Below, piece by piece: positions 1-64,000 of a DNA stretch of 64,000 nucleotides; position 1 is the stretch's first letter; every line of letters begins with the position of its first letter. The position numbers and the translations under genes were made by a program. Under the pieces are notes generated by a model. The model did no database searches, was not told where the DNA came from, and worked only from the letters and a program-made list of their open reading frames with translations. Source of the stretch: Acidobacteriota bacterium (GTDB lineage: Bacteria; Acidobacteriota; Terriglobia; Terriglobales; Acidobacteriaceae). The DNA is taken from contig JAJXWA010000002.1 in the NCBI GenBank assembly GCA_021781795.1, forward strand, positions 1-64,000, in the 5' to 3' direction.

Positions 1-239
1 ACCGCCGAATTTACCACCAGCGCCTTTGATGGTTGTGGACTTCGCGATCACTTGCCCGCTCGTCCGGCGCCGTAGGCCTCATATCCGGTTCTTGTCCATC
101 GGCTCGCGTCTTTGCTCCACGCTTCCTTAAGACCCCACCGCGCGATGACGCCCTTGCGTTTCGCTATCACTTCTCCCCATCAGGATGTGAAGAGGACTTA
201 CACCTCCAAGCTGTCAATCATGCACGGCGTACAAGCAAT

Positions 240-267
240 GAAGGGCAGGGCCATCGCCCTGCCCTTC
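240..267 (-). terminator. GC-rich perfect inverted repeat, possible terminator of the radical SAM gene
   Basis: gaagggcagggc-catc-gccctgcccttc, 12-bp perfect stem just 3' of the minus-strand gene ending at 316; no strong T tract. Confidence 0.45.
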
Positions 268-315
268 TCCGCCTGCCCGCCTGCGGTTTTGCCTCCGCGA
301 ATCTTTTTACAGCAG

Positions 316-1911
316 TTACTTGTCTGGCATCACCACAAAAGGCCCGGACATCTCGCTTCCGCCTTCCAGCACCGTTTGCCCCAACGCCGGCGGAAACCCA
401 AGGTCCCACACTGGCAACGGAAGCTCCGGCATCGGCTTGGCCTGGAAGAGCCGCTTGCACTGGCGGGCCGTCCACCGCGCCCATGCTTTCGACTTCTTGC
501 GTCGCGCGCTGTCCGTCGAGATGCCCGTGCCCGCATACATCTGACGGTACAGCTTCGAGAGAAAGATAAAAGCAATTCTGGCGCTCAGGTTCGGCGTGCA
601 GGATGACCTCTTCCAGATTGCGCCCCAGTTGTAGAACCTGTCCCACACCTTTTGCGTGCGCTCGCGAATCTCGTCCGAACTCATCGTTGGATGCGGGGTA
701 AACATCTTGGGACGAACTTCGATCGGAATCAACCAGTACCGCGTGATTGGCACATCGCCCACCATGGTCGGATGTGTGGACTGCTCCTTTTCCCATCGCC
801 CAAAGTCCACCGTGCCGGGAAACGGGGTCATCATCACGAACTGCGCAAAGGTCACGCCGGCCTTCAGAGCCATATTCACCGTCGCTTCGAAGGTCGAAGG
901 ACGGTCTGTCGGCAGCCCGAAGATGAACGAGCCCAGCACGTGTACGCCATGCTGGCGGAAGGTCTGCAGTTGCTTCGCCAGAGCCTCGCCCGAGTAGTTC
1001 CAGTCCTTGTAGACTGCCTTCAACCCTTCCGGAGTGACCGCTTCCACGCCCACCAGGGCGCCTTTGATATTTGCCTTGCGCATGGCGTCCAGATAGGTGC
1101 CGTCTTCACCCGCTTCCATCGTGATCTGGGTGAAGAAAACCATGTCCTTCGGCAGCTTGGCCAGCTCTTCCATCAGCAGGAAGCGCTCCCTGCGGACCGC
1201 CGTCAACTCTTCCAGCTTGGCCAGATTGTTCTGCTCTTTGGCCTGCCGCAGATCAGTCAAGGTGACTGGGTAGAAGTTGTCGTCTGCCAGGGCAACAAAG
1301 CGAAAACCAAGCCGCCGCAGACTGACGATCTCGTCGATCACCCGCTGGTGGCTGCGTTGCCGCGGCTTTTGTCCATCAGTGCGCCACACGCTGCAAAAAG
1401 AGCAGTGCTTCGGGCACCCACGGATTGTCTGCACGGAAGCCCACATATACTTCGTGGGATCCATCAGATCCCAGCGCGCCGCCAGGAACTCACTACCCTC
1501 GATGCGTCCGCCCTCATAAATCTTCTCCGGGGCGCCGTTCATGCAGGCCTTCACCACTTTGCCCCAGACAATGTCTCCATCGCCTTTCACTACGGCATGA
1601 GCCTCTCCGCGTTCCAGAGCCTCCTCCGGGAACAGTGTGGCGTGAATGCCTCCATACACAACCCAGGCGCCGCGGCTGCGCGCCATCCTTCCCACCTGGT
1701 AACCGCGCAGTGCGTTACCGGTGTGCACGCTGATTCCGACAATATCTCCCGGATGAATCGTCTCCGGATCAATTTGCTCTAGCGATTCATCGACGAGGAT
1801 GGGATCTCCCACGTCACGCGGAGTGGCCGCCGCGAGGACAAAGAGCCAGCGCGGCGTTATCACGGCTGTGCCAAATGAGTTGTCGCTTGGATTGACTAGA
1901 TGGATGCGCAT
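316..1911 (-). CDS. B12-binding domain radical SAM protein
   Basis: N-terminal MRIHLVNPSDNSFG, GGIHATLFPEEAL (B12-binding-like), GCPKHCSFC (CxxxCxxC cluster motif), PFPGTVDF; start taken at internal MRIHLV. Confidence 0.85.
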   Translation of the reverse strand: MRIHLVNPSDNSFGTAVITPRWLFVLAAATPRDVGDPILVDESLEQIDPETIHPGDIVGISVHTGNALRGYQVGRMARSRGAWVVYGGIHATLFPEEALERGEAHAVVKGDGDIVWGKVVKACMNGAPEKIYEGGRIEGSEFLAARWDLMDPTKYMWASVQTIRGCPKHCSFCSVWRTDGQKPRQRSHQRVIDEIVSLRRLGFRFVALADDNFYPVTLTDLRQAKEQNNLAKLEELTAVRRERFLLMEELAKLPKDMVFFTQITMEAGEDGTYLDAMRKANIKGALVGVEAVTPEGLKAVYKDWNYSGEALAKQLQTFRQHGVHVLGSFIFGLPTDRPSTFEATVNMALKAGVTFAQFVMMTPFPGTVDFGRWEKEQSTHPTMVGDVPITRYWLIPIEVRPKMFTPHPTMSSDEIRERTQKVWDRFYNWGAIWKRSSCTPNLSARIAFIFLSKLYRQMYAGTGISTDSARRKKSKAWARWTARQCKRLFQAKPMPELPLPVWDLGFPPALGQTVLEGGSEMSGPFVVMPDK

Positions 1912-2145
1912 CGATTCGTGCCTTTCCTCGCGTGCGCGCAGCTCTGTTTGCCTGGGCGTCACTCTTGAATTCCGCCTGAAATTGGACGAATCGATTCAGG
2001 GAAGCCGCGCGTATGGTTTGGCATGAAGATTCTCCAAATAGGAATAGCGCACCCATCATACCCTTCGCTCGCACTGGTGCGGGAGAAAAACGACTGCATT
2101 CGGAGAAATACCGGCGAGAGCCGGGTCTGCGTCAAGACTCGGGAG

Positions 2146-3447
2146 TCAGACCGTCAGTTTGGGCTCTTCCAGCGGAATCGGCACCTGTTCCACAATCTCC
2201 AGCCCGAAACCTTCCAGCGCCGGTATGTGCATGGGCGTGTTGGAGAGCAGCCGGATGCGCTGGATGCCAAGATCGCTTAATATCTGCCCGCCCAATCCGA
2301 TCGCGCGCAGAATGCGTCCGTGGCGATCCTGGGCGCCCTCGCGCCTGCGCAGTTCCGCATGCAGAATCAGTCTTCCCTCGCCGCCCGCCGGCGCCGGCAG
2401 AACCGCCCCGCCCGGCTCAAACGCCTCTGCGACGGGCGCATGGTCAATCTCAAACCCCATCGACGTGTTGTGCAGATAGATGACTGCGCCGCATCCCTCC
2501 TCCGCGATCATGCGGATCGACTGGTCGAGTGTCTCGCGGCACCGGCAGTCCGCTCCAAAGATGTCGCCCGCCGTGCAGCGCGTGTGGACGCGCACCAGCA
2601 CCGGATGCGCACAGGGCGGCCGACTGCTTTCCAGCGTTGCGCCCAGTCCGGACGCAGGGCCAAGGTGGACCGCCGGGCAGCCGGGACACAGGTCGCCGCG
2701 CACCAGAGCAACATGGCTCTCGCCGCCGTTTACTTCGCTGCGGTAGGCGATCATCCGGAACTCGCCATAGCGCGTCTGGATGCGGCTCTCGCCCGCGCGC
2801 ACGATGTAGCGCTCATGGCGTAGGCGGTAACGAATCAGTTCGGCAACGGTCAGCATCTTCAGGCTGTGCTGCTCGCAGAAGCCTTTAAGGTCCGGCACAC
2901 GCGCCATGGTGCCGTCCTCGTTCATGATTTCGCAGATCACGCCCGAAGGATTCAGTCCTGCCATCCGCGCCAGATCTACTGAGGCCTCGGTCTGCCCGGC
3001 CCGCACCAGCACCCCGCCCTTGCGCGCGCGCAGCGGAAAGATGTGCCCCGGTCGCGCCAGATCGCTCGCCGTCGCATTCGGAGCAATCGCCGTGCGGATG
3101 GTGTGCGCCCGGTCGGCGGCAGAGATGCCTGTCGTCACGCCCTCGCGCGCCTCAATCGTCTCCGTAAACGCCGTGCCAAACCGCGAGGAGTTCTGCTGCG
3201 TCATCGGCATCAGGCGCAGAAAATCAGCGCGTTCCTCGGTCAATGTCAGGCAGATCAGGCCGCGTCCGAATCGCGCCATGAAGTTAATTGCCTCCGGCGT
3301 CACATGCTCGGCGGCCAGCGTCAGATCGCCCTCGTTCTCGCGATCTTCATCATCGACGACGACCACCATGCGGCCAGCGCGAATCTCAGCCAGGGCTCCG
3401 GGTACGTCGGTGAAGGGCGACTCCATCATACGTGCATGTTCAGGCAT
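2146..3447 (-). CDS. ribBA: RibBA-like protein: intact 3,4-dihydroxy-2-butanone-4-phosphate synthase domain fused to a divergent GTP cyclohydrolase II domain
   Basis: DHBPS motifs [29 protein letters not shown]-like; C-terminal [16 protein letters not shown] retained but RQEGRGIGL absent; start could also be 3471. Confidence 0.85.
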
Positions 3448-3486
3448 CACAGTGCTCTTATTCTCGCGCATGGTTACTCTAAACAG

Positions 3487-3516
3487 CAAAAGCGCCACCC
3501 GAAGGTGGCGCTTTTT
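3487..3516 (-). terminator. Rho-independent terminator, likely for the small minus-strand gene at 3548-3775
   Basis: aaaagcgccacc-cgaa-ggtggcgctttt stem with A and T tracts on both sides (bidirectional potential). Confidence 0.8.
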
Positions 3517-3547
3517 GATCTATCCGGGAGGAAAATGGTCGTGCAAC

Positions 3548-3775
3548 CTACAACGTCGATTCGATCTCAAAACCCCAGGCCTCGAGCAGCGCCTCAGGGA
3601 TATACTTTGAGTTCTTGTTCCGGCGCGCCCATTCACGCAGGCGTGTCGACCGGATGTACTGGTCCGGGCTGAGCTTGAACTCCTTGACGATCTGCTCAAA
3701 GGAGGTCACGGTGGGCACAACCGGGCCGATGGGCTCCGGCTTGCCCCAGTTCGGATTTCCACGACGCTTTGCCAT
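3548..3775 (-). CDS. Small basic conserved-looking hypothetical protein ([18 protein letters not shown]...)
   Basis: ORF with in-frame start [10 protein letters not shown], flanked by its own promoter-like element and terminator. Confidence 0.7.
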
Positions 3776-3870
3776 TGGTGTGCAATCCTTGATTGAAGGG
3801 GTTTTCTTGATCATTCGCCCTTGGTCACAGAGGGGGGAATCCAATTCGACCGAAGGAAAATTACTCTTTC

Positions 3871-3899
3871 ATTTTAAGTATTTTTTCTTCGAAAATCAA
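3871..3899 (-). promoter_or_regulatory. Sigma70-like promoter for the small ORF 3548-3775
   Basis: Minus strand reads TTGATT-17 nt-TAAAAT in an AT-rich patch about 100 nt upstream of the start codon. Confidence 0.6.
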
Positions 3900-4031
3900 T
3901 AGCTGACCGACGCTTTTTATGAGAACCTTTTCAGACCGTTAACCGCAATCCTTCTCCCCGTACTCTTCTGATTCCAAGACAGTTGCCAAGTTCAACTCCC
4001 GCTCAGTGTTTCCCATTTTCCACACTTTGAT

Positions 4032-4676
4032 ATGACAAACTCACACTCTCAACTCCTTCATTGGCCCGATACTTTTATGTCAACAAAGTCTTTGTCCTGG
4101 GTTCTGGCCGTCTGCCTGCTGGCCGTAGCCTCCCGCACAGCGGTTGCAGTCGAGCTCAAGGTCAGCCGGGAAGCCCTCGAGCGCACCCTCCAGCGGCAAC
4201 TTTTCAGCGGTCCCGATGGCCGCTACTACCTCAAGGGCCATCCCGGCTCGGCCTGCTCGGTCTACGCGGAAGATGCCCATCTTCGCTTTGAGCAGGACCG
4301 CATCATCGTCCAGGTGAAGACGCATGCGCGTATGGGCAAGTCGGTGGGCTCAGCCTGCCTCGGGCTTTCCCTTGCGCCCCTGGCCGAGGTCGCGGTTGAG
4401 CCTTATGGCGAAGGGAATACCATCGGGTTTCGCAACGCTCAGTTAGTCAAAGTCAGCGACCAGAAGGAACTCAACTTCCTACTCGCGCCGTTCCTCAGCC
4501 GCCAGATTCCCAAAGGAATGCAGGTGGACGCGGCCAGCCTGCTGCGCCAGGCTCTCGCCGGTTCCACTGCATCCTCCGGCTACAACGTCACACTCGAACG
4601 GCTCAAGATCCACTCGCTCCAGATCGAAGGCGAAAATCTGGTCGTCGATGCCGACGGAGAGCTGAGCGTGCAATAA
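4032..4676 (+). CDS. Secreted/exported hypothetical protein
   Basis: Intact ORF with hydrophobic signal-like segment (LSWVLAVCLLAVASRTAVAVE); start uncertain, possibly 4077. Confidence 0.6.
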   Translation: MTNSHSQLLHWPDTFMSTKSLSWVLAVCLLAVASRTAVAVELKVSREALERTLQRQLFSGPDGRYYLKGHPGSACSVYAEDAHLRFEQDRIIVQVKTHARMGKSVGSACLGLSLAPLAEVAVEPYGEGNTIGFRNAQLVKVSDQKELNFLLAPFLSRQIPKGMQVDAASLLRQALAGSTASSGYNVTLERLKIHSLQIEGENLVVDADGELSVQ

Positions 4677-4721
4677 AGCCGGAATCTGAGCGCTGCGGCG
4701 GCGCGTGGTCGCAGCATCTGC

Positions 4722-5228
4722 ATGTATGCTTCCACCATGAAGACTCTGCTTCGCATGCTGCTTTCTCTGGCGCTGATTGTGTGGCTCGGCGCAGAGATTT
4801 TCTTCCCCGTCGTTGCCGCCATCACCTTCGGTACGCTGCAGCCGGACACGCACACGGCCGGCACCATCGTTGGCCAGCTTCTGCGTATCCTGCACGGCAT
4901 GGGCCTCGTCTCTGGTTTCATCGCTCTCGCGCTGCTGGCGCTGGCTCCGGCGTGGAACATCTACAAGCAGGGCTCCGTGCTGGCGCCGATGGCGCTGCTG
5001 GTGCTCATGCTGGGCCTAACGGCCTATTCGCAATATGGAATCATCCCGGCCATGGAACGCGACCGCGTTGCGGCCGGAGGATCGATTGGCGCAGCCGAGC
5101 CCGATGACCCAAGCCGGACTCATTTCAACCGGCTCCATCGCCGCAGCGAAAACGTCGAAGAAGCGATCCTGCTGATGGGCCTCGTCACGGTGGCGCTGGT
5201 GGCTCGCGCAGAAACCACGCGCGCCTGA
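4722..5228 (+). CDS. DUF4149-like membrane protein
   Basis: Multi-TM protein with LGAEIFFPVVAAITFGTL and LLRILHGMGLVSG. Confidence 0.65.
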   Translation: MYASTMKTLLRMLLSLALIVWLGAEIFFPVVAAITFGTLQPDTHTAGTIVGQLLRILHGMGLVSGFIALALLALAPAWNIYKQGSVLAPMALLVLMLGLTAYSQYGIIPAMERDRVAAGGSIGAAEPDDPSRTHFNRLHRRSENVEEAILLMGLVTVALVARAETTRA

Positions 5229-5295
5229 ACACGACGGTCCGCACCTGCAGCAGAGTTCAATCCAGCCAAATCTGACGGACTCGCCCAAACAAAAG

Positions 5296-5328
5296 GATGG
5301 CCCCTCTTCTCGTAGAAGAGAGGCCATC
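5296..5328 (-). terminator. Intrinsic terminator of the phosphoesterase gene (convergent intergenic region)
   Basis: gatggcccctcttct-cgt-agaagagaggccatc, 15-bp stem with one mismatch; minus-strand tail CCTTTTGTTT. Confidence 0.75.
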
Positions 5329-5353
5329 GGTGTCATACGCAATCATCGTTCGT

Positions 5354-7387
5354 TTAGCGGCTGCCGTCGTCTCCGCCGAAGTCGAACATGCCGAACAGAT
5401 CGCCGATGGCCGGTCCATTGGTCGGCACATAGGGATTGTTCCAGCTTGTCTTCGGGTTGGGCAGGTTGTCGCGACTGCGACCGGTCAGTGGCTGCAGATC
5501 CCAGTTTCTCTCAATGAACTTAAGCAGAGAAACGTGGTCGCTGTAGACGTGCGAGATGTGGCCCGGGCGGGTATGCGCCGAAACCACAATCAGCGGAACA
5601 CGGGTGCCATCGCCGAAGAAGTCCACGGGCTGCACGTAGCCGGAGTCATAGTAGCCGCCGCCTTCGTCAAAGGTGACGAAGATTGCCGTGCTCTCCCACA
5701 GCTCGCGGTTCGCCTGCACGCCATCCACGATCTTCTTCACGAAGCCTTCGAAGAGATCGAGCTTGGAGGAAGCAGGATGTCCATCCACAAGGCCGCTCGG
5801 CTTGACGTAAGAAACCGCCGGCAGCGTGCCGTTCTGGATGTCGGTGTAGAGGTCCACGGTATCTGCGATGTGAGCGTCGCGCACGGCCGGGTTGGTCATG
5901 ATCGACGTGGAGTACGACAGGAAGTTGCATATGTTGCAATATATGTCCGCGGGGTTCTGGTAGTAGGGATCGTTCTTGTACAGGTTCCACTGGTCGCCGT
6001 AGTACTTGAAGGAGACGTTCTTCGCCAGTAGCGCATCGCCGATGTTGCGCACCGTGGATGGCGGAACCGTGAAGACGGAGTTGTGGTTGTTGGTATCAGT
6101 GTAGGCGTTGGAGCCATCGCCAAAGTAGCCGGGGTTGTAGTTGTTGAGCAGGTAGTAGTGCCCGGCTTCGCACTTGGGATCGACGCGATACGGCAGGGCA
6201 TGCATGTAATCCAGCACCGCAGTCGCTCCCGGTGCATTGGGATCGGAGCAGTTGCTGTAGCTGCCGCCGCCGTAGGACGGGCTCCCCGCTGAACCACCGC
6301 CGTAACCATCCTCGGTGTACCAGTTATTCGTGCCGGGCGCCGCGTTGGGGTTCTCGATTTCGTCCACGATGCCGGCATTGGCCGTGCCGCTGGCCACGAG
6401 CTGATTGCTCGGCGGCACAGCCGGATGACCGTTGCCATCGCTGAACCAGAGCGCGTCGCCGGTGCCGATTTCAATGTGGTTCATGCCCGTACCGCCGGTC
6501 GCCGCCTGGTGATAGTTGTCGCTGAGAGCGTAGTTGTCGGCGAGATACTTCAGATAGGGCGCATCGCCCTGCTGCACGTTGTAGAAGCCCATGGATGCGG
6601 AACCTTCGCCCGTCGATTCCTCTGTGAACGGCACGGGCTGAGGCTTGCCGTTCTTGCCAGCGCCGACGGTGATCTCAACCCAGGGGAAGAGGTCGGCAGC
6701 ACAACCGCTCGGATTCCTGTTCGTGGCCTTGCTCGCGTCGCAGTCCAGTTGCTGCCACATCTGATAGAAGCGATGCACCGGGCTTGCCGCGTAGGCGTCG
6801 TAGGGAATACCTGGCGTGATCTGGAACGGCCCCGGAGGCAGCGAGTTCACGTTGGGGATGCGGGTGTCCGGCGTTCCGTGCGTCAGTCCCGTTCCGCCTG
6901 TTGTCAGGTAGGTGTAGTACTGGTCGTTCGGCAGGCCCGTCTCCACGGCCTTGGCTTCGGCCAGCGACGAAATGTAAGGCACCGTCGGGCCGCCGGCAAG
7001 AGGCGCAGGCAGCGTTGCGTAAGCTGTCTTCTGTCCGGGGCTCACCCGATAGCCGTCCGCCGCCGTGTCCACCGCCTGCTTTTGCTCGGCCATCCAGTAG
7101 TTCGGACCCGGTGTGCCATTGGCGTTGACGATCCCCCTGGAGAGCAGGTTGTCCACGTGCTGATCGCCGCGCGGGACATAGGTGGCAAACACATGGTCGA
7201 AGCTGCGATTTTCTCCGATGATCACGATGACGTGCTTGATCGGTGTGCGGGTCTGCATGTCGGCCGAGCGCGCGCCGTCATGGTCCTCTGCGAAAGCGGG
7301 CTGAGGAATGCCCGCAAACACTTGCAGCGCGGCAAGGGCTGCCGCTCCGCACTTCAGAAGCATCGAGTTGTTGCGATTCTGCTGCAT
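5354..7387 (-). CDS. Secreted phosphoesterase family protein (acid phosphatase / phospholipase C-like)
   Basis: HVIVIIGENRSFDHVFATY motif, FVTFDEGGGYYD, VPLIVVSAHTRPGHISH; signal peptide MQQNRNNSMLLKCGAAALAALQVFAG. Confidence 0.85.
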   Translation of the reverse strand: MQQNRNNSMLLKCGAAALAALQVFAGIPQPAFAEDHDGARSADMQTRTPIKHVIVIIGENRSFDHVFATYVPRGDQHVDNLLSRGIVNANGTPGPNYWMAEQKQAVDTAADGYRVSPGQKTAYATLPAPLAGGPTVPYISSLAEAKAVETGLPNDQYYTYLTTGGTGLTHGTPDTRIPNVNSLPPGPFQITPGIPYDAYAASPVHRFYQMWQQLDCDASKATNRNPSGCAADLFPWVEITVGAGKNGKPQPVPFTEESTGEGSASMGFYNVQQGDAPYLKYLADNYALSDNYHQAATGGTGMNHIEIGTGDALWFSDGNGHPAVPPSNQLVASGTANAGIVDEIENPNAAPGTNNWYTEDGYGGGSAGSPSYGGGSYSNCSDPNAPGATAVLDYMHALPYRVDPKCEAGHYYLLNNYNPGYFGDGSNAYTDTNNHNSVFTVPPSTVRNIGDALLAKNVSFKYYGDQWNLYKNDPYYQNPADIYCNICNFLSYSTSIMTNPAVRDAHIADTVDLYTDIQNGTLPAVSYVKPSGLVDGHPASSKLDLFEGFVKKIVDGVQANRELWESTAIFVTFDEGGGYYDSGYVQPVDFFGDGTRVPLIVVSAHTRPGHISHVYSDHVSLLKFIERNWDLQPLTGRSRDNLPNPKTSWNNPYVPTNGPAIGDLFGMFDFGGDDGSR

Positions 7388-7660
7388 AAACTCTCCAGGA
7401 GAGATTGAGAAACTGCGCGGTGTCCGCAAACCCGGTTCCGGCAGTGCGCCCAGAATAGGAGCGAGGTGACGCGCGCCGCATAAATGGCGGAAGAAAATCC
7501 CGCGCATTTTCTGCAACAGCCGTGGAAAACTCTCTTGTCTCGATGCGGCCCCGTGCAAAGCTGCGCACTGCATGCAAGGCCTGTGAGCGCATTGGCTTCC
7601 TGTATCATCGAAGAGGCTCTTCATCGCATTGCATTCAATGAAAGCTACGACGGGAAACTC

Positions 7661-8746
7661 ATGAAGACTGGCATCATCGGCCTGCCGCAGGTGGGCAAGA
7701 CATCGCTGTTCAAAATCCTGACCAAGGCAAAACTCGAAGACCGCGGTTACTCAAATCCGCGCGAGGCGCACATCGGCGTAGCGCGCGTTCCGGATGAGCG
7801 CCTGGACAAGCTCTCCGCGCTGTACTCGCCGAAGAAGACCACCTATGCAACGGTGGATTACGTGGATGTCGCCGCCATTGGCCAAGAGGCGCTGAAAGAA
7901 ACAGCCTTCCTCACCAGTCTGCGTAACGTGGATGCGCTAATTCACGTGCTGCGCGCCTTTGAGGACGACGCCATTCCGCACGTCGGCGCGATCGACCCTC
8001 TGCGCGATGTGAAGAGCGTGGAGTTCGACCTGATGGTGAGCGACCTGACGCAGGTGGAGAAGCGTCTGGAGCGCGTCGAGAAAGATCTCAAGAAGGGCCG
8101 CACAGGCGACCTTGAGCGAGAGCAGGCTTTGCTGCTGCGCTCGAAAGAGGCGCTCGAAAAGGAACAGCCGCTGCGCGAGCTGGAGATGACCGCCGAGGAA
8201 AAGAAGCTCATCAAGGGCTTCATGTTTCTCTCGCAAAAGCCTGTTCTGTATGTCGTGAACATCGGCGAGACGACCGCGCTTGGCGATGCGCTGGAATCCG
8301 CCGTGAGCCGCTTCAAGCTTGATGAGGTAGCCCACAGGCCCAATGCGGGCGCGACTGCGATCTGCGGCAAAGTCGAGGCCGAACTGGCCGACATGGATGA
8401 GTCCGAAGCGGCGGAATTTCTATCGAGCTACGGACTGCACGAGAGCGGTCTGGTGCGCCTTATCCGCAAGAGCTATGAGTTGCTAGGGCTGATCAGTTTC
8501 TTCACCGCGGGTGAAGACGAGTGCCGCGCATGGACCATCCCCGCGGGCTCCAAGGCGCCGCAGGGCGCGGGAGCGATTCACTCCGACCTCGAACACCACT
8601 TTATCCGCGCCGAGACTATCCGCTGGGATGCTCTGCTCGCCGCCGGCTCTGAAGCCGCGGCGCGCGCACAAGGAACACTGCGGCTTGAAGGCAAAGAGTA
8701 CATCGTGCAGGATGGCGATGTAATGCATATTCGTCACAGCGGGTAA
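7661..8746 (+). CDS. ychF: Redox-regulated ATPase YchF (Obg-family GTPase-like)
   Basis: MKTGIIGLPQVGKTSLFKIL P-loop, LISFFTAGEDECRAWTI TGS-type C-terminus. Confidence 0.93.
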   Translation: MKTGIIGLPQVGKTSLFKILTKAKLEDRGYSNPREAHIGVARVPDERLDKLSALYSPKKTTYATVDYVDVAAIGQEALKETAFLTSLRNVDALIHVLRAFEDDAIPHVGAIDPLRDVKSVEFDLMVSDLTQVEKRLERVEKDLKKGRTGDLEREQALLLRSKEALEKEQPLRELEMTAEEKKLIKGFMFLSQKPVLYVVNIGETTALGDALESAVSRFKLDEVAHRPNAGATAICGKVEAELADMDESEAAEFLSSYGLHESGLVRLIRKSYELLGLISFFTAGEDECRAWTIPAGSKAPQGAGAIHSDLEHHFIRAETIRWDALLAAGSEAAARAQGTLRLEGKEYIVQDGDVMHIRHSG

Positions 8747-8752
8747 AGGCGC

Positions 8753-9478
8753 ATGCTCAAGCTCTCCATCCTGCTCGGTCTGCTGGCCGCGCTGGCCGAT
8801 GTTGCCGGCGGGCTTGTGCTGGTGCGGGCACGCGGCATCGAGCGATTTCTGCGCTATTTCGTCGCGCTGGGAGCGGGCTTTCTAATGGCGACCGCGCTGC
8901 TCGAAATGACCCCGGAGAGCGTGCGGCTTAACCCAATCCTGGGCCCCATTCTCATCATGTGCGGGTATTGCGTGGTCCACCTGCTCGAGCACACCATCAA
9001 CGCGCACTTCCACTATGGCGAAGAGACGCACCCCGGTGAGTTTGTCTCGCGCCACACCAGCTACTCGGTACTGGCAGGATTGAGCGTCCATGCGCTCTTT
9101 GACGGCGTGGCCATCGGCTCCGGCTTTGTGGTTAGCTCGGCGCTCGGCTGGCTCATCTTTCTGGCGATCTTTCTGCACAAGGCGCCGGAAGGCTTCACCA
9201 TGGCGAGCGTCATGCTGGCCAGTGGGCGCAGCCGCCAGGTGGCGTTTTCATCAGCAGTGGCGCTGGCCGCAGCCACCATGGGCGGCGTGCTGATCATCGA
9301 ACTGGCGCCGCATTGGATGCCCTACGGTCTTCCGGTATCGGCAGGCGTAGCCCTCTATGTCGGCGCTAGTGATCTGGTGCCTGAGGTCAATCGCGAACCG
9401 GGCATTCGCATGGCCCTAGTCTTCTTTCTTGGAGTCGCGGGCTTTCTGCTGTTACGTACGCTGCTGCCGGCGCTTTGA
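8753..9478 (+). CDS. ZIP-family metal transporter
   Basis: Multi-TM, VHALFDGVAIGSGF and HKAPEGFTMASVML motifs. Confidence 0.87.
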   Translation: MLKLSILLGLLAALADVAGGLVLVRARGIERFLRYFVALGAGFLMATALLEMTPESVRLNPILGPILIMCGYCVVHLLEHTINAHFHYGEETHPGEFVSRHTSYSVLAGLSVHALFDGVAIGSGFVVSSALGWLIFLAIFLHKAPEGFTMASVMLASGRSRQVAFSSAVALAAATMGGVLIIELAPHWMPYGLPVSAGVALYVGASDLVPEVNREPGIRMALVFFLGVAGFLLLRTLLPAL

Positions 9479-9496
9479 CGCCGTTTTCGAGCCGGA

Positions 9497-10738
9497 TCAA
9501 TTAAGCTTTGCCGCAGCCTCGCGCTGCTCTGAGGCGTTGAGCGCAGCGCGCACAGAGGCCAGCACGCGCTCCGGCGATATGGCCTTCATGCAGACTGGGT
9601 CATCACAGGCTGAGTTCTTCTTGTTCGCGGCGGTCACGCAAGGCGAGCAGGCCAGCCCGGCAAAGATGGACTCCGTGTTGCCCAGGCTTCCGTAGAGACT
9701 CGGCGTCTCTGGCCCAAACAGCACGATGGACCGGATGGGTGTGATGGCGGAAAAGTGAGCCGGCCCGCTGTCGTTGGTCACCAGCACACTGGCGAGATGA
9801 TAGAGCGCAACAAGGTCGCGAAGGCTGTGCATCCCTGCAACGCTGCGAATGCGCGGGTGATTGAGCCTGTCCTGCATGGCGAGCGCCTCTTCGCGTTCGG
9901 CGGCGGATCCGGTAATCAGCACGAGAGTGTTCTCCCGCTCCTCCACAATCCTTCGCGCCAGCGTGGAGTAGTTGTCGCGGGGCCAGCGCCGCTGCGGCAG
10001 AAGCTCGGAGCTGTTCGGATTGATCAGCACGATGTGATGAAATCCCGAAGTGAACGCTGGATAGACCTCGCGCACGAGATCCTCCATGCGCTGCAGTCGC
10101 GCTGGCTCAATCTCAGGCTGTGGAACGCGAACTTCGTCATCAGCAATCAAAGTCTTGCTGTAGGAGAGCCTGTCGGCAGGCGTGCGCAGAGCATCCACCA
10201 TCGCGAGAAAGTTCTTCGCCATGTGCATATGCCCGTTGTAGCTTAAGCGGTGGGTGAGCATCTCACCGCGATAGAGTCCCTCGCCGTGAAATCGGTGAAA
10301 GCCCACCCTGCGCCGCGCACTGGAGAGCCCCGTCAGCAGGGCGGAATAGCGGGAAAACAGCTCCAGGTCGATCACCGTGTCGATGCCAGCCTGGCGGACC
10401 CAGAGAAGGAATCGGAGCGAATCAAGTGTGAGCGCCAGAAGGCTCGATGCGCGGATGGTGCGAATATTCGACTCCGGCACCGTCGGAAGCAGCCGCACGC
10501 TCTCTGCGTTGCGCTCAAAGATGAGAAAGAAGATCTCAGATCCAAAAGCTGACTGTGCCCTCTCCAGCGCGGGATTGGCGAGGATGGTCGAACCCATCTC
10601 AGACAACTCGATGAAGAGAATCCTTGCGGGCTTTTCCGGCCCCTTGCGCGCCCCGGCGATGCGCAGCCACTGGGTGCAGAGAAAGCACAGGGGAATGCCC
10701 ATCCAGAAATCGATCCGTCGCATGGTCTCAAGCTTCAT
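9497..10738 (-). CDS. Glycosyltransferase family 9 (heptosyltransferase-like)
   Basis: ILFIELSEMGSTILANPAL, VLINPNSSELLPQRRWPRDNY, VTNDSGPAHFSAIT, CSPCVTAANKKNSACDDPVCM. Confidence 0.85.
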   Translation of the reverse strand: MKLETMRRIDFWMGIPLCFLCTQWLRIAGARKGPEKPARILFIELSEMGSTILANPALERAQSAFGSEIFFLIFERNAESVRLLPTVPESNIRTIRASSLLALTLDSLRFLLWVRQAGIDTVIDLELFSRYSALLTGLSSARRRVGFHRFHGEGLYRGEMLTHRLSYNGHMHMAKNFLAMVDALRTPADRLSYSKTLIADDEVRVPQPEIEPARLQRMEDLVREVYPAFTSGFHHIVLINPNSSELLPQRRWPRDNYSTLARRIVEERENTLVLITGSAAEREEALAMQDRLNHPRIRSVAGMHSLRDLVALYHLASVLVTNDSGPAHFSAITPIRSIVLFGPETPSLYGSLGNTESIFAGLACSPCVTAANKKNSACDDPVCMKAISPERVLASVRAALNASEQREAAAKLN

Positions 10739-10853
10739 CGTTGGCTTCCGTTCCGGCAGGCAATGCTTCCGGGTCGAGTCTAGCATTCATCCAACCATCG
10801 CTCTGGGATGCGGGCAACTTCTCGCGCACCGCTGCTCTACAATCCCCTCAAGG

Positions 10854-12308
10854 ATGTTCAACAAACGAAATCTTATGGCGCTCATCGGCCTCACGCTGCT
10901 CTCTTTCCTGACGATGGGCTACCATCCCGGCCTGGAAGACGATCACGTCTACCTTGCTGCTATTCAGAAAGACCTTCATCCTGCTCTCTATCCGTTCGAT
11001 GCCAAATTCTTTCAGGTTCAGTTGCAGGCAACGGTCTTTGACAAATTGATGGCGAGCTTCGTGCGCTTCACGTCGATTCCTGTGGCCTACGCCGTGCTGC
11101 TCTGGCAAATGGCGACAATCTTCCTCATCCTCGCCGCGGTTGCGCGCATCGTGCGGTTTCTCTTTGCAGACGAGAGAGCCGTCTGGGGCGGCGTCCTGCT
11201 GACAGGTGCCATGCTCACCTTGCCCGTCGCCGGCACAGCCCTCACGCTCGTCGATCAGCATCTGCATCCGCGCGGCATAGCCACAGCCTGCATCCTGCTG
11301 GCCATCTCCGCATTGCAAACCGGCAACCGCTGGACGGCATGCGGGCTTCTTGCGATTGCTTTCCTGCTGCACCCCATCATGGCCGCCTTCGGCCTGTCCT
11401 TCTGCCTCTTTCTGCTTCTCGCGAACTTCACAGGCATGGCTGACAAGCATCCGGCTCTCGCCGCCTTTGCGCCACTCGGTTGGATCTTCGAGCCTCCCAA
11501 CGCTGCATGGAATCAGGCGGCTGCGACTCGCCGCTATTACTTTCTCGCCCGCTGGACCTGGTATGAGTGGCTTGGCGCAATTGGCCCGCTGCTGCTGTTC
11601 TGGCTGCTGGCTCGCTGGTCGAGCAGCTCTGGCTACACCCGGCTGCAACGTTTTGCACGTGTCGTACTTGCCTACAGCGGGTTTCAGCTAGCTGTGGCCT
11701 TGATTATTCAGGCGGTGCCGGCTTGCGTGCGTATCATCCCCTTGCAGCCGATGCGCTATCTTCATTTGGTCTATTTCTTCATGGTGCTCATTGCAGGCTC
11801 GCTTATGGGTCGCTACCTTCTGAAGTCGCAGCCGTTGCGGTGGGCCTGCTGTGCGCTCATCGCATTTGGAGGGATGTTTGCCGGGCAACGAAGCCTCTAC
11901 GCCGCCAGCGCCCATCTGGAGCTTCCGTGGACGAAGCCTGTCAATCCGTGGGTCGAGGCTTTTGTCTGGATCCGGCACAACACCCCGCAGAATGCCTACT
12001 TCGCGCTGGACCCGGACTACATGGAAGCCCCAGGAGAGGACTTCCACAGCTTTCGCGCCTTGGCGGAGAGAAGCGTCATGGCCGACGCGTTGAAAGATGC
12101 TGCGGTGGTGACCCAGGTCCCCGACCTCGGCGCCTCCTGGGTGAGGCAAGTGCAGGCCCAGGCTGGATGGCAATCCTTCGAACAGCAAGACTTTGAGCGG
12201 CTGAAAGCGCAGTTTGGGGTGACATGGGTTCTCGTGGAATCTCCGCGCCAAACAGGCCTTCAATGCGTCTGGCACAACCGCTCGCTGCAAGTCTGTCGCA
12301 TCCCGTAG
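10854..12308 (+). CDS. Multi-TM membrane protein, paralog of 13284-14804 (possible GT-C-like/DUF6798-like)
   Basis: MFNKRNLMALIGLTLLSFLTMGYHPGLEDDHVYLAAIQKDLHPALYPFD; internal start chosen because upstream residues lie antisense to the GT9 gene. Confidence 0.8.
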   Translation: MFNKRNLMALIGLTLLSFLTMGYHPGLEDDHVYLAAIQKDLHPALYPFDAKFFQVQLQATVFDKLMASFVRFTSIPVAYAVLLWQMATIFLILAAVARIVRFLFADERAVWGGVLLTGAMLTLPVAGTALTLVDQHLHPRGIATACILLAISALQTGNRWTACGLLAIAFLLHPIMAAFGLSFCLFLLLANFTGMADKHPALAAFAPLGWIFEPPNAAWNQAAATRRYYFLARWTWYEWLGAIGPLLLFWLLARWSSSSGYTRLQRFARVVLAYSGFQLAVALIIQAVPACVRIIPLQPMRYLHLVYFFMVLIAGSLMGRYLLKSQPLRWACCALIAFGGMFAGQRSLYAASAHLELPWTKPVNPWVEAFVWIRHNTPQNAYFALDPDYMEAPGEDFHSFRALAERSVMADALKDAAVVTQVPDLGASWVRQVQAQAGWQSFEQQDFERLKAQFGVTWVLVESPRQTGLQCVWHNRSLQVCRIP

Positions 12309-12489
12309 ATGCGACCGAGCTAGGCCACGCTCCGTATTTTCCGACGCTTCGCAAGGCTCCACAAGAAGCGGCGCGACACTGCCTGGATGAGCATCCTGCG
12401 CATGAATCGTTTGTCATCTGCTCCCCTGCTGTGCCTGAATGCGTCGTATCATTAATATTTAGAAAGTGGTATCGAGCCCATCACCCCGC

Positions 12490-13287
12490 ATGATCAATGG
12501 AAAGAAAGTCGTTGTCGTTCTTCCGGCCTACAACGCCGAAAAGACATTGGAGCAGACCGTACGCGAAATCGCCAGTACGGTAGACGCTTGCATCCTGGTG
12601 GATGACCACAGTTCGGATGCAACCGCGCAGCTTGCAAACAAGCTCGGCATCCAGGTGCACGTACATCCGCAGAACCGCGGCTACGGCGGAAACCAGAAGA
12701 CCTGTTACGCGGCTGCACTGGCGGCCGGCGCAGACATCGTCGTGATGGTGCATCCGGATTATCAGTACTCGCCCCTGCTGGTGGAACCGATGGCGAGCAT
12801 GATCGCTTACGGCGTCTATGACGTGGTGCTGGGCTCCCGCATCCTCGGCGGCGGCGCTCTCAAGGGAGGCATGCCGCGTTACAAATACTACGCCAATCGC
12901 TTTCTCACATTCGTTGAGAACGTCGCTCTCGGGGCCAAGCTGTCGGAGTATCACACCGGCCTGCGCGCCTACAGCAAAGAATTGCTGCTGTCGCTCCCCT
13001 TCGAGGCAAACTCGGAAGACTTCGTCTTCGACAATCAGTTTCTGGCTCAGTGCATTTACCTGGGCGCAAGGATCGGCGAGGTCTCCTGCCCCACTCGTTA
13101 TTTTCCTGAGGCTTCTTCCATCAATTTTAGGCGCAGCGCGATTTATGGTCTGGGGGTCCTGCTCACGACGCTCGATTGCGTCGCGGCCAGGCTTGGCATC
13201 TATCGCAAACCCACATTCGATTTTCCCCCCATGCAACTCCACCGGCAAAATCAACCTCTGCCTGGGACACTGAAGGAGCTTGAATGA
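12490..13287 (+). CDS. Glycosyltransferase family 2
   Basis: VVVVLPAYNAEKTLEQTVREI, VDDHSSDAT, HPDYQYSP; ATGA overlap with the next gene. Confidence 0.92.
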   Translation: MINGKKVVVVLPAYNAEKTLEQTVREIASTVDACILVDDHSSDATAQLANKLGIQVHVHPQNRGYGGNQKTCYAAALAAGADIVVMVHPDYQYSPLLVEPMASMIAYGVYDVVLGSRILGGGALKGGMPRYKYYANRFLTFVENVALGAKLSEYHTGLRAYSKELLLSLPFEANSEDFVFDNQFLAQCIYLGARIGEVSCPTRYFPEASSINFRRSAIYGLGVLLTTLDCVAARLGIYRKPTFDFPPMQLHRQNQPLPGTLKELE

Positions 13288-14804
13288 AGCACTCCCCAGA
13301 CGGGCGCATGCCCTATCTGCGTCTGGGAGCTCTAACTGCAATCGCGCTGGTAATTCATGGGTACCATCTCGGCGTTGAAGATGCCGAGATTTACATCCCC
13401 GCAGCAAGAAAGCTCCTCCACCCAGATCTTTACCCGTTCGCGACGGAGTTTTTCACGTCGCATCAGCACCTGTCTGCATTTGCGCCTATTCTAGCGTGGA
13501 CGGCGCGCCTGACCCATCTCTCACTCGATTCGACACTTTTCGCATGGTACCTGCTCGGCATCTATGCTCTGCTTGCTTCCAGTTGGATTCTTGTGCGCGC
13601 CTGCTTTCAGTCCCCAAGAGCCCGGTGGACAGCTATCCTGCTCCTGACTGCGGTCATGAGCATGCCGGCCACGAACACAGGCTTGCTGCTTGTAGATCCA
13701 TACCTCACTGCGCGATCGCTCTCGACACCGCTCACGCTCTTTGCATTGGCCAGTTTTCTCGAGAAGCGCTATGTTCGAGTCGCAATTGCGGTGCTCCTGA
13801 CGGCCTGCATTCATCCGCAGATGGTGACGTATCTTCTCTTTCTCGCACTGGTCATGTGGATCACGGGAAGAAGACAGCGTCAGGCCCACGCACCGGTTCC
13901 CGTGGTCGCATCTGCGCTCGGCGTTCTGCCTACGGGCTTTCAATTGTCGCCTGCCACCGGCGCCTACCGCGAAGCGCTGTACTCCAGGGACTACTTCTTT
14001 CTTTACAACTGGGCCTGGTATCACTGGCTTGGAATGCTGGGCCCTCTGGCGATTCTGGCGTGGTTCTGGAAGGCGAATCTCCGCGGCGTCACCCCCGAGT
14101 TCAAGCGCCTTAGTTTTGCGCTCATACCGTTCGGTCTGGTTTCCATCGCCGCTGCAGCGATTTTGTCTTCCTCTCCGGAATTTGAAATGTTCGTCCGCCT
14201 GCAGCCGTTGCGGACCTTCCATCTCATCACGCTGGTCTTTCTCCTCCTGCTCGGCGGCGTGCTGGGCGAGTATCTCGCTCGGGGCAGATCGTGGGTGCCG
14301 GCTGCCCTCGTGCTTCCTATCGCGGCGGGTATGTATCTCGTCTCCAGTCAAACCTATCCAAATAGCCCGCAGGTTGAGTGGCCCTGGGCCGTCAGTTCCA
14401 ATCCTTGGGTGAGGACATTGATGTGGATCCGCGGCAACACCCCGCGCAATGCGGTCTTCGCAGTCGACGCGCGGTACTTCAAAGACGGCGTGGTTGACTT
14501 GCACGGATTTCGCGCCATCTCAGAACGCGCGGCCCTGGCCGACCAGTACAAGGACAGCGGCGTTGTCTCGCTCTTCCCTGCTCTCGCCGACGAGTGGAAG
14601 CAGATGAGCACAGCGACCACTGGCTTGAACCGCTTTTCGATCGACCAGTTCCAAGCGCTCCATCGACAGTATCCTCAGGTCTCATGGGTCGTGATTCACG
14701 GCCCTGCGCCATCGGGAATGGACTGTCCCTACGTAAGAGACGGCTTCAGCGTGTGCCACATGCCCGCACCTGAAACCGGCACAGCCAACCGTGCCGGTCT
14801 TTAA
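13284..14804 (+). CDS. Multi-TM membrane protein, paralog of 10854-12308
   Basis: HGYHLGVEDAEIYIPAARKLLHPDLYPF; NPWVRTLMWIRGNTPRNAVFAVDARYF...FRAISERAALADQYKD parallels the first copy. Confidence 0.82.
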   Translation: MKHSPDGRMPYLRLGALTAIALVIHGYHLGVEDAEIYIPAARKLLHPDLYPFATEFFTSHQHLSAFAPILAWTARLTHLSLDSTLFAWYLLGIYALLASSWILVRACFQSPRARWTAILLLTAVMSMPATNTGLLLVDPYLTARSLSTPLTLFALASFLEKRYVRVAIAVLLTACIHPQMVTYLLFLALVMWITGRRQRQAHAPVPVVASALGVLPTGFQLSPATGAYREALYSRDYFFLYNWAWYHWLGMLGPLAILAWFWKANLRGVTPEFKRLSFALIPFGLVSIAAAAILSSSPEFEMFVRLQPLRTFHLITLVFLLLLGGVLGEYLARGRSWVPAALVLPIAAGMYLVSSQTYPNSPQVEWPWAVSSNPWVRTLMWIRGNTPRNAVFAVDARYFKDGVVDLHGFRAISERAALADQYKDSGVVSLFPALADEWKQMSTATTGLNRFSIDQFQALHRQYPQVSWVVIHGPAPSGMDCPYVRDGFSVCHMPAPETGTANRAGL

Positions 14805-14917
14805 CGGTCTCCTCGTCCGCCTGCGCTGACGAAGAACCGGCACCTGCCGGGCTTGGAGATTTTCGCTCCATCCAGCAGAATGAAAAGAGTAATCCTTTCT
14901 CGCGAGGAACCGGGTCC

Positions 14918-16324
14918 ATGCTGAATGTATCGCAGCGGCTCATCGTTGGGTTTGTCATCCTGGCCGCTCTTATGGCCGTCATGCTTGTGACGGCACGCGG
15001 GGCACTGGCCAGCGCAGGTCTCGCTGGGCTGGCCGGTCTGCTTGCTTTCGCATTCCTGATTGTTGGAGCTTCGACGATCTGGTCCATTCTACGGCCGATT
15101 CACAGTCTGGCGCGTGATGCAAGGCGCATGGCCCAGGGCGACCTGGACCATCGTGTCGCCTGGTCGAGCCGCGACGACTTCGGCGTTCTGGCCAGCGAGC
15201 TTAACCGGCTCGGCAGCCGTCTCCGCGAACTGCGCGATACCGAGGCTGGACGGAAGCAGATGGAGTTTCAGCTTTCCGACGCGGTTCTCCAATCGATCTT
15301 TGAGCCGGTAATCGTGACGGACAGCAAGGGGCATATCCTCAAGGTGAACCAGGCTGCCGAAGAAGTTCTGGGCGAGGCCGCCAGGGACCGCATGGCTCTG
15401 ACGACCACGCCTGGAGGGGACAAGATTCTCAACGCAATACGAGACGCTGTGGCCATGCAGAAAGCGGTTGCCACAGAGGGTGACGCGGCCATGCTGCCTC
15501 TGCGCATCGGCAAGCAGGCCCGCAGTTACCGCTTGCGAACGACGCCTATGAGGAACGCCGACGGCCACCTGCTCGGCACCGTCACGACGCTGGAAGATGT
15601 GACCACCGTGCAGGACACCGATCGCTTCAAAACCCGCTTTATCGAAGTGGCCAGCAGCAAGCTGCGCGGTCCTCTGCTTCAGGTGCGCCGCGGCATCTAT
15701 GCCATGGTACAGGGATTCAGTGGCGCACTCACTCCCCTGCAGACTGACTTGGTGAGCGAGATCAGCACTCAGGCCGAGAAACTCGACGACCTTATGTCAG
15801 ATTTGATTCAAGTGGCAGAGCTGGATAGCGGAAAGCGCGACATCCAATTTGAAAAAGTCAGGCCGATTGTTCTTCTGACAGAAGCGCGCGATCGCTACTG
15901 CGAGGAGGCCGCGGAAAAGAAGGTTCGTATCGAGGTCAGCGCCTATGCCGATCTCTCGTTGATTCGAGCCGACCGCCGCGCGGTGCGTTCCATTCTCGAT
16001 AATCTGCTCTCGAACGCCTTGCGCTACACTCCAGCTCAGGGAGAGATCGTTCTCGCGGCAGAGGAGATGAAGGACTACGTACAGTTCTCGGTCCGAGATT
16101 CTGGACGCGGAATTGAGACTGAACGCCTCAGCACCATCTTCGATCGCTTTAACGCTTTTTCGGAAAGCGGCACAGGCATGGGGCTGGCCCTGGTGCGCCG
16201 CCTGGTCGAAACCCTGAACGGGCAGATCGCCGTTGAGAGCCGGCTGGGCCACGGCACCACATTCCGCTTCACCCTGCCGGTCGCGACCGTGGAAAGCGTA
16301 AGTCATCCGGTAGAGGTGGGCTGA
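14918..16324 (+). CDS. HAMP-PAS-HATPase histidine-kinase-like protein lacking the canonical H-box His
   Basis: HAMP after two TM segments, PAS (VIVTDSKGHILKVNQAAEEVLG), VASSKLRGPLLQV at the H-box position, N-box DNLLSNALRYTP, DSGRGIE, GTGMGLALVRRLVE. Confidence 0.87.
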   Translation: MLNVSQRLIVGFVILAALMAVMLVTARGALASAGLAGLAGLLAFAFLIVGASTIWSILRPIHSLARDARRMAQGDLDHRVAWSSRDDFGVLASELNRLGSRLRELRDTEAGRKQMEFQLSDAVLQSIFEPVIVTDSKGHILKVNQAAEEVLGEAARDRMALTTTPGGDKILNAIRDAVAMQKAVATEGDAAMLPLRIGKQARSYRLRTTPMRNADGHLLGTVTTLEDVTTVQDTDRFKTRFIEVASSKLRGPLLQVRRGIYAMVQGFSGALTPLQTDLVSEISTQAEKLDDLMSDLIQVAELDSGKRDIQFEKVRPIVLLTEARDRYCEEAAEKKVRIEVSAYADLSLIRADRRAVRSILDNLLSNALRYTPAQGEIVLAAEEMKDYVQFSVRDSGRGIETERLSTIFDRFNAFSESGTGMGLALVRRLVETLNGQIAVESRLGHGTTFRFTLPVATVESVSHPVEVG

Positions 16325-16327
16325 CCA

Positions 16328-17449
16328 ATGGCCGAGATTCAAGTTGAGCGCCACCCTGAAGCCGCTAGACTGCGCGTCTATATTGGAGCGGCGCCCGGTG
16401 TAGGCAAGACATTCCACATGCTCGAGGATGCGCATCTGAAGCGCAGGCAGGGTCTCGACATTGTCATCGGCCTCGTGGAACCGCATGGCCGTGCTGAAAC
16501 ATCGGCAAAGATTGGTGACCTCGAAGTTGTTCCCCTGCGGGTGATCCCCTATCGCGGCGTGGAACTGAAAGAGATGGATGTGGAGGCGATCCTTGCGCGC
16601 CGCCCCCATACCGTAGTTGTTGACGAGCTGGCGCACACCAATGTACCCGGCAGCAAGAATCGCAAGCGGTATGAGGATGTGCTGGAGTTGTTGGATGCCG
16701 GCATCAACGTGATGACGGCAGTGAATATCCAGCACCTGGAGACGCTGAACGACGCCGTCAGCCGCTCTGCGAATACCGTGATTCGCGAAACCATCCCGGA
16801 TAGCTTCCTCAAGCGCGCCGATGAAGTAGTGAACGTCGATGTTACCGTGGAAGAGCTTCGGCAGCGGCTGCGCGAAGGCAAGATCTATGCACCGGAAAAG
16901 GTGGAGCAGTCTCTGGCCAACTTCTTCCGCAAAGGGAATCTGAACCTGCTGCGCGAGCTCTCGCTGCGGGCAACCGCGGAGCAGGTGAGCAAGAGCGCGT
17001 CCGACTACCGTCGCACCCAAGGACTGGAACAGGCCCCAATTCCTGAGAAGGTGATGGTGTGCCTAAGCACGCGTCCCGGCACTGAGCGGTTGCTGCGCGT
17101 CGGCGCTCGCGTTGCGGGGCGTCTTGCGAGCAATTGGTATGCGGTGTACGTGACGCCCCCGCAAGACAAAGGACACAGCGACCCTGGCGCTCATATGCGC
17201 CTGCAGGAATATCAGCGCATGGCACGCGATCTGGGCGCGCAGGTTGTGAACCTAACAGACAAGAACGTCTCGGACGCGCTGATTCGTTTTGCTCAGCAGG
17301 AAAGCATCTCACACGTCATCTTCGGGCAGTCCGTGCGATCCCGCTGGGACATCCTGCTGCGCGGTTCGGTGCTCAATCGCTTCCTCGCCGAGGTGCGCGA
17401 TGTCACCGTGCAGGTCGTGCCAATGCAGAGGCCGCTGCGCCGCGGCTAG
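16328..17449 (+). CDS. Stand-alone KdpD N-terminal sensor domain plus USP-like domain (no kinase core)
   Basis: GAAPGVGKTFHMLEDAHLKRRQGLDIVIGLVEPHGR, VVVDELAHTNVPGSKNRKRYEDV, VNIQHLETLND; ends after USP-like region. Confidence 0.9.
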   Translation: MAEIQVERHPEAARLRVYIGAAPGVGKTFHMLEDAHLKRRQGLDIVIGLVEPHGRAETSAKIGDLEVVPLRVIPYRGVELKEMDVEAILARRPHTVVVDELAHTNVPGSKNRKRYEDVLELLDAGINVMTAVNIQHLETLNDAVSRSANTVIRETIPDSFLKRADEVVNVDVTVEELRQRLREGKIYAPEKVEQSLANFFRKGNLNLLRELSLRATAEQVSKSASDYRRTQGLEQAPIPEKVMVCLSTRPGTERLLRVGARVAGRLASNWYAVYVTPPQDKGHSDPGAHMRLQEYQRMARDLGAQVVNLTDKNVSDALIRFAQQESISHVIFGQSVRSRWDILLRGSVLNRFLAEVRDVTVQVVPMQRPLRRG

Positions 17450-17513
17450 CGCTGCTCCGCATCGCTGGAGCCACGACGCGCCCTGTGTTAGCTTGGAATC
17501 AGCGGCCTAGAAC

Positions 17514-17589
17514 GAGCTCGTAGCTCAGCAGGTAGAGCAACGCCCTTTTAAGGCGTGGGTCCTGGGTTCGAATCCCAGCGAGCTCACCA
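17514..17589 (+). tRNA. tRNA-Lys(TTT), CCA encoded
   Basis: Acceptor GAGCTCG/CGAGCTC, anticodon arm ACGCC-CTTTTAA-GGCGT, T-arm CTGGG-TTCGAAT-CCCAG, terminal ACCA. Confidence 0.96.
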
Positions 17590-17657
17590 CTCCTTCCGGC
17601 CGCGGCCACCCCGCCTCATTACCAGACAGCTAACCTCTCCGCCGCAAGGAGCCTACC

Positions 17658-18443
17658 ATGGAACCAGCAGAGGCCGCACGCTATTGGGAAGCCAACGCCG
17701 AGACCTGGACACGCCATGTTCGCGCCGGCTATGACGGGTATCGGGACAAGCTCAACACTCCCGCATTTCTTGCGCTGCTACCGCCCGTGACTGGGCTCTC
17801 AGGTCTCGACATCGGCTGCGGCGAGGGAGAAAACACGCGCCACCTCGCGCGGATCGGGGCACGCATCACCGGCATCGATGTAGCACCCACTTTTATCCGC
17901 TACGCGCAGGCAGCCGAAGACCGAGAACCGTTAGGTATTCACTACAGAGGAGCCGACGCGCACGAACTCCCGTTCGCCGACAACTCATTCGATTTCGCCG
18001 TCGCATTCATGTCACTCATGGACATGCCGGATCAGCGCCGTGCGCTGTGCGAGGCAGCGCGAGTGCTACGCCCTGGCGGATTTCTGCAGTTCTCTATTCT
18101 GCATCCCTGCTTCGCACCACCCTATCGGCGCGTTCTGCGCGAAAAAGATGGTGCGGTGCGAGCCATTGAGTTGGCCCGCTACTTTGACGCCTGCGACGGC
18201 GAGATAGAGACGTGGTGGTTCTCCACGTTGCCCGAGGTGGAGCGCGCAGCCACCGAACCCTTCCGCATTCCGCGCTTTCATCGCACGCTCAGCAGTTGGG
18301 TCGAAATTCTGCTTCAAGCGGGCTTCCGTCTGGAAGCAATGGCCGAACCCTCCGCCAGCGCGGAACTCGCCGCAGCCGAGCCAATTCTGGCGGACACGCG
18401 CGTGGCTCCGCTCTTCCTGCACGTGAGGGCGCGCAAGGCTTAG
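17658..18443 (+). CDS. Class I SAM-dependent methyltransferase
   Basis: GLDIGCGEGENTRHLARIGARITGIDVAP, FDFAVAFMSLMDMPD. Confidence 0.9.
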   Translation: MEPAEAARYWEANAETWTRHVRAGYDGYRDKLNTPAFLALLPPVTGLSGLDIGCGEGENTRHLARIGARITGIDVAPTFIRYAQAAEDREPLGIHYRGADAHELPFADNSFDFAVAFMSLMDMPDQRRALCEAARVLRPGGFLQFSILHPCFAPPYRRVLREKDGAVRAIELARYFDACDGEIETWWFSTLPEVERAATEPFRIPRFHRTLSSWVEILLQAGFRLEAMAEPSASAELAAAEPILADTRVAPLFLHVRARKA

Positions 18444-19486
18444 ACTCGCGGCCAAAAGTGAACCTCTGAGCATGTGCGCAGCCGCTCCGCCGCACTTTCC
18501 GCCGTGATATCGCGCTGCGGCATGCCGAGCATCTCAAAGCCCACCATGAACTTCCGCACCGTGGCTGAACGAAGAAGCGGCGGGTAAAAATGAGCATGGA
18601 AGTGCCACTCCGGATGGTCCATTCCGTCTGTCGGCGTCTGATGAAATCCCATCGTGTACGGGAAGCTCGTCTCAAAGAGATTGTCGAAGCGCGTCGTGAT
18701 GCGTTTCAGCGCGTCGGCCAGCCCATCGCGTTCTTCGGTGCTGAGTTGCGGCATCGCGCCCAGATGCCTGCGGCTCACAAGCAGCACCTCGAAGGGCCAC
18801 ACGGCCCACCACGGCACCAGAGCCGCGAAGTGATCGTTCTCAAAAATTATCCGCTGGCCACTTGCGCGCTCTGCTGCCAGATACTCACACATCAGGCAAC
18901 AGCCCGTTTGCGCCAGGTGGAATTTCTGCGCTGCGGTTTCTTCTGCGGGCTCGTCGGGAATAAAGTCCGTCGACCAGATCTGCCCGTGCGGGTGCGGATT
19001 ACTCGCCCCCATCATCGCGCCGCGATTCTCGAATATCTGCACGTATTGGATCCAGTCAAGCGCGCTCAGTTCTTCGTACTCCTGCGTCCAGGCATCCACT
19101 ACGCGGCGAATCTCGGGCTGCGTCATCCGCGCCAGGGTGAGGCTGTGGTCTGGGTGGAAGCACAGCACCTTGCAGAGCCCTCGAGCAGGCTTGGCAACCA
19201 GCAGCGGCGAAGCTGGCGCCGGTGTTGCCGCGGGAGCTTCGGGCAATAGCGCGGCGTAATCGTTTACAAAAGTGAAGATCGAATCGTATGTGGGGTTCAT
19301 ATGCCCACCAGCCCGCTTGTTGCCCGGGCACAAATAACATTCGGAGTCATAGCGGATCGCCGAGGGCTGCGTCTTCTGGGCCACCTCGCCCTGCCACGGC
19401 CGCTGGGTACGGTGTGGCGAAACAAGTACCCAAGCCTGCCGCAACGGATTCCAGCGGCGATGGGGAAACTGCCATTGTGAGTTCAT
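18440..19486 (-). CDS. galT: Galactose-1-phosphate uridylyltransferase
   Basis: RRWNPLRQAWVLVSPHRTQRPWQG, ASNPHPHGQIW active-site motif, HFHAHFYPPLLRS. Confidence 0.92.
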   Translation of the reverse strand: MNSQWQFPHRRWNPLRQAWVLVSPHRTQRPWQGEVAQKTQPSAIRYDSECYLCPGNKRAGGHMNPTYDSIFTFVNDYAALLPEAPAATPAPASPLLVAKPARGLCKVLCFHPDHSLTLARMTQPEIRRVVDAWTQEYEELSALDWIQYVQIFENRGAMMGASNPHPHGQIWSTDFIPDEPAEETAAQKFHLAQTGCCLMCEYLAAERASGQRIIFENDHFAALVPWWAVWPFEVLLVSRRHLGAMPQLSTEERDGLADALKRITTRFDNLFETSFPYTMGFHQTPTDGMDHPEWHFHAHFYPPLLRSATVRKFMVGFEMLGMPQRDITAESAAERLRTCSEVHFWPRV

Positions 19487-19534
19487 TGATGCTCCCGAAC
19501 GTCAGTGTAATTCCCTGCTGTCATGCGTTGGCCC

Positions 19535-19993
19535 TCAATCCTTCACGGGAAGCAGAATCTCCGTGACGAGATCCTCGACTGGCGTCACGTTGGGATCGTT
19601 CACATAGTGTTCGATCGCAAAGTCGTCGCGCAACTTGCAGTGTTCCTGCGTCGCAATCTGCCAAACCCGGCCCGACGCCTCCGGCAGATCGGTGTACGGC
19701 CCGGTCAGCACAAAGCGCCGATAGCGTCCGCCTTGAAGCCGCTCATAGGCCAGACCTTCCGGCAGCTCAACGGGGGGCGACGCCAGCATGAACCCTGCGC
19801 GATAAACCTGCGCTGCTGCTTTGTAGAGCGCCATCGCCCCGGTGATTGTGTTGTGCGCTGTCAACGCAGCCGCTTTCGCATGAAGACTCTGCCACGCAGA
19901 TTGCGCGGTCTGCGCGAAGGCGCCAACGCGCTCGATAAACACGTAATGCGTCGCCGGCCAATCGACGATTTCTTCCCGTTCCGTGAGAAGCAT
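19535..19993 (-). CDS. GyrI-like/effector-binding domain protein
   Basis: WPATHYVFIERVGAFAQTAQSAW, YRRFVLTGPYTDLPEASGRVWQ, DLVTEILLPVKD; start uncertain. Confidence 0.65.
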   Translation of the reverse strand: MLLTEREEIVDWPATHYVFIERVGAFAQTAQSAWQSLHAKAAALTAHNTITGAMALYKAAAQVYRAGFMLASPPVELPEGLAYERLQGGRYRRFVLTGPYTDLPEASGRVWQIATQEHCKLRDDFAIEHYVNDPNVTPVEDLVTEILLPVKD

Positions 19994-20024
19994 GAGCGAC
20001 CTCCTCGCTTCGGCAGACATTCTC

Positions 20025-21245
20025 TCACGCAGGTGGCTTCTCCGGCGGCGGCATCTGCGCCAGGAAGCGCTCCGCAAAGACAGCGCTGTAACCCTCAAGC
20101 AGAGCCCGGACGCGTTCCGGATCTTCCGAGCGCACGATCAACCCGGCATGGTGATGCTTCTTCATCCTGAATACGATCTCGGGAGCGTCAAACGCGGAAG
20201 TGTCCGGCTCTGCTGTCGTGGCAAGGCACAGCACGCTGCCTGCGTAGCCCTGCTGAACCTCGGGCAGGGTGTAGGTTTCGTCGTGCAGTTGAGCCACTTC
20301 CAGTTTGGCCCACTCGCGCCAGAGGTTAATGCCGGTCGCGGTGGCCACCAGGTCGGCGATGAATGCGCCGCCAACGCGCGCAGCAACCTCAAGGAAGTAG
20401 TAGCGCCCATCGGCATGAGCGCGAATGTACTCCGCGTGCGCTACGCCTTGCGCCATTCCCAGCACAGGCACCAGGGCCGCATTGATCGCGGTCAGTTCCT
20501 CCCAGTCGCGGCCGGCGCGATCCACGGTGCGCGTTGTAAAGACGCCGCCTTCGTGCATCACCTGCATCGGGGGTCTGCCGTACTGATGCACGGCCGAAAA
20601 GACAACCCGTCCTTCGTTCACAATTGAATCCACGTGGAAGATGTCGCCGGGCACAAACTGCTCCAGCAGGAAGTAGCTCTGCCGGTCGCCCAACTCATCG
20701 AGAGCGCGCCACAGTTGCTCCGGTTCATTTATCTTCCGGATGCCGAGGGCGGAGGCCTCAGCGCGCGGCTTGAGCAGCCACGGCGCCGGTACCCGCGCCA
20801 TGTAGGCACGCAGTTCGTCGTAATTCAAGACCCGGCAGAACTCCGGAACCAGAAAGCCGGCCTCGCGCGCGCCGATACGCATGGCCAGCTTGTCGCGATA
20901 GAACGCAGTCGTGGAAACGTCCATTCCATGGATGCGCATGTGCTCGCGCAGTTGCGCCGCGGTCTCCAGGTCGAATTCGTCGAGCGCAATGATTCGGTCG
21001 AAGCGACGCCCACGAGCCATCCAGCACACCGTGTGCAGCATCTGCTCGCGCGTCATCCCTGCCGGCATCGTGGCAAGATCTTCCAGCGCTTCACGCGGCC
21101 AGGCAGCGTCCTTCAGCTTTTCAACTGTTAGCAGGGTCGGCAGTACGCCCAGTTCAGCGCACTGGCGCAAAAAGTCGTGGCCCTTCTCATAACTGGCGAT
21201 ACAGAGAAATCGCGGAGAGTCGCTCGGCACAAGGCACTCCCTCAA
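20025..21245 (-). CDS. ATP-grasp domain-containing protein
   Basis: PWLLKPRAEASALGIRKI, SYFLLEQFVPGDIFHVDSIV, YFLEVAARVGGAFIADLV. Confidence 0.88.
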   Translation of the reverse strand: MRECLVPSDSPRFLCIASYEKGHDFLRQCAELGVLPTLLTVEKLKDAAWPREALEDLATMPAGMTREQMLHTVCWMARGRRFDRIIALDEFDLETAAQLREHMRIHGMDVSTTAFYRDKLAMRIGAREAGFLVPEFCRVLNYDELRAYMARVPAPWLLKPRAEASALGIRKINEPEQLWRALDELGDRQSYFLLEQFVPGDIFHVDSIVNEGRVVFSAVHQYGRPPMQVMHEGGVFTTRTVDRAGRDWEELTAINAALVPVLGMAQGVAHAEYIRAHADGRYYFLEVAARVGGAFIADLVATATGINLWREWAKLEVAQLHDETYTLPEVQQGYAGSVLCLATTAEPDTSAFDAPEIVFRMKKHHHAGLIVRSEDPERVRALLEGYSAVFAERFLAQMPPPEKPPA

Positions 21246-21307
21246 GGGAATTGGACCACGGAATCACGATAGTTCTACCATAGGCTTGCACCATTCGCTT
21301 CAACAGA

Positions 21308-21955
21308 ATGCAAAGGACTGACCGAATGCTCTCGGCCCGCGCCATCGTGGATCTCCAGGACCTGCTCACGCAAGCCGGTCACATTGCAGCCGCTCCGGAT
21401 GCGAACGTGCAGATTGCCGGCCCTGAGTGCGTGTGGCTGGAGCATGTCGCACGCCAGCACCGAGCGAACTTTGCTCTCTGGCACATCGAGGACGAGGCAC
21501 GCACGCCCGGCGCTGCCGACGCTGTACTGGCCCAGGTCAAGCGCCGCATCGACCGGACGAATCAGTTGCGCAACGACCTGGCCGAAGAGCTCGATCGCTT
21601 TCTGCTGGAGTGGCTCGCGCCGCAAGGACTGCCCCGGTCCGGCGCTCCGTTGCATTCCGAGTCCCCCGGCCTGATGATTGATCGGCTGTCCATCCTGGCT
21701 CTCAAGATCTATCACACACACGAAGAGATGGAGCGGGCCAATGCAGCCCCGGAGCATGGGGAGCGAAACCGGGCGCGGCTCGCCATTCTGACGGAGCAAC
21801 GTGGGGATCTGGCTGGTTGCCTCGATGCGCTCTGGCAGGAGACGCTGGCGGGCACGCGCCGATTCAAAATCTACCGGCAGATGAAGATGTACAACGATCC
21901 GACCTTGAATCCGGCGATCTATGCCAATCAAAAGGAGATGGAGAACGGCGATTGA
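21308..21955 (+). CDS. DUF4254 family protein
   Basis: HSESPGLMIDRLSILALKIYHTHEEM, RFKIYRQMKMYNDPTLNPAIY. Confidence 0.8.
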   Translation: MQRTDRMLSARAIVDLQDLLTQAGHIAAAPDANVQIAGPECVWLEHVARQHRANFALWHIEDEARTPGAADAVLAQVKRRIDRTNQLRNDLAEELDRFLLEWLAPQGLPRSGAPLHSESPGLMIDRLSILALKIYHTHEEMERANAAPEHGERNRARLAILTEQRGDLAGCLDALWQETLAGTRRFKIYRQMKMYNDPTLNPAIYANQKEMENGD

Positions 21956-22125
21956 CTATGCTTGGCGGGCCATCCCGGATTCTGACACCCCGCACGCAAC
22001 CATTGACGTAAGCCGGGGTTCTGCGTATAAAGGTGGCTCTAGCGGTGTATTTCGTGTGCAACTGTACTTGAGAGAGACTTCCGCTCCGGATGCACTGCTA
22101 AAGATTGCGAGCTCACGGCAAATTC

Positions 22126-22689
22126 ATGACGCAAGAGGTCCGAGCCACGGCGGCAAGCCGCAAAAAATCCCCTACGCTGGCAGCCAAGTCCGGTGGCCGG
22201 TCCACTCCTGCTCCTGCACTCAATCTGCACCCTTATCAGGCAGCAGTTCAACTCGTGCAGCAAGGCAAGTACGAGAAGGCCCTAGCCGCCTTCGAGAAGC
22301 TTCTTCCGACCGCTCCCCCCGAGATTGTGGAGCGCTGCCGCATGTACATGCAGACCTGCCAGCGCCAGCTTGAGCAGAAAGGGTTGGCCTTCCTCACGCC
22401 GGAGGAAGAATTTGATTACGCAATTTCTCAGCTGAATGCCGGCTATTTCGAGGAGGCGGGAGACCAGCTCGAGAGCATCCTGTCCAGACATCCCGCCGCG
22501 GACTATGCGCTGTACGGCCTGGCCGTGCTCGACTCTATCACTGGCCGCGCCGATGAGTGCCTTGAGCACCTCGCGCGTGCGATTGAGATGAATCCGAGAA
22601 ATCGGTTGCAGGCACGCACGGACAACGACTTCCAAGGCATGGTGGACGACCCCCGTTTCACGGAACTGCTGTATCCTGAAGTTCCGTAA
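22126..22689 (+). CDS. Tetratricopeptide-repeat-like protein
   Basis: HPYQAAVQLVQQGKYEKALAAFEKLLP and YFEEAGDQLESILSRHPAADYALYGLAVLDSITGRADECLEHLARAIEMNP. Confidence 0.75.
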   Translation: MTQEVRATAASRKKSPTLAAKSGGRSTPAPALNLHPYQAAVQLVQQGKYEKALAAFEKLLPTAPPEIVERCRMYMQTCQRQLEQKGLAFLTPEEEFDYAISQLNAGYFEEAGDQLESILSRHPAADYALYGLAVLDSITGRADECLEHLARAIEMNPRNRLQARTDNDFQGMVDDPRFTELLYPEVP

Positions 22690-22716
22690 CGAAATTGGGA
22701 CTCTGCGCACTCTTTC

Positions 22717-23781
22717 ATGCTGTCATCGCTCAATTCGGGCACCACGACTCACCCTGACCCTGCAGAGGCTGCTCAGGCTTCATCGTCCCTACGCGTGGTC
22801 GCCATCGGCGGGGGTACCGGTTTGTCCACTTTGCTGCGTGGCCTGCGACGCTATGTGTCTCTGCCGGGCCAACCCTGCGGCGAGCTCTGCAAGGTTGCCG
22901 ATCTTGCGGCCGTGGTCACAGTCACGGATGACGGCGGCTCCTCGGGTCGCCTGCGCAAAGACTTCAACATGCTGCCACCCGGCGACCTGCGCAATTGCAT
23001 GGTGGCTCTCAGCGAAGAGGAAGATCTTCTCGTCAGGCTCTTTGCCCACCGCTTTCGCTCCGGCGATGCTCTGGAAGGGCATAATTTTGGCAATCTATTT
23101 GTCGCGGCGCTGACCGAGATTACTGGCGACTTCGCGCACGCCATTCAACTCGCATCGAAGATTCTTGCGACACGAGGCCGCATCTACCCCGTGACCACTA
23201 CCAACGCGACACTGGTCGCTCGCATGACCGACGGCTCAATTGTCCGTGGGGAGACGAACATTACGGCAAGCCGCCAGCGAATTGAGCAGCTGGTACTTGA
23301 TCCGCCGGATGCAGCGGCGGTACCTGAGACCCTGGAGGCCATCCACCGCGCCGACCTCATCACGGTAGGGCCGGGCTCGCTTTACACCTCGCTCATCACC
23401 AATCTGCTCGTTCGCGGCATTCCTGAGGCTATCTCGGAGGCACGCGGAATCAGGGTCTTTATCTGCAACCTGATGACGCAAGCCAATGAGAGCCTGGGAC
23501 TCGCTGCATCCGAGCACATTGAGCGCATTTATGAGCACACGCGCTTGCCCATCTTCGATTACGCGATTGTGAACACCACGCCCTTCTCGACAGCCACGTT
23601 AGAGCGTTACGCACTGGAAAACGCAGCGCCAATCCTGCCCGACATAGAGCGAATTGAAGCTCTCGGTGTGCGCTGTGTTACCGGGAACTTCGCCCTGGAA
23701 GGAAATGTGGTTCGACATGCTGCCAACCGGCTCGCCGCAGAGTTACTAACCCTAGCCCAATCTGGCGCGCGCAAGCGCTGA
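22717..23781 (+). CDS. yvcK: YvcK/CofD-like protein (gluconeogenesis factor family)
   Basis: VVAIGGGTGLSTLLRGLR, TVTDDGGSSGRLRKDFNMLPPGDLRNCMVAL, ITVGPGSLYTSLITNLLV. Confidence 0.93.
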   Translation: MLSSLNSGTTTHPDPAEAAQASSSLRVVAIGGGTGLSTLLRGLRRYVSLPGQPCGELCKVADLAAVVTVTDDGGSSGRLRKDFNMLPPGDLRNCMVALSEEEDLLVRLFAHRFRSGDALEGHNFGNLFVAALTEITGDFAHAIQLASKILATRGRIYPVTTTNATLVARMTDGSIVRGETNITASRQRIEQLVLDPPDAAAVPETLEAIHRADLITVGPGSLYTSLITNLLVRGIPEAISEARGIRVFICNLMTQANESLGLAASEHIERIYEHTRLPIFDYAIVNTTPFSTATLERYALENAAPILPDIERIEALGVRCVTGNFALEGNVVRHAANRLAAELLTLAQSGARKR

Positions 23782-23878
23782 ATAAACTCCAGTCCGGCCA
23801 CGAATTTTCTTTCCCTGTGCCTCTGCTCGCACTACTGTAGAAGCTGCTTTTGGCAATGCCAGCCTCAGAGGAGGAGGA

Positions 23879-24367
23879 ATGATCAAATCGCATCTTCCCA
23901 TTGTTTTCACCATTTACCTCGCCATGACCGTGCTTTCGGCTGATGCACAGACCAGGAAGCCGGGCTTGTGGGAGATTACGACGACCATGGCGTGGCAGCA
24001 GTCTCCCTTCCCCGCTGGCATGAACCCTGGCGGAGGCCCGCATGTCACGCAGATCTGCGTGACCCAGGCGCAAATCGACAAGTACGGTTCTGTCCCGCCT
24101 GACGTGCATGGCGACTGCAAAATCAGCGATGTTGTAAAGAAGGCAAATGGCATGACCGCGCAAATGGTCTGCACCGGTCATCTATCCGGTAAGGGGGATA
24201 TTTCCGCCAGTTGGACCGACGCCGAACACTCCACCAGCAAGGTTCATTTCGTCGGATCTATGCAGATGGGGCCCCGTTCGCAGCCCTACGAGTGGACCGC
24301 TGAAAGCTCGGCTGTGTTCAAGAATGCAGACTGTGGCAACGTCAAACCGGTCCCCGATGCGCACTAG
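23879..24367 (+). CDS. DUF3617-like exported protein
   Basis: Signal-like N-terminus; RKPGLWEITTTM...ICVTQAQIDK pattern. Confidence 0.72.
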   Translation: MIKSHLPIVFTIYLAMTVLSADAQTRKPGLWEITTTMAWQQSPFPAGMNPGGGPHVTQICVTQAQIDKYGSVPPDVHGDCKISDVVKKANGMTAQMVCTGHLSGKGDISASWTDAEHSTSKVHFVGSMQMGPRSQPYEWTAESSAVFKNADCGNVKPVPDAH

Positions 24368-24412
24368 AAAGTCAGAAGCCGTTCACCGGTCAACCCAGTG
24401 TGCAGTTGCTTT

Positions 24413-24501
24413 TGGTGCCCGGAGGGGGAATCGAACCCCCACGGAGGGTAAGCTCCTGCGGATTTTAAGTCCGCTGCGTCTGCCAGTTTCGCCATCCGGG
24501 C
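24413..24501 (-). tRNA. tRNA-Leu(TAA), CCA encoded
   Basis: Minus strand GCCCGGATGGCGAAACTGGCAGACGC...GCGGACTTAAAATCCGC, long variable arm, GGGGGTTCGATTCCCCC, TCCGGGC-A-CCA. Confidence 0.95.
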
Positions 24502-24534
24502 ACGGATTGGACGCTCTTCCATCTTAAACAGCCT

Positions 24535-24566
24535 CGCAGTGATGCGTTGGATGCCGCATCACTGCG
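24535..24566. terminator. Perfect 12-bp inverted repeat between the esterase and tRNA-Leu genes
   Basis: cgcagtgatgcg-ttggatgc-cgcatcactgcg; weak T tail, so terminator function is tentative. Confidence 0.45.
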
Positions 24567-24678
24567 AACTTCGGTTGGGCCGTCGCGTGCAGGCCAGCCG
24601 ACTCACAACTCCATCGCACTGCGATGCGGCATCGACGCTGTCCAGGGCCAGTCGTTCAGCTTGCGCCTATCACGCACT

Positions 24679-25389
24679 TCAAAGGTACTGCTGCATCATG
24701 CGCTGCCAGGTCGGCCAGTCGTGTGAGTTCCAGGAGTCCCACACATAGAGCTTGTGCGGAATGCCTTTCTCGTTCAGAATCCGGTCCATGTTGCGGTTCT
24801 GCCCAAGACACTGATCATCCCACCCGGTCGCAAAGACATAGGTGTTGCGGCGAAAACGATCCAGGTACCACGGATCCTGCAGATTCGGCAGGTAGTGGGT
24901 GGGCAGATTGAAGTAGCAATCCGTGTCGTAATAGCCGCCGAGAAAGCTCGCCAGGTCGAATGCGCCAGACATTGACAGCAGCCCGGTAAAAAGATCGGGA
25001 TGCCGAAATGCGGCATTCGCGGCGTGGTATCCGCCGAAGCTGCAGCCGAGCGCGACCAGGTGCGCATCGTGGTTCTTCTGTCGAATCAGTGGTACGACTT
25101 CGCTGACCAGATAGTCTTCATATTGAACGTGCCGCGCAATGCGCCACCGCGGCGGCACCTGCCGGTTGTACCAGCTCTCCGAGTCTACTGAATCGACGCA
25201 GAAAAGCTGCAAGCCACCAGCCTCCAGCCGGTCCGCGACCGCGCCCACCATCCCTCGATCTTCAAATTCAAAGAACCGCCCGCCTGAGGTTGGGAACACG
25301 AGCACTGGAAGCCCGCCGTGCCCGAAGACGAGCAATTCCATCGCGCGTCCCAGTCGGGAGGAATGCCATGTGTGATATTCGCGGTTCAT
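24679..25389 (-). CDS. Putative esterase (alpha/beta hydrolase, esterase D-like)
   Basis: GGLPVLVFPTSGGRFFEFEDRGM, LVALGCSFGGYHAANAAFRHPDLF nucleophile elbow. Confidence 0.85.
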   Translation of the reverse strand: MNREYHTWHSSRLGRAMELLVFGHGGLPVLVFPTSGGRFFEFEDRGMVGAVADRLEAGGLQLFCVDSVDSESWYNRQVPPRWRIARHVQYEDYLVSEVVPLIRQKNHDAHLVALGCSFGGYHAANAAFRHPDLFTGLLSMSGAFDLASFLGGYYDTDCYFNLPTHYLPNLQDPWYLDRFRRNTYVFATGWDDQCLGQNRNMDRILNEKGIPHKLYVWDSWNSHDWPTWQRMMQQYL

Positions 25390-25581
25390 CTGAATTTTCT
25401 TTCCCGCCCAAACCCATTCCGGAGCCCTCAGAGCAGCGTATCAACGACTTCCTGCGCACAGAGCCGCCCGCTTGCCTGCCCGTTGGGCTTTGGTGAACGG
25501 CAGATTTCTTGATACTGTAACAGCCACAGGCATGTTTTCCCACAGACTCCGCCCGCTTGTGCAACAAGGACCTCGCAGGGA

Positions 25582-26430
25582 TTGAACCCGGAACTGAAAT
25601 CGACGGCGCCAGAACAGGATGCCTCCATCCCCATTGAGCCCTTGCCGCCGCATCCACGGTTGCGGCTTCATCGCTCATTTTCAAGTGCCCATCTGCCCGA
25701 TAGCCGGAATGTGATCGTCTATCTTCCTCCTGGATACGAGGCGCACGCTTCGCGGACATATCCGGCTCTCTATCTCCACGACGGCCAGAATCTCTTCGAT
25801 GGCCGCACGTCGTACGTCGCCGGGCGCACATGGGAGGTTCGCGAATCGGCTGACGCCGCCATTGAAGAGGGCGAAGTCGAACCTCTTATCATCGTCGGCA
25901 TCTACAACGCCGGAAGCCGCCGCATCGCCGAATACACGCCGGACCGCAATCGCCAGCTTGGCGGAGGTGAAGCTGCGGCCCACGGGAGGATGATTACGCA
26001 GGAGCTGATGCCGTGGATCGCGCAACAGTATCGTGTGCGGGATGATCGCACCTCAACTGGCATCGGCGGCTCGTCGCTTGGCGGGCTGGTCAGCCTCTAC
26101 CTCGGCCTCAGCGTCCCAGAGCGCTTCGGCAAGCTTGCCCTGCTCTCGCCCAGCGTCTGGTGGAACCAGAAAAGCATCCTCGGTTATTTGAATGAGCGCG
26201 CGCCCGAAATCTGGGAACGCCCGCGCATCTGGCTTGACGTGGGCGATGGCGAAGGGACGCGGACCGTGCGCGATGTGGAGCAACTGGCCCGCCGCCTCAA
26301 GGCAAATGGCTGGAACCCGCATCATACGATGCACTTCGAGCGCGTCGCTGGCGGAACGCATGATGAATCGAGCTGGGCCCTGCGCGTGCGCCCCATGCTG
26401 AAGTTTCTCTTCCCTGCCAAGCCGCAATAG
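25582..26430 (+). CDS. Alpha/beta hydrolase-fold esterase (Fes/IroE-like)
   Basis: NVIVYLPPGYEAHASRTYPALYLHDGQNLFDG, GIGGSSLGGLVSLYLGL. Confidence 0.87.
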   Translation: MNPELKSTAPEQDASIPIEPLPPHPRLRLHRSFSSAHLPDSRNVIVYLPPGYEAHASRTYPALYLHDGQNLFDGRTSYVAGRTWEVRESADAAIEEGEVEPLIIVGIYNAGSRRIAEYTPDRNRQLGGGEAAAHGRMITQELMPWIAQQYRVRDDRTSTGIGGSSLGGLVSLYLGLSVPERFGKLALLSPSVWWNQKSILGYLNERAPEIWERPRIWLDVGDGEGTRTVRDVEQLARRLKANGWNPHHTMHFERVAGGTHDESSWALRVRPMLKFLFPAKPQ

Positions 26431-26480
26431 CTTGATTCCAACGGGCGCTTTCGGCGATACTTAGGTGTTGAGTCTTGCGC

Positions 26481-26510
26481 AGGCCGGACGAGCCGTCTGG
26501 CCTTTCGTTT
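26481..26510 (+). terminator. Intrinsic terminator downstream of the esterase gene and upstream of rpsP
   Basis: aggccggacg-agc-cgtctggcct followed by ttcgttt. Confidence 0.7.
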
Positions 26511-26595
26511 GGTCGGCAACTGTTTCCCGCCGCCAACCTGCATGGCAAAGACCGTATCCGCACTGGAACTTGAAAGGAACTGGAACCTCGTGGTC

Positions 26596-26844
26596 ATGAT
26601 TCGTTTGGCGCGCGTCGGCGCGCGGAAGCAACCCTACTACCGCATTGTGGTGATTGAGAAGGATCGCGCGCGCAACGGCCGTTCGATTGAAGTGGTGGGC
26701 ACCTACAATCCACGCACGAATCCCGCCTCAGTGGATCTGAAGCAGGAGAGAATTGCGCACTGGCGCAGCGTGGGCGCACAGCTTTCCCCGACCGTCGCCA
26801 AGATTCTGGAAAAGCATCCTGCGCCCGCCCCGGCGGCAAGCTAA
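26596..26844 (+). CDS. rpsP: 30S ribosomal protein S16
   Basis: MIRLARVGARKQPYYRIVVIEKDRARNGRSIEVVGTYNP. Confidence 0.97.
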   Translation: MIRLARVGARKQPYYRIVVIEKDRARNGRSIEVVGTYNPRTNPASVDLKQERIAHWRSVGAQLSPTVAKILEKHPAPAPAAS

Positions 26845-26984
26845 CCCTGTGCCAACCTGCCCGGTGGCCGGGCAGGGATCTCCCGGCAGCCGCGATCCTA
26901 CTGACGCAGGCAGATTCGTGTGCTACTATTCGCGCACGATCCAAACAGTGGTACGCTTGGACGTATTTGGTCAGAGGCAAGTTC

Positions 26985-27254
26985 ATGACCCCCAAAGATA
27001 TGGTCGCCGTCGAAGAGCTGGTCCGTGAAATTGCGCGGGCCCTGGTGGATGATCCGGCAGCAGTCGAAGTGCAATCAGTGGATCGAGACGAAAGCACGGT
27101 TCTCAAGCTTCGGGTTGCACCGCAGGACGTCGGCAAGGTGATTGGGAAACAAGGGCGGACTGCGCGCTCCGTTCGAACGCTTCTCGGGGCTGTCAGCATG
27201 AAGCTGCATCACCGTTACACGCTCGACATTCTCGAAGAGGACGATGAAGGATAA
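26985..27254 (+). CDS. khpA: KH-domain RNA-binding protein (KhpA/YlqC)
   Basis: VAPQDVGKVIGKQGRTARSVRTLL GxxG KH motif; rpsP-rimM context. Confidence 0.92.
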   Translation: MTPKDMVAVEELVREIARALVDDPAAVEVQSVDRDESTVLKLRVAPQDVGKVIGKQGRTARSVRTLLGAVSMKLHHRYTLDILEEDDEG

Positions 27255-27280
27255 CGCCAGGCACCCAGACCGACTTCGCT

Positions 27281-27868
27281 ATGCCTGAATTTATCCCCAT
27301 AGAGGAGCGCGAGTGGGTCTGGCTCGCCCGGATTCGTCACCCTCAGGGCCGAAGGGGAGAAGTCTTCGCCGAGATCCTGACCGACTTCCCTGAGAAATTC
27401 TCGGATCGCAGGCAACTTGTGCTCGTCCGCGAAGACCAGCCCCACAAGCCGCGGAAGGTCGAACTGCACAATCATTGGCTGCATAAGGGCGGGGTGGTGC
27501 TTCACTTTGATGGCATCGACTCCATCAGCGCGGCCGAAGAGCTATCCGGACTGGTCGTAGCCATCCCGCGCGCGCAGCGCGTTTCCCTGGGCAACGACGA
27601 AGCCTATATCGGTGATCTCATCGGGTGCACACTCGTTGACATCGCGCACAGAAAATCCCCTCAGGAAGCTCCTCAGACCGTCGGCGTGATTCAGAATGTA
27701 GACAGGACCGCTGGGCCGGTTGCTCTGCTCATCGTTCGGAATGGTTCCGAAGAGGTGCTTGTACCGTTTGCCCGGAGTTATCTGCGCCGCCTGGACCTTG
27801 AGGCGAAGCGTGTCGAGATGGACTTGCCGGAAGGATTGGTTGAACTCAACCGACCCGGCCAGCAATAA
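27281..27868 (+). CDS. rimM: Ribosome maturation factor RimM
   Basis: WVWLARIRHPQGRRGEVFAEILTDFPEKF, LLIVRNGSEEVLVPFARSYLRRLDLEAKRVEMDLPEGL. Confidence 0.93.
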   Translation: MPEFIPIEEREWVWLARIRHPQGRRGEVFAEILTDFPEKFSDRRQLVLVREDQPHKPRKVELHNHWLHKGGVVLHFDGIDSISAAEELSGLVVAIPRAQRVSLGNDEAYIGDLIGCTLVDIAHRKSPQEAPQTVGVIQNVDRTAGPVALLIVRNGSEEVLVPFARSYLRRLDLEAKRVEMDLPEGLVELNRPGQQ

Positions 27869-27924
27869 CGTGCATTGAGCCGAGCCGGCAAGCGGCCTGC
27901 GGACAGCTTGCATTTGAGATTTCT

Positions 27925-28752
27925 ATGCGCTTCGACATCCTGACCATCTTTCCCGGCTTCTTTGCCGGAGTCTTCGACCACGGCGTGGTGCGCCGAGCTC
28001 AGGCGAACAGCCTGATTCAGATCCAAGTACATGATTTGAGGGCATTTGCACACGACTGGCATCGCACCGTGGACGACCGCCCTTTCGGCGGCGGCGAGGG
28101 GATGGTCCTCAAGCCGGAACCCCTGGCGGAAGCACTCGAATCACTGGGAGTGCCGCGAAAGGCCGCGGACATGAAGCGCGAACCAGCGCCGCCTGCGACC
28201 AAGGTCGTCCTGCTCTCGGCGCAGGGCCGGCCATTTACCCAGGCCATGGCGCGCAACTTCGCCACCGCCGAGCGCATCGTCCTGCTCTGCGGGCGCTACG
28301 AAGGCATCGACGAGCGCATTAATCAGCTCTATTGCGATATCGAGCTCTCGATCGGCGATTATGTTTTAAGCGGCGGCGAACTAGCCGCGGCTGTGGTCAT
28401 TGACGCCACCATGCGCAACCTGCCTGGAGTGCTTGGCAACGAAGCTTCAAGGGAGTACGAGAGCTTTGGCGTGCCAGACGCCGAGTTGGCCGCCAATGCA
28501 TCGGGCGTTCCGCGCTCTCAACATGGCGCAGGCGGCCTGCTCGACTACCCGCATTACACGAGGCCCGCGGAGTTTGGCGGCGTAGAGGTACCCGAAGTTC
28601 TTCTCAGTGGCGACCACAGTCAGATTCGCCGCTGGAGGCGGGAGCAACAGCTTCGCAAAACGCTGCAAAACCGGCCAGATCTGCTGGAACGCGCCGTTCT
28701 GACCGATGAAGATCGTAAGGTGCTCGGGAGAATCCGATCAAATTTTGAATGA
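27925..28752 (+). CDS. trmD: tRNA (guanine-N1)-methyltransferase TrmD
   Basis: MRFDILTIFPGFF, CGRYEGIDERINQLYCDIELSIGDYVLSGGELAAAVVIDA. Confidence 0.97.
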   Translation: MRFDILTIFPGFFAGVFDHGVVRRAQANSLIQIQVHDLRAFAHDWHRTVDDRPFGGGEGMVLKPEPLAEALESLGVPRKAADMKREPAPPATKVVLLSAQGRPFTQAMARNFATAERIVLLCGRYEGIDERINQLYCDIELSIGDYVLSGGELAAAVVIDATMRNLPGVLGNEASREYESFGVPDAELAANASGVPRSQHGAGGLLDYPHYTRPAEFGGVEVPEVLLSGDHSQIRRWRREQQLRKTLQNRPDLLERAVLTDEDRKVLGRIRSNFE

Positions 28753-28756
28753 AAGC

Positions 28757-29323
28757 ATGGCCATGCAGTTCAGGGTGATTGTTGATTCGGGCTTGGCAAT
28801 GAGTTGGATCGTGTTTCTCGTCGCACTGGTCAAGGCACGCCCATGGACCCGGGTGCGCGATCTGGGCGGCAGGCCGACTGAAGCCAGATGGGGAACCGTT
28901 CTCATCGTGGCGGGATTGGCAATTCTCCTGATCCCCTACTGGCCCCCGGGGGCGCATCTCTCTGCAGCCAGTCTCGAAATCTCCATCGGCCTGGCTGCCC
29001 TCTCATGCCTTCTTAGCATATGGGCGATGATTTCCACGCGCGGCGCACGCTGGTCGCCGGCCGATTGCATGCGTCCTCAGTTGCCCCGGACTGGGCTTCA
29101 TAGCATTGTGCGTCATCCCGTGTACACTGCCCTGATCGTTCAGGCTTTCGCCACCGCCACGGCCCTTAGTTGGTGGCTCTGGATGTTTGCCGGTATGTTC
29201 TTTGTCATTCTTGGGGTCGATCTCCGCGCCACCGCAGACGACCTCATCCTGGCCGATATTTTTCAGGATGAGTTTCTCGAATATCAGTCTGGAACCAAGT
29301 TGTTCTTGCCGTGGCTGCACTGA
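28757..29323 (+). CDS. Isoprenylcysteine carboxyl methyltransferase (ICMT)-like integral membrane protein
   Basis: Multi-TM; LPRTGLHSIVRHPVYTALIVQAF (RHPxY motif) and C-terminal acidic region; start uncertain. Confidence 0.72.
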   Translation: MAMQFRVIVDSGLAMSWIVFLVALVKARPWTRVRDLGGRPTEARWGTVLIVAGLAILLIPYWPPGAHLSAASLEISIGLAALSCLLSIWAMISTRGARWSPADCMRPQLPRTGLHSIVRHPVYTALIVQAFATATALSWWLWMFAGMFFVILGVDLRATADDLILADIFQDEFLEYQSGTKLFLPWLH

Positions 29324-29444
29324 TCCATCTTTTTCAGCACCGGACAAACTGCCACCGTACCCTGCTACATGCTCTGGCAGGTTCGCATTCGAGGACGTTT
29401 CTCTGATAAACTGAAAACTCTGAGTTCAAACGCAGGAAGAAACC

Positions 29445-29810
29445 ATGTCTATTCATCCAGTGATGCAGCGCCTGGCCGACAAGCTCAAGCGCACCGATTT
29501 GCCGGAGTTTGTTCCCGGCGACCAGATTCGTGTTCAGGTAAAGATCAAGGAAGGCGACAAGGAACGCCTCCAGGCCTTTGAGGGCCTTGTGATCGCCATT
29601 AACCGCGGCGCACAGGGAACCTTCACAGTTCGCAAGATGAGCTTTGGCCAGGGCGTCGAGCGCATCTTTCCCTTCAACTCCAAGGTGATCGACAAGATTG
29701 AGAAGGTGCGCAGCTACAAGGTGCGCCGCTCCAAGCTCTTCTACATTCGCGGTCTCCGCGGCAAGGCTGCCCGCCTCAAGGAAGTCGAGCACGTCGCGGC
29801 GAAGGCGTAG
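29445..29810 (+). CDS. rplS: 50S ribosomal protein L19
   Basis: [72 protein letters not shown]. Confidence 0.97.
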
Positions 29811-29831
29811 CCCCTACCTTCCTTTCAACGT

Positions 29832-29870
29832 CCAGACCCTCCGGCCCTTGGCTGGGGGGTCTGCTCTTTA
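29832..29870 (+). terminator. Possible hairpin between rplS and rnhB
   Basis: cagaccctcc...ggggggtctg imperfect stem followed by ctcttta. Confidence 0.4.
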
Positions 29871-29880
29871 TACTGCGCTT

Positions 29881-30513
29881 ATGGCTGCTGCATCCGCATG
29901 TGGATGGAAGTTTGAGGACAAGGCGAAAGAGCGCGGCGCGCAATCCATTGCCGGCGTGGATGAAGTAGGCAGGGGCCCGCTCTTCGGCCCGGTGGTCGCA
30001 GCCGCAGTCATCCTGCCCATGGGTTGCAGCCTCGCCGGACTCAACGACTCGAAACAACTGCGTGAGAACCAGCGGGAACGTCTTTCAGAGGAGATCCGCG
30101 CGGTGGCGCTGAGTTGGGCGGTCGCCGCGGTCGATGCCGCCACCATTGATCGAATTAATATCCGCCAGGCTTCGCTGTTGGCCATGCGCGATGCGGTCAG
30201 CCAGCTGCTGCCCTGCCCGGATTTCCTGCTGATAGACGGCCGCGACACCATAGCGTGGAGTGGCCCACAGATGGCCATTATCAAAGGGGACGCCACGAGC
30301 CTTTCCATCGCCGCGGCCAGCGTGCTGGCGAAGGTCCACCGAGATCAGCTGCTGGTCACGCTCGACCGCGAGTACCCCGGCTATGGGCTGGCAAAGCACA
30401 AGGGCTATCCCTGCCCGGCCCACATCGCCGCCCTCCAGAGTCTGGGTCCCACGCCTCTGCATCGCAGGAGCTTTCGCCCTGTGGCGCTCGCCGCGCAGGC
30501 GCATAACGGCTGA
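29881..30513 (+). CDS. rnhB: Ribonuclease HII
   Basis: SIAGVDEVGRGPLFGPVVAAAVIL, AAASVLAKVHRDQLL, GYGLAKHKGYPCPAHIAAL. Confidence 0.95.
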   Translation: MAAASACGWKFEDKAKERGAQSIAGVDEVGRGPLFGPVVAAAVILPMGCSLAGLNDSKQLRENQRERLSEEIRAVALSWAVAAVDAATIDRINIRQASLLAMRDAVSQLLPCPDFLLIDGRDTIAWSGPQMAIIKGDATSLSIAAASVLAKVHRDQLLVTLDREYPGYGLAKHKGYPCPAHIAALQSLGPTPLHRRSFRPVALAAQAHNG

Positions 30514-30516
30514 CGG

Positions 30517-31173
30517 CTACACACGCGCCGCTTTCGCCGCCGGCGTCGGCTTGCGCCGCTGCGCAAGGGCCAGAACCGGCCTCGCGAGAAGCAGGCCTCC
30601 AAGAATCATCGTGATGGTCATAGGCGTGAGCACACCAGGCTTCACCTGCCACCAGTAATGAATCACGCCACAGACAGCAGCAACATAGACCAGCTTGTGC
30701 AGCCGGTTCCAGCGCGCCCCACCGAGCTTGCGGATCGCCCAGTTCGTGGATGTGGCTGCGAGCGGCAGCAACAGCAGCCACGCCAGCATACCCACGGTGA
30801 TGTAGCGCCGCTTGACCACGTCCGCTTCCATCGCGTGCAGGTCGAACCCCGCATACAGCGCAATCCACGTGGCAAGATGAAGCGTTGCATAAAAGAAGGC
30901 AAACAGGCCCAGAAGCCTCCGAAAGCGAATGAGCCAGGCGAGCTTCGGAAACAGCCTCCGCAGAGGGGAGATGGCGAGCGAGATGGTGAGCAGGCGCAGC
31001 GTCACCAGACCAGTGGTAAAGGTGATGGTCTCCGTGGGGTCGGGTCCCAGCGTGTTGGACACGGCATGAGCGACCAGCCACGCCAGCGGACCAAGGCATG
31101 CAGCCCAGACAATAACTTTGATCAGGACAATAGTTGAGCGCTTCATCGCGTTTGGAAAAGACTGCGCAGACAC
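30517..31173 (-). CDS. msrQ: Heme-binding subunit of the MsrPQ methionine sulfoxide reductase
   Basis: Multi-TM ferric-reductase-like; RRLLGLFAFFYATLHLATW, LHKLVYVAAVCGVIHYWWQVK. Confidence 0.92.
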   Translation of the reverse strand: MSAQSFPNAMKRSTIVLIKVIVWAACLGPLAWLVAHAVSNTLGPDPTETITFTTGLVTLRLLTISLAISPLRRLFPKLAWLIRFRRLLGLFAFFYATLHLATWIALYAGFDLHAMEADVVKRRYITVGMLAWLLLLPLAATSTNWAIRKLGGARWNRLHKLVYVAAVCGVIHYWWQVKPGVLTPMTITMILGGLLLARPVLALAQRRKPTPAAKAARV

Positions 31174-31181
31174 GAGCGCAA

Positions 31182-32165
31182 TCAGAAATCCCTCTTCAGA
31201 TTCATACCATCATAGAGGGAGGCGACCTGGTCTCCGTAGCCGTTGAACATCAGTGTGGTGCGGCGCTGTGCATAGAAGGGCAGACCAATGCGGCGCTCAA
31301 CCTTCTGGCTCCAGCGCGGATGATCCACGTTGGGATTGACGTTGGAGTAGAAGCCGTACTCATTGGGTGCCTGCTCGTTCCATGTGGTCGGCGGCTGGCG
31401 ATCCACGAACCTCACCCGCACAATTGATTTCGCGGACTTGAAACCGTACTTCCAGGGAACCACAATTCGGACCGGCGCCCCATTCTGGTTGGGCAGCACC
31501 TCGCCATAAAGCCCGAAGGTGAGCAGAGCGAGCGGATTCATTGCCTCATCCATCCGCAAGCCCTCGGAGTAAGGCCATTGAATCGTTGTCTGCGACGCCC
31601 ACCTTTCGACACGCGAATCATAGTAAGAGAGGAACTGCACATAGCGGGCGTTGCTCAACGGCTCGCACTGCTTGATGAATTCCGACAACGAATATCCCAC
31701 CCACGGGATGACCATGCTCCATGCCTCGACACAGCGATGCCGATAGACACGCTCCTCCAGAGGCCGCAGCTTCAAGAGCGCTTCAATGTCGAAGGTCTTC
31801 GGCTCTTTCACCAGCCCATCCACGCGGATTGACCAAGGCGCTGTGGGCAGCGCACCCGCATTCTGCGCCGGCTCGTTCTTCTGCACGCCAAATTCGTAGT
31901 AGTTGTTGAACGTCGTGACATCCTGATAGCTGGTGAGCTGTTCGCCCGTCGTCGTCAAAGGACTGGGAACGGTCTGCAGCTTGGTCCCTGCGAAGACGCT
32001 TGTTCCCGGAGAAAACACGTCGGCTAAGCTGCGGATACCCAGCGCAACTGCTCCTGCCGCAGCCAGCCCTGATGCAGCTCCTCGCAGGAACCGCCGACGA
32101 TTCAGGTATTGATCTTTGGGAGTAATTTCCGAAGACGGAATTAAAGTTGGTTTGCCGATAAGCAT
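31182..32165 (-). CDS. msrP: Molybdopterin-dependent catalytic subunit of MsrPQ
   Basis: Tat-type [49 protein letters not shown]. Confidence 0.94.
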
Positions 32166-32305
32166 AAGACGACCTCGCGTGGGGGGAAGAATCCACTCGC
32201 CTCATTAGACACGAATCCTGCCCTTGGCGTTACACAGATTCGTCCAAACCTTCATCCGATGAAAGGTAGCCGAAGGCGAGGAGACGGCGACCGGAACGGA
32301 CCGTA

Positions 32306-33427
32306 TCAGGCCCTCGGCTTGGTCGGGCGTGCTGGCTCTTTGTTCATTCTGGCTGGCAGGCTCCCCGGCGGGAACGCCGTGGACTGCCGCACCACAATTT
32401 GGGTCGAGATGGGCCACTCCTTCTGCTTCGCTTTGGGGTGATCCGGCTCGATGCCTGCGCGCAGCGCCTCAATGGCCGCAGCCGCCAGAGACTTGCAGGA
32501 CATCTGCACGGTCGTGAGTGGGGGCAGCATGAACTGGGCCAGATGGATATCGTCGAAGCCCACGACGGAGATGTCCTGAGGCACCTTCAGCGGAGTCCGG
32601 TAGATGGCATGCAGCGCCCCGATGGCGGTCATATCGTTCGAGCACATTACGGCAGTCGGCAGATCGCCCCGCTCCAGGAGCCGCTCCATTGCCGCGATGC
32701 CGCCCTCCATGGTGTGCGTGCCTTCCACAAGATGCTCCGCCGGCACATGAATTCCGATCTCGGTCATTGCCCGCAAAAAGGCCTCACGGCGCACCCTGGG
32801 CGAGCGCTGTTCGAGCGGGCCGCTGATGAAGGCAATCTTTCTGTGACCGAGCGCGGCCAGGTGCTGCACTCCCTGCCGAATCCCCTCCGCATAATCCACC
32901 TTCAGCACATGGATGTTCGGGAGGCCCGGTCCCGCATCGACAAAGACAAGAGGAAACTCGCGTTCCACCAGCTTCTTCACCAGGTCTTCTTCCACGCCAA
33001 AGGTCATGACGGCAACTCCATCCACGTTGCGCTGCAGCAGTCGGCGCATCAGGCTCTCCGTGCGCGCGGAATCGTAGTTCGTGGAGCCGATCAGCACCTC
33101 GTAACCCTGCGCCGTGGCCAGGTTTTCAAACTCCTGCACCAGCTCTGGGAAGAATGGGTTGGTGATTTCGGAGACGATGAGGCCCAGCAGGTGGCTGCGC
33201 CCCGAAACTAACGCGCGAGCCTGCGTGTTCGGCAGATAACCGACCTCGTCGATGGCCTTCCAGACACGCCGCGCCAGCTCCGGGTCCACGGTGGGGATCC
33301 GGTTCACAGCGCGAGAGACGGTGGCAATCGAAACCCCAGCACGCTGGGCCACATCACGAATGCTCACGGAACCGGGGCGCTTTCGCTCTGAGGACTGATT
33401 TCTGGAATGACTCACGGATGCAATCAT
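32306..33427 (-). CDS. LacI-family transcriptional regulator
   Basis: VSIRDVAQRAGVSIATVSRAVN HTH; periplasmic-binding-protein fold with DISVVGFDDIHLAQFMLPPLTTV. Confidence 0.93.
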   Translation of the reverse strand: MIASVSHSRNQSSERKRPGSVSIRDVAQRAGVSIATVSRAVNRIPTVDPELARRVWKAIDEVGYLPNTQARALVSGRSHLLGLIVSEITNPFFPELVQEFENLATAQGYEVLIGSTNYDSARTESLMRRLLQRNVDGVAVMTFGVEEDLVKKLVEREFPLVFVDAGPGLPNIHVLKVDYAEGIRQGVQHLAALGHRKIAFISGPLEQRSPRVRREAFLRAMTEIGIHVPAEHLVEGTHTMEGGIAAMERLLERGDLPTAVMCSNDMTAIGALHAIYRTPLKVPQDISVVGFDDIHLAQFMLPPLTTVQMSCKSLAAAAIEALRAGIEPDHPKAKQKEWPISTQIVVRQSTAFPPGSLPARMNKEPARPTKPRA

Positions 33428-33632
33428 ACTCCTTCTTTTCTCTTGTTTCTCTGGGAAAGCCGGAGAGTAGTTCCACGAGACAACGACGAGAAAGTGCTGA
33501 TTTATTGCAGCTTTTTCCGAATGCAACCTGCTTCAAGCAGCAATTGCAGATGCGGTCCATGCGCGATTGCGGTAAGCGTTTGCTTCTTCGGTCATGGGCA
33601 AGGCACCTCATCTCTCCAGTTCACAAATGCAT

Positions 33633-34112
33633 TCAGGGATGTGTCTGCGCGCCCGCCGCCACCTGCAATCCATGGCGCACCAGGTGCAGCACCGCGGCAA
33701 GACTCTCTACTGCTCCGCGGCGGCTTCCAGGCAGATTCAGAATCAGGCTCTCGCCGCGCAACCCCGCGACGCCACGCGACAGCCACGCATACGGATTCCG
33801 CTCGGCGCCAATGGCGCGCATCGCTTCGGCCAGTCCGGGAGCCTGCCGCTCCAGCACGCGCCTTGTCGCCTCAGGAGTACGGTCACGCGGCCCAAGGCCC
33901 GTTCCACCGACCGTGATAATCAACGATGCCCTCTGCCCACACCAGCAGAGCAGCTGGGCACTGATCTGCTCTTCGTCGTCGGGTGTCAGGGCCGTGTCTA
34001 CCTGCGCCTCGGGCCAAGTTTTTCTCAGCAATGCGGTAACCGCAGGCCCAGCTGTGTCCTTCGACTGGCCCTGCGAGCAGCGGTCGGAAACCGTGAGAAC
34101 GCCGATGAGCAT
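33633..34112 (-). CDS. mog: Molybdopterin adenylyltransferase (MogA/MoaB family)
   Basis: GVLTVSDRCSQGQSKDTAGP, LIITVGGTGLGPRDRTPEAT, LILNLPGSRRGAVESL. Confidence 0.9.
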   Translation of the reverse strand: MLIGVLTVSDRCSQGQSKDTAGPAVTALLRKTWPEAQVDTALTPDDEEQISAQLLCWCGQRASLIITVGGTGLGPRDRTPEATRRVLERQAPGLAEAMRAIGAERNPYAWLSRGVAGLRGESLILNLPGSRRGAVESLAAVLHLVRHGLQVAAGAQTHP

Positions 34113-34131
34113 CAGGATGATTGTCCTTGCA

Positions 34132-35061
34132 TTATGGAGCGGGAGCGGGCAGCACCTTGATGGTGCGCAGCCAGGTATCGACAAGGTCGGGCCAGCCGGT
34201 AATGGGCAACTCAGTCCTGCGCAGCCCATAGCCGTGCCCACCCTCTGAGTACACGTGTAGCTCCGCCGGCACTTTGGCATTCTTGAGCGCCATAAAGTAC
34301 ACGACTGCGTTCTCCACGTGCACCGGGTCATCTTCCGCCTGCAGCACAAAGGTCGGCGGCGTGTCGGCGGTGGGATGAATCTCCGGGTTGGGCGCGAAGT
34401 TCTGGTCTGCCAGCGCCAGGTAGCCGGGATAAATGACCACGGCAAAGTCAGGCCGACAACTGAGTTGGTCGGCGGCATCCACCGGCTCATACAGGCGATG
34501 GTCGTAGTGCGTGCTCACCGCGGCGGCCAGATGCCCTCCGGCAGAAAACCCAAGCACGCCGATCCGATGTGGATCGATGCGCCACTCCGCCGCATGTTCG
34601 CGCGCCAATCCCACGGCTCTCTGCGCATCCTGCAGGGCCGCGAATGATTTTGGATAGGGGCCAGTCTCCGGCACGCGGTATTTGAGCAGCAGACAGGTGA
34701 TTCCCTGCCGGTTGAGCCAATCACAGACTTCCGTACCTTCCAGATCGATGGCGAGGATGCGGTAGCCGCCGCCGGGAAAGACCACAACAGCCGCACCGGT
34801 GTTGTGTCCTTTGGGCGCATACACCGTCAAGGTCGGCTTCACCACATTGCCCAGCCGCATCACGGGTTTGCCCGCAATCAGCTTGTCTTTTGCTGTGGTC
34901 ATATCCGCCTCAGGAGGCATGGTCGGCGGTGCTCCCGGTGCAGCACCGGGCCAGATTGAGATGGTCTCGAGGCCGGGTGCAGGTTGCCACGCCGGCTGCT
35001 GCGCGCCCAGCGTCAGCCCGCCGATGCATGCGGCGCAAACAATGAAGGTGATTCTGAACAT
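34132..35061 (-). CDS. Secreted alpha/beta hydrolase (acetyl-esterase/BD-FAE-like)
   Basis: Signal peptide MFRITFIVCAACIGGLTLGAQ; AVVVFPGGGYRILAIDLEG; IGVLGFSAGGHLAAAVST. Confidence 0.87.
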   Translation of the reverse strand: MFRITFIVCAACIGGLTLGAQQPAWQPAPGLETISIWPGAAPGAPPTMPPEADMTTAKDKLIAGKPVMRLGNVVKPTLTVYAPKGHNTGAAVVVFPGGGYRILAIDLEGTEVCDWLNRQGITCLLLKYRVPETGPYPKSFAALQDAQRAVGLAREHAAEWRIDPHRIGVLGFSAGGHLAAAVSTHYDHRLYEPVDAADQLSCRPDFAVVIYPGYLALADQNFAPNPEIHPTADTPPTFVLQAEDDPVHVENAVVYFMALKNAKVPAELHVYSEGGHGYGLRRTELPITGWPDLVDTWLRTIKVLPAPAP

Positions 35062-35161
35062 AGCCAAGCCTCCACAGAGGAAGTGCGCTCCGATGATTGC
35101 ACGCAGCTGGCGCGACGGGCAACTTCGCGCGCGCTTCAAGTGGTGTGCGCAATGAGCGACT

Positions 35162-36259
35162 CTACGGCTGCGCACCCGGTGGGATGAGGAGTTGCAGTTT
35201 CTCCGCGGCAATCTGCATGCGTGCCGGCAGCGTTCCAAGAACCTCTCCGTCCGCCTCAACATACACTTTCGCAGGGGAGCCATTGTTGTGGCTGCACTCA
35301 ACCGACACCACATCGAGTAGCTCGATTCTTCCTGAGAAGCTGTGGCGGCCCGCGAGCACGGCCAGCAGAAAGCGAAGATATAAAAAGCGGCTTCGTGTTT
35401 TGAAGGCCATCAGGCGCAACGATCCGTTGCGCAGACCGGCTCCGGGGGCCAATTGGCCAAGCGCGCCGCCAAACGACCGGACACGTACAGCCAGGATTTG
35501 CGACACATACTCGGTGCGCTCACTATCCCTTTCGCTGGTTCGAAACGTCGCCCGGAACAGCGGAAAAGGATTCGTTATCCAGATCCGCGCCGCTTCCACC
35601 AGATACAGCACATACCCAAAGCGCCGCTTCAATCCTGCATCCAGCCGTGACATGAGCAACGCATCGGCGCCCACGCCGCCTGCCACGGTAAAGTAGCGCG
35701 AGTGCTGCGCACCCTCCGCATCGGTGGATTGGATCGAGCCTACGGGGACCGCCTTCGGCTCGGCATCGAGTAGCTTTTCCAGTGCGCGCACTGGCGACCG
35801 ACCCAGGCCAAGATCCTGCGCGAGAGCATTGGCCGTCCCCATTGGTATTACGCCAAGAGCCGTGCTGCTGCCTGTGAGCCGCTGCAGAACTTCATGCACT
35901 GTTCCATCGCCGCCACATGCAAGGACTGCCTCGCATCCCTGTTGAATCGCCTCATCGGCGCGGCGCGCGGCGCTCCCCGGCCCATCTGTTTCCATCGCAT
36001 GCACGGTGATTCCCGCAGCGGAAAGTATCTCAACGATGCGTCGAATCTCTCCCGCCCGCCGCGACGAACTCTGGCCCGATGCCGGGTTGTGAATGACCGC
36101 GACCTGCCGCATCGCCCGGAGTGGAAGTGCATCGCCAGAAAGTGCGCCGTTCTGCTCCAGGGGCTCGTCGCAGACCACAGCGCGCCCAGCGCTTTGACTG
36201 GATGTGCGCGGCTGGAGACGGTCCTCGTTCTCGTGGGTCAAGTCGCCTGAATGCTCCAT
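35162..36259 (-). CDS. Diacylglycerol/lipid kinase family protein (YegS/BmrU-like)
   Basis: RQVAVIHNPASGQSSS, AVLACGGDGTVHEVLQ, LGVIPMGTANALAQDLGL. Confidence 0.9.
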   Translation of the reverse strand: MEHSGDLTHENEDRLQPRTSSQSAGRAVVCDEPLEQNGALSGDALPLRAMRQVAVIHNPASGQSSSRRAGEIRRIVEILSAAGITVHAMETDGPGSAARRADEAIQQGCEAVLACGGDGTVHEVLQRLTGSSTALGVIPMGTANALAQDLGLGRSPVRALEKLLDAEPKAVPVGSIQSTDAEGAQHSRYFTVAGGVGADALLMSRLDAGLKRRFGYVLYLVEAARIWITNPFPLFRATFRTSERDSERTEYVSQILAVRVRSFGGALGQLAPGAGLRNGSLRLMAFKTRSRFLYLRFLLAVLAGRHSFSGRIELLDVVSVECSHNNGSPAKVYVEADGEVLGTLPARMQIAAEKLQLLIPPGAQP

Positions 36260-36261
36260 GA

Positions 36262-37893
36262 TTACTGTGGATTCTTCAAAAGCCAGTAGTGAAAACCATC
36301 CACAATGGCCATCAGGGCCGCCTGGTTCATATCGCTGCTCACGCCTGCGGTAATCCATGGCTCAAAACCATCCGCATGGAAGCTCACGGTCACGCGCACA
36401 TGCGCGGCCGAGTCATGCGCAGAAACGTCAATCGCCGTCACGCTGAATGTGCCTAGGCGCATCCGTGTCAGCGCGGGATACCACTTTTCGAGCTCGCGGC
36501 GAAGTGCCTTGGTCAAGGCGTCCACAGGACCTGCACCCTCAGCGCGCGTGGTCGTCACCGTCGAGTCGCCGATGGCAAGCGTGATGAAGGCTTGCACGAA
36601 CCGCTGCCCCGCTTCGTCCGACTCGTCAAAAACGCGCCAGCTCTTCACCGTAAAGAAACTAGGCAGCGTCTGCAGCACCTGCATGCAGGCCAGTTTGAAG
36701 GAGATCTCGCTCGACGTGAAGCCGCCGCCCTCAATCATCGCCTGATGCACGTCCATCAGTGCCTGCGCCTGCGTGGCATTAAGCGGGATACCTAACGCCT
36801 CTGAAAGAAGTACAACGTTGGTGCGTCCGGATTGGCTGTTGACCCCAATCACGGGGCTTGCGCCCACGCGCGCAGGATCGCACCACAGATAAGCGCCGGG
36901 ATTCTTGCGCTCGCTGCTGCCGTGCATGCCGGCCCATGTTCCAAAGGCGCCGGGTCCGACGATGGGCGCGCCATGGGGAACTTCGAGACCGAAATCCGCA
37001 TACGCGGAATGAGCCAGGCTGGTGAGGCCGGCAAGCGCGCGCTCTGAGACAAATTCGGCCTCGCCGCGCAGTTGCATGCTCCCAATCACGGTCGTCAGAT
37101 TCACGTTCCCGCAGCGTTCGCCAGTCCCTAGAAGCGTTCCCTGCACCTGCACCGCGCCGGCAAGAATCGCCGCGCGCGAGTTGGCGATGCCGAGACCGCG
37201 ATCGGTATGCCCGTGGAAGCCAAATCCGGCGGCCGGAAAATCCCTGGTCAGACCGCCCATCAATGCGGTGACTTCTTCAGGATTGGCCCCGCCCGTGGTG
37301 TCGCACACAACAATGCGGCTCACCTGTTGGCGAACGCACTCGTCGACAATCTTCTGCAGATAATCCCGGCTTCGCTTGCAAAGATCTTCTTCGCTCTGGC
37401 GGCCATTCTCACACCGTCCGCAACTGGCGTCCATGGCGTGCTCAAGGTCTACGATCACTTCAAATCCGGCCTGGTGCAGGTAGTCGATCGTCTCAGAGGC
37501 CATCATAAGGTTTTCGTCCGGCGTTGCTTCGAGCGACTTGGCCACATCCAGAAGCCGGGACTTCACCACGACCACGGCAACGCCGATGTGGTCCTTGCGC
37601 TGAAGGATGAACTGTACATCCGGCCAATCTTGCACGCGCGTGCCGCGTCCCCGGGAGCGTCCAAATAGCGCCAGCTTCATCTTGCCTGTATCTGCGGTTG
37701 CTACCGCCCGCGTCAGGTCTGAAACAAACTGATTCGCACCGGCAAACCCGATTTCAGCGTAGTGCACCCCGAAGGCGGCCATGCGCTGCAAAAGACCGAT
37801 TGCGTTCGGAACGGAAATCTGGAGGTTCGGCTGCTGCAGACCGTCGCGAAGACTCGTGTCAAACAGCTCAACTTTCCTGGCGTACTCTTGCAT
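36262..37893 (-). CDS. cimA: Citramalate synthase
   Basis: KVELFDTSLRDGLQQPNLQIS, GFHGHTDRGLGIANS, GERCGNVNLTTVI, C-terminal LeuA-dimer-like domain. Confidence 0.9.
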   Translation of the reverse strand: MQEYARKVELFDTSLRDGLQQPNLQISVPNAIGLLQRMAAFGVHYAEIGFAGANQFVSDLTRAVATADTGKMKLALFGRSRGRGTRVQDWPDVQFILQRKDHIGVAVVVVKSRLLDVAKSLEATPDENLMMASETIDYLHQAGFEVIVDLEHAMDASCGRCENGRQSEEDLCKRSRDYLQKIVDECVRQQVSRIVVCDTTGGANPEEVTALMGGLTRDFPAAGFGFHGHTDRGLGIANSRAAILAGAVQVQGTLLGTGERCGNVNLTTVIGSMQLRGEAEFVSERALAGLTSLAHSAYADFGLEVPHGAPIVGPGAFGTWAGMHGSSERKNPGAYLWCDPARVGASPVIGVNSQSGRTNVVLLSEALGIPLNATQAQALMDVHQAMIEGGGFTSSEISFKLACMQVLQTLPSFFTVKSWRVFDESDEAGQRFVQAFITLAIGDSTVTTTRAEGAGPVDALTKALRRELEKWYPALTRMRLGTFSVTAIDVSAHDSAAHVRVTVSFHADGFEPWITAGVSSDMNQAALMAIVDGFHYWLLKNPQ

Positions 37894-38219
37894 CGACTTC
37901 AACAACTCCCGGCCGCGCAAACGCAGTCACCTTATAGGAACCACGCCTTTGAGACTCTCCGCCTTCCATCATATCGTTTTTCGACTTCTCGTGAATGGAC
38001 AGGCACCGGCTCCGATGCAACCTGCTCCGTTTCCCCCTTGAACCACGGAAGAGAGGAGGCTCGCCCGGCTCTTGCTGAAGTTCCGCCTAAATAAGGCTTT
38101 GCGAGTCCTTTACTTTTTCGCTTTATCAACGCCCGGAAAATGATGACGTGCCCGCGAATGGACTCAGATACCGTCCGAAGTGGTATAGTCGCCAAGTTTG
38201 ACCGGATGGTGCAACGAAC

Positions 38220-39941
38220 GTGGATGCAAAAGCTGACAACACGCTGGAGTCAAAGCTGGAGCGAGACTCAGCCCGCTTTCAGTCCAATCGTGAAGCGCTC
38301 CTGGCCCTGATGGGCACACTGCGCTCGACCGAATCAGACCTTCGCACGGGTGGAGGCGCCAAGGCCGCCGAAGCACAGCACTCCAAGGGACGCCTCACCG
38401 TGCGCGAGCGGTTCGACTTGCTGCTCGACAAAGGCACAGAGTTTCTCGAACTTGGTCTGTGGGCGGCGCACGGCATGTATGGCGAGTACGGCGGCGCTCC
38501 CGGCGCAGGCGTTGTCACAGGGATAGGCCGCGTCAGCGGAAGGCTCTGCATGATCATCGCCAACGACGCCACCGTGAAGGCCGGCGCGTTCTTTCCGATG
38601 ACCGCTAAGAAGGTCCTGCGCGCCCAGAACATTGCTCTCGACAACCGCATTCCGACGCTCTACCTCGTCGATTCCGCCGGAGTCTTTCTCCCTTTGCAGG
38701 AAGATGTCTTTCCTGATACCGACGACTTCGGGCGTGTGTTCCGCAATAACGCAGTGATGAGTTCGCTGGGCATTCCACAGATTACGGCCATCATGGGCAT
38801 GTGCGTCGCGGGCGGAGCGTATTTGCCTGTGATGACGGACACTGTGCTCATGACAGAAGGCTCCGGACTCTTTCTCGCGGGCCCTTCACTCGTGCAGGCC
38901 GCAATTGGCCAGAAGACAGAAGCCGAGGATCTGGGCGGAGCAACGATGCATGCTGAAGTCTCTGGCACTGTGGACTTCAAGGAGCCGGATGATGCACATT
39001 GCATCGCACGCATGCGCTCGCTTGTTGACAAGTTCGGCTCGCGATGCAAGCCTGAAGCCCCCACATTCTCTCGGGCTGATTTTGACCCGCAGCGGGATGC
39101 ACCGCTCTATCCGGCAGATGAACTGTACGGGTTGCTCAACCCCACACCCGGTGCAAGCAACGTCTACGAAATGCGAGAGGTCATTGCCCGCATCGTGGAT
39201 CGCAGCGAGTTCGACGAGTACAAGGCAGATTTCGGACGCACTGTGCTCTGCGGCTACGCGCGCATCGGCGGATACGCCGTCGGCATCGTGGCCAATCAGA
39301 AGACCAACCAAATGCAGACCGTAGCCATGGGTCCCGCTGCAGGAGCAAAGCGCATCGAGGTAGGCGGCGTCATCTATACCGAAGGCGCACAGAAGGCTGC
39401 CCGCTTCATCATGGATTGCAACCAGAACCTTATGCCGCTCGTCTTTCTGCATGACGTGAACGGTTTCATGGTCGGTAAAGATGCCGAATGGTCCGGCATC
39501 ATCCGCGCCGGCGCCAAAATGGTCTCCGCCGTGAGCACGAGCGTCGTTCCAAAGATTACTGTCATCCTTGGCGGCAGCTTTGGCGCGGGCCACTATGCAA
39601 TGTGCGGCAAGGCCTACGATCCGCGCTTTCTCTTCGCTTGGCCAACTGCGCGCTACTCCGTAATGAGCGGCGCTTCGGCGGCCAACACCCTCACAGAGGT
39701 TCGCGCGCGGCAGATGGAGCGCGGCGGCAAGACACTGACCGAGAAAGAACGCCAGGCGCTGCAGGATGAGATTCGCGCATCGTACGATGAGCAGGCCGAC
39801 CCACGGTACGGCGCAGCGCGCCTGTGGATTGACGCGATTATCGACCCGGCGAAGACGCGGGACGTACTCATCGCCGCGCTTGATGCCTGCGCACTGAATC
39901 CAGACGTGCCGCGTTTTAATCCGGGAGTGCTGCAAACCTGA
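38220..39941 (+). CDS. Acyl-CoA carboxylase carboxyltransferase (beta) subunit, methylcrotonyl-CoA-carboxylase-like
   Basis: GTG start; GKGRLTVRERFDLLLD-like, APGAGVVTGIGRVSGR, GGSFGAGHYAMCGKAYDPRFLFAWPTARYSVMSG. Confidence 0.9.
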   Translation: MDAKADNTLESKLERDSARFQSNREALLALMGTLRSTESDLRTGGGAKAAEAQHSKGRLTVRERFDLLLDKGTEFLELGLWAAHGMYGEYGGAPGAGVVTGIGRVSGRLCMIIANDATVKAGAFFPMTAKKVLRAQNIALDNRIPTLYLVDSAGVFLPLQEDVFPDTDDFGRVFRNNAVMSSLGIPQITAIMGMCVAGGAYLPVMTDTVLMTEGSGLFLAGPSLVQAAIGQKTEAEDLGGATMHAEVSGTVDFKEPDDAHCIARMRSLVDKFGSRCKPEAPTFSRADFDPQRDAPLYPADELYGLLNPTPGASNVYEMREVIARIVDRSEFDEYKADFGRTVLCGYARIGGYAVGIVANQKTNQMQTVAMGPAAGAKRIEVGGVIYTEGAQKAARFIMDCNQNLMPLVFLHDVNGFMVGKDAEWSGIIRAGAKMVSAVSTSVVPKITVILGGSFGAGHYAMCGKAYDPRFLFAWPTARYSVMSGASAANTLTEVRARQMERGGKTLTEKERQALQDEIRASYDEQADPRYGAARLWIDAIIDPAKTRDVLIAALDACALNPDVPRFNPGVLQT

Positions 39942-40043
39942 ACCCATGCGCATCTTCGCAGCCGATCGGAATGGATTTGAGGACAGATCGAGATTGCAAA
40001 GCCGCAAGCTGGATCTCTTCCTGAACATTGAAGGAGCATCTTA

Positions 40044-41234
40044 ATGAATGTCGCAACCCAATCCGAACAATCGCTCTACCCATTCATCCTGACCGAGGAG
40101 CAGGAGCAGCTTCGGAAGGAGATTCGCGAATTTGCCCTGCGCGAGATTGCGCCGCACATCATGACATGGGATGAAGCGAGCACCTTTCCACTCGACACGG
40201 TAAAGAAGTTGGGCGCCATGGGACTGCTCGGCATCATCTTTCCGCCCGAATACGGCGGCGCTGGGCTTGGCTACGTGGATTATGCGCTTGCCATCGAAGA
40301 GCTCTCCGCCATCGATGGCTCGATCGGCATCACGGTCGCCGCACATAACTCTCTGGGCAGTAACCATATCTTCCTCGCCGGCGATGAAGTGCAGCGGCGG
40401 AAGTACATTCCGCGCGTCGCGAGCGGTGAATGGCTTGCCGCCTGGGGTCTGACGGAGCCTGGGTCGGGATCCGACGCCAGCGGAGCCCGCACAACGGCAG
40501 TGAGAAAAGGTGACCGCTACATTCTCAACGGCAATAAGACGTTCATCACCAACGGCCACTACGCCGATGTCGCCGTGGTCATTGCAGTGACTGACCGGAG
40601 CAAAGGCACACACGGCTTGTCCGCGTTCATCGTGGAGAAAGGGACAAAGGGCTTCAGACCCGGTAAAAAAGAGAACAAGCTCGGCCTGCGCGCAAGCGAT
40701 ACGAGCGAGCTTATCTTTGAGGATTGCGAGATTCCCGCTGAGAACCTGCTCGGCGCGGAGGGCGAAGGCTTTATCGACGCCATGCGCGTGCTTGATGGTG
40801 GGCGCATCTCCATTGCAGCGCTGGCATTGGGCATTGCACGCGGCGCATTGGATGCCGCTACGAAGTACGTGAAAGAGCGCCGTCAGTTCGGTAAAGCAAT
40901 CGCAGAGTTTCAGGGCATTCAATGGAAGCTGGCCGACATGGCGACGGAACTGGACGCGGCCCGTCTTCTCACTCAGCGCGCGGCAGTGCTGAAGGACGCA
41001 GGCCGCAAAGTCACGCGTGAATCCTCGATGGCCAAGCTCTTTTCCAGCGAGGTCGCGGTTCGCATCTGCGACGACGCGGTGCAGCTCTTCGGCGGATATG
41101 GATTTATCAAGGACTATCCTGTAGAGAAGTTCTACCGCGACGTGAAACTCTGCACCATCGGCGAAGGGACAAGCGAAATTCAGCGCATGGTGATTGGCCG
41201 CGAGATTCTCAAGGTCTATCCCTCGCGAGGTTAA
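40044..41234 (+). CDS. Acyl-CoA dehydrogenase (isovaleryl-CoA dehydrogenase-like)
   Basis: [64 protein letters not shown]. Confidence 0.92.
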
Positions 41235-42161
41235 ATGCACGAGAGCCCGCCAAAGGACGATTCCATGCAGGAGCAAATCAAACTCATCGAGTGCCCGCGT
41301 GATGCATGGCAGGGGCTGGCTGCGCAGATTCCTTCGACCTTGAAGGCATCCTACCTGCGTCACCTTATTGACGCGGGTTTCCGCCACATCGATGCGGTGA
41401 GCTTTGTCTCACCCAAAGCGGTGCCGCAAATGGCAGACTCGGAAACAGTGCTCGAATTGCTTGCGCCTCCCCGTAATGTCGAGATCATCGGGATCGTGGT
41501 CAATGAAAAAGGGGCAGAGCGCGCCATTGCAACCGGTTCGGTCCAGACACTCGGCTTTCCTTATTCGATCTCTTCCGAGTTCCTGCGCCGCAATCAACAT
41601 CAGTCGCTGGAGGAATGCGTTGAGGCGCTGGAAGCGGTGGTCACAAAGGCCGACGAAGCGGAGCGCAACGTCGTTGCCTACATCTCCATGGCCTTCGGCA
41701 ACCCATACGGTGAGGCATGGAGCGCGGATGAAGTCGTGAGCGCATGCGATGTGCTGGCCGAGAGCGGCGTACACCAGATTTCGCTCGCAGACACGGTCGG
41801 CATCGCCTCACCGGAGCGCATTGCAGAGACCGTGAGCGCCGTGCTTGCTGCATATGCCAACCTCGAGATTGGCGTCCATCTGCATGCCCGGCCTATAGAC
41901 GCGCCTGCGCATATTCGGGCCGCGTATCGAGCAGGATGCCGCCGGTTCGACGGGGCCCTTGGCGGACTCGGCGGCTGCCCGTTCGCGCAGGATGCCCTGA
42001 TGGGCAATATCCCCACCGAGGTGCTCATCGAGGCCCTCCGTGAAGAGGGTGCGGCATTGCCTTCCATCGCCGGCATGGACTCGCTCCTGCAGGAGAGCCA
42101 GAGCATCGCGAAGGATTATTCTGCGGGACCTCCTGCATTTGGCACGCAGCCACGCCGGTAA
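41235..42161 (+). CDS. Hydroxymethylglutaryl-CoA lyase-like protein (CPRDAWQG variant)
   Basis: IKLIECPRDAWQGL, DAVSFVSPKAVPQMADSE, GLGGCPFAQDALMGNIPTE. Confidence 0.87.
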   Translation: MHESPPKDDSMQEQIKLIECPRDAWQGLAAQIPSTLKASYLRHLIDAGFRHIDAVSFVSPKAVPQMADSETVLELLAPPRNVEIIGIVVNEKGAERAIATGSVQTLGFPYSISSEFLRRNQHQSLEECVEALEAVVTKADEAERNVVAYISMAFGNPYGEAWSADEVVSACDVLAESGVHQISLADTVGIASPERIAETVSAVLAAYANLEIGVHLHARPIDAPAHIRAAYRAGCRRFDGALGGLGGCPFAQDALMGNIPTEVLIEALREEGAALPSIAGMDSLLQESQSIAKDYSAGPPAFGTQPRR

Positions 42162-42185
42162 AGCGAAGACATCTCAGGAGGAATC

Positions 42186-42965
42186 TTGGAGTACACGACG
42201 ATTCAGATCGAGGATGCAGCCCGCGTACGCAGAATTGTGTTGAACCGGCCGGAACGGCGCAATGCGATGACTCCCCAGATGCAATTGGAGCTCATTGCCG
42301 CGCTGGAAGATGCCGAGCAACAGGACATGCGGGTCGTTGTTCTCTCCGGAGCAGGCGAGGCCTTCTGCTCCGGTCTTGACCTCACCGTGCTGCAATCGAT
42401 GCACGACAAGTCTCCCGCCGAGCATCGGAACGATGCCGAACGAATTGCACGCCTCTTTCGCACGTTATATGAATTGCCACTGCCCACCATTGCTGCCGTT
42501 CATGGACCTGCCATCGCAGGCGGCACAGGACTCGCCATGGTCTGCGACTTCACGCTTGCAACGCCCGCGGCGAGGTTCGGATTTACGGAGGCGCGCATCG
42601 GATTTGTGCCAGCGCTTGTCTCTGCTTTCCTTGCGCTGCAGATTGGCGACAAACGCAGCCGCGATCTGCTGCTCTCGGCAAGGCTCTTCACAGCGGGAGA
42701 GGCGTTCACGCTCGGACTCGTCACGCAAGTTGTTGCGCTGGATGCTCTCCAATCGCGCGTCGACGAACTTGTTCAGTCTCTTCTGGCAAACAGTCCGCAG
42801 TCCCTCGGCGCGACCAAACGTCTATTGGCCGCTCAGAACAAGTCGTGGCTCGATACCGCCATCACGCTGGCAATGGATGCGAACGCGTACGCGCGCGACA
42901 CGGAGGACTTTCGCGAGGGCATTGCGGCATTTCTGCAAAAGCGCAAGCCTCATTGGGCTGAGTGA
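42186..42965 (+). CDS. Enoyl-CoA hydratase/isomerase family protein
   Basis: TTG start; [63 protein letters not shown]. Confidence 0.9.
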
Positions 42966-43618
42966 GATGTCAAATCTGCCGCACTCAAGCGGAAACGAAC
43001 CGGCGCATCGGTCTTCTCTTCCACCTGCGCACGAGTCACGCCGTCGGCTAGTTCAATGACCTCAAAACCGGCCGCGGTTACGTCCAGCACACACAAATCG
43101 GTAATCACACGATGCACGACAGCAGCACCTGTGAGCGGCAGTGTGCACGAGCGCAGCAGCTTTGCGCCACCATCCGGAGTGTTGTGCTCCATGACAACCA
43201 GAACGCGCTGCACGCCTGCCACCAGATCCATCGCACCGCCCATTCCCTTCACACGCTTCCCGGGAATCATCCAGTTGGCGAGATCGCCTCTTTCGGAAAC
43301 CTGCATCGCCCCGAGAATTGCAAGGTCGATGTGTCCACCACGGATCATCCCGAACGAGTCCGCGCTTGAGAAAGTGGCAGCTCCCGGCACAAACGTCACC
43401 GTCTCTTTGCCTGCATTAATCAGGTCCGCATCCACTTCAGAGACGCGCGGAAACGGGCCCATTCCGAGCAGACCATTTTCAGACTGCAGAATGACAGTCA
43501 TGCCTGCAGGGATATGGTTTGCCACCAGCGTCGGAATGCCAATGCCGAGATTCACATAGAAGCCGTTACGCAGCTCCTGCGCCGCGCGCGCCGCCATCTG
43601 GTTCCTGTTCCATGCCAC
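42950..43618 (-). CDS. 3-oxoacid CoA-transferase subunit B
   Basis: [36 protein letters not shown] start inferred just past the subunit A stop. Confidence 0.92.
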
Positions 43619-43622
43619 AGGT

Positions 43623-44363
43623 CTAGTCCTCGCGAATCGTTCTGCGCTCAATGCGCTTTTCGGGATGCGGATTGTGCACCACGCGCTGCACAAAGATGCC
43701 CGGCGTGTGAATCTCGTCCGGATCGAGTTCACCGGCAGGGACCACAATCTCTGCTTCCGCAACGGTCACGCGCCCGCATGTTGCCGCCTGCGGATTGAAG
43801 TTGCGCGCCGTGCGTCGATAGATCAGGTTGCCGTGAGTATCCGCCTTCCACGCTTTTACCAGCGCCAGATCGGCCCGAATACCATGCTCCAGAATGTGCG
43901 TCACACCGTCGAAGTCCTTGTGCTCCTTGCCTTCGGCAATCACGGTTCCCACGCCGGTCCGCGTGTAAAAACCCGGAATTCCCGCGCCGCCGGCACGCAT
44001 CCTCTCGGCCAGCGTTCCTTGCGGAGAGAACTCGACCTCCAACTCGCCCGCGAGAAACTGCCTTTCGAATTCCCCATTCTCACCCACATAACTAGAGATC
44101 ATCTTCTTCACCTGTCGCGTCGCCAGCAACAGTCCCAGACCCCAGTCATCTACGCCTGCATTGTTGCTGGCGATGGTCAGCCCGCGGACGCCTGAATCGC
44201 GCAGCGACAGAATCAGCAACTCCGGAATCCCGCACAGCCCGAAGCCGCCAATCGCTAGTAGCATGTCATCTCGCACCAGTCCATCCAGTGCACTTTTCGC
44301 GTTAGGCCACAGCTTATTCAGCCCGGCACCCGGCCCACTCATCGACCCCATACTCAGCTCCAC
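43623..44363 (-). CDS. 3-oxoacid CoA-transferase subunit A
   Basis: [48 protein letters not shown]. Confidence 0.93.
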
Positions 44364-44399
44364 TGCCGCGTGTTTCTATGCTGACTGCCGCTCACGATG

Positions 44400-44900
44400 C
44401 TACTGAAATTTTTGAAAGGCTTCAATCTGCCTTGCAAGATACTCGCGGCGCTCCACGGGCAACGAGAGCACTGTCGAAGTGGACGTTGCGCCCAGCGCGG
44501 AGAGCTTATCAATGAGCGACTCCAGATGCCGGATTGACACCACGTGCGCCTCAAGGATGAATGACTCATCACCCGTGATGCGATGGCAGCGATTAATCTC
44601 GGGCAGGTCCTTGATCGCAGTCACCGCCCGGCTTACCTGCAGATCGCCGCCAGGAATCGTAAGCCGCACCAGAACGTGAATCGGAACGCCGAGTCGCGCC
44701 GGATTGACGAGTGCATGATAGCCCGTGATGACGCCTGCCTCTTCCAGGCGATGCACGCGCTCGGCCACGGCTGGCGTGGAGAGGCCGACCTTTCTGCCCA
44801 GTTCCGCGAAGGATACGCGCGCATTTTGCTGCAAATGCTCCAGAATCTTCCATGCAATTGCATCCAGTTCAACGTGGGATGGATCAGTCTTATGCATCAT
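44400..44900 (-). CDS. Lrp/AsnC-family transcriptional regulator
   Basis: ELDAIAWKILEHLQQNARVSFAELGRKVGLSTPAVAERVHRLEEAGVITGYHA. Confidence 0.95.
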   Translation of the reverse strand: MMHKTDPSHVELDAIAWKILEHLQQNARVSFAELGRKVGLSTPAVAERVHRLEEAGVITGYHALVNPARLGVPIHVLVRLTIPGGDLQVSRAVTAIKDLPEINRCHRITGDESFILEAHVVSIRHLESLIDKLSALGATSTSTVLSLPVERREYLARQIEAFQKFQ

Positions 44901-44948
44901 TTCCCTGCATTCCTTAAGCCGTCTTCTTATTATGCTTAATCTCCTTAG

Positions 44949-46241
<1,293 letters not shown>

Positions 46242-46259
46242 TCGTGGGAGACGACTGAA

Positions 46260-47012
46260 ATGACCACAACACTCGACTCTCCCGCATCGACGTTCATCAT
46301 CGCGCAGGATTACCAATCCTATACGACGGAGCAGCATGCCATCTGGGCAGAGTTAGTGGGGCGCGTCCTACCCGAGATCGAACAACACGCTGCCCGCGAA
46401 TACCTGGACGGCTTCGGTATCATCGGTTTGCAGCGTGACCGCCTTCCCGACCTTGCCGCAGTCAGCGCTCGACTCGCGCCACGCACCGGCTGGCGCTCAA
46501 CGCCAGTCAGCGGGTTTCTGCCGGCGCCGGCATTTTTTGAGATGCTGGCGACACGGCGCTTCCCCACCACAACATGGCTGCGCAGCCGCGACGCGATGGA
46601 GTACACACCCGAACCGGACATTTTCCATGATGTCTTCGGCCATGTGCCCATGCATGCGCATCCGGTCTTCGCTGACTTCCTCGAACACTACGGCCGCGTG
46701 TGCTCCGCGATCACCAGTCCCGTCCTCCTCGAAAAGCTTGGCCGCCTCTTCTGGTACACGGTTGAGTTCGGGGTCATTCGCCAGGACAACGCGATCAAAG
46801 TATATGGCAGTGGCCTCATCAGTTCTCACGGCGAGTGCCTCAACGTCATCGGTGGCCATTGCGCGATTCGCGATTTTTCTCTGGACGAAGTCCTAGCCAC
46901 TCCCGTAAAGGTGGATGAGTTGCACAAGCTCTTGTTCGCCGTCCGCAGCTTTGACCAGATCTACGAGGCCATGCACGCAGCAGAAAAGCGCGCGCTCGCA
47001 GGCCAGTTGTGA
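46260..47012 (+). CDS. phhA: Phenylalanine 4-monooxygenase
   Basis: YTPEPDIFHDVFGHVPMHAHPVFADF, GLISSHGECLNVI. Confidence 0.95.
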   Translation: MTTTLDSPASTFIIAQDYQSYTTEQHAIWAELVGRVLPEIEQHAAREYLDGFGIIGLQRDRLPDLAAVSARLAPRTGWRSTPVSGFLPAPAFFEMLATRRFPTTTWLRSRDAMEYTPEPDIFHDVFGHVPMHAHPVFADFLEHYGRVCSAITSPVLLEKLGRLFWYTVEFGVIRQDNAIKVYGSGLISSHGECLNVIGGHCAIRDFSLDEVLATPVKVDELHKLLFAVRSFDQIYEAMHAAEKRALAGQL

Positions 47013-47024
47013 GAGGGAGACATA

Positions 47025-48341
47025 ATGACCACTGACATCCGGTATCAATCCGGGTTCGGAAATGAACTCTCAACGGAGGCTGTTGCAGGCGCTTTGCCCA
47101 TCGGCCAGAATGCGCCTCAGAGGCATCCCCTCGGCTTATACACTGAGCAGATGAGCGGCTCTGCCTTTACTGCGCCGCGCAACCTGAACCGCCGCACGTG
47201 GACCTATCGCATTCGCCCCTCGGTCACACATAAGCCCTACGAACCTCTCCCGTCTCTGCACATGCGCAGCGGGCCATTTCACGAGACAGCGGCCACACCC
47301 AACCAGCTCCGCTGGGATCCGCTTCCTCTGCCTGAAGCGCCAACCGACTTCGTCGATGGCATCGTAACCTATGGCGGCAATGGCGATCCTGCGCTGCAAA
47401 CGGGAGTCGCAATTCATCTCTACGCGGCGAATGCCTCCATGCAAGATCGCTACTTCTATTGTGCCGACGGTGAGCTGCTGATCGTTCCACAGCTTGGCCG
47501 GCTTCACTTCCACACTGAGATGGGCATTCTTGAAGCCGGCCCTGGCGAGCTCTGCGTCATTCCTCGCGGAATTAAATTTCGCGTCGTGCTCGCGGAGAAA
47601 CAAGCACGCGGTTATATCTGCGAAAACTACGGCCAGCCGTTTCGTCTCCCCGACCTTGGACCCATCGGCGCGAATGGTCTCGCCAATCCGCGCGATTTTC
47701 TGTATCCCGTAGCAGCCTTTGAGGACCGCGACGGCGACTTCCGCATCACCGCAAAATTCATGGGAAAGCTCTGGTCGGCCTCCATCGATCATTCCCCGCT
47801 CGACGTGGTTGGATGGCACGGCAACTACGCGCCCTATAAGTATGACCTTGCGCGCTTCAACTGCATCAACACGGTCTCCTTTGACCACCCAGACCCTTCC
47901 ATCTTCACAGTTCTCAGCTCGCCGTCTACTGTTGCCGGCACAGCAAACTGCGACTTCGCCATCTTTCCACCGCGCTGGATGGTCGCGGAGCATACCTTCC
48001 GCCCTCCTTGGTTCCATCGCAACCTGATGAACGAGTTCATGGGCCTTGTCTTTGGCGCCTACGATGCCAAAGCAGAGGGATTTCTTCCCGGCGGCGCCAG
48101 CCTGCACAACTGCATGGCCGGGCACGGACCCGATGCAGAGACCTATGAGCGCGCGACCCGCGCAGAGTTGAAGCCCCACTATCTCGACAACACACTGGCC
48201 TTCATGTTTGAGACCCAACTGGTCGTGCACCCCACCGCTTTCGCAATGCAGACACGCATTCTGCAACACGAGTATTTCGAATGCTGGCAAGGACTCAAGA
48301 AGCACTTCGTGAACCCGGCAGCAGGCAAGTCGCGCAAATAG
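47025..48341 (+). CDS. hmgA: Homogentisate 1,2-dioxygenase
   Basis: [62 protein letters not shown]. Confidence 0.97.
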
Positions 48342-49192
48342 GAACCGCGCTCGATGCCGCGCTGCACGGGCTGTTGGATTATGCGGGCCTCTTTCCGCCC
48401 GCACATCTTTCCGTGCGTGCGGCCATAGAAAACTATCAGCAGTACGCTTCGGGACCCCATGCCGAGGTGCTTGCATGTTTCGTGCTCTCTTTCAGTCATC
48501 TCGATGCTCTGCGTTCGATTCCGCATTCACCTGCCCAGTTCCCATTAAGCCTCACCGGCCCCTTTGATGCGCCGTGGTATGAAATTGAGCAGCTTCAGCG
48601 AGATGGTCTGCGTATTCAGATGATCGAGGTGAAAGTCTCGTCTGCCAAGCAGATTCGTTCCATTCAGGAAATGCTTCCTGCCGGGACGATCCGCTACTTT
48701 GAGATCCCGCTCGACTCATCGACGAGTACGCTTCTCCCCGCGATAGCCAACGCAGAGGGCCGCGTCAAACTGCGGCTCGGAGGCGTCATGGATGCGGCCT
48801 TCCCGGCACCGCAGCTGCTAGCAGAGACGCTACATGCCGTGGCACATCACCGACTCAAATTCAAAGCCACGGCCGGACTGCACCATCCTCTGCGGTCGAT
48901 TCAACCGCTCACGTACGAACCGAACAGTGCACTCACCAGAATGCATGGCTTCATCAATCTTCTTTCTGCCGCCGCGCTGCTACACTTGGGCGGAAGTGTG
49001 CATCAGGCAGAGGCAGTCCTGCTCGAAGAAGATCCGGCGGAATGGACGATTGCGCCCGATTGCATCCAGTGGCGTGACCATCGGTGGCCCAAAGCGCTGC
49101 TGCGGGAAGTTCGCCAATGCTTTCTGATGAGCATTGGTTCTTGTTCCTTTACTGAACCGATGGATGAGCTGGAGGCTCTTGGATGGCGCTGA
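48281..49192 (+). CDS. Uncharacterised protein encoded between hmgA and the fumarylacetoacetase gene
   Basis: Intact [56 protein letters not shown] overlap with the downstream gene; start uncertain. Confidence 0.8.
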
Positions 49193-50469
49193 CTCAAAGA
49201 AGCTGGATTGATGCCGCCAACGACTCTCGCTGTGATTTCCCTTTGCAAAATCTACCCTACGGTGCATACCGGCACGGGAACATGGTCCATCTCTGCGTGG
49301 CCATCGGCGATAAGGCGCTCGACCTCTTCCGTTGCGCAGAATCCGGGCTGTTCGCTTCGCTCGGCGCGGAAACCATCGATGCGTGCCAAAGCGAAACGCT
49401 GAATGCGCTCATGACTCTTGGCCCTTCAGCATGGGCGAGTCTCAGAAGCGCGATTGCCGGCTTGCTGGACGCGGAGCGAGCCGATGGCACACTTCGGCGG
49501 CGCATCGAACCTCACCTGCAGCCGCTCGACGCACTTGCGATGGTCATGCCCGTCGCCATCGGCGACTACACGGACTTCTACGCCTCCATTCATCACGCCA
49601 CGCGGGTTGGTAAGCTTTTCCGGCCCGACAATCCCCTCCTGCCGAATTACAAATACGTCCCCATCGGCTATCACGGACGCGCGTCTTCCATCGTGCTTAG
49701 CGGCCAGCCGGTCCACCGGCCGTCCGGCCAGATTCGCGCGGGCAACGCAGAACCGCGTTTCGCGCCCACATCTTCGCTCGACTTTGAACTTGAGATCGGT
49801 GCCTTTATCGGTCACGGCAACCTGCTGGGGCAACCGATCCCCATCGGCGAAGCGGAATCGCACATCTTCGGGCTGTGCCTCGTCAATGACTGGTCCGCTC
49901 GCGACATGCAGGCGTGGGAGTACCAGCCGCTCGGCCCTTTTCTGGCCAAGAATTTTGCGACCAGCATCTCACCGTGGATCGTTCCGCTCGCTGCTCTCGC
50001 GCCCTATCGAGTTGCCATCGCGCCGCGGCCTGCAGGCGATCCGGCTCCCCTTCCCTATCTGCAATCGCCCTCATCCGGCCAGGACGCATTCAACGTGCAG
50101 CTCGAGGTCTATCTCGAGAGCAGCCGGATGCGTGCGCAGCGTATAGCGCCCGTGCAGATCAGCCACTCCAACCTTCGCGACCTCTACTGGAGTCTTCGCC
50201 AGTTGGTTGCCCATCACGCCAGCAACGGATGCAACCTGCGCCCCGGCGACATGCTGGCCACAGGTACAATCTCCGGCCCTGCGCCGGGCTCCGAGGGATG
50301 CCTGTTGGAATTGAAATCAACCGGCTCACCGCTGCTGCTACCCAATGATGAGCAGCGTGTCTTTCTTGAAGACGGCGACACCGTGATCCTTCGCGCCTTT
50401 GCATTGTCTCCGGGCCTGCCCCGCATCGGCTTCGGCGAGTGCCGCGCCACGATCGATGCAGCGCTCTGA
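49183..50469 (+). CDS. fahA: Fumarylacetoacetase
   Basis: DYTDFYASIHHATRVGKLFRPDNPLLPNYKYVPIGYHGRASSI, DWSARDMQAWEYQPLGPFLAKNFATSISPWIV. Confidence 0.96.
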   Translation: MALTQRSWIDAANDSRCDFPLQNLPYGAYRHGNMVHLCVAIGDKALDLFRCAESGLFASLGAETIDACQSETLNALMTLGPSAWASLRSAIAGLLDAERADGTLRRRIEPHLQPLDALAMVMPVAIGDYTDFYASIHHATRVGKLFRPDNPLLPNYKYVPIGYHGRASSIVLSGQPVHRPSGQIRAGNAEPRFAPTSSLDFELEIGAFIGHGNLLGQPIPIGEAESHIFGLCLVNDWSARDMQAWEYQPLGPFLAKNFATSISPWIVPLAALAPYRVAIAPRPAGDPAPLPYLQSPSSGQDAFNVQLEVYLESSRMRAQRIAPVQISHSNLRDLYWSLRQLVAHHASNGCNLRPGDMLATGTISGPAPGSEGCLLELKSTGSPLLLPNDEQRVFLEDGDTVILRAFALSPGLPRIGFGECRATIDAAL

Positions 50470-50517
50470 CCAACACATCCATAGCGCGCTCAAGCACCAG
50501 TCGACTTGCAGAGACTT

Positions 50518-52992
50518 TCAGAAGCGAAGCAGGTAGGAGAGTTTGACGTAGACCGTCTTCCCATCGTTCATCATCGGAGAACTTGTGAGAGACAGAACCG
50601 GATCATTCGCATTGCACTGTCCGGTCGCCAGGCGCGTGCAAAGCGAGCGGTCGAGGTTGGCAAAGTTGCCGATGTAGCCAACGTACAACGCGGTCCCCGG
50701 ATGCGGCATATAGGTGAACAGCGCATCGGCAAAGAGCGTCTTCGCGGCGGGAGCATCTGTGAGTTGCTGCTCCGGCAGCGTGGAGATGTACTGACCGATC
50801 AGATTGAACGATGCTGCCTTCGTCATCTGATAATTCCACCGCGAAATAAGCTCGTGGTTGTCGTAGACCAGCGCCCCCGTATTCAGATCCGTGAAGTGCG
50901 TGTAAACGTAGTTATTCTGCAGATCGAAAAGGTGAAACGGTTTCACTTCCAGATTGAGGTTCGGAGAAGCGACATTCACCGGCCCCGGACCCTGGTTGTT
51001 GGGCGGCGAGTAATTAATGACGGTGCCCTCGTAAAAACCGCCGCCCACCGCGAGGTATGGCACCGGAGAGCTATAGAAGTTCAATCCCGCGGTCTCGCTG
51101 TGATACTCCACATCGTGCGTCAGGGCGGAGTAGTCTACCGGGCGCAGACGATCCTGTCCCAGCTCAACAAAGCCTGACACCGAGGTGCGCGCTTTGAAGT
51201 TCACGCTGTACGAAGGATTCACATAGAAATCCAACGGAACTCCCTGGTGATCCCATATGCGCTCGGTGTAGAAACCGGGGCCATGTGCAAGCACAGGCCC
51301 GTGCGCGGGCCGGAAGGTGTAACTCAAATAGGAGTTGGGCTCGCGTACGTCAGGCCGGCGAAAGAAGCCCGTATCCGTGACATACCCCTGAGCCGTGTCG
51401 CTGTATCCAATCCAGCCATAGCGGTGCAGGTCGGTGTAACTCACGCGCTGCACATAGGCCTGCCCGCTGCAGCTAGCGGTCAGCAACTCACATGGCTGCT
51501 CGCCGCTCGTTGAGTTACTGAGGTTCTTTGTCTCGGAGGTCACGGCCTGGCCTGTCAACGTCCAGCGATTTCTTATGCGCGCCCGATAGTCAAAGCCCCC
51601 CGCGCGATTATACGAGCCGCTGTACTCACGGTCCGCAAAGATGACACCAACATTGGAAAGTGGGCCGATATCGCGATTGATGCGCGCCACATAATTCTCA
51701 GCCCGGCTGTTGAACTCGGGATTGCCCTGCGGCACAGCCTGTCCGGGACTTCGATCGTCCACTCCGAGAATCCCCATCGCCCACGGTCCCAGCTTGCCGG
51801 TCAAGCGCGCGCCAAACTGCGGCGTCACGATGTTATCGGTGTAGTAGAGGTTGACCGGCGTCATGAAGTAGCTACTGTTCTCAATAAAAAAGGGCCGCAC
51901 CTCAGGAAAATAAGGCGGGAATCGCTGGTTCGGCACGGCGGGGTTATCAATGCCTACCTGGCTGAAATCAGGATTGATGGTCGCATCCAGCACCAGGCTG
52001 TTATGCAGAATGAATTTCGTGTCAAGCCCGCTATATCCCTGCAGGTGCTTGTCCTGAAAGTAGGGATTGGACTTGTCCACTGTGTTGAGTTGGCGCAGAT
52101 TCCGCGCCAGCGAGTAGGGCTCAAACTGGAGATTCTGCCCGCGCTCCACATCGCGGAAGCCTTCCACCTCCATATCCTGCGTGAGGCGTCCAGCGATATT
52201 GTGATTGCTTCGCGGCCAGTAGTCGTACTCGTTCACATGCGAGATGCCCCGCTCCAGAATGATGCCCCATCTCCGCGTCTCGCCCGCATCGGCTTTCGCG
52301 AAATACAGGCTCGCAAAGGGGATCTTCATCATCACGACATAGCCCCATGCCGTGCGCTTGCCCCAAGTATCCCAAACCGTGTCAAAGGAGTAGTCGTAGC
52401 CGGTCTGCTCGCTGAACATCGCGTCCGCCTGGATGCCGAAGGCATTCGTCTGGAAGACGAAGGCACGACGCTGATCGTGGAAAGTGTCCAGCATGACCTC
52501 CACATTGTCATCGTCTGCCATGTTGTCCCTCGCCAGTAAATGCGCGCGGATCAGCTTCGGATTGCGGTCTCTGCATACGAAAACGACAAACAGGTCCTCA
52601 TGCGTATAACCGAGATATGCAACAGTCGGCTCTGACGCCCGCTCTCCATCATTCGGAAAACGCTGAATAAAATTTGATACCCGCAGCATCTTCTTCGCCG
52701 TCGCAGACCCAAGCTGCGCACTCAGAAAATCACTGAGTTTCGGACTGTCATCCAGTCGCGGAATCGAATAATGATTTTGCCGCGGCGCAAGAATTACTCC
52801 GGGGGGAGACGCGGGATCAGAAGATCCGGCCGCATCCCCAGGACCTGAAACTGGCGCAGGTGCGGTAAGAGTTGGTGTGTTCGCGCCGCTTCGCACATTG
52901 GGGGGAGACGCACCGTGCGCCCATACTCCCCAGCCAAGGAGCAACAGAATACCCGGAAATATCTTGTGCTTCCGCCACTCTCGGCGCATCAT
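50518..52992 (-). CDS. DUF5916-like outer-membrane protein with N-terminal CBM9-like domain
   Basis: Signal-like N-terminus; PTVAYLGYTHEDLFVVFVCRDRNPKLIRAHLLARD...DDDNVEVMLDTFHDQRRAFVFQTNAFGIQAD; beta-rich C-terminus ending LSYLLRF. Confidence 0.8.
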   Translation of the reverse strand: MMRREWRKHKIFPGILLLLGWGVWAHGASPPNVRSGANTPTLTAPAPVSGPGDAAGSSDPASPPGVILAPRQNHYSIPRLDDSPKLSDFLSAQLGSATAKKMLRVSNFIQRFPNDGERASEPTVAYLGYTHEDLFVVFVCRDRNPKLIRAHLLARDNMADDDNVEVMLDTFHDQRRAFVFQTNAFGIQADAMFSEQTGYDYSFDTVWDTWGKRTAWGYVVMMKIPFASLYFAKADAGETRRWGIILERGISHVNEYDYWPRSNHNIAGRLTQDMEVEGFRDVERGQNLQFEPYSLARNLRQLNTVDKSNPYFQDKHLQGYSGLDTKFILHNSLVLDATINPDFSQVGIDNPAVPNQRFPPYFPEVRPFFIENSSYFMTPVNLYYTDNIVTPQFGARLTGKLGPWAMGILGVDDRSPGQAVPQGNPEFNSRAENYVARINRDIGPLSNVGVIFADREYSGSYNRAGGFDYRARIRNRWTLTGQAVTSETKNLSNSTSGEQPCELLTASCSGQAYVQRVSYTDLHRYGWIGYSDTAQGYVTDTGFFRRPDVREPNSYLSYTFRPAHGPVLAHGPGFYTERIWDHQGVPLDFYVNPSYSVNFKARTSVSGFVELGQDRLRPVDYSALTHDVEYHSETAGLNFYSSPVPYLAVGGGFYEGTVINYSPPNNQGPGPVNVASPNLNLEVKPFHLFDLQNNYVYTHFTDLNTGALVYDNHELISRWNYQMTKAASFNLIGQYISTLPEQQLTDAPAAKTLFADALFTYMPHPGTALYVGYIGNFANLDRSLCTRLATGQCNANDPVLSLTSSPMMNDGKTVYVKLSYLLRF

Positions 52993-53274
52993 GACCGCTC
53001 GTCGATTCGACGAATATTTCCTGTTTGTTTGTGCAATCGTTTGGGGCAACCGTTCGGGAGATGACCGCTTGCAACGGCACACGCCATTAAAACGATTTTA
53101 TCACTGTAGGTCAGGCACACTAAATGCCGGTGTAACCATATGAATCAATGAATGTTGGAGCAATATATAGTCCGAAAATGTAAACGCTCACAAATCAGCT
53201 GCAGCTCTTGCCCAAACATACGAGCGGGCCAACAGACCCTGCACGCAAGTGCCGCGCCCTTCTGCAATACCTCT

Positions 53275-53697
53275 TTATGCCGCCCGAACAATCATTCCAT
53301 GCCGGACTGCAATCGCGCGGTTGCACACTGGGCATGTGGCCCCATGCGAGCTCTCGATGTTGCTCAGGGCCGCTCCGCAATAAGGACACAGCCCTTTGTG
53401 CGTCCTCATCCCAATCATCGGGCCGAGCAACGGCGCCAGTATGCCAGCCGCAATCATCGGAATACCCAACAGCGCTCCCAGGCCGGTCAGGCAGAGAAGC
53501 GTCCCAACAATCAGCAGCATTGGCACCACAAGCACGCCAAACAGCAGTCCGCTATACGCACCTTGCGTCGGAGCCTTTTCGAGCTCTGCCGCCGGTAGTG
53601 CGACTTCAACTTTCTGCTCTTGCGGCGCGCCGCACTGTGGGCAGAACTTCCATGAGCCCACCATCTCGGCATTGCATTTAGCACAATGTCCGTTCAT
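53275..53697 (-). CDS. Membrane protein with two zinc-ribbon-like motifs flanking TM segments
   Basis: CAKCNAEMVGSWKFCPQCG ... hydrophobic helices ... CPYCGAALSNIESSHGATCPVCN. Confidence 0.78.
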   Translation of the reverse strand: MNGHCAKCNAEMVGSWKFCPQCGAPQEQKVEVALPAAELEKAPTQGAYSGLLFGVLVVPMLLIVGTLLCLTGLGALLGIPMIAAGILAPLLGPMIGMRTHKGLCPYCGAALSNIESSHGATCPVCNRAIAVRHGMIVRAA

Positions 53698-53997
53698 CGG
53701 TTGACCGCTCCCTCACGGTTGAGCTCAACGGTCCAGGAACCTGCCTGCGCTTCCGCCATCCGCACAGCCATGCCCGGATCGCCAGCGATTCTGTAGCGTA
53801 GCGCCAATCCGCCTCCGAGCCGGTGATTCCGATCACATCAGTCCCGCCGTCTCCGCTTGGGCCAATGGATTCAACCGACCTTCAGCCATCTTCTCCAGCA
53901 CGATGTGAGCGCATCAAAATCTCCATGCGTCGCGCCACTCTCCGCCTCTCTGCTCCCACGACGCGCAGCCGCCCAATCGTGTATCGTTGGGTGTTCG

Positions 53998-55896
53998 ATG
54001 ATGGTGCTCATGCCCTTTACTCTGGCTGAACCGGCCGCGTTCCCCGTCCTGGAGCGCATTGTCTTCGCCGGCCTCGCCATCGCCTCCGGCGCGCTCTTCT
54101 GGCGCAGATTTGGCCCTATCCTCCACCGCATCCTCCAATCGCGAAAGGACGCCGATTTCCGGCTCGCCCCTTTCGGCCGCCGTATGTGGGAGTTCGTTTC
54201 GCAGGTCCTCTGTCAATCGAAGGTAATTCGCCAGCGCCCCCTACCCGGACTCGCGCATGCCTTTGTCTTCTGGGGATTCTGTGCTTTCGCTCTCGTCACC
54301 CTGAACCACTGCGCTGTCGGTCTGGGCGTCGGCTTTCTCTCGCCCGACGGCTTCTTCGGCCGCTTTTACTTTTACTTCGCAGCAGTCTTCGCCCTTGCCT
54401 GCGCCTTGGGAATCCTCGGCCTCTTCATTCGCCGCTTTTTTGTACGTCCGCGCTGGCTTGGCGCAAAGCTCTCGTGGGAGTCCGGCTTCATCGCCTTCCT
54501 CATCTTCTTCCTCATGGTCACGTACCTGGCTGCCTTCTTCGTACCGGGCGGCAGCCCGGCGATCGCTGCGCTCTGGTGGCTACACACACTCACGCTGCTC
54601 GTCTTTCTGCCCATCATTCCGCACACCAAGCACCTCCATCTGGTTCTCAGCCCCGCCACGGTCTTCCTTTCGCGCGGCAGCTTCAGCCGCATCCCGCCGC
54701 TCGCAGGCGATGAAGACTTCGGCCTTGTCGCCGGTGCAGACCTCACGCGCCTCGTCAGCCTGCAGGCTTACTCCTGCGTGGAGTGCGGCCGCTGCACCGA
54801 GCACTGTCCCGCCGCCAACACCGGCAAGACACTCAACCCGAAAGAAATCATCCTCGGCCTGCGCAGCTATCTAAACGAATTCGGTCCCGCATCCGCCGAG
54901 CCGCTCCTCGGCAAACACAACCCACCCATCGCACCCTTCCAATGCACCAGCTGCGGCTCATGCGAGTTCCAGTGTCCGGTCGGCATCGAGCATCTGCCCA
55001 TCCTCGTGGGCCTGCGCCGCGGAGCGGTCAACACCGGCGCGTGGGAGGACGACCACGGCGCCAAGCTGTTCCTCACTCTTGAACGCGGCTCGAATGCGCT
55101 CGGTCTGCAGACCTCCGAGCGCGACAAGTTCATCCAGAAGCAACAATTCCCGATCTTCGACGGCACCCAGGAGTATTGCCTCTGGCTGGGCTGCATGGGC
55201 GGATACGATCCCAAAGGCCGCGAGATTGTCGCCGACTTCGCCAGCGTCATGCGCTATCTCGGAACGAGCTTCGGCGTTCTGCACAAGGAGAAGTGCACCG
55301 GCGATCCAGTGCGTCGTCTTGGCAACGACCTGCTCTTCCAGCAGCTTGCTGAGGCCAATCTTGAAGCACTTACGCAAAACAAGGTAAAGAAGATCGTCAC
55401 CATCTGTCCCCATTGCGTGCGCACCATTCAAGAAGACTGGAAGGAATACGGCACGCCGCCTGAAGTTGAACATCACAGCGAGTTCATGGCACGGCATCTG
55501 AGCCAACTGCCTAAGCCTTCGCAGCAGGAATCCATCGCCTATCACGACCCCTGCTACCTCGGTCGCTATCGCAACGTCTATGCCGAGCCGCGCGCGGTCG
55601 TCGAACATGCCGGACAACTGGTCGAAGCGGAACGCCACGGAGAGCGCAGCTTCTGTTGCGGCGCTGGCGGAGGCCTTGCATTTCTCGGCGAAGAGACAGG
55701 CGAGCGCGTCAGCCACGTGCGCGCCAGAGAGCTCGTCGCGACCGGCGCAAAGACCATCGGCACGGCGTGCCCCTTTTGTAACTCCATGTTCAGAGACGCG
55801 CTCGCTGCATCCGGCGGCAACGCGCCGCAGCTTCTCGACATAGCTCAACTCACCGCGCGCTCCCTGCCGCAGCAGGATGCGCCCAGCGCTTCATAA
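53998..55896 (+). CDS. Membrane-bound Fe-S oxidoreductase (heterodisulfide-reductase-like; candidate ETF:quinone oxidoreductase)
   Basis: N-terminal multi-TM domain, CVECGRCTEHCP and CTSCGSCEFQCP ferredoxin motifs, CCG-type repeats (HDPCYLGRYRNVY...SFCCGAGGG...CPFCNSMF). Confidence 0.87.
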   Translation: MMVLMPFTLAEPAAFPVLERIVFAGLAIASGALFWRRFGPILHRILQSRKDADFRLAPFGRRMWEFVSQVLCQSKVIRQRPLPGLAHAFVFWGFCAFALVTLNHCAVGLGVGFLSPDGFFGRFYFYFAAVFALACALGILGLFIRRFFVRPRWLGAKLSWESGFIAFLIFFLMVTYLAAFFVPGGSPAIAALWWLHTLTLLVFLPIIPHTKHLHLVLSPATVFLSRGSFSRIPPLAGDEDFGLVAGADLTRLVSLQAYSCVECGRCTEHCPAANTGKTLNPKEIILGLRSYLNEFGPASAEPLLGKHNPPIAPFQCTSCGSCEFQCPVGIEHLPILVGLRRGAVNTGAWEDDHGAKLFLTLERGSNALGLQTSERDKFIQKQQFPIFDGTQEYCLWLGCMGGYDPKGREIVADFASVMRYLGTSFGVLHKEKCTGDPVRRLGNDLLFQQLAEANLEALTQNKVKKIVTICPHCVRTIQEDWKEYGTPPEVEHHSEFMARHLSQLPKPSQQESIAYHDPCYLGRYRNVYAEPRAVVEHAGQLVEAERHGERSFCCGAGGGLAFLGEETGERVSHVRARELVATGAKTIGTACPFCNSMFRDALAASGGNAPQLLDIAQLTARSLPQQDAPSAS

Positions 55897-55917
55897 TTCG
55901 TACAGGAGTCAACGCTC

Positions 55918-56688
55918 GTGAAGATTGTGGTCGCTATCAAACAAGTGCCGGAGCGCGATGCTCCGGTCCGCATCGACGCCGCCGGAAGGTGGATTGAAGA
56001 GGCAGATCTTCAGTGGGCCCTCAATGAGTCCGACGCCTACGCGCTGGAAGAGGCGTTGCAACTGAAGGAGCAGCACGGCGGCGAGGTCATCGTCCTCAGT
56101 GCGGGCCCGGAGCGCGTCGGATCCACGATTCGCGAAGCCCTCGCCAAAGGAGCGGATCGCGCTATCCATGTCGATTGCGACGACCTCGGCCAGCGCGACG
56201 CCCTCGCTGTCGCCCGTCTACTCTCTGCGGCCATCCAGCCAGACAGCCCCGACTTGGTACTCACCGGCTTGCAATCAGACGACCTCGGCTACGGCCAGAC
56301 CGGCGTCATCCTTGCTGAGTTGCTCGGCCTGCCCCACGCATCGCTCATCCTGCACGTCGAGAAGTCCGGCTCCGGCATCACCGTCAAGCGCGAACTCGAA
56401 GAAGGCTGGTTTCAGAACATCGAGTTGCCCCTGCCCGCCGCACTCACCATTCAGTCCGGCGGAGCAAAGCTGCGCTATGCCACGCTCATGGGCATCAAAC
56501 GCGCCAAGACCAAAGAAATCCGCCGCCTGACGGCAGCCGAGCTGGGCATCGCCGCGCAGGCCAGCATCACGCTCGACCGCATTGCCTTGCCGCAAAAGCA
56601 GAAAACGACACAAATCCTCACCGGCACCGCTCAGGAGACGGCCGCCGCTCTGGTGGAAAAACTCAAGTTCGAGGTGCGTGCGCTATGA
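55918..56688 (+). CDS. etfB: Electron transfer flavoprotein subunit beta
   Basis: GTG start; MKIVVAIKQVPERDAPVRID, ALNESDAYALEEALQL, LVLTGLQSDDLGYGQTGVILAELLGLPH. Confidence 0.94.
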   Translation: MKIVVAIKQVPERDAPVRIDAAGRWIEEADLQWALNESDAYALEEALQLKEQHGGEVIVLSAGPERVGSTIREALAKGADRAIHVDCDDLGQRDALAVARLLSAAIQPDSPDLVLTGLQSDDLGYGQTGVILAELLGLPHASLILHVEKSGSGITVKRELEEGWFQNIELPLPAALTIQSGGAKLRYATLMGIKRAKTKEIRRLTAAELGIAAQASITLDRIALPQKQKTTQILTGTAQETAAALVEKLKFEVRAL

Positions 56689-57656
56689 GCGGAATTCTGG
56701 TGGTTCTTGAAGATCGTGACGGCCGCATCGGCCGCATCAGTTGGGAAGCAGTCGCCGCCGCCCTCCAGCTTGCGTCCACTGTCAGCCAACCCGTGCACGC
56801 CGTCGTCTTCGGCGCAGACACTTCTGCCGTCGCCGCTGAGGCCGCAGCCAGGGCGGTGAACAGCGTCCTTCGCGTAGACCACGCACTGCTGAAAACTTAT
56901 TCCAGCGACGGTTACACGCACGCTCTTGAACAGCTCATCCGCGCGCGTCAGCCTGAGTACGTCGTTTTTCCGCACACCTACCAGGTGCGCGACTTCGCTC
57001 CGGCACTCGCCGCGCGGCTCGGCCAGTCGCTCATCGGCGACGTGATCAGCATCGGCGGCGGCCCCGTCTTCACGCGTCTGCTCATGCAGGGCCGCCTCAC
57101 AGGGGCTTACCGGCACAGCGGCGGCGGTCCCTGTTTTGTCTCCGTTCAGTCCGGAGCATTCCGCTCCGACAGCGTGCCAGGCGGCGCCGCACCCATCGAG
57201 TCTTTTGTTCCAACCCTCGACACCGCACAGATTCGAACACGAACCGGCGAGCCCTTCCGCGCTGGTGCGCAGACGGTCGATCTCGGCTCCGCGCAACTCA
57301 TCGTCAGTGTCGGTCGCGGAATCAAAGAGGCAGAGAATCTGCCCCTGGTTCAGGATTTGGCGACCGCGCTCGGCGCTGAACTGGGCGCATCGCGTCCCAT
57401 CTGCGACAGCGGCTGGCTTCCGATGGAGCGGCAGGTGGGCAGTTCTGGCCAGACCGTCGCGCCAAAGGTCTACATCGCCGTCGGCATCTCTGGTGCCATC
57501 CAGCACCTCGTCGGGATGAAAGGCTCGCAATGCATCGTCGCCATCAACAAGGACCCCGACGCGCCCATCTTTGAGGTCGCCGACTACGGCATCGTCGGCG
57601 ATCTCTTCGAGGTGGTCCCAGCACTCACCGCCGCCGTCAAGGCAGCGAAGCAATAG
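56685..57656 (+). CDS. etfA: Electron transfer flavoprotein subunit alpha
   Basis: ATGA overlap with etf[96 protein letters not shown]. Confidence 0.95.
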
Positions 57657-57775
57657 GACGTCTCCGCGGGCATGACCCGGTCGCCATTCTTCTTGCGCGC
57701 CACCGGGTCCGCACGCTATGGTTGCCAGTCCGCCTGCCGCACCCGGCAGGCCAATGCCAATCTGGAACCCCACCG

Positions 57776-58765
57776 ATGCTGCTTCCTGCTACCTACCAGG
57801 CCGCTCTCGCGCTCATGATCCTCAGCATGATCTGCTGGGGCTCATGGGCCAATACCCTCAAGCTCTGCCCCGGCTTTCGCTTTCAGCTTTTCTATTGGGA
57901 CTACGCGCTCGGCCTTGCGCTTGGCGCCGTCGCGCTGGGCCTGACCGCCGGGAGTCTGGGTCACGCAGGTCTGCCCTTCGTGGCAGCGATCGCGCACACT
58001 TCTCACTCCGCAATGCTTTGGGCAGCAGCTGGCGGCGGCGTCTTCAACGTCGCCAATCTCCTGCTCGTCGCCGCCATTGATGTCGCCGGGCTTGCCGTCG
58101 CCTTCCCGGTCGGCATCGGCCTCGCTCTCATTGTCGGCGCCGTCTCCAGCTATCTCGTCAGTCCTGCTGGCAATCCCTTCTTCCTATTTGGCGGCGTTGC
58201 GCTCGTCACCGTCGCCATCCTCCTCGACGCAGCAGCCTATCGCAAGCGCGAGGCCGCTGCTCCCGCCGCCACCACGCGCGGCATCCTGCTCTCGCTTATC
58301 GCCGGTCTGCTCATGGGCAGCTTCTATCCTCTCGTCGCCCACTCGCTCAACACCCCGCCCGCAGCAGGTCCCTACGCCATCTCCCTCTTCTTCGCCATCG
58401 GCGTCCTGCTGTCCACCATCCCCGCCAACCTGCTGCTCATGGCCCGGCCACTGGACGGAAAACCGCCGGTGGGCTTCGCAGGATATACGAGTGCGGCCTT
58501 TGGCTGGCATCTTGCGGGCATTCTTGGCGGCGCGATCTGGTGCGTGGGCGCAGTCGCAAACTTCGTCGCGTCGGGCGCGCACCTCGTAGGGCCTGCAGTC
58601 TCCTACTCCATCGGCCAGGGAGCCACTATGATCTCCGCCTGTTGGGGCGTCTTTGTCTGGCGCGAGTTCGCAGGCGCTCCACGCGCCGCACGGACGCTCT
58701 TGACCTTCATGTTCATTTTCTTCCTTTTAGGTCTCGGCGCTGTGGCTCTTGCTCCGTTGGTTTAG
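57776..58765 (+). CDS. GRP-type sugar transporter (glucose/ribose uptake-like, DMT superfamily)
   Basis: About ten hydrophobic segments; MICWGSWANTLKLCPGFRFQLFYWDYALG, FWREFAGAP-type C-terminus. Confidence 0.82.
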   Translation: MLLPATYQAALALMILSMICWGSWANTLKLCPGFRFQLFYWDYALGLALGAVALGLTAGSLGHAGLPFVAAIAHTSHSAMLWAAAGGGVFNVANLLLVAAIDVAGLAVAFPVGIGLALIVGAVSSYLVSPAGNPFFLFGGVALVTVAILLDAAAYRKREAAAPAATTRGILLSLIAGLLMGSFYPLVAHSLNTPPAAGPYAISLFFAIGVLLSTIPANLLLMARPLDGKPPVGFAGYTSAAFGWHLAGILGGAIWCVGAVANFVASGAHLVGPAVSYSIGQGATMISACWGVFVWREFAGAPRAARTLLTFMFIFFLLGLGAVALAPLV

Positions 58766-58776
58766 GGTGAGATGAG

Positions 58777-59703
58777 ATGAACGCGAGCGCCCACCGCAAG
58801 CCCATTGTCGTCGTCGGCAGCATCAACATGGATCTCGTGGCCCGCACGCCCACGATTCCGCGCGCAGGCCAAACTCTCATCGGAACGGACTTCACCACCA
58901 CACCCGGCGGTAAAGGCGCGAACCAGGCCGTCGCCGTGGCGCGGCTCGGCTATCCAGTCCACATGGTGGGCGCAGTAGGCGATGACGTCTTTGCGACCGA
59001 CTTGCTGAACAATCTGCAAAGCGCGGGCGTAGACATCTCTGCCGTCCAGCGCGTCAGCGGCCCTTCCGGCGTCGCCCCCATCTCCGTTGCCGACAACGGA
59101 GAAAACTCCATCACCGTGGTCCCCGGCGCCAATGCCAAGGTCGATGGAAGTCTCGTCGATTGCTACCTGCCTCTCATCGAGTCCGCGGGCATGGTCCTCT
59201 GCCAGTTGGAATTGCCCATGGAAACCACGCTGCACATTCTCAACGCATGTGCGCGCGCTTCGGTCCCTGTCATGCTTGACCCTGCACCCGCTGCGCCCCT
59301 GCCCCGCACCGCCTGGCCGCTCATCACCTGGTGCACACCAAACGAAACAGAAGCCGCCCTCTATACCAGCCCCGAGCACTCCACCGAAGAATCCGCCCGA
59401 AGCCTTCTCGCGCTCGGCCTTCGCGGGATCGTCCTCAAGCGAGGCTCCGAGGGCGCATATCTCGCGAGTGCTACCGGTCTGGCAGCATGGATCAAACCCT
59501 TTCCTGTGCAGGCCATCGACACCGTCGCCGCAGGTGACTGCTTCAACGGCGCCTTCGCTGTTGCGCTGATGGAAGGAAACAGCCCTGTCCGCGCGGCCCG
59601 CTTTGCTTCCGCAGCGGCTGCCCTTTCCGTCACGCGCCGCGGCGCGCAGGCCTCCATGCCCTCACGCGCAGAAGTCGACGCGCTCCTTGCAGCCAATCCC
59701 TGA
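58777..59703 (+). CDS. rbsK: Ribokinase-like PfkB-family sugar kinase
   Basis: VVVGSINMDLVARTPTIPRAGQTLIG, GGKGANQAVAVARLG, DTVAAGDCFNGAFAVAL. Confidence 0.93.
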   Translation: MNASAHRKPIVVVGSINMDLVARTPTIPRAGQTLIGTDFTTTPGGKGANQAVAVARLGYPVHMVGAVGDDVFATDLLNNLQSAGVDISAVQRVSGPSGVAPISVADNGENSITVVPGANAKVDGSLVDCYLPLIESAGMVLCQLELPMETTLHILNACARASVPVMLDPAPAAPLPRTAWPLITWCTPNETEAALYTSPEHSTEESARSLLALGLRGIVLKRGSEGAYLASATGLAAWIKPFPVQAIDTVAAGDCFNGAFAVALMEGNSPVRAARFASAAAALSVTRRGAQASMPSRAEVDALLAANP

Positions 59704-59753
59704 TTGTCCGCGTGCCGCCCATTTCGATTTCTGACTTTCCGGAGAAGCCCTTC

Positions 59754-61916
59754 ATGCATCGCACTTTCGCCACTCTTCTCATCGGCCTCGCGCTCTCTGC
59801 CACCGCCTGCGCGCAAGACACTGCCTATCGCGCCGAAGGACAGCAGATTCCACCGCCCAATTGCATGAACCTCCACCATGCATGGGAAGGCCCCGCCGTC
59901 ATTTGTCCGCCGAACATCCATGAGCAGTGGCTTGCCGACATCCAGCACTGGCGCGCGGAGCGCCGCATCCGCGTCGGCTTCGATCCCACCCGCTACCAGA
60001 TGGCAGCCCTGCAATGGACGCAGAGCAGTTTCATCCAGCCGCAGATGATGGTGCAGGACCGTTATTTCTACGATCCCATAACGCATCATTACACCGTCGA
60101 TCGCTACCTCGACGACCTCGAAAAGCGCTACGGCGGCATCGATGCCGTCCTCGTATGGGCCACCTATCCCAACATGGGTATCGACAGCCGTAACCAGCTT
60201 GAGATGGTCGAATCGATGCCCGGCGGCATCGAAGGCGTCCGCCAGATGGTCGCCGACTTCCACCGTCGCGGCGTTCGCGTGCTCTTTCCTATGATGATGT
60301 GGGACGAAGGCACCAACGCGCCGCAGCAGCACTGGCCCGAGGCCGTCGCCGCGCTCATGAAGCAGATCGGCGCCGACGGCATCAACGGCGACACCCAGGA
60401 CGGCGTCCCGCTGGATTTTTCTCTCGCCGCAGAGAAAATCGGCCACCCGCTCGCCTTTGAACCGGAAGACAGCCCCAGCGATGAAGCCCTCGCCTGGAAC
60501 GTGATGACATGGGGTCAGTACAACTTCCCCTTCATCCCCATGGTGGACCGTTTCAAGTGGCTGGAGACCCGCCACATGGTCAACATCAGCGACCGCTGGA
60601 ACACCGATAAAACCGACGATCTCCAGTACGCCTTCTTCAACGGTGTCGGCTGGGAGAGCTGGGAAAACATCTGGGGCATCTGGAACGGCATCACGCCCCG
60701 CGATGCGGAGGCCACCCGCCGCGTCGCCGCCATCGAACGCGCCATCGCTCCGTTCCTCATCAGCCCCGGCTGGGAACCGCTCTATCCCATGCACAACTAC
60801 GGTATCTACGCCAGCCGCTGGCCGCTCGGGCAGGAGACCGCGTGGACCATCGTCAACCGCACCGGCTACGACACCAGCGGGCCTCAGATGGACGTGCCCA
60901 TCATTCCCGGCATGCGCTACTTCGACCTCTATCACGGAGTCGAGTTGAAGCCCGTGCCCCACAACGCCCGCAGCCTGCTCAGCTTTCCTGTCGAGGCGCA
61001 CGGCTACGGCGCAGTCCTCGCCACACCCGGCGCACCCAGCGCCGCCATCAAGTCCGTACTGCAGACGATGGCATCGATGACGGCGAAGCCCCTTGCCAGC
61101 TCTTCGCACCAGTGGATTGTTCTCCCGCAACAGATCGTGAACATTCCACCCGCCCCATCTCCAGTTCAGCCGCCTGCGGACATGATTCGCATCCCCGGCG
61201 GTGAATTCAATTTTCGCGTGCAGGGCACTGAGATTGAAGGCGGCGACGAGCCGGGCGTCGATGTGCAATACCCATGGGAAGACTCCCCACGCCGCTTCCA
61301 TGAACACAGCATGGTTATCCAGCCATTCTTCATCGACAAGTACCCGGTCACCAACGCGCAGTTTAAGCAGTTCCTTGACGCCACACACTACAAGCCCGCC
61401 GACTCAGGCAACTTCCTGCGCGACTGGAAAAGCGGCAACTACCCCGAAGACTGGGCGGATCGTCCGGTCACCTGGGTATCCATTGAGGACGCTCGCGCAT
61501 ACGCCAAGTGGGCTGGCAAGCGCCTGCCGCACGAATGGGAGTGGCAGATGGCCGCCGAAGGTACCGATGGCCGCGAATATCCCTGGGGCAACCAGTGGCA
61601 GCCGGTCAATGTGCCACTCCCTGACAAGGGCCGCACCATGCGCGGACCCGACTCCGTCGATGCGCACCCGCAGGGCGCCAGCCCCTACGGCGTGATGGAT
61701 ATGGTCGGCAACGTCTGGCAGTGGACCGAGGAGTTCACCGATGAACACACCCGCGCGGCCATTCTTCGCGGAGGCGAGTACTATCAGCCGCAGGGCTCCA
61801 TCTGGTACTTCCCTCCTGCCTTCGGCAATCATGAGCACAGCAAGCTGCTGCTCATGGCGCCCAGCTACGATCGCTCCGGCGGCATCGGCTTCCGTTGCGT
61901 GCGTGATGCGCAGTGA
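59754..61916 (+). CDS. Secreted glycosidase-like (TIM-barrel-type) protein fused to C-terminal SUMF1/formylglycine-generating-enzyme-like domain
   Basis: Signal peptide; GVRVLFPMMMWDEGTN, ADGINGDTQDGVPLDF; C-terminal PVTNAQFKQFLDAT, PVTWVSIEDARAYAKWAGKRLPHEWEWQMAAEGTDGREYPWGNQW, GNVWQWTEEF, GGIGFRCVRDA. Confidence 0.85.
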   Translation: MHRTFATLLIGLALSATACAQDTAYRAEGQQIPPPNCMNLHHAWEGPAVICPPNIHEQWLADIQHWRAERRIRVGFDPTRYQMAALQWTQSSFIQPQMMVQDRYFYDPITHHYTVDRYLDDLEKRYGGIDAVLVWATYPNMGIDSRNQLEMVESMPGGIEGVRQMVADFHRRGVRVLFPMMMWDEGTNAPQQHWPEAVAALMKQIGADGINGDTQDGVPLDFSLAAEKIGHPLAFEPEDSPSDEALAWNVMTWGQYNFPFIPMVDRFKWLETRHMVNISDRWNTDKTDDLQYAFFNGVGWESWENIWGIWNGITPRDAEATRRVAAIERAIAPFLISPGWEPLYPMHNYGIYASRWPLGQETAWTIVNRTGYDTSGPQMDVPIIPGMRYFDLYHGVELKPVPHNARSLLSFPVEAHGYGAVLATPGAPSAAIKSVLQTMASMTAKPLASSSHQWIVLPQQIVNIPPAPSPVQPPADMIRIPGGEFNFRVQGTEIEGGDEPGVDVQYPWEDSPRRFHEHSMVIQPFFIDKYPVTNAQFKQFLDATHYKPADSGNFLRDWKSGNYPEDWADRPVTWVSIEDARAYAKWAGKRLPHEWEWQMAAEGTDGREYPWGNQWQPVNVPLPDKGRTMRGPDSVDAHPQGASPYGVMDMVGNVWQWTEEFTDEHTRAAILRGGEYYQPQGSIWYFPPAFGNHEHSKLLLMAPSYDRSGGIGFRCVRDAQ

Positions 61917-61951
61917 GACATACCCATCCACAGAGACTCAATCAGGAGAGC

Positions 61952-62629
61952 ATGATGGCAGAGTGGACCACCGTTCAGGCAGAAGACGGACACAATCTCG
62001 ATCTATACCTTGCTCGTCCCGCTGGCTCACCCATCGCGGGCCTCGTCGTCTTGCAGGAGATCTTCGGCGCCAACGCGCACATTCGTTCCGTCGCGGACGG
62101 CTTTGCCAAAGATGGCTTCCTGGCCGTCGCCCCGGCACTCTTCGACCGCATAGAGAAGGGCATCCAGCTTGGCTATGAAGGCGCAGATCGCGACAGGGCC
62201 ATGGCCTGCCTGAAGCTGATGGACCCGGCGAATGCCATCAAGGACGTGGCTGCATCGCTCGCCTTTGTGCGCCATGCCACCGGCAGGAAAGCAGGTGTCA
62301 TCGGCTACTGCTGGGGCGGACTCATCACCTGGCTTTCAGCCACACGCCTGCATCCCAATGCCGCGGTTGGCTATTATGCCGGTGGAATCGGCAACTTCGC
62401 CCACGAAACTCCGCAGGCTCCAGTGCAGCTTCACTTCGGCCGTCTCGACACGCACATTCCTGCCGAACAGGTCAACAAGGTCAGTGCCGCTCATCCGGAT
62501 GTCGAGATTCACTGGTATGAAAACGCGGGCCACGCCTTCAACTGCGATATGCGCCCCAGTTATCACGCTGAGTCGGCTGCAGCGGCACGGATCAGCGCAC
62601 TCGCTTTCCTGCACAAGCATCTGGCTTGA
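61952..62629 (+). CDS. Dienelactone hydrolase family protein
   Basis: GLVVLQEIFGANAHIRSVADGFAKDGFLAVAPALFDR, GVIGYCWGGLITWLSA, ENAGHAFNCDMRPSYH. Confidence 0.93.
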   Translation: MMAEWTTVQAEDGHNLDLYLARPAGSPIAGLVVLQEIFGANAHIRSVADGFAKDGFLAVAPALFDRIEKGIQLGYEGADRDRAMACLKLMDPANAIKDVAASLAFVRHATGRKAGVIGYCWGGLITWLSATRLHPNAAVGYYAGGIGNFAHETPQAPVQLHFGRLDTHIPAEQVNKVSAAHPDVEIHWYENAGHAFNCDMRPSYHAESAAAARISALAFLHKHLA

Positions 62630-62644
62630 TTGCGATTGGCGTGC

Positions 62645-63472
62645 TCAGGCCACTTCGTTTTCCAGCACGCCGATGGGCTGAATCGTAATCCGGATGCGGT
62701 CGCCGCTTGCCAGCGTGAATGAACTCGGTGGCACAATGCCGGTTCCCGTCATCAGGAAACAGCCGTGCGGAAACGCATTTTCCCGGTGCAGATACTCCAC
62801 CAGCACCTTCGGATCGCGCTTCAGCTCCGTAAGGGCCACGCAGCCGGCAAACTCCACCAGCCCCCGCCTGAAGATCTCCAGCATAATCTCCGTTGCATGC
62901 GGCAGCGGAGTAGTCGCCAGCAGAATGCAAGGCCCCAGCGCACAGCTCCCGTTGTAGACCTTCGCCTGCGGAAGATAGAGCGGGTTCTCGCCTTCAATGT
63001 CGCGCGAGCTCATATCGTTGCCGATGGTGCAGCCGGTGATGCGCCCTGCCGGGCTCACCAGCAGCGTCAGTTCCGGCTCCGGCACAGACCAGCGCGCATC
63101 CTGCCGAATCCGTACCTTCTCCTCGGGCCCGGCCGTCCGGCTCGCCGTCGATTTGAAGAACAGCTCCGGCCTCTCCGCCGCATACACGCGATCATAAAAG
63201 TCGCCGCCCCCCGCATCTTTCGCCTCTTCCATGCGCGCGCCGCGGCTGCGATAGTAGGTCACGCCCGCTGCCCACACTTCCTGCAGGCCAATCGGCGCGA
63301 GCACCCTCGCTGATTGAAACTCGCTCGATGGGCGCGACGTCGCCACGACGCCCGCCAGAAACTCGGGCAGATCCTCACGCGTCAGCAGCTCGTCCCAGCT
63401 CATCTCTGCCACGCAAAAGTGCTGCGCGTCTTCCTCTACAAAGTTGCCGCGATCCGTCCGATAGAGCTTCAC
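62645..63472 (-). CDS. Fumarylacetoacetate hydrolase family protein
   Basis: [76 protein letters not shown] start inferred at VKLYRTD. Confidence 0.87.
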
Positions 63473-63538
63473 TGGTCCGCACGCCTCCTGCGCTCGTCTC
63501 CATGGTACATGGACAAACCCCGTCCGCGTTCCGTCCAA

Positions 63539-64000
63539 CTACGCGCGCAGCATGTCGAACTTCCCGGCCCGCACCGCCGCCGCCAGCGCCTCCATCTCTC
63601 CGGCCAGCACGCGGTCCTGCTCCAGTTTTGGCACGAGGTTCCGCACCGCTTCGAGGGCCTGCTGCACTCCGCGTCCTGGCCGCAGCGGCAACCGGCACTC
63701 CAGCCCCTGCGCTGCACACATCATCTCGATTGCCAGCACGCGCTCCGCGTTCTCCACCACCCGCCGCAGCTTCAGCGCGCCCGTCATGCCCATCGAGACA
63801 TGATCCTCCTTGCCTCCATCCGTCGGAATGCTCCCCGTTGAGGAGGGATGCGAAAGAACCTGGCACTCGCTGATGAGCGCCGCGGAGACGATCTGCGCCA
63901 TCATGAAACCCGAAGACACCCCCGGATCCGCCGCCAGAAACGCCGGCAACCCCTCGTTGATATCCGGATTCAGCAGCCGGTCGATGCGTCTTTCCGTGAT
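63539..64000 (-). CDS. hutH: Histidine ammonia-lyase, C-terminal part (truncated by the window end)
   Basis: INEGLPAFLAADPGVSSGFMMAQIVSAALISE, HPSSTGSIPTDGGKEDHVSMGMTGA; frame open to the window edge. Confidence 0.9.
   Translation of the reverse strand: MTERRIDRLLNPDINEGLPAFLAADPGVSSGFMMAQIVSAALISECQVLSHPSSTGSIPTDGGKEDHVSMGMTGALKLRRVVENAERVLAIEMMCAAQGLECRLPLRPGRGVQQALEAVRNLVPKLEQDRVLAGEMEALAAAVRAGKFDMLRA

Follow-up and report, generated by a model that had tools for sequence, protein, structure and literature searches.

A candidate glutathione-independent maleylacetoacetate isomerase encoded between hmgA and fahA in an Acidobacteriota bacterium

Gene organization

The window, a 64,000-nucleotide stretch from an Acidobacteriota bacterium (GenBank assembly GCA_021781795.1, contig JAJXWA010000002.1, positions 1 to 64,000), carries a phenylalanine/tyrosine degradation operon in the order hpd-phhA-hmgA-X-fahA, in which X is an intact open reading frame between hmgA and fahA. 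An earlier note on this DNA had read the same gene order and a coupled frame of about 300 codons at 48281-49192; all four neighbours score above curated family cut-offs, and a 303-codon frame was found at that place. The features are as follows.

42950..44363, minus strand: CoA-transferase subunits A and B (scoAB-like), resembling annotated subunits beside X-fahA on Streptomyces and Rhodococcus plasmids
44400..44900, minus strand: Lrp/AsnC-type regulator, divergent from hpd, in the same place as an annotated Lrp/AsnC regulator in Priestia and Tsukamurella
45009..46241, plus strand: hpd, 4-hydroxyphenylpyruvate dioxygenase (TIGR01263, 448 bits, cut-off 277)
46260..47012, plus strand: phhA, phenylalanine 4-monooxygenase (NF008877, PRK11913, 287 bits, cut-off 247)
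47025..48341, plus strand: hmgA, homogentisate 1,2-dioxygenase (TIGR01015, 687 bits, cut-off 510.75)
48281..49192, plus strand: X, candidate glutathione-independent maleylacetoacetate isomerase (303 amino acid ORF; conserved domain from about 48341; N-terminus uncertain)
49171..49175, plus strand: GGAGG, likely ribosome-binding site of fahA, within the 3' end of X (from the sequence)
49183..50469, plus strand: fahA, fumarylacetoacetase (TIGR01266, 494 bits, cut-off 375.3)

The genes leading from phenylalanine to acetoacetate are all present in this region of the window, except those for the isomerase and for tyrosine aminotransferase, the latter being commonly unlinked. The family match of hpd begins at amino acid 56, and its true start may lie downstream of 45009. 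The scoAB-like pair is a probable user of the acetoacetate released by FahA; genes resembling HMG-CoA lyase and enoyl-CoA hydratase (41235-42965) adjoin it, so the region links tyrosine with acetoacetate or leucine catabolism.

X overlaps the end of hmgA by 61 nt and the ATG of fahA by 10 nt (ATGGCGCTGA), the latter overlap as first noted, and the GGAGG inside X ahead of fahA likely serves translational coupling. Homologues at 23-47% identity retain the reading frame and the same operon position, which argues that X is a real gene. They can be aligned only from about residue 20-25, just past the hmgA stop, and at one locus (L005) an in-frame TAA stands upstream of the alignable region; the ATG at 48281, which sits inside hmgA, may therefore be an artefact of the overlap. 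It is the sole ATG, GTG or TTG 5' of the DYAG motif of X, apart from one directly adjoining TTG.

Family searches and predicted fold

Searches of Pfam and NCBIfam, including the MaiA/GST zeta model TIGR01262, gave no match to X at E 1, and PDB sequences gave none with either sequence or profile queries, so that X falls in no known Pfam or NCBIfam family. The absence of GST-like motifs, earlier judged by eye, is borne out by the lack of any GST-family match in these three collections. Six further members from other phyla gave either nothing or chance-level matches to unrelated families in Pfam and NCBIfam, and profiles A1 and A6, along with further members, gave chance-level matches only in Pfam, NCBIfam and PDB sequences. 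Two assignments were rejected: the FAA_hydrolase (fumarylacetoacetate hydrolase) family, with no Pfam match, and DinB-type mycothiol-dependent maleylpyruvate isomerase or maleate isomerase, with no Pfam or NCBIfam match. Viral contigs contained no relatives of X. In open-access full text we found neither an assignment of the X protein nor a glutathione-independent maleylacetoacetate isomerase, and a gap-filling paper (PLoS Genet 2022, PMC9007349) does not mention homogentisate. Judged by its sequence, X is the head of a widespread, uncatalogued protein family.

An AlphaFold2 model of X built from three sequences has the strand-helix order of a (beta/alpha)8 barrel (pLDDT 68.6, pTM 0.71); a second model, with the L003 sequence first, was worse. 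The leading PDB matches in Foldseek were overwhelmingly TIM barrels, none reaching E 0.001, and no GST chains were among them. The TIM-barrel-looking segment described in the earlier note is in line with the strand and helix order of the model and with its fold neighbours; at this pLDDT and Foldseek significance a TIM barrel is a supported but weak prediction.

An alignment of 28 X sequences from six phyla has 23 invariant positions (window numbering: D33, A35, P39, P40, E116, E141, K163, R165, G167, G168, P175, K195, T197, A198, G199, L200, H201, G223, N226, G286, C288, S289 and P293). TIM barrels have their active sites in or just after strand ends, and 19 of the 23 invariant positions lie in a predicted strand or at most 6 residues after one, against 85 of 283 residues overall (hypergeometric 7e-8). 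The main conserved elements are placed as follows.

48377..48379, plus strand: invariant Asp33 (DYAG/DDAA motif), model strand beta1
48626..48628, plus strand: invariant Glu116, strand beta4
48701..48703, plus strand: invariant Glu141, strand beta5
48767..48775, plus strand: invariant Lys163-x-Arg165, strand beta6
48863..48886, plus strand: Lys195-A-TAGL-His201-His202 motif, strand beta7 and loop (K195, TAGL and H201 invariant, H202 nearly so)
49136..49147, plus strand: G-S/T-Cys288-Ser289 motif, just past strand beta8

In this model Cys288 is a candidate nucleophile.

Distribution of X, fahA and maiA

Among 59 relatives of the host, 20 carry X, in the hmgA/fahA neighbourhood wherever the contig permits and nearly always between both genes. 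Across the host phylum, sampled as an even draw of 297 genomes with fahA counted above the TIGR01266 cut-off, X is found in 56 genomes (57 rows minus a chance match in G155), fahA in 67, and both in 55 (Fisher p ~1e-46, uncorrected for relatedness, the genome counts not being independent of phylogeny). The only X without fahA, in G250, is on a 3-kb contig. X and fahA are at most 5 kb apart in 47 of the 55 genomes; in the other 8 they are farther apart or sit on separate contigs, evidence that the two genes are tied by function and not by position alone. In the phylum of L003 (a Rhodothermales MAG; 198 genomes), X is found in 30 genomes and fahA in 75. The phylogenetic profile that had been proposed as a check has X tracking fahA in two phyla (55 of 56 and 30 of 30 X genomes). 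Since X almost never occurs without fahA, the product of X is probably the substrate of FahA.

Several single loci depart from the usual arrangement. One Planctomycetota MAG has X with fahA unlinked. A Candidatus Scalindua MAG encodes hpd, an HmgA-like protein, a FahA-like protein and the first part of X consecutively, with the remainder of X on another contig beside a transposase-like ORF (split X gene: L004:6578-8315 and L137:208-930). In two 3.7-Mb genomes of two contigs each (G154 and G223, loci L068 and L071), probably Chloracidobacterium, X is away from fahA and is followed by an aldehyde-dehydrogenase-like gene, a thiolase and enoyl-CoA-hydratase-like genes.

MaiA was scored as TIGR01262 and glutathione synthase as TIGR01380, each above cut-off. 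A maiA gene was found in 1 of 297 host-phylum genomes (G255, which has no TIGR01266 fahA) and in 0 of 198 genomes of the L003 phylum, and none of the X genomes of either set has a curated maiA; six have weak GST-like matches far under the MaiA cut-off. No maiA had been visible beside X, and genome-wide the host has no TIGR01262 match even at E 0.001, nor a TIGR01380 glutathione synthase; its assembly is 88% complete, so the host absences alone are weak evidence. Of 80 genomes tested, two (G255 and G210) have glutathione synthase, and among 67 tested X genomes all but one lack it. G210 has X and glutathione synthase together, which counts against the isomerase reading.

X is also found on 24 plasmid records, where it is labelled 'hypothetical protein'. 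The gene orders are hpd-X-fahA-hisC-hmgA in Priestia, cupin HmgA-like-X-fahA in Rhodococcus, hmgA-X-fahA-scoAB or X-fahA in Streptomyces, hmgA-X-fahA with transposases nearby in Pseudonocardia, hpd-hmgA-X-fahA in Tsukamurella and, identified by sequence, hmgA-X-fahA in Nonomuraea and X-fahA in the cyanobacterium Kovacikia. The plasmid tallies of X and fahA are equal in Streptomyces (11) and Priestia (6). On proteobacterial plasmids (e.g. Sphingobium TomMM15 and RAC03, Roseomonas marmotae), maiA and not X adjoins fahA. The thiols of Bacillota and Actinomycetota are bacillithiol and mycothiol, not glutathione. With users of both among the X phyla beyond the host's, X could be an isomerase dependent on some other small thiol in place of glutathione (bacillithiol, mycothiol, cysteine or coenzyme A); we regard this as quite unlikely, as the same invariant residues, including a cysteine of its own, recur across lineages with different thiols, an indication that X is bound to no particular thiol.

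HmgA or an HmgA-like protein is encoded in 75 of 80 genomes. The HmgA-like protein of many X operons scores far under the TIGR01015 cut-off and represents a second homogentisate dioxygenase family; at L018, L019, L020, L022, L032, L050 and the plasmid loci L145-L154 it is only 22-28% identical to canonical HmgA. In six genomes of the L003 phylum (G499, G547, G495, G433, G402 and G483; L103-L108), a degenerate X paralogue that does not adjoin fahA is missing both the Cys and the TAGLHH motif, together with much of the GG motif; it is either an X-derived protein with a different role or a relic. X also diverges fast, at ~43% identity where HmgA has ~80%. This speed, the retention of the degenerate copy and the overlapping hmgA-X-fahA genes, which suggest coupled synthesis, would all suit a protein that assists HmgA or FahA in maturation or channeling without being a catalyst itself. 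Such a role is very unlikely in our estimate: the invariant polar residues lie at predicted barrel strand ends, X accompanies two very different HmgA families, and it is sometimes unlinked.

The main evidence against an isomerase role for X is that genomes with fahA and neither X nor MaiA number 57 (12 in the host phylum and 45 in the L003 phylum); a broader profile (A4) uncovered no overlooked X in genomes that have fahA but not X. G094 and G252 retain hpd-phhA-hmgA-fahA without X. The pathway therefore does not strictly depend on X, and its isomerisation step can evidently be bypassed or solved in another way. Non-enzymatic isomerisation is known in MaiA-deficient animals with glutathione, and some of the 57 genomes may not run the pathway. 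A general replacement gene near fahA was sought in the X-less genomes and rejected: only regulators, a deiminase-like protein, hydrolases and other non-recurrent genes were seen, apart from a flavin-reductase-like gene in four. These four belong to the L003 phylum, have neither X nor MaiA, and encode a flavin-reductase-domain protein directly beside fahA (L115:5673-6527, L118:3120-4019, L120:5221-6132 and L121:5251-6174; PF01613, tested on the L115 copy), which could be another answer to the missing isomerisation step.

Because the 57 genomes have fahA but lack both proteins, isomerisation may need neither X nor MaiA and could proceed spontaneously, by FahA or by a small thiol, leaving X as a damage-control or side-reaction enzyme acting, for example, on a dead-end tautomer, a lactone or reduced maleylacetoacetate. 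That close relatives without X retain the operon fits such a role. We nevertheless think it unlikely, since X is placed as tightly as MaiA is in proteobacteria, and since an enzyme of this kind should also occur beside MaiA, with which X is mutually exclusive.

Proposed function and mechanism

X occupies the slot expected of the isomerase, tracks fahA from phylum to phylum and has not turned up together with MaiA. For these reasons we consider it likely to be a maleylacetoacetate isomerase that needs no glutathione and has no relation to MaiA. The earlier note had named X as a candidate glutathione-independent isomerase, or another accessory step, at a possible MaiA position. The isomerase proposal is well supported by the lack of MaiA and glutathione synthase in the host genome, the co-occurrence with fahA, the MaiA exclusion, the operon order and the barrel model with its conserved polar residues. 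X would then represent a new enzyme family, without relation to MaiA, for a reaction already known. We lean, less firmly, towards the fuller reading that X is a cofactor-free TIM-barrel isomerase family with its own catalytic cysteine, a separate invention that enables glutathione-free bacteria in several phyla to finish homogentisate degradation and that moves on plasmids in a minimal hmgA-X-fahA cassette.

In the proposed sequence, HmgA would open the homogentisate ring to give 4-maleylacetoacetate, X from the same operon would convert its cis double bond to trans, and FahA would split the resulting fumarylacetoacetate into fumarate and acetoacetate. Lys163/Arg165 and Lys195/His201 may hold the carboxylate and the enolised diketone, while the Cys288 thiol would play the part that glutathione has in MaiA by adding to the maleyl double bond, allowing rotation about the C-C bond before the thiol departs. 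This thiol route, drawn by analogy, is the most likely mechanism for X; we favour it because MaiA works by thiol addition, as is established, and because X has one invariant cysteine at the active end of the barrel. The main alternative would be a Schiff base formed through Lys163 or Lys195.

If this is correct, the X family would explain how many glutathione-free bacteria complete homogentisate degradation: in the textbook pathway the isomerisation is glutathione-dependent, many bacterial phyla make no glutathione, and X would fill that gap. It would also give a name to a protein annotated as 'hypothetical' in several phyla, and provide a clear example of a single reaction for which two unrelated enzymes have evolved.

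Comparison with known systems

MaiA/GSTZ1 (TIGR01262) occupies the same pathway position and likewise adjoins fahA in proteobacteria; X differs in having no sequence match to it, in its predicted TIM barrel in place of the GST fold, and in its occurrence in genomes without glutathione synthase. The mycothiol-dependent maleylpyruvate isomerase of Actinobacteria (DinB fold) isomerises an analogous maleyl compound from cis to trans without glutathione, but X has no Pfam match to the DinB family and a different predicted fold. In maleate cis-trans isomerase (Asp/Glu racemase superfamily), a protein cysteine adds to the maleyl double bond; we propose that X would work alike through its own cysteine, although it has no match to that family and another fold is predicted. 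The class I TIM-barrel aldolases resemble X in that chains of deoxyribose-phosphate aldolase (DERA) and transaldolase are among its weak fold matches, but no sequence relation was found and no fold match reached E 0.001. The lysines of X on strands 6 and 7 and its K-x-T-x-G motif presumably recall those of DERA.
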